Shown here piece by piece: positions 1 to 34,439 of a DNA stretch of 34,439 bases; positions within the stretch are counted from its first letter, which is position 1; each line of letters starts with the position of its first letter. Position numbers and translations under genes: made by a program. This DNA comes from Actinomycetota bacterium. Its GTDB lineage: Bacteria; Actinomycetota; Acidimicrobiia; Acidimicrobiales; Ilumatobacteraceae. The DNA is taken from contig JAPKZX010000026.1 in the NCBI GenBank assembly GCA_026393575.1, positions 1-34,439 on the forward strand, written 5' to 3'. The notes under the pieces were generated by a model. That model saw nothing but the letters and a program-made list of their open reading frames with translations, was not told the DNA's origin and made no database searches.

Positions 1-81
1 AGTGTCGGCCGCAGCGTCAGCTACGTCGTGGAGAAAACCCATTATCTCGCGGTCATCAGAGTTGTAATCAAAATGGGGCAC
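1..81 (-). CDS. N-terminal fragment of an unidentified protein (runs off the window)
   Basis: A GTG at 81 opens 27 uninterrupted codons to the window edge, beginning VPHFDYNSDDREIMGF and continuing with an Ala/Asp-rich helix-like stretch. The start is supported by a -10 box TACCGT on the same strand (88-93) ending exactly 6 bases before the GTG, the same spacing seen at many other genes here. The gene is divergent from the unknown gene at 104 and shares its promoter. Too little protein is visible to name a family; the helical start resembles that of inositol-monophosphatase-like proteins, but this is only a guess. Confidence 0.5.
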   Translation of the reverse strand, partial: MPHFDYNSDDREIMGFLHDVADAAADT

Positions 82-87
82 CCCTGA

Positions 88-97
88 ACGGTAGTGT
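88..97. promoter_or_regulatory. Bidirectional promoter with two -10 boxes sharing TA
   Basis: ACGGTAGTGT contains TAGTGT on the plus strand (92-97), six bases before GTG 104, and TACCGT on the minus strand (93-88), six bases before GTG 81. The two hexamers share the TA at 92-93. Both transcripts would be leaderless. Inferred from motif and spacing only. Confidence 0.55.
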
Positions 98-103
98 GCC
101 TGC

Positions 104-676
104 GTGGCCGTGATTGATATAGCCGGGTTTATTACAGACCTCAAGAGCCATGCGGTGGACCATGGATTCCATGTTCATGATGAACGCCATTTCGTCGAGA
201 CGTACTCACTTCGCCAGTTATGGGAAGTAGACCTGCACCCAGAAGAGGCCTGCCACGGCCCCATCGACCTTCATGTCAGTATGGAAATAGACCCTCGCAC
301 CCTTCTTACCTTTGAAGACTTAGTTCTGGCCATGGATGACCCAGAGGACGAGCCACCAGAGGGTTTCTCTTTTCCCCTGGTGTTCACGTGGACATTTCCT
401 CCACTGGTTCGACCACCCGACTTACTCGTGCTTGCAACCGAAGTTGCTGGACTTGGCGGTGTGGAATTACCACTCGAAGTCTCTGCCATTGATTCATTTC
501 ATCAAGTCACCGATGCTCCAGAGCGAAGCCTCAGTGTGATTAGTCGAGTTCCTGTTTCGCTCGGTTCTGTCTATAAAGGCGACAATGAACAAGTGTGCGC
601 AGTTCTTGATCGCTGCAAAGAGGTGAGCATGAGTTTGCTCGAACGCGTGCCTGCCTGGATCGAAGACAACAGTTAG
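104..676 (+). CDS. Conserved-looking hypothetical protein, 190 aa
   Basis: The product has no signal peptide, membrane segment or catalytic motif I can recognise. It is acidic, with an Asp/Glu/Pro-rich stretch near residues 76-85 followed by a Phe/Pro-rich beta-like segment, and has the composition of a soluble cytoplasmic protein. The GTG start at 104 sits six bases after a -10 box TAGTGT (92-97), so translation from a leaderless mRNA is likely. It converges on the histidine kinase gene, and the two stop codons overlap in the four bases TTAG (673-676). No function is proposed. Confidence 0.7.
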   Translation: MAVIDIAGFITDLKSHAVDHGFHVHDERHFVETYSLRQLWEVDLHPEEACHGPIDLHVSMEIDPRTLLTFEDLVLAMDDPEDEPPEGFSFPLVFTWTFPPLVRPPDLLVLATEVAGLGGVELPLEVSAIDSFHQVTDAPERSLSVISRVPVSLGSVYKGDNEQVCAVLDRCKEVSMSLLERVPAWIEDNS

Positions 677-2067
677 CGAGCCGAAAAGGTAACGCGCGCC
701 ACGAGACCTGATGAACCGTCAGCTCGAGGCAACAACTCTGCAGTTCCACCACTGGCGGTCGCCAGTTGAAGCACGATTGCTAAGCCCAATCCTGTGCCCG
801 CACTATTCGTGGTAGCAGCACCACGCCAGAATCGCTCAAAAGCTCTGTCTCGTTGTTCGGGTTGCAAGCCAGGGCCAGCGTCGATCACATCTATGACTAC
901 ATGATTTTCTGAGCGAACAACGCTCACCACAATGTCAGAACCCTCAGGCGCCACAGTCAATGCGTTGTCTATGTAATTATCCACGATTTGTTCCAATGCG
1001 CCGTCAATCACAGCACACGATGCATGCTCAGCGATGCGCCCGCTAATACGCACACCTCGTTCAGCAGCCAAGGATTCCCACATCTCAATCCGATTCCTCA
1101 CAATCTCGGAGGCGTTAACTGACATCGTTGCGGTTGAGCCACCTTCTAATCGTGCAAGCGCAAGTAGTTGCTCTACCATTTCTTGCAGACGGTCTGCCTC
1201 AGCACGAGATGCATCGAGCGTGTCCGCAAGAACAGACGCATCGGATGGTACGAGTTCTTGTGCCTGCTCAAGGCGCAATCTGAGCGCGGTGAGTGGCGTA
1301 CGTAATTGATGTGAAGCGGCACTGGCGAAATGTCGTTGGTTCTCAATCACAAGACCTAAACGGCCTGCCATTGCATTGAAGGACCTCGAGAGATCCCGAA
1401 CTTCTGGTGGTCCCGTCGCGTCATCTGCACGCACCGAAAAATCACCATCAGCTAGGCGTTCAGTGCGGCGAGTCAGTTTGCTGATGGGTCGCGCAATCGT
1501 CAGAGCTAACGGAATCGCGATCCCCACGGCTGCCAGCAACGTGAAAAGGCCAGCAATAACTATGCCGATGACCCGATTACGTACTTCATTATCAATATGA
1601 GATTTCGGATGCGACAGCCTGACCACACCGAGCACTGAATCACCCAACAAAACGGGCACGGCCACGAAGACGAGAGTCTCGCCCAACGTTGCAGATTTCC
1701 TCTCCCCCACAGCTGGAACTCCGGTTAATGCCTTCACTACTTCTGGACGATTGGTGAAATCTGTGCCGATAAGAACTGAGGGGTCACTTGAGGCAATTGA
1801 CAATCCCGCTGCGTTAGTTACAACAATTCTCGCTCTACTCGCAATCGCATACTCCTCGATGAATGGTTGCAAAGACGGCAACACCGCTCCTGCCGTCGTG
1901 TTCAATGTTTCCTTCGCATGACCAGCAAGCATGAAGGCATCTCGCTCTAACGCAGTAACGAGACGCTCACGCTCCACCGTTGCTACGAACGATGCCAACG
2001 GAATGCTGAATACAACAAGAATGAGAAACGCAACAGAAACTAATGCACCAATAAGGCGAATTTTCAC
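673..2067 (-). CDS. Two-component sensor histidine kinase
   Basis: Membrane sensor kinase, 464 aa. Order: a transmembrane segment (about residues 7-28), an extracytoplasmic sensor region of about 130 residues, a second transmembrane segment (about 165-191), a HAMP linker, a HisKA helix with the H-box SHQLRTPL (phospho-accepting His253), then an HATPase domain with N-box NYIDNAL (about 364-370), G1 motif DAGPG (396-400) and G2 motif GTGLGLA (424-430). The residue after the H-box His is Gln rather than the usual Glu. It overlaps the upstream response regulator by four bases (GTGA at 2064-2067), so the pair is translationally coupled. The divergent redox cassette starting at 2888 is the obvious candidate target; the sensed signal is unknown. 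Confidence 0.93.
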   Translation of the reverse strand: MKIRLIGALVSVAFLILVVFSIPLASFVATVERERLVTALERDAFMLAGHAKETLNTTAGAVLPSLQPFIEEYAIASRARIVVTNAAGLSIASSDPSVLIGTDFTNRPEVVKALTGVPAVGERKSATLGETLVFVAVPVLLGDSVLGVVRLSHPKSHIDNEVRNRVIGIVIAGLFTLLAAVGIAIPLALTIARPISKLTRRTERLADGDFSVRADDATGPPEVRDLSRSFNAMAGRLGLVIENQRHFASAASHQLRTPLTALRLRLEQAQELVPSDASVLADTLDASRAEADRLQEMVEQLLALARLEGGSTATMSVNASEIVRNRIEMWESLAAERGVRISGRIAEHASCAVIDGALEQIVDNYIDNALTVAPEGSDIVVSVVRSENHVVIDVIDAGPGLQPEQRDRAFERFWRGAATTNSAGTGLGLAIVLQLATASGGTAELLPRADGSSGLVARVTFSAR

Positions 2068-2735
2068 AATTCAACCTCTACAAATTTGAATCCCACTCCA
2101 CGAACACTCTGAATCCAATCGGGACTGCCCAACTTCTTTCGAATTGAAGCAATATGGGCATCAAGTGTCTTTGTTGTTCCGTACCACGGTGTGTCCCACA
2201 CATGCTCCAAGATGTCGTTTCTACGAAAAACCACACCAGGTTCAGACGCCAAGAACGACAACAGATCAAACTCTTTTGCAGTGAACTCAATCTCGTTGCC
2301 ATCAAGTGTGACAATGTGCGTCGGTTCATCTACATGAAGCCGCTTGAGTAGAGACACGTCCTTCGTTGCAACATGATCTGATGCTCTTCGAGTAACAGCA
2401 CGAATACGTGCAAGCAGTTCGCGTTGGCTGAACGGCTTGACCACATAATCATCTGCACCAAGTTCTAAACCGAGAATTCGATCCAACTCATCTCCGCGAG
2501 CACTAACGATGATGATTGGTACAGAGGATGTCTCTCGTATCTTCTTTGCTGCGTCAAGACCATCCATATCGGGAAGCCCAAGATCCATCAGCACGACATC
2601 ACATATATCATCGACAAAATAATCAATGGATGCTTTACCAGTGGCTACATGCTCGACAACCATGCCAGCTGTGGTGAGCGAGGCCGAGACTGAATCAGCG
2701 ATTGATTGGTCATCTTCGACAAGCAGCACCTTCAC
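2064..2735 (-). CDS. OmpR/PhoB-family response regulator
   Basis: DNA-binding partner of the adjacent kinase. The receiver domain begins VKVLLVEDD, with the acidic pair D8-D9, phospho-acceptor D51 in LMDLGLPD, a Ser in IIIVSARG and the conserved Lys in VVKPF. A winged-helix Trans_reg_C domain follows and ends in the typical SVRGVGFKF. I chose GTG 2735 because it gives the family's usual 223 residues. An in-frame GTG at 2819 would add 28 residues with no family counterpart; neither start has a convincing Shine-Dalgarno sequence. From the palindromic promoter at 2838-2851 the chosen start leaves a leader of about 100 bases. Confidence 0.9.
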   Translation of the reverse strand: MKVLLVEDDQSIADSVSASLTTAGMVVEHVATGKASIDYFVDDICDVVLMDLGLPDMDGLDAAKKIRETSSVPIIIVSARGDELDRILGLELGADDYVVKPFSQRELLARIRAVTRRASDHVATKDVSLLKRLHVDEPTHIVTLDGNEIEFTAKEFDLLSFLASEPGVVFRRNDILEHVWDTPWYGTTKTLDAHIASIRKKLGSPDWIQSVRGVGFKFVEVEL

Positions 2736-2837
2736 GCCCTCTATTGTGCCTCTTTCAAGCCAGTTCACCCGTAACAGGCTCATATTTGTGAAATTTGGAC
2801 GTTTCTTGGATGTCGCCACACCGTCCGTTGTATGTGC

Positions 2838-2851
2838 TCACCGTACGGTGA
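2838..2851. promoter_or_regulatory. Perfect 14-bp palindrome: bidirectional promoter and possible operator
   Basis: TCACCGTACGGTGA is a perfect inverted repeat. It contains TACGGT on both strands (2844-2849 plus, 2845-2840 minus), sharing the central TA, so it can act as the -10 element for both the response regulator and the exported-protein gene at 2888. A perfect dyad of this length could also be bound by a dimeric regulator, including the response regulator encoded alongside. The role is inferred. Confidence 0.5.
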
Positions 2852-2887
2852 ATACCAAGAGCCACCGGCTCACCAAGGAGAAAAGAA

Positions 2888-3433
2888 ATGAAAGTAGGCA
2901 TTGCGACCACTCTCTCGATTGCAGGAGTACTTGCAGCAGGAGCAGCGGCATTTGTAGTAAATACCAGCGTTCTTAGTTCAACTAACGCGCCTGTAACAAC
3001 GAGCGTTGCAAGCGCGCCAAACAGCGTGCCTACCGCCACTCCTACTCCTGGCTCTGTCCTTGCACTCAACACTGCGATTGTTGAGCAGAACCCTTCAAGC
3101 AACACCAGCACATATGCAGTGGGCAGTTCTGGAACTGTGGTTATCGATACCAGCACAGGACGCGTTGTGGTTACCAGCGTTGCCCCAGCAGCGGGATGGA
3201 CATCAGAATATGCACAGACCAATGCCGATGGCGCTGTGAAGGTTCGTTTTGCTCAAGCCTCTAGCCGGATCGAATTCACCGCTCAGATGGTGAACGGCGT
3301 CGTTCAAACTTCTGTCACCAACGAGACAGTTCCAGCCGTGGCTGCACCAAAGCCACAAGCGCATCGACACGAAGATGATGACAATCATGATGATGGAGAA
3401 GAGCATGAAGAAAACGAACGAGATGATGACTAA
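2888..3433 (+). CDS. Exported protein with His/acid-rich C-terminal tail
   Basis: 181 aa. An N-terminal signal sequence (MKVGIATTLSIAG, hydrophobic to about residue 24) is followed by a Thr/Ser/Ala/Pro linker, a beta-rich domain of about 90 residues (about 65-155), and a tail whose last 23 residues contain 4 His and 14 Asp/Glu. The tail suggests binding of divalent metal outside the membrane. The start has a strong Shine-Dalgarno AAGGAG ahead of ATG, and the leader holds a small hairpin (2859-2871). It lies first in an operon with a second low-complexity exported protein, ApbE and a haem-b membrane protein. I see no FMN-attachment motif of the SGAT type. The family is not recognised. Confidence 0.72.
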   Translation: MKVGIATTLSIAGVLAAGAAAFVVNTSVLSSTNAPVTTSVASAPNSVPTATPTPGSVLALNTAIVEQNPSSNTSTYAVGSSGTVVIDTSTGRVVVTSVAPAAGWTSEYAQTNADGAVKVRFAQASSRIEFTAQMVNGVVQTSVTNETVPAVAAPKPQAHRHEDDDNHDDGEEHEENERDDD

Positions 3434-3852
3434 TGAATAACGAAACAACTAAAAGAAAACTTGCCAAAGAAATGAACGAGATCAACACTTCACCAGTTGC
3501 AGAGCGCATCACGCGCCCCGCCCCTCGACGTAAGCACCCAGCAGTGTCCGCCCGAATACTTACTTTGGGTTTGTCCACCACTGCCCTCATTGGTTTGACC
3601 ACCGGTTATTCATTTAGCCAGAAGGCCGCCGCTTCAACCAACACCAATGTTGTACCTCTCGGTACAACCAGCGCGAACACAACGACTGGCATCGCCACCA
3701 CACAACAGGCCGCCACACAACAGGTTGCATCGCAACCACTGCCCGCCAATACACAGGTGATTCAAGTGCCTGTACCAGCGGCTGCAAACGCCGGAAATGT
3801 TGCACAACCAGCACCTGCAGCCGCCGCACAAGTAAGTAGCGGATCCCGCTAA
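3433..3852 (+). CDS. Membrane-anchored low-complexity protein
   Basis: 139 aa. A charged cytoplasmic N-terminus (about 37 residues, with a basic cluster around residues 28-34) precedes one hydrophobic segment (about 41-62), then an Ala/Thr/Gln/Val/Pro-rich extracytoplasmic stretch to the end. The ATG overlaps the previous stop (TAATG at 3431-3435), indicating coupling. In comparable actinobacterial ApbE/ferric-reductase clusters a protein with this layout carries a C-terminal FMN_bind domain with an SGAT-type attachment site; that domain is absent here, and the frame ends 4 bases before apbE. It may be a truncated flavoprotein or simply a linker-type protein. Confidence 0.62.
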   Translation: MNNETTKRKLAKEMNEINTSPVAERITRPAPRRKHPAVSARILTLGLSTTALIGLTTGYSFSQKAAASTNTNVVPLGTTSANTTTGIATTQQAATQQVASQPLPANTQVIQVPVPAAANAGNVAQPAPAAAAQVSSGSR

Positions 3853-3856
3853 TCAC

Positions 3857-4768
3857 ATGTCATCACCCCATCCTTTACTGGCACGCGCGAGCCGTCAATT
3901 GATGGGGGTTACTGCAACTGCCACATTGATTGGCACCAATAGTCCAGTAGTAGCAGATGAATGTCTAGACATGATTTTGGAACTAGAAAAACTCTGGAGT
4001 CGGTTTCTGCCCACGAGTGATATCACTCTTCTAAACAACAGCATTGGAGCACCAATGTGGGTTGATGCGAGAACCGTCAACCTCATCAGGTATGCACAAT
4101 CTGCTTTCATATCTACTAATGGCGCGTTCAATCCAACTCTTCTTCCGCTTCAACTAACAAGCGGTGATGAACAGTCACTGGTGAGCAATCTTCGAACAAC
4201 TATTCCCACAACCAGTCGACCATGGATATCCATTGTTGACATTCATATTGACAACAACATGGTGACATTGCCCGAAACCATGACGCTTGATCTCGGAGGT
4301 TTAGCTAAAGGCTTTGCAGCAGATCTTGTGTGTCAATTTGCCTTAGAACGTGGAGCCACTAGTGCATGTATAAACATTGGTGGCGACATGGCCATCAGCA
4401 CGGCTGAAGAGTCCGGTTGGGATGTGGAGATTGAATCCCCCACGTCAAACCTCGGCATTGTTGACTCTGTCCGCGTGAAACAAGGCGGGGTTGCTACTTC
4501 AAGCCTGAACGCAAGAGATCGCGGAGAACACGGAATTCCTTCACATATTTTCTCTGTCGATGGGCCATTGTCATCAAACAAGATCATTGGCGCCACCGTT
4601 ATCGCATCAACAGCAGCATGGGCCGAGGCTTGGACGAAGTACGCAATCGCTATACCTATAGAAGAATCGCTACTCCTGTTAGACGAACACCATCTTGCAG
4701 CACGAATCACTGATGCCGATGGCACAATCTATACGTCACCAACTTGGAAGGAATTTCAGCTTGTCTAA
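3857..4768 (+). CDS. apbE: FAD:protein FMN transferase (ApbE family)
   Basis: 303 aa. ApbE attaches FMN from FAD to Thr/Ser of redox proteins. Family landmarks are present: an N-terminal RQLMGVTATATLIG strand, the WSRFLPTSDITLLN region, the LDLGGLAKGFAAD motif (about residues 141-153), INIGGDM, GVATSS, and the C-terminal ATVIASTAAWAEAWTK region that carries the Mg-binding acid/Thr pair in the family. There is no signal peptide or lipobox, so the enzyme appears cytoplasmic unless exported another way. The neighbours (two exported proteins and a haem-b ferric-reductase-like protein) point to an extracytoplasmic electron-transfer system, yet no obvious FMN_bind acceptor lies in the cassette. Confidence 0.88.
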   Translation: MSSPHPLLARASRQLMGVTATATLIGTNSPVVADECLDMILELEKLWSRFLPTSDITLLNNSIGAPMWVDARTVNLIRYAQSAFISTNGAFNPTLLPLQLTSGDEQSLVSNLRTTIPTTSRPWISIVDIHIDNNMVTLPETMTLDLGGLAKGFAADLVCQFALERGATSACINIGGDMAISTAEESGWDVEIESPTSNLGIVDSVRVKQGGVATSSLNARDRGEHGIPSHIFSVDGPLSSNKIIGATVIASTAAWAEAWTKYAIAIPIEESLLLLDEHHLAARITDADGTIYTSPTWKEFQLV

Positions 4769-5327
4769 TCAAATTTGGTGGAACCTCACACGGGCCTCCG
4801 CAAACATTGCAACAGTTCTCATCTTGGGAACGATTCTTTGGGGTGTCCTTCTCACAACACGCATTCTCAAACCAAATGATCGACCAGCATGGCTCCGTGA
4901 TCTTCACACATGGATGGGTGGATTGGCCCTCGCATTCACAGTCATTCACATGGTTACCCTCATCGCGGATTCGTACATCACATTCGATGTGATTGACGTG
5001 CTTGTTCCGTTTGCAAGCTCCTGGCGACCAATCCCAGTAACGCTGGGCGTACTCGGGTTTTACATTCTCGCTGCTGTGCAGATCACATCACTTTTCATGA
5101 AGAAACTCGACCGTAAGACATGGCATCGAATCCACATGCTTTCCTACGTGCAATTCATCATTGTTATCGTGCACACGCTGAGTGCTGGCAGTGATGTAGG
5201 TACAAGACTCTTCACAGGTTTCACTATGGCAGTAGCAATGTTGGGCGCGGCAGTCTATGGAATACGTCTTGTTGCCGGGCGTTCTGTTGATCGCCGCAAA
5301 AAAGAGCGCGGCCTCGCCGATACCTAA
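4761..5327 (+). CDS. Ferric-reductase-like transmembrane protein (b-type haem)
   Basis: 188 aa integral membrane protein with about five hydrophobic helices. His49/His63 (LHTWMGG...VIHMV) and His125/His138 (RIHML...VIVHTL) give the paired spacing of a bis-haem ferric reductase transmembrane domain; His122 is also present. There is no FAD/NAD domain, so electrons must come from another carrier, plausibly a flavinylated partner. I chose TTG 4761: GGAAGGA (4746-4752) is well placed for it and homology begins there; an upstream ATG at 4695 would place 22 extra residues inside apbE. The start overlaps the apbE stop by 8 bases. The stop overlaps the convergent mutase gene's stop (CTAA, 5324-5327). 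Confidence 0.85.
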
Positions 5328-5713
5328 ATCGTGGCAGCCGCCGCTTCAACTACAGCCACAACTTCGTCCGCAGTTGCCCCAGGCCCGATAACGCCTGCAA
5401 TGCCGGCTGCACGTAACTCTTCTGCATCGCGTGGCGGAACAATGCCACCAACGACGACTGGAATCATGATTCCGCGCGCGCGCATTTCTTCAACCACTAA
5501 TGGCGCCAGCGTCATGTGAGCCCCCGACAACATGGATAGACCCACCACATCTACATCTTCGTCGAGAGCAGCAGATGCGACTGTTTCTGGAGTTTGAAAC
5601 AACCCCGTATAAATCACTTCCATGCCGGCGTCACGCAATATGCGTGCAACCACTTTGACGCCTCGGTCATGACCATCGAGACCGACCTTTGCCACCAATA
5701 CACGAATAGGCAT
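5324..5713 (-). CDS. icmB: B12-binding small subunit of an acyl-CoA mutase (IcmB-like)
   Basis: 129 aa, a stand-alone cobalamin-binding Rossmann domain. It carries the full signature: K9, then DGHDRG supplying the Asp and the cobalt-ligating His, GLSMLSGAH for the nucleotide-tail pocket, and VVGGIVPP near the end. This size matches separate small subunits such as Streptomyces IcmB rather than a fused MutB. It begins two bases after the stop of the catalytic-subunit gene, so the two are almost certainly co-translated and form one enzyme. The symbol depends on the specificity call for the large subunit; if that call is wrong, this is the small subunit of a methylmalonyl-CoA-mutase-type enzyme. 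Confidence 0.82.
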
Positions 5714-5715
5714 TA

Positions 5716-7356
5716 CTAAATGACCGGAACCTCTACATGGCGACCAAACACTTCGCCCAGCGACGACATCATCTCTCCGAGCGTCACATACGCATTAGCG
5801 GCATTGATGAGTGCGGGCATGAGATTGACATCTGGCTGAGAAGCGTCGTGTTGTAGTTGTTGGCGAGCTTCAGATACCGCAACATCGTTGCGATCTTGTC
5901 GCACTGTCGCCAAACGATGACGTTGTTCTTTTTCTTGCTCTTGCGAGATGCGCAGGAGGTCCAACGAGTCGTCTTCATTGCCTTCCTTGAATCGGTTAGC
6001 ACCCACCACGATGCGTTCACCAGAATTGAAGGTGCGTTCCAACTCGAACGCAGAATCTGAAATCCGACCCTGGAACCAATTGTCTTCAATTCCCTGAATA
6101 CAACCCTCGAGCATGGAGCCGTGGCCCATCTCTGAGATTTCAGCAAACATCACCTCTGCTAACTCTTCAATTTTGTTCGTCAGATCTTCAACAAACCAAG
6201 AACCACCAAGTGGGTCGGCAACGTGCGTCACGTTTGTTTCGTGCGCAATGACCTGTTGTGTTCGAAGCGCAATACGTGCAGCCTTTTCAGTGGGCAATGC
6301 CATTGCTTCATCCATCGAATTGGTGTGCAACGACTGCGCCCCACCCATCACTGCAGCGAGTGCTTCCACTGCAGTGCGCACAATGTTGACTTCCGGCTGT
6401 TGAGCAGTGAGAGAAACACCAGCGGTCTGTGCATGGAATCTCAACTGCAGCGAGCGTTCGTTTGTTGCTCCATACTTTTCTTTCATCCATCGCGCCCAAA
6501 TACGCCGTGCTGCTCGGTACTTTGCGATCTCTTCAAAGAAATCAATATGCGCGTTGAAGAAAAAGGAAAGACGTGGAGCAAACGTGTCTACAGGTAATCC
6601 CGCCTGCATTGCTAATTCCACATAGGCAAAACCGTTGGCCAACGTAAATGCCAATTCTTCAGCTGCCGTCGAACCCGCTTCTCGAATGTGATAACCGGAT
6701 ATAGAAATGGAATGCCAGCGTGGCATCTCGGCCGTAGTGAAAGAAACAACATCTCGAACAAGTCGCATGGATTGACGCGGAGGAAAGACGAACTCTTTTT
6801 GTGCTTGATATTCCTTCAAGATGTCGTTTTGCAAGGTGCCACCTAGAGCCTTGCGAGGAACTCCGGCCGTCTCTGCCTGAGCCACAAACATCGCAAGGAT
6901 TGGTGCAGCTGGCGAATTGATCGTCATCGACGTAGTGATGCCTCCCAAATCGATTCCAGCAAATAGGTCCTTCATGTCGGCGAGCGAGTCGATGGCCACG
7001 CCACAACGCCCTACCTCACCGAGAGACATTGGGTGATCAGAATCAAGACCCATCAGGGTGGGCATATCGAATGCTGTGGATAGCCCGTCACCGCCAGAAC
7101 GAATGATTTCGCGAAAACGTTCGTTGGTATCGGTAGCTGTGCCAAAGCCGGCGAACATTCGCATGGTCCACAACTTTGAGCGATACATGGATGCATACGG
7201 ACCACGCGTGTACGGATACACACCAGGCATCTCAGAGCCTTCTTCGCCGTAGACAGGCTCGAGTGGAATACCAGACATTGTGGTGAACGGCACCTGCCGA
7301 AGTGACGAGGACCCGAAGGCCTCTGTCCAAGCTTTGCGCGGTGTGTTCTCAGTCAC
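5716..7356 (-). CDS. icmA: B12-dependent acyl-CoA mutase large subunit, probably isobutyryl-CoA mutase
   Basis: 546 aa TIM-barrel catalytic subunit; the sister gene supplies the B12 domain. Core motifs [42 protein letters not shown] and [10 protein letters not shown] are intact. Against Propionibacterium methylmalonyl-CoA mutase (sequence recalled), Tyr89 aligns with Phe68 and Arg207 with Gln186, both separated by 118 residues, so the alignment is gap-free. Phe/Gln is the pair described for isobutyryl-CoA mutase; the Arg that binds the methylmalonyl carboxylate is missing. The reaction would be isobutyryl-CoA to n-butyryl-CoA. GTG 7356 lies seven bases after -10 box TACGAT; a longer frame runs into the tRNA and is not credible. 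A related orphan mutase remains possible. Confidence 0.8.
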
Positions 7357-7363
7357 GAGGTGA

Positions 7364-7369
7364 ATCGTA
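7364..7369 (-). promoter_or_regulatory. -10 box of icmA, leaderless
   Basis: TACGAT on the minus strand ends seven bases before GTG 7356. The corresponding -35 region falls inside the 3' half of the tRNA-CAT gene, so the promoter is embedded at the tRNA end. Motif and spacing only. Confidence 0.5.
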
Positions 7370-7379
7370 GTGTGCGAAG

Positions 7380-7456
<77 letters not shown>

Positions 7457-7483
7457 GCGGGTCGAACCGTGGGACGGTCCAAC

Positions 7484-7559
7484 TGGCTCCGGGGGTGGGG
7501 CTCGAACCCACGACAAACGGATTAACAGTCCGTTGCTCTGCCAACTGAGCTACCCCGGA
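7484..7559 (-). tRNA. tRNA-Asn (GTT)
   Basis: 76 nt with encoded CCA (7484-7486). The acceptor TCCGGGG pairs with CCCCGGA, the D arm is TAGCTCAGTTGGCAGAGC, the anticodon loop is CTGTTAA with GTT at 7524-7526, and the T loop is GGTTCGAGCCC. It lies 27 bases upstream of the tRNA-CAT gene in the same direction; that spacer contains a 7-bp hairpin with a CCC loop (one wobble pair), which may guide processing. Confidence 0.95.
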
Positions 7560-7570
7560 AGGGAATCCAC

Positions 7571-7600
7571 ACGATACCAGCGCAGACGCTGTGCCCCCAA
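7571..7600 (-). promoter_or_regulatory. Candidate promoter of the tRNA pair
   Basis: On the minus strand TATCGT (7576-7571) lies 12 bases before the tRNA-Asn 5' end. A weak -35 TTGGGG (7600-7595) is 18 bases upstream. It overlaps the tandem hairpins behind rpoD. Confidence 0.4.
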
Positions 7601-7605
7601 GGGCA
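7578..7605 (-). terminator. Two tandem hairpins after rpoD
   Basis: Two adjoining 14-nt hairpins, each with a perfect 5-bp stem and 4-base loop: TGCCC/GGGCA (7592-7605) and CAGCG/CGCTG (7578-7591). They start six bases beyond the rpoD stop codon (7611-7613). No T-tract follows, as is common for actinobacterial terminators. Alternatively they are processing signals ahead of the tRNAs. Confidence 0.45.
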
Positions 7606-7610
7606 AATCA

Positions 7611-7853
7611 CTAGTTCTCGTCGAGGTAACTGCGTAAACGATGGCTGTTATTGGGATGACGCATACGAGCGAGGGTCTTTTGCTCGATCTGGCGGATGCG
7701 CTCGCGAGTAACGCCCTCCTGCTTAGCCACATCATCGAGAGTCAATGGTTCGCCACTACTGATACCAAAACGCTTGTCCAAAATACGGCGATCTCTCTCT
7801 GGCAAATGTTCAAGTTCAAGTGAAATTGCAGCAATCAATTGGCGACGCTGCAC
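7611..7853 (-). CDS. rpoD: Primary sigma factor RpoD, C-terminal fragment (region 4), out of frame with the rest
   Basis: Encodes sigma region 4, which contacts the -35 element: LPERDRRILDKRFGI (4.1), the helix-turn-helix TLDDVAKQEGVTRERIRQIEQKTLARMRHP (4.2, in overlapping motifs) and the canonical LRSYLDEN end. Homology continues upstream of the GTG at 7853 to about 7922 in this frame, reading like the end of region 3.2 (DSATVGD and an acidic linker), where it meets a stop. It is displaced by +1 relative to the N-terminal fragment. About 53 residues expected between the two are missing, so this is one gene disrupted by a deletion rather than two genes. See the finding on this locus. Confidence 0.8.
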   Translation of the reverse strand: MQRRQLIAAISLELEHLPERDRRILDKRFGISSGEPLTLDDVAKQEGVTRERIRQIEQKTLARMRHPNNSHRLRSYLDEN

Positions 7854-7896
7854 GACGGCATCTGGCGACGCATCTTCGCTTTTGTCAGCAGCTCTA

Positions 7897-8649
7897 TCAC
7901 CAACGGTTGCTGAATCGACGGTTGATTAACTCCACCACATGACTTGGCACTCGAATGGTGCGGCCTTGGTCGGCCATTGCACGCATCATTGCCTGGCGTA
8001 TCCACCATGTTGCATATGTAGAAAACTTGAAACCTTTTTCCCAGTCGTATTTCTCGGCTGCGCGCATCAGACCGATATTGCCCTCTTGAACAAGATCCAT
8101 GAGTTGCAATTCGCGCCCATCATATTTTCGAGCGATTGAGACAACCAATCGAAGGTTTGACTCAATCAACTTATTAAATGCATCTTCACCTTCATGAATT
8201 TTCAGGCGTAGCTCGCGACGTTGAGTTGCCGATAAATCAGATTTCTCAAGAGCCACCTTGGCTTCTTGCATGTCCTTGATTGCTTTTCCGAGAGTTCGCT
8301 CACCTTCAGCATTCAACAAGTCGACTTGACCAATTTCCTGTAAGTACATACGGGTGGAGTCACCCGCATCAGCGCTGACAGCTTTGGTTGCAGTCGCCTT
8401 CTTGGGCGGAGCCACTCTTTCGATAGGTCCCGAGATGTCTGGCTCGACCGTGGCTATTGAGATATTGAGTTCTTTTAACACTGATTCAATCTGACGAAGC
8501 AGATCTGGATTTAGTTCCACACTTCTAAAGACGTGGGCCACTGTGTTGGGGTCTACCGTGCCCTCATCTGAGCGCGAAGCAATCAGCGTGGCCCATTCGG
8601 CCACATCTACGTCCGGGTGCGGAGGCGTGAGACGAAGCCGACGGGTCAT
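7897..8649 (-). CDS. rpoD: Primary sigma factor RpoD, N-terminal fragment (regions 1 and 2)
   Basis: 250 codons carrying a short region 1.1, a Lys/Ala/Pro-rich linker, region 1.2 ([20 protein letters not shown]) and complete region 2, with [24 protein letters not shown] and the -10-recognition helix [19 protein letters not shown] followed by [14 protein letters not shown]. After this point normal sigma-70 continues with region 3; here the frame runs through RRFSNRW to a TGA. The ATG overlaps the dnaG stop by four bases (ATGA at 8646-8649), the classic dnaG-rpoD operon, which argues that this is the housekeeping sigma factor. An organism could not live with this allele as its only copy, so sequence error, strain variant or a second copy must be considered. 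Confidence 0.85.
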
Positions 8650-10385
8650 ACGGGGTCACCCGCCGCCTGGGAAAGCCACTGCAGCAACTGCACGGCAGCC
8701 GTGTCGGCTTTTTCTGGTTTATTGAGGTCCTCTAACGAAATTCGCACAATTCGGTCTTGTTGAATCTGTTCGATATCGGCTGCAGATTGCCGGCGAGTTA
8801 GTTCGCGCCGTACCGCAGCAGAAATCAATGCCCGCGACTCAATCTTGGCATCTGCAGTGACGTCATAGACCGAGGCCCGCTCGATAATCGACGCGGCGTC
8901 GGGAAGAACAGATTGCAAAGCCACATGAACATCTCCGTCGGCATCTGCGAGTGCACGAAATGCTTCGCGCGATGCATCGTCTGCAAATAGTTCTTCAATC
9001 AGCCACGGTGCGATCGAATCCCACTCGTGTATCAACAATGACAATGCGACAAAACCAGCACCCTCAGATGCCTGTTGCGTTGGGGAAGATACAACAACAG
9101 GAGCAGAACCGCCCTTATCGGCAATCTTCACTAATTCACCTGCCGAGACACCCGTATGGCTTGCAACTTGTCCCGCATACAGGCGCCGGACATTGGAGTC
9201 GGGATGCTCATTCACGACTTCCATGGCCTTACTTGCAAGTCGTGCTCGTGATTCAGGCGAACGTAATGGATTTGCGTCGAACAATCGCTTCAAACGAAAT
9301 CCTAAGAATGGCATCGCATCGTCTATTGCTGCAGTTAGCGCGGCAGGGTTTGTGTCAGCTAGTTCGCCAGGATCTTGCCCCGCTGGGAATTGAGCAACCG
9401 ACACTGAGATGTCGTACTTCTTTTCCCAAGCGTAGAACTTGTCTGCCGCACCTTGCCCGGCCGAGTCTGCGTCAAACGCAAGCACCACATTGCGCGCATA
9501 CCTCTTCATGAGTTTCACGTGTTCCTCGGTGAGCGCGGTTCCACATGTTGCAACGGCCGTTGCAAGACCGCTGCGATGAAATCCGATGACATCGGTGTAA
9601 CCCTCACACACAATGACTCGATCTTCTTTCACAACATTTCCCTTGGCCCAGTTCAGGCCATATAACGTGCGTGATTTCAAGTAGATAGGAGTCTCAGTTG
9701 AGTTCTTGTACTTCGCTGGGTCTGTGGAACCAGGAAGAATGCGACCACCAAAGGCGACTGCTGCGCCATTTTCATCGAAGATGGGAAACATCACTCGAGC
9801 ACGAAAAGAATCCTGGAGTCGACCTGTTTTGTTGACGAACCCAAGACCCACCTCTTGCAACATCGCTGCTGGTGCACCAAGGGCCTGACACAGCACATCC
9901 CAATCGTCAGGAGCCCAACCAATCTTGAACGACCGAGCGACATCACCGGCTAGTCCACGGTTGCGCAAGTACTCACGGGCCGTGCGCGCATCGGGCGATT
10001 CCAGAAGTCGGTTGTGGTACCACTCCACCGCCTTTTCCATGAGTTCCTGCAACTCTTTGCGGTGCTTCCGCTCACCAGTAGCAGCGCCAGATGTGTAATG
10101 CAGTTCAACACCACACTTACTGGCCAGCTTTTCTACTGACGCAGCAAAATCGAGATGCTCCATCTGCTGGACAAAGGTAAAGACATCGCCTTTGGCCCCA
10201 CAGCCGAAACACATGTACCGGCCCGTCTCGTCATTGACATTGAAAGAGGCTGTGCGTTCTGAATGGAAAGGGCAAAGCCCTACTTGTGTACGACCGGTAC
10301 GGCGCAATTGTGAATAGGGCGAAACGATGTCAGACAAGGTGACTGCAGAGCGCACCTTCTGAATATCATCCTCCGCAATCCCCAT
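8646..10385 (-). CDS. dnaG: DNA primase
   Basis: 579 aa; synthesises RNA primers at the replication fork. An N-terminal zinc ribbon (CPFH near residue 40, then CFGCG) is followed by the RNA polymerase core with FGGRILPGS and [11 protein letters not shown], the TOPRIM motif [12 protein letters not shown], and [11 protein letters not shown] carrying the metal-binding acids. The C-terminal region is a helical DnaB-interaction-type domain of ordinary length. ATG 10385 lies six bases after -10 box TAATGT, so its mRNA is probably leaderless. It is the first gene of an operon with rpoD. Confidence 0.96.
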
Positions 10386-10391
10386 GCCACG

Positions 10392-10397
10392 ACATTA
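10392..10397 (-). promoter_or_regulatory. -10 box of dnaG-rpoD, leaderless
   Basis: TAATGT on the minus strand ends six bases before ATG 10385, in the 29-base gap after terC. Motif and spacing only. Confidence 0.55.
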
Positions 10398-10414
10398 GTG
10401 CCATGGAGAGTCAC

Positions 10415-11410
10415 CTAGTGCTGAGCGTCTGTGCCGCTTCGAATTGAGGCGACAATGGAGACCACCAGGATCATGGTAATCACCGACAAAGACGCAACGA
10501 TTGGCATGTGCCACCAGTAGGACAAGGTCATCTTGATACCGACGAAAGCCAAGATTACGCCGAGGCCGGTCTGTAGATACTTGAAACGGTCGCGCATGTC
10601 GGCCAAAAGGAAGTACAGGGCTCGCAGACCCAAAATTGCGAAAGCATTTGAGGCAAAAGCGATGTACTGCTCGTTCGTGACGGCCAATACAGCTGGCACC
10701 GAGTCCACAGCAAAGATCACGTCTGTGATTTCCACCAAGACAAGAACTGCCAAGAGCGGCGTCGCTACGCGCTTGCCAAGTTCGTTCACAGTCCAGAGTT
10801 TCTGACCATCAAGTTTGTCCGTTGACGGTACAAAACGATGGAAGACCTTCATCGCTTTGCTCTTTGATGGATCGAAGCCTTCGTCGTGCGTTTGCAGCAA
10901 CTTGATTCCGGAGTACAGCAAGAAAAGGCCGAACAAAATCAGGGTGAACTTGAAGTTATTGATGATTGCAACACCAGCAAAAATGAAGCCCAGCCTCATG
11001 GCGAGTGCGCCAAAAATGCCCCAGAACAACACACGGTGCTGATACTGCTTTGGTACCTGGAAGTGAGAGAACAGAACAGCCCACACGAACACGTTGTCGA
11101 CGCTCAAACTCTTTTCAATGAGATATCCGCCGTAGTACTCGCCTCCTGCAGCACCACCGAATTCCCACAGAATGAGTAGGCCAAACAAAAGACCGATGCT
11201 GATCCACACTGCTGACTCAATGGCAGCTTCGCGCGTGTGCACTTCATGCGCTTTACGGTGAATGACCAAAATGTCTACAAGAAGCAAGACACCAAGCACG
11301 CCGAGAAGAACTGGCCAGTGCCACCCCTCGATGGTGAGATCGACTTTTCCTGACTTTGAGGAACCGGCAGAGACAAGTTGAGATGCAAGCATCGGCAGTG
11401 GGGGTATCAC
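10415..11410 (-). CDS. terC: TerC-family integral membrane protein
   Basis: 331 aa with about eight to nine membrane helices. Hallmarks are the acidic intramembrane motifs SLSVDNVFVW (first half) and DVIFAVDSVPAVLAVT (second half), whose Asp residues bind metal in the family. TerC/Alx proteins export Mn(II) and help metalate exported enzymes; tellurite resistance is only the historical name. The N-terminal leader of about 25 residues is Ser/Gly/Lys-rich. GTG 11410 is seven bases after TAGATT, so there is no room for the Mn-sensing yybP-ykoY riboswitch often found upstream of such genes. It is a single-gene unit between ppdK and dnaG. Confidence 0.92.
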   Translation of the reverse strand: MIPPLPMLASQLVSAGSSKSGKVDLTIEGWHWPVLLGVLGVLLLVDILVIHRKAHEVHTREAAIESAVWISIGLLFGLLILWEFGGAAGGEYYGGYLIEKSLSVDNVFVWAVLFSHFQVPKQYQHRVLFWGIFGALAMRLGFIFAGVAIINNFKFTLILFGLFLLYSGIKLLQTHDEGFDPSKSKAMKVFHRFVPSTDKLDGQKLWTVNELGKRVATPLLAVLVLVEITDVIFAVDSVPAVLAVTNEQYIAFASNAFAILGLRALYFLLADMRDRFKYLQTGLGVILAFVGIKMTLSYWWHMPIVASLSVITMILVVSIVASIRSGTDAQH

Positions 11411-11417
11411 GGCACCG

Positions 11418-11423
11418 AATCTA
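11418..11423 (-). promoter_or_regulatory. -10 box of terC, leaderless
   Basis: TAGATT on the minus strand ends seven bases before GTG 11410, within the 18-base gap after the ppdK fragment. Motif and spacing only. Confidence 0.5.
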
Positions 11424-11428
11424 GTTGG

Positions 11429-12496
11429 CTATTTGGTCTTTGTCTTGGCAGTACCGATGACTGCCTGGGCAGCAGAGAGCCTCGCAATGGGCACTCGGTA
11501 CGGGGAGCAACTGACATAGTTCAGTCCCGCTCTATAGAACATGTCGATGGACTCTGGGTCGCCACCATGTTCACCACAGACTCCAAGCTTGAGTGAGCGC
11601 TTTACTTTGCGCCCGCGCTGGGCCGCCAAAAACACCAACTCACCCACACCGTTTTGGTCGATGGTCTCAAATGGGTTGCGCTTCAAAAGTCCTGCCTCTA
11701 GATATGCGGGCATCAGACGGCTCTCCACATCGTCACGACTGAATCCGAAAGTCATTTGAGTGAGGTCGTTCGTACCAAAGCTGAAGAAATCTGCGTACTC
11801 CGCTAACTCATCTGCACGCAGAGCTGCTCTCGGAGTTTCAATCATGGTGCCGATCGAAATCTTGGGGCGCTTCACTACCTTCTGACCCTTCTTTGCTTTC
11901 GGAACCGGCCTCGAATTGATGTCCGAAAGAACTTCATCCACCCAACTGCGTGCCAATGCGAGTTCCTCGCGGGTCACGGTTAGTGGAATCATGATTTCAA
12001 CAATGGGTTCATACCCTTTCGACGACACTTCGTCGGCTGCTTCCATGAGCGCACGCACCTGCATTGCATACAAACCAGGCTTCACGACACCAAGTCGTAC
12101 TCCGCGCGTACCAAGCATTGGGTTCACTTCAGCCCATTCATGCGCGGCCCTCAATAGATCTTCGTCTTCTCTAGACAAACCCTTTGTCGCCTTTTCAATC
12201 TCTAAATCATCAACGCGTGGCAGAAATTCGTGGAGAGGTGGATCGAGCAGTCGCACCGTGACTGGTAACCCCGACATCTCTTTCAGAATTGCCGCAAAGT
12301 CTTTCTTCTGTACTTTGCGCAACTCTTCAAACGCTGCTTGTTCTTCTTCCGGAGTACTCGCCAGAATCATGCGACGCACAACCGGCAAACGATCCGCCGC
12401 CAAGAACATGTGCTCTGTGCGACATAGTCCAATGCCTTCAGCACCTAACTCGCGCGCCTTACGTGCATCTTCATCGGTATCAGCATTCGCACGCAC
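11429..12496 (-). CDS. ppdK: Pyruvate phosphate dikinase, C-terminal fragment (PEP/pyruvate-binding domain)
   Basis: 355 codons covering the TIM-barrel domain. It opens RANADTDEDARKARELGAEGIGLCRTEHMF and carries VRLLDPPLHEFLP, GTRGVRLG, IMIPLTVTREEL, GTMIETPRAAL, FFSFGTNDLTQMT and the catalytic-Cys motif GVCGEHGGDPES. Homology extends upstream of GTG 12496 in this frame to about ILEWSDVVRKGKLA, after which the frame meets a stop. It is shifted +1 relative to the N-terminal fragment, with which it overlaps slightly in sequence. The domain itself is complete, so a two-subunit enzyme is conceivable, but a frameshifting lesion is the simpler reading. Confidence 0.85.
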   Translation of the reverse strand: MRANADTDEDARKARELGAEGIGLCRTEHMFLAADRLPVVRRMILASTPEEEQAAFEELRKVQKKDFAAILKEMSGLPVTVRLLDPPLHEFLPRVDDLEIEKATKGLSREDEDLLRAAHEWAEVNPMLGTRGVRLGVVKPGLYAMQVRALMEAADEVSSKGYEPIVEIMIPLTVTREELALARSWVDEVLSDINSRPVPKAKKGQKVVKRPKISIGTMIETPRAALRADELAEYADFFSFGTNDLTQMTFGFSRDDVESRLMPAYLEAGLLKRNPFETIDQNGVGELVFLAAQRGRKVKRSLKLGVCGEHGGDPESIDMFYRAGLNYVSCSPYRVPIARLSAAQAVIGTAKTKTK

Positions 12497-12521
12497 AGCA
12501 AGTTTGCCTTTACGAACGACA

Positions 12522-14093
12522 TCAGACCATTCCAGGATTGTGTGATGCAGTCAGGGTAAACTGACCAAGCATTACTTCACCAGAGGTCCCATCAAGCGAG
12601 AGCCAGTCGCCCTCGCGCACGACAACATCACCGACTGAAAATGATGCACCGTCAATCTTGACCGCATCTGCTCCCACAATTGCCGGTGTTCCCCACCCAC
12701 GTGCAACCACTGCGGCGTGACTAACTAGCCCACCACGCGATGTGAGAATTCCTTTAGCAATCATCATTCCGTGCACATCTTCGGGGCTCGTCTCAGAGCG
12801 CACCAAAATCACATCAAGACCCTTTTGTGCTGCTGATGCAGCATCGTCGGCCGTAAAGAACACTTGCCCGACGGCAGCACCTGGAGAAGCTGCAAGTCCT
12901 TTTGTAAGCGCAGGAATCTTCTTGGCAAATTGCGGGTGCAACACCTGATCAAGGTGGTCGGCTGCGACACGCATGATTGCTTCATTCTTGGAAATCTTCC
13001 AAGCAGAACGACCAGTGCCAGTAGGCGACACCATGTCGACTGCCATCTTTAATGCAGCAGCGCCGGTTCTTTTACCAACACGCGTCTGCAGCATCCACAG
13101 TTTTCCTTGCTCAATGGTGAACTCGGTGTCACACATATCTTTGTAGTGACGTTCAAGTCGGGCAAATATCCCCAGCAACTCAGCATGTATCTCTGGGAAT
13201 TTCCGCTTGAGCGCATTGAGATCTTCCGTATTACGAATACCCGCTACAACATCTTCACCTTGAGCGTTGACGAGAAAATCTCCGTATGGTTTGGCTTCAC
13301 CTGTTGCAGCGTTACGCGTAAAGCCGACTCCGGTACCTGAATTGTCGTCTCTGTTTCCAAACACCATGGCCTGCACGTTGACTGCCGTACCTAGTTCATG
13401 GCTGATTTTTTCGCGAACTCGATACGCAATTGCACGTGGACCATTCCATGAACGGAACACCGCTTCCACTGCACCACGCAACTGCTTCGTGGGATCTTGC
13501 GGAAATGGTTTTCCTGTTTGTTGAGCAATGGCCGTTTTGTACACCTGACACAGTTGCTTCAGGACTTCTGCTGGTATTTCTGCGTCATTTTGCACATTGG
13601 CATTCGACTTAGCTTTCTCAAGTTCATGTTCAAATACATCCCCATCAAGACCGAGAACAATGCGCCCATACATAGAGATAAAGCGCCGATAGGAGTCATA
13701 AGCGAATCTGTCATTTCCCGTAGACCGAGCCAGGCCCTCAACACTCTTGTCATTCAGCCCCAAGTTCAGAACCGTGTCCATCATTCCTGGCATTGAGAAC
13801 TTTGCGCCAGAACGCACAGAGACCAACAGCGGGTCGTGTGCATCCCCGAGTTTGCGGCCCATCTTTTTTTCAAGAGACGCCACCTGACGAGACATTTCAT
13901 CGTCAAGCGCTTTCGGCCACCCGCCGTGCATATATGCACGACACGCATCGGTACTAATGGTGAAACCATGAGGCACCGGCAGTTGCAACACGCTCATCAT
14001 TTCGGCGAGGTTTGCACCCTTGCCGCCCAACAAATCTTTCAACTCCATTGGCGGGCGACGATGCTTATGGTCGAAGGCGAAAACGTATGGCAC
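12522..14093 (-). CDS. ppdK: Pyruvate phosphate dikinase, N-terminal fragment (ATP-grasp and phosphohistidine domains)
   Basis: 523 codons. PPDK interconverts pyruvate + ATP + Pi with PEP + AMP + PPi. Present are the nucleotide-binding start LKDLLGGKGANLAEM, SVRSGAKFSMPGMMDTVLNLG, FGNRDDNSGTGVGFTRNA, LNALKRKFPEI and the swivelling-domain motif GGLVSHAAVVARGWGTP with the phosphorylated His. The frame ends in LTASHNPGMV just after GEVMLGQ, at the linker to the PEP-binding domain, where the family continues into a LxEW..R.....RANAD stretch. GTG 14093 is six bases after -10 box TAGACT. Together the fragments would make an enzyme of about 880 residues, the family's usual size. Confidence 0.88.
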   Translation of the reverse strand: MPYVFAFDHKHRRPPMELKDLLGGKGANLAEMMSVLQLPVPHGFTISTDACRAYMHGGWPKALDDEMSRQVASLEKKMGRKLGDAHDPLLVSVRSGAKFSMPGMMDTVLNLGLNDKSVEGLARSTGNDRFAYDSYRRFISMYGRIVLGLDGDVFEHELEKAKSNANVQNDAEIPAEVLKQLCQVYKTAIAQQTGKPFPQDPTKQLRGAVEAVFRSWNGPRAIAYRVREKISHELGTAVNVQAMVFGNRDDNSGTGVGFTRNAATGEAKPYGDFLVNAQGEDVVAGIRNTEDLNALKRKFPEIHAELLGIFARLERHYKDMCDTEFTIEQGKLWMLQTRVGKRTGAAALKMAVDMVSPTGTGRSAWKISKNEAIMRVAADHLDQVLHPQFAKKIPALTKGLAASPGAAVGQVFFTADDAASAAQKGLDVILVRSETSPEDVHGMMIAKGILTSRGGLVSHAAVVARGWGTPAIVGADAVKIDGASFSVGDVVVREGDWLSLDGTSGEVMLGQFTLTASHNPGMV

Positions 14094-14099
14094 GAGGAA

Positions 14100-14105
14100 A
14101 GTCTA
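14100..14105 (-). promoter_or_regulatory. -10 box of ppdK, leaderless
   Basis: TAGACT on the minus strand ends six bases before GTG 14093. Motif and spacing only. Confidence 0.5.
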
Positions 14106-14148
14106 GGTGTATACGGTGAGCAGATGTAATGGGCGCGGTTGGGGCGAC

Positions 14149-14168
14149 TCGCTAGGAGTCACTAGCGA
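14149..14168 (-). terminator. Hairpin across the stop codon of the ygfZ-like gene
   Basis: TCGCTAG and CTAGCGA form a perfect 7-bp stem with a 6-base loop, straddling the last codons and the TAG (14152-14154) of the ygfZ-like gene. No T-tract follows. It is placed to end the hisI-trpE-ygfZ transcript. Confidence 0.5.
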
Positions 14169-14946
14169 CAAATAACGGTTCGCCCACCTTGGAGCCGCGT
14201 GCTACCCGCACCAGAGCAAGTGTGGGACCAATGGAAGTCACAGTGCCAACCGTGACTCCGTCTTTCTCGATCCGTGCACCCACACCAAGGCCTTCACGCG
14301 AGACAACACGCACTTCAACCGGCGCGCTCGCCCCACGCGATGCCATGCGCTCTACCAATTCTTGGCCCGGATAGCAGCCCTTCGTGAAACTCACGGCAAC
14401 ATCCAAGATGCCCGAAGTTGCTGGAATGTCTCCAGCTAAAACATCGACACCAAGTTTCGGCCATCGTGCATCGGCTCGCAAGTAATCGACAAGTTCAACC
14501 TCGGCGTTTTCGCCTAATGCTGGCAGTTGAGAAACTTCGGCTACCACGTCAATTGCGTTGTCGCTCCCCCAGTACACGTCTGCACGACCAGCAACTATTC
14601 CGAGGGAAGCACGTACATCTGACCCACGAAAAGCACGCACCACCCAATCACTTTCACGCATCACAACTTTTGCGCGCAACACAAAACGTTGTAGTCGCGT
14701 GATGATGACTTGCCCATAACCAGCTTCTACGTCGAGTGTAAAAACAGTGTCGGCATGACGTACAACTCTGAGAATCGCACAAATATCACCAGTTGGTTCA
14801 AGCAACAAACTGTAGATACTCGAGCCAACTGCAAGAGATGCGATGTCATTCGCCAGTTGAGAGTGCAGGAACTCCCCGGCGTCATCGCCTTGAACGATGA
14901 CGACATCTCTGGCTAAGTCGGCCCACACGATTGCATTGTCACTCAT
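14152..14946 (-). CDS. YgfZ/GcvT-like folate-binding protein
   Basis: 264 aa. YgfZ-family proteins bind tetrahydrofolate and support assembly or repair of Fe-S enzymes. The diagnostic motif KGCYPGQELVERM (about residues 189-201) with its essential Cys is present, the N-terminal QGDDAGEFLHSQLANDI segment matches the family start, and the C-terminal barrel-like domain is complete. It is not a glycine-cleavage T-protein: it is shorter and has the YgfZ signature. The ATG overlaps the trpE stop by four bases (14943-14946), so it is translated with trpE; the pairing is positional, with no known pathway link. Confidence 0.85.
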   Translation of the reverse strand: MSDNAIVWADLARDVVIVQGDDAGEFLHSQLANDIASLAVGSSIYSLLLEPTGDICAILRVVRHADTVFTLDVEAGYGQVIITRLQRFVLRAKVVMRESDWVVRAFRGSDVRASLGIVAGRADVYWGSDNAIDVVAEVSQLPALGENAEVELVDYLRADARWPKLGVDVLAGDIPATSGILDVAVSFTKGCYPGQELVERMASRGASAPVEVRVVSREGLGVGARIEKDGVTVGTVTSIGPTLALVRVARGSKVGEPLFVASDS

Positions 14947-16469
14947 GCTTGCGTGCCCGCTGCCTTTCTGCGTTGTGTCATGCGCTCGGCTGCAGGCACC
15001 GTTGCCAACAATGCCCTAGCCTTGTTGTGACACTCCAAGTCTTCGTCGGCTGGGTCACTGTCTGCGACGATTCCAGCCCCGGCTTGCAAGCTTGCGAACT
15101 TCGGTCCAACAAACATGGTGCGAATTGCAATGGCAGTGTCGAGGTTTCCAGAGAAGTCCACATAGCCAACTACTCCTGCATATGGTCCACGTTTCACTGG
15201 TTCAAGTTCATCAATGATTTCCATGGCACGTACTTTGGGCGCACCACTGACTGTTCCTGCTGGCAACGTTGCGCGCAACACATCGATAGGCCCGAGACCT
15301 GGTTTGAGGTCTCCCGAGACTTGTGAAGTGAGATGCATGACGTGGCTGTAACGCTCGAGTGTCATGAGTTCATCCATGGTTACTGACCCATAAGACGCCA
15401 CACGACCAACATCGTTACGCGCTAGGTCCACCAACATGATGTGCTCAGCAACTTCCTTGGGATTCTCACGAAGTTCCGCAGCAAGGCGTCTGTCGTGTTC
15501 GTCATTTTCACCACGCTTACGCGTTCCTGCAATCGGGCGAGAAATGACTTTTCCGTTGAGCAACTGCACCATTGGTTCTGGAGACCCACCCACGATGGTG
15601 AGATCTGGTTGTCGCAAGAAATACATATACGGGCTTGGGTTCACTTGTCGCAATACTCGATACACATCAATTGGGTCGGCAGAGAGATCAATATCGAAAC
15701 GTTGTGACAGCACCACTTGGAAGATGTCTCCTGCCCGAATGTATTCCTTTGCAACCTCAACGGCGTTTTGGTAGCGACCGTTTGGCATAGACGAACGAGT
15801 CTCTGGCAATACATCTCCAGCTACAGGTGGCTCTACTGCAACATAGGCAAGTGGACGAGAAATATCCGCCACTGCTTCATGAACACGTACAACCGCTGCA
15901 TCATATGCCTGATTGATTTCATCATCTGTGAGACCAGCAACCGGCACGCTCTCCAGCAGATACACACGCTGACGCCAATGATCGAAAGCAGCCAGTGACC
16001 CGATGACACTGATACTCGCGTCGGGAAGATCACGGTCATCATGTGGGATATTCGGAAGTTGTTCAATCTCACGTACAACGTCATAACCAAGATGACCCAT
16101 GAGACCGCCTTGCAGTGGTGGCAAATCTGGGAACAACGGAGCGCGATAAATGCGCAGAAGTTCTTCCATCGCCGCCAACATGCCTTTGTCGAGCGGAACA
16201 CTGGCAGGAATGGTTCCCGTTGCATGCAATACACCGTTGCGCAATGTCAATGTTCCGCGCGGGTTTCTGCCAACAAATGAGTAACGACTCCAACGCTCAC
16301 CATGTTCCACGGATTCCAGCAAGAAGCCGTCGCCGTCGCCCACCAATTTGATGAAGGCAGCTACAGGAGTTTCAAGGTCGGCAAGTATTTGTGTCCACAC
16401 TGGAACAACGGTGTACTCACGAGCAAGCGCAATAAATTCTTCGCGTGACGGCGTAATGACAGTTGACAC
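14943..16469 (-). CDS. trpE: Anthranilate synthase component I
   Basis: 508 aa; converts chorismate plus ammonia (from TrpG) to anthranilate, the first committed step of tryptophan synthesis. The N-terminal LLESVEHGERWSRYSFVG block contains the LLES feedback site for tryptophan. The chorismate-binding domain has RPIAGTRKRG, ELRENPKEVAEHIMLVDLARND, HVMHLTSQVSG, ATLPAGTVSGAPKVRAMEIIDELEP and GPYAGVVGY (read as separate blocks), and the end is complete. It lies three bases after hisI and overlaps ygfZ. No trpG is visible in the window. The hisI-trpE order is common in actinobacteria. Confidence 0.95.
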   Translation of the reverse strand: MSTVITPSREEFIALAREYTVVPVWTQILADLETPVAAFIKLVGDGDGFLLESVEHGERWSRYSFVGRNPRGTLTLRNGVLHATGTIPASVPLDKGMLAAMEELLRIYRAPLFPDLPPLQGGLMGHLGYDVVREIEQLPNIPHDDRDLPDASISVIGSLAAFDHWRQRVYLLESVPVAGLTDDEINQAYDAAVVRVHEAVADISRPLAYVAVEPPVAGDVLPETRSSMPNGRYQNAVEVAKEYIRAGDIFQVVLSQRFDIDLSADPIDVYRVLRQVNPSPYMYFLRQPDLTIVGGSPEPMVQLLNGKVISRPIAGTRKRGENDEHDRRLAAELRENPKEVAEHIMLVDLARNDVGRVASYGSVTMDELMTLERYSHVMHLTSQVSGDLKPGLGPIDVLRATLPAGTVSGAPKVRAMEIIDELEPVKRGPYAGVVGYVDFSGNLDTAIAIRTMFVGPKFASLQAGAGIVADSDPADEDLECHNKARALLATVPAAERMTQRRKAAGTQA

Positions 16470-16472
16470 GAA

Positions 16473-16859
16473 TTACTCGCTACCGAATGAACGATAGAAA
16501 CATGTGAACTCACCCGTGTGACACGCACCGCGTCCTTCTTGTTCCACCACAAAAAGCAAGGTGTCTCCGTCGCAGTCGTAGTGAGCCTCACGCACGAACT
16601 GCCTGTCGCCACTTGTGTCGCCTTTGCGCCACAACTCTTGACGACTACGACTCCAGTACACCATGCGCCCTTCGGCAAAAGTCATTGACAATGACTCAGA
16701 GTTCATCCATGCCATCATCAAGATTTTCCCGGTCTCTGCGCATTGTGCGATTGCAGGAACCAGACCGTCGGAATTGAAAGTGACCGCTGCCAACTGCTCG
16801 GGCGTTGCCACAATGACTCTGCCTTCGGCGCTACTGGGGGTCTGGTCCTGATTACTCAT
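16473..16859 (-). CDS. hisI: Phosphoribosyl-AMP cyclohydrolase
   Basis: 128 aa; opens the adenine ring of phosphoribosyl-AMP in the third step of histidine synthesis. Motifs: MMAWMNSESL, GRMVYWSRSRQELWRKGDTSG, and the metal-binding DCDGDTLLF and ACHTGEFTCFY cysteines. There is no fused HisE domain. I chose ATG 16859 rather than GTG 16868 because a -10 box TACCGT (16872-16867) ends seven bases before the ATG, making GTG 16868 untranscribed in part. It shares that promoter with the divergent hydrolase. It heads an operon with trpE and the ygfZ-like gene. Confidence 0.94.
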   Translation of the reverse strand: MSNQDQTPSSAEGRVIVATPEQLAAVTFNSDGLVPAIAQCAETGKILMMAWMNSESLSMTFAEGRMVYWSRSRQELWRKGDTSGDRQFVREAHYDCDGDTLLFVVEQEGRGACHTGEFTCFYRSFGSE

Positions 16860-16866
16860 CAGAAGC

Positions 16867-16876
16867 ACGGTACCGT
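16867..16876. promoter_or_regulatory. Palindromic bidirectional promoter between hisI and the hydrolase
   Basis: ACGGTACCGT is a perfect 10-bp palindrome giving TACCGT on both strands, with shared TA at 16871-16872. The minus box ends seven bases before hisI ATG 16859; the plus box ends eight bases before GTG 16885. Motif and spacing only. Confidence 0.6.
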
Positions 16877-16884
16877 CTTGACCT

Positions 16885-17511
16885 GTGGTAGTTGAAACTG
16901 TTTTTATTCAAACCATTGATGGTGTTGAAATTGAGGCCGACATCATCCGTACCGACGCAGTTACGCCTCGCGCTGTCGTCATTATTGGCCACCCCCACCC
17001 CCTTTATGGTGGCGACCGACACAGCCACGTGGTGCGTGCACTGCAAGAAGCCGCTTCACGGGCTGACTGCCATTCCATCGCCATCGATTTTCGGGGCGTT
17101 GGTAACTCGGGAGGCTTTCACGATGATGGCGACTCGGAACGACTAGACCTCGCCGCAGCATGTGAACTCGCAGACATGATCGAGCCTGAGTGCCCCATCA
17201 TCATGTCTGGATATTCATTTGGTTCAGTGGTGGCCATGAATGTGAGCAACCCTTGGATTGCCGCTTGGTTGAGTATTGCGCCACCAACATCATTGATGAC
17301 CTCCTCACCAGTTGCTGCGAACAATCATCGGCCAAAAGTCATTGTGATGGCCGAACATGACCAAATCACCACACCGGACACCATACGAGAAGCGATGCGC
17401 GATTGGGACAATGTTCACTTCATCGATGCACCCGGTGTTGATCATTTCTTTGCAGTCGATGCGCTTGCTATTTCCACTAATGCACTTCAGTGCGCACTTG
17501 AAAATATCTAA
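16885..17511 (+). CDS. Alpha/beta hydrolase
   Basis: 208 aa, a small cytoplasmic serine hydrolase of the COG2945-like dienelactone-hydrolase/esterase type. The oxyanion region is [10 protein letters not shown], the nucleophile elbow GYSFGS, the acid lies in [10 protein letters not shown] and the catalytic His in GVDHFF; all members of the triad are in the expected order. The substrate cannot be told from sequence. It sits alone on the plus strand between hisF and hisI, in a place where actinobacteria normally have the two his genes contiguous. Its stop overlaps that of hisF by four bases (CTAA, 17508-17511). Confidence 0.87.
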
Positions 17512-18287
17512 GAGGCCACAGGGCGAACACGAACGCCACGGGAAGACATCACAGACTTTGCTTCAGCAATAGTGTGTTCGCCAAAGTGAAAAATAGATGC
17601 AGCGAGAACTCCGGTAGCACCACCTTGCAACACGCCTTCCGCTAAATGGTCGAGGGTCCCTACACCACCGCTTGCAATAACTGGTACGCCAACAGATGAA
17701 GACACAGCGTGAGTCAAGGCAATGTCAAAACCATCACGGGTGCCGTCTCTGTCCATTGACGTGAGCAGAATCTCTCCTGCCCCGAGCGCCACTGCCTGCT
17801 CAGCCCATGCCACAGCATTGATATCTGTAGCAGTGCGACCCCCGTGTAAATAAACGACCCAGCGATTCTCTTCTGCATGCCACTTTGCATCAATGGCGCA
17901 CACAACACATTGAGCACCAAACTCAGCAGCAATCTCTGCAATAACAGTTGGCCGCTCAACAGCTGCCGTATTCAGACTGACTTTGTCGGCACCAGCACGC
18001 AACATGGAACGAGCATCGGCAAGTTGACGAATCCCGCCACCCACGGTGAAAGGAATGAACACCTCTTCCGCTGTGCGTGACACAACATCAATCATGGTGG
18101 CTCGGCCATCTGAAGATGCGGTGATATCAAGAAACACCAATTCATCTGCACCTTGCGCGTCATACCGAGCAGCAAGTTCTACAGGGTCACCTGCATCGCG
18201 CAAATCAACGAAGTTAATTCCCTTCACAACCCGACCGTTCGTGACATCTAGGCACGGAATGACGCGAGCGACAATGTCTTGATTCAC
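17508..18287 (-). CDS. hisF: Imidazole glycerol phosphate synthase, cyclase subunit
   Basis: 259 aa beta/alpha barrel that uses ammonia from HisH to close the imidazole ring, yielding IGP and AICAR. The catalytic Asp in [15 protein letters not shown] and the second in VVCAIDAKW are present, as are the phosphate sites [19 protein letters not shown] and VIASGGVG. Its start overlaps the hisA stop by four bases. It is the last gene of hisC-B-H-A-F, and its partner HisH is encoded two genes upstream. Confidence 0.97.
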
Positions 18288-18994
18288 CGCAATGCCTCTA
18301 CGGCTTCTCTCACGCTGAATCTGCCTTCGTATAAAGCCTTGCCCACAATGACGCCATGCAAACCACCAACACGCGCAAGATCCACAAGATGATTCAGTTC
18401 GCCAACACCACCGCTAGCTATGACAGGAATGGAGGTCGACGCCACAGCCGATGCGAGTCCTTCAATGTCTGACCCAACCAACATGCCGTCGCGTGAAATG
18501 TCTGTGATCACAAATGCAGATGCACTGGGAAACTGTGGAAGTAATTCGGCAACTGAAACGCCCGAAGTTTCAGTCCAACCGTGTGTTGCAGCAATGCCTT
18601 CTCGGTGATCGAGACCCACAGCAACTTGAACAACTTGCGCAACAGATTCCACGATTGATGGTTGTGCTACGGCTGCTGAACCCATCACAACACGAGTGAC
18701 TCCAGCGGTTGCTAGTTCTTGTGCGTCAGCCACAGTGCGCACACCACCGCCAACTTGAAGCAACGCCGAGCCCCGTAATGCAGCAGCGACCCTGCCAATC
18801 AACGGTCTATTCACTGGTTCGGCACTTCGAGCAGCGTCTAGGTCAACCATGTGCACCCATTCGGCTCCCTGTTCAACAAAAGAAAGTGCAATAGCAACCG
18901 GGTCATCGCCATACACCGTGCTGTCGTCGTATTCACCTTGTCGAAGACGCACAACGCGGCCACCGAATACATCAATTGCGGGATACAAGATCAT
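18284..18994 (-). CDS. hisA: ProFAR isomerase
   Basis: 236 aa beta/alpha barrel performing the Amadori rearrangement of ProFAR to PRFAR. The catalytic Asp of [14 protein letters not shown] and the second Asp of [10 protein letters not shown] are present, with phosphate-binding LQVGGGVRT and [10 protein letters not shown]. Many actinobacteria carry the bifunctional PriA (HisA plus TrpF) instead; PriA has an Arg in a GRGWE motif. Here that motif reads THGWTE, as in dedicated HisA proteins, so a separate TrpF is expected elsewhere. It overlaps hisH and hisF by four bases each. Confidence 0.95.
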
Positions 18995-19617
18995 GAGTCA
19001 CCAGCATGTTTCACAAAATTCGCCAGAAGCTTCAAGCCACCTTCTGCGGATTTCTCTGGGTGAAACTGAGTAGCGAACACATTGTCGCGCCGAAACGCAA
19101 CGTTGACTGTGCATCCGTATTCCACCGTTGCTGCCGTATCGGACGAAGTGGCAGGAACTCCGTGCAACGAATGCACGAAGTACATCCACGGATGATCTCC
19201 GAGACCATCAAATAAATGATCATTGTTGGTAATCGTGAGTTGATTCCACTGCATCTGAGGACGCTGCACTGTTTCTGGCAACCATTGAACTGAACCAGGA
19301 ATAATGCCGAGACCGGACACCCCAGGGTCTTCTTCACTCGAATCGAACAACATCTGCATACCGACACAGATTCCCAAGAATGGCTTCTTACTAACCACAG
19401 CATCATGCGCAACATCTTCAAGACCAACTGCACGCAGAGCATTCATGCACGCGCCAAATGCTCCCACCCCAGGAAGTACTACAGCATCTGACGCGTTTAC
19501 TTCTGCAGCAGATGATGTGAGAACAGCGTCTGCCCCAACACGTTCAAGAGCTTTCTGCGCTGACCGCAAATTGCCAATGCCGTAATCAAGAACCGCCACG
19601 CGCAGGCGTGAGGTCAT
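18991..19617 (-). CDS. hisH: Imidazole glycerol phosphate synthase, glutaminase subunit
   Basis: 208 aa class-I glutamine amidotransferase supplying ammonia to HisF. It begins MTSRLRVAVLDYGIGNLRS, has the nucleophile Cys in GICVGMQMLF, the oxyanion-strand PGVGAFG, and His/Glu of the triad in ATQFHPEKSA. I chose ATG 19617, which overlaps the hisB stop as ATGA and starts at the family's usual position; an earlier in-frame start at 19680 would add 21 unrelated residues from inside hisB. Confidence 0.95.
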   Translation of the reverse strand: MTSRLRVAVLDYGIGNLRSAQKALERVGADAVLTSSAAEVNASDAVVLPGVGAFGACMNALRAVGLEDVAHDAVVSKKPFLGICVGMQMLFDSSEEDPGVSGLGIIPGSVQWLPETVQRPQMQWNQLTITNNDHLFDGLGDHPWMYFVHSLHGVPATSSDTAATVEYGCTVNVAFRRDNVFATQFHPEKSAEGGLKLLANFVKHAGDS

Positions 19618-20207
19618 GAAAGCACACCCTTGGTGGAGGGAACCCCCGATGACTCGATTCGAACTGCATCTCGTAGACAACGAGCAAGACCCTTAAAGCT
19701 TGCCTCGATGATGTGGTGCACATTTCTTCCGGCACGCAAATTGACATGCAATGTCATGGCGGCACTTGTTGCGAGCGAAGAGATGGCGTGCTCAGCTAAC
19801 GACGGGTCAAAAGCCGGCGAACCTAATGGTAAGCATTCTGGTAATTCCACGTCCCACGCAACGAACGGCCGTCCACTGAGGTCGAGCGAAATCTCAACGA
19901 GCGCTTCGTCGAGTGGAAACGCACCGCTAGCAAATCGACGTACACCTGCTTTGTCACCGAGAGCGTCACGCAATGCTTCACCAACACAGATAGCAACATC
20001 TTCAACCGTGTGATGAGTATCTATGTGTAGGTCACCCACTGCTTTCACAGTGAGGTCAAAACCACCATGGCGAGCCAATTGTTCAAGCATGTGGTCATAG
20101 AACGGGATTCCCGTAGAGATAGATGCAATTCCAGTGCCATCAAGATTGATGGAGACTTCAATTGTGGTCTCTTTTGTATTTCGTTTTACCTGGGCTGTAC
20201 GTGCCAT
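19614..20207 (-). CDS. hisB: Imidazoleglycerol-phosphate dehydratase
   Basis: 197 aa monofunctional enzyme (no histidinol-phosphatase domain) converting IGP to imidazole acetol phosphate. The Mn-binding His/Glu motifs are present: FYDHMLEQLARHGGFD, DTHHTVEDVAICVGEAL and, in the second repeat, HHIIEASFKGLARCLRDA. Length is normal. It follows hisC after a 62-base gap without a good -10 box, so it is probably read through from the hisC promoter, and it overlaps hisH by four bases. Confidence 0.96.
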   Translation of the reverse strand: MARTAQVKRNTKETTIEVSINLDGTGIASISTGIPFYDHMLEQLARHGGFDLTVKAVGDLHIDTHHTVEDVAICVGEALRDALGDKAGVRRFASGAFPLDEALVEISLDLSGRPFVAWDVELPECLPLGSPAFDPSLAEHAISSLATSAAMTLHVNLRAGRNVHHIIEASFKGLARCLRDAVRIESSGVPSTKGVLS

Positions 20208-20269
20208 GGCTCTATTCTCGCCGCTCGGAGCATCAAGAACGCTGTCAATTTGACGATTTGTCCGAAGAA

Positions 20270-21331
20270 TCAGGACACTGCAGCACGAATTGCTTGCAGG
20301 AAAGCCGAGTTCTCATCCGATGTACCCACCGTGACCCGCAGGCATCCTGCCAAGCGAGGCCATGAACTGCAATCACGTACCAACACGCCTTGGTCGAGCA
20401 GAGACTGCCACACCTCAGTTGCGGGCTTTCCCGAAGCTCGGAACAAAATGAAGTTTGAACCGCTCTCCCACACTTCCAAATTCAATTCTCGCAAAGAATT
20501 CTGAATACGGGAACGCTCCGACTTGATGGTGGCTACACGCGTTTCCATTTCGTCCGTAAACGACAACGCCGCGATGGTGGCGGCTTGCTTGAACGCATCT
20601 AGGTGATATGGCAGCGCCGCAATTTCTAGATTCTTAATGATCCATTCAGGCGCGACAACGTATCCGACGCGTAACGCAGCCATGGATAATGTCTTCGAGA
20701 AAGTACGCGTCACAGCAAGTGGCACATCATCAGACACAAGTTCCATTGCAGACCAATCGGAAAACTCTGCATACGCTTCATCCACCACCACAATCCCCGT
20801 AGCAATCTTGAGGAGAGCTCGCAGGTTATGTTCAGGTTCTACAAGTCCGGTGGGGTTATTCGGATTACACAAGAACGTCACCGATGGTTGATGCTCTTTT
20901 ACGACTCGTTCGATTTCTGCAACATCGAGCGTGAGGTCTGGCTGTCGTTCACCCTCAACAACTTGTGCTCCGGTCACGCGGGCAATCTGTGCATACATCT
21001 GATACGTGGGTTCAAACGTTGCAACTTTTCGGCCTGCGCCGCCATATGCAAGCAGGATTGTCTGAATCACTTCATTGGAACCATTGGCTACAAAAACTTG
21101 TTCTGGGCGCACACCATGTCGCTGCGCAATAGTTCGGCGCAGTTCTGTTGCCGACCGATCGGGATATCGGTTCCAATCAATTGTTGAAACAATTCCCTCT
21201 AATTGACGCAGCCACTCTTCTGGTGGCGCAAAGGGAGATTCGTTTGTGTTGAGACGAATAGGGACATCGACTTGTGGCGAGTGGTATCCACTCATTGCAC
21301 GTATTTGGTCTCGGGGTTCGAACATAGCCAC
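20270..21331 (-). CDS. hisC: Histidinol-phosphate aminotransferase
   Basis: 353 aa, fold-type-I PLP enzyme; transaminates imidazole acetol phosphate with glutamate. Motifs: RLNTNESPF, the dimer/phosphate region NWNRYPD-like block (DWNRYPDRSA), FVANGSNEVIQ, FLCNPNNPTG, VVVDEAYAEF, and TRTFSKTLSMAALRVGY with the Schiff-base Lys. GTG 21331 lies six bases after -10 box TAGGTT (21343-21338), so it leads a leaderless hisCBHAF message; ATG 21325 is an alternative two codons in. No hisD or hisG is in the window. Confidence 0.95.
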   Translation of the reverse strand: MAMFEPRDQIRAMSGYHSPQVDVPIRLNTNESPFAPPEEWLRQLEGIVSTIDWNRYPDRSATELRRTIAQRHGVRPEQVFVANGSNEVIQTILLAYGGAGRKVATFEPTYQMYAQIARVTGAQVVEGERQPDLTLDVAEIERVVKEHQPSVTFLCNPNNPTGLVEPEHNLRALLKIATGIVVVDEAYAEFSDWSAMELVSDDVPLAVTRTFSKTLSMAALRVGYVVAPEWIIKNLEIAALPYHLDAFKQAATIAALSFTDEMETRVATIKSERSRIQNSLRELNLEVWESGSNFILFRASGKPATEVWQSLLDQGVLVRDCSSWPRLAGCLRVTVGTSDENSAFLQAIRAAVS

Positions 21332-21337
21332 TACAAG

Positions 21338-21343
21338 AACCTA
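21338..21343 (-). promoter_or_regulatory. -10 box of the hisCBHAF operon, leaderless
   Basis: TAGGTT on the minus strand ends six bases before GTG 21331. With no leader, neither a T-box nor a his attenuator is possible from this start. Motif and spacing only. Confidence 0.55.
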
Positions 21344-21359
21344 GTCACAACACGTTGAA

Positions 21360-21551
21360 TTATCGGGCTATTTTTTCAGCACGAATCAGCAGGCGTTCTG
21401 CTGACAACAATGCACGTTCGGCTTCGTACATCGCACTCACGAGGTCTTCGTGATTGGCTTCAACATTTTCGATGAGGCCTGCAACGCGACTGCGATAGCG
21501 ACCAATTGCATCTGCGGCGGCGCCAAGTTCGGCTCGGATAGTTGCTGTCAT
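21360..21551 (-). CDS. Small helical protein, 63 aa
   Basis: The product is rich in Ala, Glu, Arg and Leu, without Pro, and reads as two helices (about residues 5-30 and 32-62), probably a coiled coil or helical hairpin; no family is recognised. Support for a real gene is a -10 box TAGCGT (21564-21559) ending exactly seven bases before ATG 21551, and the fact that the frame fills the gap between hisC and nth with no competing frame. It lies 28 bases upstream of hisC, which has its own -10 box. Function unknown. Confidence 0.6.
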   Translation of the reverse strand: MTATIRAELGAAADAIGRYRSRVAGLIENVEANHEDLVSAMYEAERALLSAERLLIRAEKIAR

Positions 21552-21558
21552 TGCTGAA

Positions 21559-21564
21559 ACGCTA
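21559..21564 (-). promoter_or_regulatory. -10 box of the 63-aa gene, leaderless
   Basis: TAGCGT on the minus strand ends seven bases before ATG 21551; the same hexamer and spacing precede the DUF3499 gene. Motif and spacing only. Confidence 0.5.
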
Positions 21565-21574
21565 CTTCACTGCC

Positions 21575-21590
21575 CTATCGGGAGCGATAG
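21575..21590 (-). terminator. Hairpin after nth
   Basis: CTATCG and CGATAG form a perfect 6-bp stem with a 4-base loop, three bases beyond the nth stop codon (21594-21596). No T-tract follows. It separates nth from the promoter of the small 63-aa gene. Confidence 0.5.
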
Positions 21591-21593
21591 TTG

Positions 21594-22256
21594 CTATTTC
21601 TTCTTAGCTTTGGTTGGCATCAGCGAGGACGGGCAGATGTCTTCAAACTCGCAGCGGTCGCAGGCTGGCTTCTTGGCATCACACACGCGACGGCCATGCA
21701 AGATGAGTCGCAACCCAAAGCTTCCCCATTCCTCGGGAGGCAAGAAAGCATTCAATACTTTCTCCACCTTCACTGGATCTTCTTCCACTGTGAGACCAAG
21801 CCGGCGCGACAAGCGCCCCACGTGAGTGTCAACAGCAAGACCTGGAAGCCCAAACACCACACTGCGCAGAACATTGCCTGTCTTTCGACCTACACCGGGC
21901 AGTGTCACAAGATCTTCAAGGTCACTAGGTATCTCACCGTTGTATCGGTCCAACACATTTTGAGCCATACCAATGAGATTGCGCGCCTTCGTCTGAAAAA
22001 AGCCAGTGGAACGGATGATCTCTTCCAGTTCGGAGGGGTTTGCTGCCGCCAACGCGGTTGGAGTGGGATACTTCGCGAACAATTGTGGAGTAACCATGTT
22101 CACGCGAACATCAGTGCATTGCGCAGACAAGATGGTGGCTGCCAGTAACTCAAAAGGGTTCTTGTGCGTGAGTTCGCATTCAGCCTCGGGGTACAGAACA
22201 GCCAGTCTGGATGCGACCTCTTTGGCACGACCTGCTGGCGTTCTCGGCTTTCCCAT
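21594..22256 (-). CDS. nth: Endonuclease III (DNA glycosylase/AP lyase)
   Basis: 220 aa base-excision repair enzyme for oxidised pyrimidines. The helix-hairpin-helix LPGVGRKTG carries the catalytic Lys, AVDTHVGRL the catalytic Asp, and the C-terminal iron-sulfur loop has four Cys spaced C-x6-C-x2-C-x5-C (VCDAKKPACDRCEFEDIC). A Lys-rich tail follows. I chose ATG 22256: it is six bases after -10 box TACCTT and homology starts close behind; the longer start at 22289 would lie upstream of the inferred transcription start. It is divergent from mshD, with start codons only 23 bases apart. Confidence 0.95.
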   Translation of the reverse strand: MGKPRTPAGRAKEVASRLAVLYPEAECELTHKNPFELLAATILSAQCTDVRVNMVTPQLFAKYPTPTALAAANPSELEEIIRSTGFFQTKARNLIGMAQNVLDRYNGEIPSDLEDLVTLPGVGRKTGNVLRSVVFGLPGLAVDTHVGRLSRRLGLTVEEDPVKVEKVLNAFLPPEEWGSFGLRLILHGRRVCDAKKPACDRCEFEDICPSSLMPTKAKKK

Positions 22257-22262
22257 GGCACG

Positions 22263-22272
22263 AAGGTACCCT
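22263..22272. promoter_or_regulatory. Bidirectional promoter between nth and mshD
   Basis: AAGGTACCCT gives TACCTT on the minus strand, six bases before nth ATG 22256, and TACCCT on the plus strand, seven bases before mshD GTG 22280. They share TA at 22267-22268. Both transcripts would be leaderless. Motif and spacing only. Confidence 0.6.
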
Positions 22273-22279
22273 GACCGAC

Positions 22280-22918
22280 GTGCGATCACTCGAAATCAAG
22301 CGTCAAATGGACGCCACCAGCATGGATGAGGTCTCTGACCTCATCGCTGATGCATGGAGAGCCGATGGCGCACGCCCACTGAATGATCATTTGTGGCTAG
22401 ATCTTCGAGAGGGCGGCCGTACCGGCTTTGCCGGACTCATCGCGCGAGACGATGGCCATTCTCACATCGTTGGGTATTGCCAGATTTCCCGCGGAAATGA
22501 ATCGTGGTCACTCGACCTTATTGTTCACCCGCACCACCGTTATGACTCCATGGAGATCGCCCCCGACCTGCTGCGTGAAGCGCTTGACATCGTGGCCAAT
22601 GAAGGCGGAGGCCATGTGCACTGGTGGGTCTTTGAGCCAAACAACGTTCATCGTCAACTCGCCCACACAGCCAATCTTCACCCTGGGCGAAAGTTGTTGC
22701 AGATGCGTCGCGCACTACCACTCCCTCACGACGTGACTGCATCTATCGCATCCTTCACTACGGTGCCCTTTCGGCCCACCACCGACGAGGATGCTTGGCT
22801 TACAGTGAACAACGCAGCATTTGCACATCACCCCGAACAAGGCGGTTGGACACACGAGACAATTGCTCTACGTCAAAAAGAATCTTGGTTCGACCCGAAC
22901 GGCGACATCGCTGTATGA
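22280..22918 (+). CDS. mshD: Mycothiol synthase MshD, truncated (C-terminal domain missing)
   Basis: 212 codons. MshD acetylates Cys-GlcN-inositol, the last step of mycothiol synthesis, and consists of two GNAT domains. Visible here are the N-terminal domain (with LDLIVHPHHRYDSMEIAPDLL and LLQMRRALPLP) and the start of the second domain: FRPTTDEDAWLTVNNAAF, HHPEQGGWTHETI and ESWFDPNG. The frame stops four residues later. About 90 residues, including the acetyl-CoA-binding site of the catalytic C-terminal domain, are absent, and rlmN coding sequence follows at once. As written the product should be inactive. GTG 22280 lies seven bases after -10 box TACCCT. Confidence 0.85.
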   Translation: MRSLEIKRQMDATSMDEVSDLIADAWRADGARPLNDHLWLDLREGGRTGFAGLIARDDGHSHIVGYCQISRGNESWSLDLIVHPHHRYDSMEIAPDLLREALDIVANEGGGHVHWWVFEPNNVHRQLAHTANLHPGRKLLQMRRALPLPHDVTASIASFTTVPFRPTTDEDAWLTVNNAAFAHHPEQGGWTHETIALRQKESWFDPNGDIAV

Positions 22919-23960
22919 CCCAACACGTGAGGAGATCTCCGCCATTCTTGAAGGAGAGCCGTCGTATCGACTCAATCAATTGTGGAGTGGTCTGTACACA
23001 CACTTCAAGAAGCCTGCAGACATCTCCAATTTGCCTGCAGCATTGCGCACGAAGATTGATGCCGAACTACCTGAAAGCCTGATTGAAGTACAACGCTCTA
23101 CTTCTGAAGATGGCGACACTGTGAAGTTTTTGTGGCATCTCGTTGAGGGAAACCACCCCATTGAAACTGTCCTCATGTATTACGACGATCGCGCCACAGT
23201 CTGTGTCAGCACACAAGCAGGTTGCGCAATGGCGTGTGGATTCTGTGCAACCGGACAAGCCGGATTCAACCGTCACTTATCAATTGGCGAGATAGTAGAA
23301 CAGGTCATTCGGAGCGCACGCGAGGCGGCTACGAAAGATCGTCGCATCGACAACATTGTTTTCATGGGAATGGGTGAGCCACTTGCCAACGAACCAAACG
23401 TGTGGGGCGCTGTAGAACGCATTCACGCAGATATTGGAATCTCCGCACGGCACCTCACCATCTCAACTGTCGGAATTGTTCCTGGCATCCGCGCTTTGAC
23501 ACAACGCCCTCTCCCCGTCAACCTCGCAGTGTCCTTGCACGCGGCTCGCGACACGTTGCGAGACGAACTAGTACCGATCAACACTCGCTATCCCATTCAG
23601 ATGCTCATGGATACATGTCGTGATTACCTTTTTGAAAAGCGTCGTCGAGTGACCTTTGAATGGGCACTTATCGATTCAGTCAACGACACCGATCGTGATG
23701 CGCACGAATTGGCAGAACTGTGTTTGCAATTGTCTCCACCTGCACATGTGAATCTCATTCCACTCAACCCCACCCCAGGATGGCCCACCGTAGGAAGTTC
23801 ACCAGGGCGAGTGGCTGCATTCCAGCGACTACTTCGCGACTTAGGAGTGAACGCAACGACTCGTCAAAATCGAGGCACTGAAATTGCCGCAGCGTGTGGT
23901 CAATTGGCTGCTGGTCAACCAGTCTCCGTAGAGATGAAGAAGACGCGCCAACCGCGCTAA
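22821..23960 (+). CDS. rlmN: 23S rRNA (adenine2503-C2)-methyltransferase, start codon apparently lost
   Basis: Radical-SAM methyltransferase for A2503 of 23S rRNA (and some tRNAs). The N-terminal helical domain (EGEPSYRLNQLWSGLY), the [4Fe-4S] motif CAMACGFCATG, FMGMGEPLANEPNVW, STVGIVPGIR, SLHAARDTLRDELVPIN, VNLIPLNPTPG and the catalytic-Cys end ISAACGQ-like IAAACGQLA are intact. Family homology begins at YDPTREEIS (codon at 22914); the 31 codons before it, back to ATG 22821, are mshD sequence read in another frame. No ATG, GTG or TTG lies at the natural start, so the start was probably removed by the deletion that truncated mshD. The stop overlaps the convergent DUF6285 stop (CTAA, 23957-23960). 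Confidence 0.9.
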   Translation: MHITPNKAVGHTRQLLYVKKNLGSTRTATSLYDPTREEISAILEGEPSYRLNQLWSGLYTHFKKPADISNLPAALRTKIDAELPESLIEVQRSTSEDGDTVKFLWHLVEGNHPIETVLMYYDDRATVCVSTQAGCAMACGFCATGQAGFNRHLSIGEIVEQVIRSAREAATKDRRIDNIVFMGMGEPLANEPNVWGAVERIHADIGISARHLTISTVGIVPGIRALTQRPLPVNLAVSLHAARDTLRDELVPINTRYPIQMLMDTCRDYLFEKRRRVTFEWALIDSVNDTDRDAHELAELCLQLSPPAHVNLIPLNPTPGWPTVGSSPGRVAAFQRLLRDLGVNATTRQNRGTEIAAACGQLAAGQPVSVEMKKTRQPR

Positions 23961-24298
23961 CGCAGATATTTCGGGTTCGCTACTCGCACTTTGTCTTCAA
24001 TGACTGGACGCAAACGCCCCAACACCTCTAACAAACTGGCGTCATGGTCGCCGTTACGAATCTGTTGAGATAATTCAGCATCTGATTTCACGCCAAATGA
24101 TGCAAGTAGTTCATCGTGTGATTGCAACTGGTCTGCGCCCATCGCGATTTCGCGAGAAACAATGTCCAACACATTCATAGCGACACGAGTATGAAACTGC
24201 AGGCGAGGTTCAATTCCGCTCATGAGGTCTTTCTCCATCCATTCGCGCACAGCTTCGAGTAATTCAACTGCGCTTGGACGATCATGTGGGGCTGTCAT
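23957..24298 (-). CDS. DUF6285-like protein
   Basis: 113 aa, all-helical, no membrane segment. The pattern ELLEAVREWMEKDLM, RLQFHTRVAMNVLDIVSREI resembles the DUF6285 family, small proteins regularly found next to APH-like phosphotransferases and acyl-CoA dehydrogenases in actinobacteria and proteobacteria. Here it directly follows the phosphotransferase gene with a four-base overlap (24295-24298), so they probably act together. The biochemical role of the family is unknown to me. Confidence 0.72.
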   Translation of the reverse strand: MTAPHDRPSAVELLEAVREWMEKDLMSGIEPRLQFHTRVAMNVLDIVSREIAMGADQLQSHDELLASFGVKSDAELSQQIRNGDHDASLLEVLGRLRPVIEDKVRVANPKYLR

Positions 24299-25245
24299 GA
24301 GTTCTCCAATGTCAGTAATTCCAGCAAGTCATATTCGTTTTCACACACGCGCCGACCAATAGCAGCTAATTCATGGCTGCGCGCCATACCACTGAGGTGC
24401 GCTGATGCTTGAGTGATACACATGATCCCCCACTTCAAAGTGCCGAGCGTTTCCCACCACCGCACAATATGTGCATCGGGGCGAACGCCAGATTCTGCTT
24501 CATATGCATCAAACAACGCTTCGTATGTTCCGAGCCCAGCGACAGGATGTGCCCCACCAAATCTCCATGCACGTACGCAAAGCCAACCAAGATCCTCCAT
24601 GGGGTCACCAATATGAGAAAGCTCCCAATCCAATACTGCCGACAGACCTTGTTCGTTCACCATCATGTTTCCCAAACGGAAATCGCCATGCACAATGCAC
24701 TGACGCGTTGAGGTTGGCCTATTCATTTCTAACCAACGAAATGCCACTTCGAACACTGGATGTGGTTCTCCCAAATCATCGAGAACTTGCTTATAGCGAT
24801 CAATCTGGTCTTCATTGACAAGGCCTTCAACTTCTGAGGCACTAATGCGATGAAGCGCAGCTGCTGCTTTCCCCAATTGTGCGGGAAGCGCCTGACGAGC
24901 GGCCGAAAATTCATCGTCGCGCAGAATTTTTCGGGCGATTGTTTCTCCCTGCACTGCTCGCACAATCATGAATGGACGATCCAGTTCATCTCTATGAGAT
25001 CCATCCACCACTAATTCGGGTACTGGAACGCCACCACGATGCGCTGCGGCCAACACAGCCGGCTCGGTACGCAAGCCCCCAGGGGTTCCCTTGCGGACAC
25101 GCTGCAGAACAAAATCTTGACCATCTGCGTTGAACCGCCAGGTCTCACGTGATGCACCACCCGTGAGACGTCGTAAGCCTGAGACATCAGTGGCATTCAT
25201 CACCACGCGAATCCCGCTCGCTAGTTCCTCTGCATCGCTTGCCAT
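24295..25245 (-). CDS. APH-like phosphotransferase family protein
   Basis: 316 aa kinase-like fold. The sequence RLTGGASRETWRF is the nucleotide-binding loop, VLQRVR carries the conserved Lys-strand region, IVHGDFRLGNMMV is the catalytic loop with Asp, and SAVLDWELSHIGDPMEDLGWL contains the metal-binding Asp. This is the ACAD10/ACAD11-type branch of the aminoglycoside-phosphotransferase family, which acts on 3- or 4-hydroxyacyl-CoA in lipid catabolism in eukaryotes, rather than an antibiotic resistance enzyme. The DUF6285 partner and the SRPBCC gene 12 bases upstream fit a small lipid or acyl metabolism operon; the substrate is not determinable. Confidence 0.85.
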   Translation of the reverse strand: MASDAEELASGIRVVMNATDVSGLRRLTGGASRETWRFNADGQDFVLQRVRKGTPGGLRTEPAVLAAAHRGGVPVPELVVDGSHRDELDRPFMIVRAVQGETIARKILRDDEFSAARQALPAQLGKAAAALHRISASEVEGLVNEDQIDRYKQVLDDLGEPHPVFEVAFRWLEMNRPTSTRQCIVHGDFRLGNMMVNEQGLSAVLDWELSHIGDPMEDLGWLCVRAWRFGGAHPVAGLGTYEALFDAYEAESGVRPDAHIVRWWETLGTLKWGIMCITQASAHLSGMARSHELAAIGRRVCENEYDLLELLTLENS

Positions 25246-25257
25246 CTCTCTACTCTG

Positions 25258-25683
25258 TCACGCCCGATAGACCAACCGCGCTAAGCCTGATTTTCCAGCA
25301 TCTATATGAGATGCAAGCACGCGATCCAACACACCCGCAGTCCACAAATTTCCGCCGTATGCCATGTGCATCGCTACTCGACAAGCATCACCTTCTTGCT
25401 GAAGTTCAATCTCAAGTATCCAGTCCGAGTGCTTGCGACCATCGAGTTCTTCTCGTTCAAACACAATGCGAGTTGCATCGTGATGCGTGCGACGCATCCG
25501 TAATCGCTTTGAACGCGCAAATACCCCCACTTTGGCACGCAGTTCCACTGCCCAAGCATTGTCGCCCAGTGCTTCCGCTACGTGCACGAGTGGCATCCAT
25601 TGCGGATACAAAGAGAGATCGCTCACCCATGGAATCACTGCCTCGATTGGTGCGGCGATAACAACTTCCGAAGAATGCTTCAT
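25258..25683 (-). CDS. SRPBCC (START-like) superfamily protein
   Basis: 141 aa. The opening VVIAAPIEAVIPWVSDLSLYPQWMP is the typical first strand and helix of the SRPBCC/polyketide-cyclase fold, followed by a run of antiparallel strands (VELRAKVGVF, RIVFERE, WILEIELQQ, CRVAMHMAYGG) and a long C-terminal helix. These proteins bind hydrophobic ligands in a deep pocket. There is no catalytic signature to assign a reaction. It starts three bases after the DUF3499 stop and precedes the phosphotransferase, so it belongs to the same transcript. Confidence 0.82.
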   Translation of the reverse strand: MKHSSEVVIAAPIEAVIPWVSDLSLYPQWMPLVHVAEALGDNAWAVELRAKVGVFARSKRLRMRRTHHDATRIVFEREELDGRKHSDWILEIELQQEGDACRVAMHMAYGGNLWTAGVLDRVLASHIDAGKSGLARLVYRA

Positions 25684-25686
25684 GAG

Positions 25687-26220
25687 TTACTCTTCAGGCG
25701 CACGTTGTCCGAAAGCACGACCCAAGAGACGCCCGAACACAGGTGGCTCATCTTCCTCTGCATCATCAGGTGTCGTTGCTGTCGATGCAAGACGCGGCGA
25801 CCACGGAATCGCGCGTGTTTCGTCGGGGTCTTCAATGTGTTGGTCAACAGATGAAACAGGTTCTTGGCTCTCAGCAGCGCGTTGCGCGTCATTTGCTTCA
25901 AACAGCGAAGGTCGAGGCCGAGTGGCAGCCTTCTTCGGTTTCTTCTCTGCAGAAGCCACCTTCTTTTTCTTCGCTGGTGGGGCTTCGTCTTCGTCGGACG
26001 TTTTAACAACGAATAACTTCGGTACGAGTTCGCGGCGGTCGTCGATTGTCCACCCACGAGGCACACTCAGGGCATTGGCGTGACGCCGACAGAGACGCCC
26101 GGCATGATCGCGTTCAGAGACGGCTTTGTTGTCCACCCACACAACAAGGGTGGAATGATCTATTCCATAGGACACTTCTGCTTGACCAGCGCATCCAGGA
26201 CGTTCGCACAATCTCCGCAC
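25687..26220 (-). CDS. DUF3499 family protein
   Basis: 177 aa. The N-terminal 60 residues match the actinobacterial DUF3499 domain: Cys pair in LCERPGCAGQAEVSY, then the LCRRHANAL Cys/His pair and VPRGWTIDDRR; the Cys/His set looks like a small zinc site. After it comes a Lys/Ala-rich stretch and an acidic low-complexity tail to the end. Function is unknown; the family is largely confined to actinobacteria, which supports the lineage call. GTG 26220 lies seven bases after -10 box TAGCGT, and the gene heads an operon with SRPBCC, phosphotransferase and DUF6285. Confidence 0.85.
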   Translation of the reverse strand: MRRLCERPGCAGQAEVSYGIDHSTLVVWVDNKAVSERDHAGRLCRRHANALSVPRGWTIDDRRELVPKLFVVKTSDEDEAPPAKKKKVASAEKKPKKAATRPRPSLFEANDAQRAAESQEPVSSVDQHIEDPDETRAIPWSPRLASTATTPDDAEEDEPPVFGRLLGRAFGQRAPEE

Positions 26221-26227
26221 ACAGTGA

Positions 26228-26233
26228 ACGCTA
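26228..26233 (-). promoter_or_regulatory. -10 box of the DUF3499 operon, leaderless
   Basis: TAGCGT on the minus strand ends seven bases before GTG 26220. Motif and spacing only. Confidence 0.5.
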
Positions 26234-26309
26234 GTTCTGTTACGCCCGCGACATGACCACCCTCATATCGTTAGGACAAACAGACCAACCAACGGAGGCA
26301 ATTCTGCCG

Positions 26310-26882
26310 TTATTCGTCAGCCTTAATGATGCAGGCGACTCCCATGCCTTGGCGGTCTCTATACGGGTCGCTCCCTGTGGGGCACGTACGGTCGGTGGCC
26401 ACCAGTTGACGAACCACCCCATCGTGCAGGTCACTACAAGAGACTTCATACACCGCAAGTTGAGCGTCGATGTTCACGCATGAACCACCCGAGAGCAACT
26501 GGTCTGGTTTTCCTGGTTCAGATGGCTTCGATGTGGCGTGCATAAAAAGAACTAGGACAATTCCGATGGCCATACACATCAGCATCCCTCTCCACGGAAA
26601 CCGTGCAGGCGCATAGGACGGGATGAACTGTGGTTCCTGTGGCTGATGATTAACGGGTCCGGTGGCACGAACTTGTGACTTGTCATAGGCGTTTCGTGAA
26701 GAACTCTGCGACAAAACATTCCACGCTTCATTCACTTTGGTTATGCGCACTGCATCAACTCTGCCGTCATTGCTGTCGGGGTGGAGCGTGCGCATGAGAT
26801 GTCGATAAGCACGACGTATTTCTGCATGTGACGCAGTCTCACGTACTCCAAGTTCTTCGTAATGTGATTTGTTAGTACCCAT
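26310..26882 (-). CDS. Membrane-anchored J-domain protein
   Basis: 190 aa. Residues 1-70 are a J domain: YEELGVRETASHAEIRRAYRHLMRTLHPD with the HPD tripeptide that stimulates Hsp70 ATPase, then VNEAWNVLS and RNAYD. A Pro/Gln linker leads to one membrane helix (about residues 99-116) and a C-terminal domain of about 70 residues with four Cys (CVNIDA, EVSCSDL, RTCPTGS, ACIIKAD), which would lie outside the membrane and may form disulfides. It lacks the G/F and zinc regions of DnaJ proper. The start overlaps the end of the dehydrogenase gene by 11 bases, so it is the last gene of the transporter operon; the reason is unclear. Confidence 0.8.
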   Translation of the reverse strand: MGTNKSHYEELGVRETASHAEIRRAYRHLMRTLHPDSNDGRVDAVRITKVNEAWNVLSQSSSRNAYDKSQVRATGPVNHQPQEPQFIPSYAPARFPWRGMLMCMAIGIVLVLFMHATSKPSEPGKPDQLLSGGSCVNIDAQLAVYEVSCSDLHDGVVRQLVATDRTCPTGSDPYRDRQGMGVACIIKADE

Positions 26883-27795
26883 GACGTACGTCGACTAGTC
26901 CAATAAGTTCCTCGTCTCGCATATACCGACGAACATTTTCCTGGATACGCGCTGACAGTAATGGAATTGCCATTTCAGGTGTGTTTCCTACATGCGGCGT
27001 GATGATGCAGTTAGGTAATGACCACAACGGATGTGATGGGGGCAACGGCTCAGGGTCTGTCACATCTAGAGCGGCGCCACCAATGATGTTGTTCTCTAAC
27101 GCCCACACCAAATCCTCGGTCACAATGTGACCGCCGCGCGCCACATTCACTATCCATGCATGCGGCTCCATCACTTCAAGTTCTGGACGACCGATAAGGC
27201 CTTGCGTGTCAGCCGTAAGCGACAATGCCAAGAACACAACATCAGCACCAACGAGTGCATCCACCAAATTTTCTTGGCCAACCACAGTGTCTGCGCCATC
27301 GATGTGTTCAACGTTTCTTCTCACCACAGTGATTGTGCAGTGAAACGGCAAAAGAAGACGGATGAGAGATTCAGTTATTCCACCACCACCGATAATGGTC
27401 ACTATTGCTCCGAGAAGATTCCGTCCAACCGGCCCTGTCCATTGAGTTGCTCGTCCATAGTCGGCGATGTTTCTCATTCCAGCAAGCGCTAATCCCAAGG
27501 CGTGTTCTGCCACCGGTTCGGCGTACACACCTTTGCCACATGTCCACACTCGATTGTCATCAATCACAGGCAGGAAGTTCTCAATTCCAGCAAACGGCAC
27601 CTGCACCCATTCCAGATGAGGGTGGTCACGAAGCAATGATCGCAAACCTTCCACGTCCTTTGCGGCTGTCCACACCGCAGCTGTGGAATGTTGCGGCTGC
27701 GCTATAACGCCACCACCAGCTAACACTGCGTCATGCACCCACTGAGGCGAACCAGGGGGTTGAATTGTTATGGGGCGACTACTCGGAGGTTCCAT
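26872..27795 (-). CDS. D-isomer-specific 2-hydroxyacid dehydrogenase family protein
   Basis: 307 aa NAD(P)-dependent oxidoreductase. The nucleotide-binding motif reads VTIIGGGGITESLIRLL, the catalytic Arg is in NVARGGHIV, the Glu in DVTDPEPLPPSHPL and the His in ITPHVGNTPE, all in order. The canonical GxGxxG is modified to GGGGIT, and cofactor preference is not obvious. I chose ATG 27795, which overlaps the permease stop in TAATG; the longer start at 27870 would read 25 residues from inside the permease gene. Its role in polyamine metabolism, if any, is inferred only from co-transcription. Confidence 0.85.
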   Translation of the reverse strand: MEPPSSRPITIQPPGSPQWVHDAVLAGGGVIAQPQHSTAAVWTAAKDVEGLRSLLRDHPHLEWVQVPFAGIENFLPVIDDNRVWTCGKGVYAEPVAEHALGLALAGMRNIADYGRATQWTGPVGRNLLGAIVTIIGGGGITESLIRLLLPFHCTITVVRRNVEHIDGADTVVGQENLVDALVGADVVFLALSLTADTQGLIGRPELEVMEPHAWIVNVARGGHIVTEDLVWALENNIIGGAALDVTDPEPLPPSHPLWSLPNCIITPHVGNTPEMAIPLLSARIQENVRRYMRDEELIGLVDVRHGY

Positions 27796-29825
27796 TAGTT
27801 GCCTGCCAAAGTGGCGGCAATTTCCGACGAGGAACTTCCCGATCGCTTCAACACGACAGTGACAAACCACAACGCACCCAAGGTGACGCAGAAGAGCAGC
27901 ACTGCACCCACACCCCAGAATGGCTTAATGGTGCTACGAGTTGCACCGATGAGAGCAACTGGGAATGTTGTGGAACCTGCTTCGCTCACCAACGTCGAGA
28001 TGACAGCATTATCTAGACATAGAGCAAAGGACAACAGTCCACCTGCGACAAGCGCTGACGAAATGAGTGGCAATGTGATTTGGCGAAACGCACGTGCCGG
28101 GGTGGCGCCTAAGTCGGCAGCTGCTTCTTCTAGTGATTCATCGAGTCCGGCGAGTCGAGCCCTCACGATAAGAGTTACAACTGCACTCGCATAGAGCGAT
28201 TGTCCAACCCACAGCTTGTTCATGCCGCCATTGAATGGTCCCCACCCGTTCTTAAATGGGTAACCGATGATTGGAAAATCTGCAATCCGCGGAAACCACG
28301 TTGCAAGAGCAATTGCGTCCATGATTTCTGGTGTTACCAAAATTAGGAACACTGTTGCCATAAAGAACTTTGTCCAGATGCCAGGTCGACGCGCCAGAGA
28401 TACACCAGCAAAGCCGCCAATAATTACAGCGATCACCGTGGCACCAAAGGCTGCAATGAATGAGTTACGAATCGCATCGCCAACACCTGCAAAATCGAAA
28501 ATCCCTCGGTACGAGTCTGTAAGTGCACCGTTCACAATAAACGCGAGGAAGAATGCACCTGGTCCGGCCCAGTTCAGTGCACGCTTGGAGATAGAAGTTT
28601 TTCGAGCAAGCACTTCGCGACCTACAAGAGCGATTGCAACAATCACCGCGAACCGCACCAACACTGCCCACGCCACTGTACCATCAAATAACTCGCCCCA
28701 CCACTTCACGCCAGGCTGTCCCGACCAAATCGTGAAGGAAGTACCTCCGTTGAATGAGTGCAACACCACAAGCATGATTGGAACAAACAAGAAGACAATG
28801 ACTAGCCCTGTCCATGCCCATAGTGCGTACGGAAGGATGTCAAATTTCAGAAGCGAACCTTTGCCTGCGCGCGAACGCACAAGAGAACGTTCATACATGC
28901 GGTGCTTCAACGAAATTGTCAGAGATGTTGGATGAGCCACAATCCACGAGACGAGCCACACAATTGCCGCACCGACCACCATCGACAACAACACTGCGCC
29001 GATCATGAGAACTGCCATTGCAGAACCAAGTGGCCAGTTTTGAGCACCGCTAAATTGCGAAGCAATCATTGAGCCGATCATGTTCCCTTTTGCACCACCC
29101 AAGATGGTGGCAGTGACGTAGTCGCCACACATGGGAATGAATGTGAGCAACACACCAGCGACGATCCCCGGCCCTGCCAAAGGAAGTGTGACACTGAAGA
29201 AAGTGGAGAGACGCCCGGCACCTAGATCTTTGCTTGCTTCTCGCATACGCACATCGATGCGGTCGAGTGCAACAAACAACGGCAAGATCATGAATCCGAG
29301 ATAGTTGTAGATGATTGCAATCTGCACCGCTAGAGGCGTCTCAAGAATTTGAATACCTTGAGGACCAATCCATGACATATCCACGAGCCACTTAGAGAAG
29401 AAACCATTTGGCGCTAGCGGAATTCGCCAAGCAACCGTTCGAATAAGGAAACTAGTGAAGCTCGGAACGACGACTAGGGCAAGAATGAGCCCCTTCCATT
29501 TTTCAGAAACTTTAAAAGCCGCCAAATATGCAACGGGAAGACCAATCAACAAACACGCAATGGTGGCAATTGTGGAAATTCTCAAGGTTGATTTGAATAC
29601 CTTGAAGAACGTCTCATCAAAAACATTTGCGTAGTTAGCGCCGGAGAGATTGGACAGATCAACTGGTAACAGTTTGGAGCCGTCTTTGGCCCCAAAGCTG
29701 TACACCACGATGAACGCAATTGGTACGACAAAAAACAGCGCGTACCAAATAATCGAAGGAAGAGCGAGCGCAAACTTTGGCGCCCGCAACCTTCGATGTT
29801 GTTTGTGGGTGACCGAAGCGGTCAC
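27795..29825 (-). CDS. potBC: Polyamine-type ABC transporter, fused double permease (PotB-PotC fusion)
   Basis: 676 aa. Residues 1-300 match PotB and 330-676 match PotC, joined by a short basic linker (about 305-328). Each half has its own EAA loop for the ATPase: REASKDLGAGRLSTFFSVTLP (about 195-215) and EEAAADLGATPARAFRQITLP (about 566-586, read as overlapping parts). The second half contains about 65 extra residues (about 382-447) between its first and second helices, predicted to form two additional membrane segments. The single chain would replace the usual heterodimer. It starts four bases after the binding-protein gene. Spermidine/putrescine specificity follows from family and neighbours. 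Confidence 0.88.
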   Translation of the reverse strand: MTASVTHKQHRRLRAPKFALALPSIIWYALFFVVPIAFIVVYSFGAKDGSKLLPVDLSNLSGANYANVFDETFFKVFKSTLRISTIATIACLLIGLPVAYLAAFKVSEKWKGLILALVVVPSFTSFLIRTVAWRIPLAPNGFFSKWLVDMSWIGPQGIQILETPLAVQIAIIYNYLGFMILPLFVALDRIDVRMREASKDLGAGRLSTFFSVTLPLAGPGIVAGVLLTFIPMCGDYVTATILGGAKGNMIGSMIASQFSGAQNWPLGSAMAVLMIGAVLLSMVVGAAIVWLVSWIVAHPTSLTISLKHRMYERSLVRSRAGKGSLLKFDILPYALWAWTGLVIVFLFVPIMLVVLHSFNGGTSFTIWSGQPGVKWWGELFDGTVAWAVLVRFAVIVAIALVGREVLARKTSISKRALNWAGPGAFFLAFIVNGALTDSYRGIFDFAGVGDAIRNSFIAAFGATVIAVIIGGFAGVSLARRPGIWTKFFMATVFLILVTPEIMDAIALATWFPRIADFPIIGYPFKNGWGPFNGGMNKLWVGQSLYASAVVTLIVRARLAGLDESLEEAAADLGATPARAFRQITLPLISSALVAGGLLSFALCLDNAVISTLVSEAGSTTFPVALIGATRSTIKPFWGVGAVLLFCVTLGALWFVTVVLKRSGSSSSEIAATLAGN

Positions 29826-29829
29826 AGAA

Positions 29830-31056
29830 TTAGGCTCCGGCCTTAGCTTTTGCCTTATTCAAGATGTCCACGAAGCGATCAATCGAAGAGTTCAGCACTT
29901 GGGTATGCATCGTCTTGACTTGCTCATCAGCAAAGAAGATCATGTCGCCCTTGACTAGGTCGGGAGCAAGCTCGCTGATCAGGGTTTCCATGTTCTTCAT
30001 GCCGGTGTTATAACCGTGATACTCGAGATCCTTGATGGAGTTCTCAGGAATCATGATCCAGTTGATCCACGCATGTGCTGCTTCTGTGTTCGGTGCACCT
30101 GCTGCGATACAGAAGGTATCCATGAAAAGTTCAGTGTCTGGAGCTCCGAGAACCCAGCGCCAATTTTCTGGAGTGCCCCCAGCGTCTTTAATACGGAAGT
30201 ACGCCTGACGAGCGTCACCATTCCATGCCATAGCCAAGGTGTACGCACCTTCAGCAAGCTTTGTACTTGGGTAGCTGTCGAAAGCCTTGATGTGGGGCGC
30301 AAGCTTGTTCACCAAGAAATCTTCGGCTGCATCAATACTGGCCTTGTCTTCTGTGTTCCAGTCGATTCCGTTTGCCCAGAAATATGGACCTACGAAGTTT
30401 GGTGGAGCATCGATGACTGCACACTGCCCACTTGCTTCGCCCATGCACGTATCAAGGAAGTCCTGCCACGTATTGAGCTCTTTCTTGATCTTGGTGGTGT
30501 CGTAGAAGAAACCAGTAGTGCCCCAGTTCTTGCACACTGAGGATTCATTGTCCTTGTCCCATGCTTGTCCGAGGAATGCAGGATCAACGTTCACTATGTT
30601 CGGCAGAAGAGTCTTGTCGAATTTCTGAATCAGACCCTTTTGCACCATTTGCACCACGTACGGGCCAGTAGGAACAACGATGTCGAAGCCACTGCTTGTG
30701 CCGCCGCCTGCAGACAACTTTGTGATGAGGTCTTCGTTGCTTGCGAAGTAGTCAACCTTCATCTTGACGCCAAGGCTTGATTCTGCGAGTGCACCAACAA
30801 GTTCAGGGTCGTCGTAGTCGCCCCAGGTATACATGGCCAATGTGCCACTCGACTGATTGATGACGCGACTCCAGTCGCCAGAAGCCTGGTCGGCTCCACC
30901 TGGTGCGGTGGAGTCTGGACTTGAAGAATCACTACCACCACATGCCATCAACACCACAGCCATACCAGCCGTTGCTGTCCCAGCTTTGATGAAAGCGCGT
31001 CGATTCAACTTTTCCCGAAAGCTATCCGGTGCAAGAATCCGAAGTTCCTTAGTCAT
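29830..31056 (-). CDS. potD: Polyamine ABC transporter substrate-binding lipoprotein (PotD-like), Tat-exported
   Basis: 408 aa. The N-terminus has a twin-arginine motif NRRAFIKAG, a hydrophobic core and a lipobox VLMACGG (lipid-modified Cys about 39), so it is folded before export and anchored as a lipoprotein. A Ser/Gly/Pro linker leads to a periplasmic-binding fold with YTWGDYDDPEL near the start of the mature domain, comparable to the polyamine-site Trp/Tyr of PotD, and GFDIVVPTG, TTGFFYDTTKI, LAMAWNGDARQAYF later. The ATG has a good Shine-Dalgarno (AAAGGGG). It lies between the ATPase and permease genes. Confidence 0.9.
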   Translation of the reverse strand: MTKELRILAPDSFREKLNRRAFIKAGTATAGMAVVLMACGGSDSSSPDSTAPGGADQASGDWSRVINQSSGTLAMYTWGDYDDPELVGALAESSLGVKMKVDYFASNEDLITKLSAGGGTSSGFDIVVPTGPYVVQMVQKGLIQKFDKTLLPNIVNVDPAFLGQAWDKDNESSVCKNWGTTGFFYDTTKIKKELNTWQDFLDTCMGEASGQCAVIDAPPNFVGPYFWANGIDWNTEDKASIDAAEDFLVNKLAPHIKAFDSYPSTKLAEGAYTLAMAWNGDARQAYFRIKDAGGTPENWRWVLGAPDTELFMDTFCIAAGAPNTEAAHAWINWIMIPENSIKDLEYHGYNTGMKNMETLISELAPDLVKGDMIFFADEQVKTMHTQVLNSSIDRFVDILNKAKAKAGA

Positions 31057-31110
31057 TTGATTTCCCCTTTGTTGTGTGAGATCTGTTTTCTAAACATAGT
31101 GCGTCTGCGA

Positions 31111-32220
31111 CTAGTCAAGATGTGGTTCCGCCATTACGACGTCTGCCTGTCGGGCCGAGAAGAGGTACACCTCTTCAGGAGCCCACGAGCACCACACTTC
31201 TTCGCCCAAGGCGGGACGCAGAGCCAAAGACCGGGGCGACAAGACCAAAAGGTCGCGCTCTCCGACTGTGACCACATATTGCAAGACATCACCGAAATGC
31301 GAGATTCCCGACACCCGTGCCCTCACAGCATTGCTGCTCTGTTGAGGCTGTTCGTGCGAGAGATGAATACTTTCTGGGCGAACCGCAGCAAGAGCGTCTT
31401 GGCCGGTGGGTACGTGTTCTTCGGGGCGAGTAGCAACGAACACTGTTCCGTCGTCAGCCACAGCACCATTGTCTGTAGCGGTTCCTTGCCAGAAATTATT
31501 GCGCCCGATGAATCCAGCAACGAATGCAGACGATGGGTGTTCATACACAGTCTCTGGGTCACCCAACTGTTCAATGTGCCCATCGAGCATGATGGCAATG
31601 CGATCTGACATTGACATCGCTTCTTCTTGGTCGTGAGTAACGAACACAAAAGTGATGCCCAAACGGCTCTGCAGCAACTTGAGTTCAATCTGCATTTCTT
31701 CGCGCAGTTTGCGATCGAGTGCACCAAGTGGCTCGTCTAACAAAAGAACACTTGGGCGATTCACCAAAGCACGGGCAACCGCAACTCGCTGCTGCTGACC
31801 ACCAGACATTTGTCGTGGACGTCTTTCTGCCAACTTTGACATCTGCACCATGTCGAGCGCTTCAGCTACACGTGCCGCAATTTCAGACTTTGGTGTTCCC
31901 GATTGCTTGAGTCCATACGCAACGTTCTCCGCAACTGTCATGTGTGGGAACAATGCGTAGTGCTGAAAAACTGTGTTTACTTCACGCTTGTACGACGGCA
32001 CATTTTGCACTTCTTGACCGTTCACTCGAATATGGCCGGCGTCTGGCTGTTCAAACCCTGCCAACATGCGCAATGTTGTTGTCTTGCCACAGCCACTTGG
32101 CCCGAGTAGCGATAGAAATTCTCCTGGCTTGATCGACAAATTCATCGAATCGACTGCCACCATGTCGCCGAACTTCTTTGTCACATTGACAAGTTCAACT
32201 GATCCACGCTCACTGGCCAC
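31111..32220 (-). CDS. potA: Polyamine ABC transporter ATP-binding protein (PotA-like)
   Basis: 369 aa. Walker [13 protein letters not shown]-loop [11 protein letters not shown], signature [15 protein letters not shown], Walker [12 protein letters not shown] and switch His in [12 protein letters not shown] are all present. The C-terminal 130 residues form the regulatory TOBE domain (VRPESIHL and a closing beta-barrel). It is the first gene of the transporter operon. The GTG start is preceded by a strong Shine-Dalgarno GGGGAGG, one of the few leadered genes in the window; a minus-strand TATGCT at 32256-32251 would give a leader of about 25 bases. The divergent aminotransferase suggests putrescine as substrate. 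Confidence 0.93.
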
Positions 32221-32250
32221 TGGACCTCCCCATTGGTGTGCCTGTAGGAA

Positions 32251-32256
32251 AGCATA
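32251..32256 (-). promoter_or_regulatory. Candidate -10 box of the transporter operon
   Basis: TATGCT on the minus strand would start transcription near 32244, leaving a 24-base leader that contains the potA ribosome-binding site. A second candidate on the same strand, TAGGTT (32300-32295), belongs to the bidirectional element and would give a leader of about 68 bases. Confidence 0.4.
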
Positions 32257-32294
32257 GGCACTCAGAGCCGAAGGACAAGCAATTACACGCTCGC

Positions 32295-32304
32295 AACCTA
32301 TTGT
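32295..32304. promoter_or_regulatory. Bidirectional promoter between potA and the aminotransferase
   Basis: AACCTATTGT gives TATTGT on the plus strand, six bases before ATG 32311 (leaderless), and TAGGTT on the minus strand towards potA. They share TA at 32299-32300. The plus half is well supported by spacing; the minus half competes with TATGCT at 32256-32251. Confidence 0.5.
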
Positions 32305-32310
32305 TCATAT

Positions 32311-33693
32311 ATGACCCCTGAGGACCTTGATCAAGTTGACGCCTTATCGCGAAGACATATCTGGGGCCACTTCACCCGACTCGCTGGAGCTCAGCGCGAT
32401 GGATTGCCCATTATCGAACGCGGCGAGGGCGCATACGTGTACGACGCCGCAGGACGAAAGTTCCTCGATGGCCTCAGTGGCTTGTTCACCGTCAACATTG
32501 GGCATGGTCGCACCGAGCTCGCAGAAGCCGCACGTGCTCAAACCGAAAAGCTCGCCTACTTCCCTCTCTGGAGTTACACCACTCAACCTGCGGCGCGTCT
32601 CGCTGGTCGACTCGCCGAGCTCGCGCCTGGCGACCTCAACAGAGTGTTCTTCACCACTGGTGGCGGAGAGGCTGTGGAGTCTGCTTGGAAACTTGCAATC
32701 CAATACTTCGCCGCTATCGGTCAACCATCTCGACGAAAAGTGATCAGCCGCGACTACGCATATCACGGAACATCTCTTGGTGCTTTGTCCATTACTGGCA
32801 TACCTGCATTACGCGAACCATTTGAACCACTGCTACCGAACGCCGTAAAGATTCGAAACACAAACCATTACCGATGCGCCACCTGCTCTCAGTTGCCGGC
32901 GTGCACTCTTGATTGTGCAGATGACTTAGAGCGTCGCATCTTGGCAGAAGGTCCCGAGACCGTTGCCATGGTCATCATGGAGCCAGTACAAAACACAGGT
33001 GGAACTTTGGTGCCTCCCGATGGCTACTGGAAAAAAGTGCGCGAGACCTGCGACAAGTACGGCATTCTCCTTGTCTCAGATGAAGTCATTTGCGCATTCG
33101 GTCGACTGGGCCACATGTTCGCATCTGATCGTTTTGGATTCCAGCCCGACAGGCTCACTTTTGCCAAAGGTGTTACCAGCGGATACGCACCACTCGGTGG
33201 CGTCATGGTGAGCGACCGCATTGCCGGGCCGTTCCTAGAGGAAAGCAATCGTGTATTCATGCACGGCCTTACATTTGGTGGCCACCCCGTGAGTTGCGCT
33301 GTGGCTTTAACAAACCTTGATGTCATGGAAAATGATGACATCTGTGGAAACGTTCTTCGTCACGAAGAACTGTTCGACGATGTCATGGCTTCGTTGTCGC
33401 ATCTCCCAATAGTCGGAGACGTGCGCGGATGTGGCTACTTCCGTGTGGCAGAACTTGTGAGCAATAAAGAAACACGCCAAACGTTCACTGACGATGAAAG
33501 CGAATGGCTCTTGCGAACCGTCGTGTCACCAATGCTCTACGACGCAGGCCTTATTTGTCGTGCAGACGACCGCGCAGACCCTGTAGTTGTGCTCTCGCCC
33601 ACCCTTATTTGTGGCGAACAGGAATTGGAATTCATTCGTACAACTTTGACTTCAGTTTTTACTGAAGCGTGGAAGCAGTACTGCTCTCGATAA
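32311..33693 (+). CDS. Class-III aminotransferase, probably putrescine/diamine:pyruvate type
   Basis: 460 aa PLP enzyme. Visible are FLDGLSGLFTVNIGHG, FTTGGGEAVESAWKLA (phosphate-binding), YAYHGTSLGALS, VIMEPVQNTGG, LLVSDEVICAFGRLG with the ring-binding Asp257, and LTFAKGVTSGYAPLGG with Schiff-base Lys286. A Cys cluster C189-x2-C192-x5-C198-x3-C202 lies before the DLERRI helix; several class-III enzymes have Cys in this loop, and four suggest a structural metal. With the polyamine importer on one side and an aminobutyraldehyde-type dehydrogenase on the other, the expected reaction is putrescine to 4-aminobutanal. Related enzymes act on GABA, taurine or beta-alanine, so specificity is inferred. 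Confidence 0.87.
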   Translation: MTPEDLDQVDALSRRHIWGHFTRLAGAQRDGLPIIERGEGAYVYDAAGRKFLDGLSGLFTVNIGHGRTELAEAARAQTEKLAYFPLWSYTTQPAARLAGRLAELAPGDLNRVFFTTGGGEAVESAWKLAIQYFAAIGQPSRRKVISRDYAYHGTSLGALSITGIPALREPFEPLLPNAVKIRNTNHYRCATCSQLPACTLDCADDLERRILAEGPETVAMVIMEPVQNTGGTLVPPDGYWKKVRETCDKYGILLVSDEVICAFGRLGHMFASDRFGFQPDRLTFAKGVTSGYAPLGGVMVSDRIAGPFLEESNRVFMHGLTFGGHPVSCAVALTNLDVMENDDICGNVLRHEELFDDVMASLSHLPIVGDVRGCGYFRVAELVSNKETRQTFTDDESEWLLRTVVSPMLYDAGLICRADDRADPVVVLSPTLICGEQELEFIRTTLTSVFTEAWKQYCSR

Positions 33694-33705
33694 TCAACTA
33701 TCGAG
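33686..33705. terminator. Hairpin spanning both stop codons of a convergent pair
   Basis: CTCGATA and TATCGAG form a perfect 7-bp stem with a 6-base loop. It includes the aminotransferase TAA (33691-33693) and the dehydrogenase TGA (33694-33696, minus strand). Being symmetric, it could terminate transcripts arriving from both sides. No T-tracts are present. Confidence 0.5.
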
Positions 33706-34439
33706 GTTGGCCATCACGTGCTTAATGCGCGTGTAGTCATCGAGGGCGTAGGCGGACAAGTCTTTGCCGTAACCGGACTTCTTGTAACCGCCGTGCGGCA
33801 TTTCAGCTACAACCGGAATGTGAGTATTGATCCATACGCAACCAAAATCAAGGTGCTTTGCCATACGCATCGCACGTCCAAAGTCGCGTGTCCAAACGGA
33901 CGATGCCAATCCGTAGTCAACACCGTTCGCCCAACGCAATGCTTCGTCTTCATCTGAGAATCTCTGCACGGTAATGACTGGCCCAAAGATTTCGTTTTGA
34001 ATCATTTCGTCTTCTTGACGAAGGTCTGCAATCACTGTTGGAGTGAAGAAGTAACCGTCTGCACCTTGGCGCTCACCGCCAGTAACAACACGAGCATGAC
34101 TCGGTGTGCGATCAACAAAACCTGCAACGCGAGCCAATTGGCTCTGATTGTTCAAGGGACCAAATGCTGCTTCTAAATCTGAAGGTGCACCTGTACGAGT
34201 TGCAGATGCTTGTTCTGCAAGAGCCGCTACGAACTCTGAATAAATCTTTGGCCCACACACAACACGTGTTGCTGCTGTGCAATCTTGACCTGCGTTGAAA
34301 TATCCCGCAGCAGCAATACCGGCCGCAGCAGCTTCAATGTCGGCGTCGTCAAACACGATGACTGGCGCTTTACCTCCCAATTCGAGATGAACTCGCTTCA
34401 GACTCTTTGCTGCAGCCTCGGCAACCTCCATGCCTGCAC
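33694..34439 (-). CDS. Aldehyde dehydrogenase, gamma-aminobutyraldehyde type (5' part outside the window)
   Basis: About 248 C-terminal codons. The catalytic Glu is in [18 protein letters not shown], the nucleophile Cys in [14 protein letters not shown], and the cofactor/active-site block [12 protein letters not shown] and the end [18 protein letters not shown] are intact. The GQDCTA wording around the Cys is typical of the 4-aminobutyraldehyde dehydrogenase (PatD/YdcW-like) group. The frame is still open at the window edge (codons for Ala-Gly precede the Met at 34431), so the true start lies upstream. It would oxidise the aminobutanal made by the neighbouring aminotransferase to GABA. The stop abuts that of the aminotransferase gene. 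Confidence 0.88.

Follow-up and report, generated by a model that had tools for sequence, protein, structure and literature searches.

A 304-bp loss at the mshD–rlmN boundary of a lake actinobacterial genome is probably an artefact of assembly

In the contig analysed here, mshD is broken early and the adjacent rlmN has no natural start codon, which raises the question of whether the cell has lost part of a mycothiol gene or the assembly has lost part of an ordinary gene pair. The window, that is, the whole stretch of DNA analysed (34,439 nucleotides), is contig C95 of a source genome that is 82% complete and comprises 129 contigs totalling 1.92 Mb, and its named relatives are chiefly freshwater metagenome-assembled genomes (MAGs) of the Ilumatobacteraceae and Acidimicrobiaceae. 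The closest relative, G028 (SYAZ01000046.1, locus L064), shares ~90% nucleotide identity with the window and has an unbroken pair. Judging from sequence comparison, we consider it probable that the mshD–rlmN junction arose when this genome was assembled. The features on which the argument turns are as follows.

22211–22918, forward strand: mshD remnant, with ~209 N-terminal MshD residues followed by DIAV and a stop, based on the open reading frame (ORF), the TIGR03448 match and alignments to G028 and to structures 2c27 and 1ozp.
22902–22904, no strand: junction, where 305 bases of G028 are replaced by one C (22903), for a net loss of 304 bp, based on blastn to L002 and L064.
22904–23960, forward strand: body of rlmN, beginning at the G of the former ATG and encoding a near full-length RlmN with the CAMACGFC motif.
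22911–22918, forward strand: CTGTATGA, an in-frame CTG in an 8-base overlap with the new mshD stop, which becomes a candidate for the rlmN start only on the assumption of a real junction.
7614–8649, reverse strand: RpoD-type sigma factor gene beside dnaG, in two frames, with a break near 7917 and a net 158-bp loss.
11429–14093, reverse strand: pyruvate phosphate dikinase gene (ppdK), in two ORFs (523 and 355 amino acids), with a break near 12543 and a 20-bp loss.

The truncation of mshD and the missing rlmN start, both described in the first-pass annotation, are borne out by the ORFs, by the matches to TIGR03448 and TIGR00048 and by the alignment to G028. The mshD ORF (22211–22918) terminates in QKESWFDPNGDIAV followed by the stop, and its translation scores 130 bits against TIGR03448, below the curated cut-off of 163.1, covering model positions 3–200 of 294; the G028 protein scores 259.5 bits over positions 3–293. 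What remains is MshD cut after two thirds, with residues 210–310 (G028 numbering) and the stop codon lost; the earlier figure of about 90 missing residues was too low (~101 residues relative to G028, or 94 model positions). Neither the window mshD ORF nor the rest of the assembly contains the second GNAT domain and its acetyl-CoA loop; in G028 MshD the loop region reads VHPSAAGKGLGYKLT, which aligns to VDPAAQRRGLGQMLT in the solved MshD 2c27. The missing segment likewise has no match outside the locus anywhere in the assembly of the source genome. Relocation of the segment elsewhere in the genome was considered and rejected on this ground; the weak MshD matches on contigs C45 and C78 resemble weak C-terminal matches of other genomes in the genus.

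Aligned to G028, the window matches up to 22902 and then again from 22904, with 305 G028 bases skipped. In G028, these bases encode MshD residues 210–310, the stop and the AT of the rlmN ATG, and the stop of mshD and the start of rlmN share the sequence ATGA; of that ATG, the window retains only the G. rlmN homology thus begins 12 bases before the new mshD stop (22904 versus the TGA at 22916–22918) rather than two bases before it, as had been proposed, and mshD is not fused into rlmN: the two reading frames differ, and we rejected an in-frame fusion on this ground. The single C at 22903 may be the third base of a Gly codon, which would make this a blunt 304-bp loss; the codon at this position is GGT in G028 and GGC, GGA, GGG or GGT in others. 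Near the two breakpoints, the longest shared word measures 7 nt and is not in register, and repeat collapse at the junction was rejected since the breakpoints have no longer word in common. A two-step deletion via the words GGCGACAT and GACAT is compatible with the junction and was also set aside, as it rests on one base, C 22903.

The mshD–rlmN spacing was compared in relatives, as suggested in the first-pass annotation. Among 31 other genomes of the genus, 27 have an RlmN match and 28 an MshD match above the family cut-off, and none of the 20 genus-mates with adjacent mshD and rlmN and both facing ends present shows the loss. The genes overlap by four bases in 11 of these pairs, have three bases between them in eight and are separated by a longer gap in G024; the overlap class of G015 was read by eye, and in G004 and G008 the 5' part of mshD is cut by the contig end. 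Intact pairs such as that of SYAZ01000046.1 match the window in gene order, frames and flanks and differ from it in having the 305 bases and the ATGA overlap. An apparent second natural truncation of mshD, in G034, was dismissed because the match stops at the contig end (position 7275 of 7275). In part of the genus (L012, L015, L016 and L017), rlmN starts with GTG, in a conserved four-base overlap with the mshD stop, followed by ATC. In members of the genus that are further removed (L079, L081 and L084; ~70% RlmN identity), other sequence separates rlmN from an mshD that lies ~1.8 kb upstream.

The mshD–rlmN junction is one of several sharp losses in this assembly. Against 32 kb of the G028 contig, the window has two further ones, giving three sharp frame-breaking losses (mshD/rlmN, the dnaG-linked sigma factor and ppdK) in 27 kb aligned of a single contig. 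In the sigma factor gene, 160 bases of G028 are replaced by two at ~7917; pyruvate phosphate dikinase is one 894-aa ORF in G028. We then compared the window and 59 further source-genome stretches with 62 G028 stretches (799 kb versus 641 kb, 225.5 kb aligned), and found nine sharp losses of 50–305 bp in the source genome versus one (51 bp) in G028 (two-sided binomial, 0.02). This count excludes gaps of 15–20 bp as well as gene-sized or non-sharp differences (1089, 2832, -1507, -107, -1818 and -1160). The net sizes of the nine losses are 98, 104, 123, 102, 94, 158, 304, 52 and 63 bp. Every one of the nine falls within a G028 coding ORF, and the frame is shifted by six or seven of them, the range reflecting that 123, 102 and 63 are multiples of three, yet the 102-bp case shows a broken frame in the ORF test described below. 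Such coding placement and frame-shifting are as expected from random placement. The genes hit are those for a molybdopterin oxidoreductase, metH, an HtpX-like protease, the sigma factor, mshD/rlmN, dnaX, an acyl-CoA dehydrogenase, a 364-aa protein with one weak family match and a 215–219 aa ORF with no family match. Five of the losses, which split the molybdopterin oxidoreductase gene, metH, dnaX, the HtpX-like gene and an unnamed ORF, lie at these positions of the same assembly:

L170 (G000:C79), 6271 and 13646: two sharp losses.
L265 (G000:C108), 14104: one sharp loss.
L267 (G000:C127 from 20001), 2337 and 10732: two sharp losses; two of the nine losses, both in L267, have overlapping near-repeat ends.

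A reciprocal ORF test gave the same asymmetry, with sharp gaps splitting 8 of 160 matched G028 ORFs in the source assembly and none of 170 in the reverse direction (binomial 0.008, for 8/8). Only ORFs cut at a sharp gap were counted as split, namely 8 of the 16 flagged among the 160 and none of the 8 flagged among the 170. Left out were rows flagged STOP or inframe in both directions (6 G028 and 7 G000 ORFs), which were read as over-long start extensions without being checked case by case, together with L179_1325 (N-terminal mismatch only) and L188_15039 with its partner L251_7854 (flagged both ways). In the source genome, G028 metH and dnaX find matches only as two pieces or in two frames. 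Among 12 genus-mates searched, each of these genes is whole, runs off a contig end or, for dnaX of G003 and G012, matches as two segments in one open frame. A second RpoD-like gene, on C87, scores higher than the split sigma factor, and the dnaX break spares the ATPase part (the region of the dnaX_nterm model), so neither break proves lethality. In a small control on other pairs, 27 loci gave 351 possible pairs, of which 14 cleared the thresholds for identity and length; these yielded one sharp event in 62 kb aligned, which leaves the rates unseparated.

Could the junction nevertheless be biological? If it is, a very recent 304-bp deletion in a free-living lake actinobacterium would have truncated mshD and removed two bases of the rlmN start codon, abolishing MshD and leaving little mycothiol while the other steps of its synthesis were kept, and RlmN would need a weak start: either CTG 22911, reached by termination–reinitiation where it overlaps the new mshD stop, or one of two TTG codons (22863 and 22821). 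We regard this as unlikely. The clean junction and the otherwise well-aligned surroundings speak for it, as do the sharp coding deletions described in lake MAG populations (PMC9426551), where deletions of this kind are reported to be real and common, a point that counts against an artefact; translational coupling, moreover, is described as widely using stop–start overlaps (PMC6728339), and the four-base overlap is the commonest arrangement of the intact pairs above. Against this, a real deletion would have to be one of many in a genome with no other decay, all of them independent, very recent, frame-breaking and in conserved genes. Nor does the mshD remnant bear any sign of relaxed selection, although a very recent event would leave no such trace: dN/dS against G028 is 0.053 over 208 codons, within the genus range of intact copies, and that of rlmN is 0.014, both as in intact genus pairs at similar distance. 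These normal values are compatible both with no deletion and with one that happened very recently. The upstream pathway genes are also intact, with full-length matches to MshA-, MshC- and Mca/MshB-type genes in the source genome. A variant of this reading, in which some cells carry the deletion, most carry the intact pair and the assembly picked the minority allele, finds some encouragement in the similar-sized structural variants reported within lake MAG populations (PMC9426551); it is very improbable, since the deleted allele would have to have been chosen each time, at many loci.

The sharp losses affect all kinds of genes in a one-sided, random-like way and come with no other decay, which points to bases dropped in assembly. 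As many equally sharp losses lie in unrelated conserved genes and nearly all run in one direction, loss in assembly is the likelier origin, ahead of a deletion in the cell. The earlier proposal that one deletion accounts for both gene ends stands as to a single loss of ~300 bp (304 net), while its cellular origin is the less likely one. As we read it, the contig would skip 304 bases of an ordinary mshD–rlmN pair, in the way that other genes of the assembly appear to lack stretches of 20 to 305 bases. In the living cell, mshD would most likely be intact, with its stop at the rlmN start or overlapping it, as seen in the relatives, an arrangement in which rlmN translation could be coupled to mshD, and the reads would be expected to contradict the junction. 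The bases may have been lost where contigs were joined without a gap, through chimeric molecules or through low coverage. No N runs occur inside the unmasked sampled stretches, an absence that would be compatible with contigs having been joined and the gap between them left out. Since the sides of the junction share no word longer than 7 nt, it is not explicable by plain k-mer or repeat collapse, and an unusual joining step must be assumed. Assembly errors are described as inflating pseudogene counts (Cooley and Wright 2024, PMC11017572). As in that work, genes here look broken in one assembly and are whole in close relatives; there the errors were ascribed to assembler, platform and coverage and concern frameshifts and internal stops in general, whereas here they are sharp losses of 20–305 bp, recognized by alignment to G028.

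The ORF containing rlmN (22821–23960) scores 344.7 bits against the RlmN model TIGR00048 (cut-off 290) over positions 5–346 of 355, and its translation has the radical SAM cysteine motif CAMACGFC. No ATG, GTG or TTG stands at the natural start, where the ATG of G028 is reduced to its G. The only in-frame candidates upstream or nearby are TTG 22821, TTG 22863 and CTG 22911; the CTG had been named as a candidate earlier and is in frame as described, TTG 22863 is an addition, and the codon at 22821 had been taken for an ATG. From CTG 22911, RlmN would be four N-terminal residues shorter. These residues are variable across the genus and precede the region aligned to Escherichia coli structures, although the best structure match (6fz6) is aligned from residue 3.

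Gene-loss claims drawn from this assembly, such as one for mycothiol, would probably be wrong, and an automatic count of pseudogenes would be misled, since sharp gaps break about 8 in 160 ORFs of this genome. Were the deletion true, a lineage that otherwise keeps mshD would contain a natural mutant of it. The cell would then resemble the Mycobacterium smegmatis mshD knockout (PMC3907381), with MshD inactive and earlier steps intact; that mutant is, unlike the window, laboratory-made and had its thiols measured. It is reported to retain 1–3% of its mycothiol, plus succinyl- and formyl-mycothiol, so even a real loss of MshD need not remove all such thiols. The MshA-, MshC- and Mca/MshB-type genes of the source genome score under the curated cut-offs, as do those of the other genus genomes searched, and are in this respect nothing special to the window. 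One gene, at G000:C71:31422-32294, is the best match to both the MshB and the Mca models, with no strong separate MshB match, and the same holds in the other genus genomes searched.
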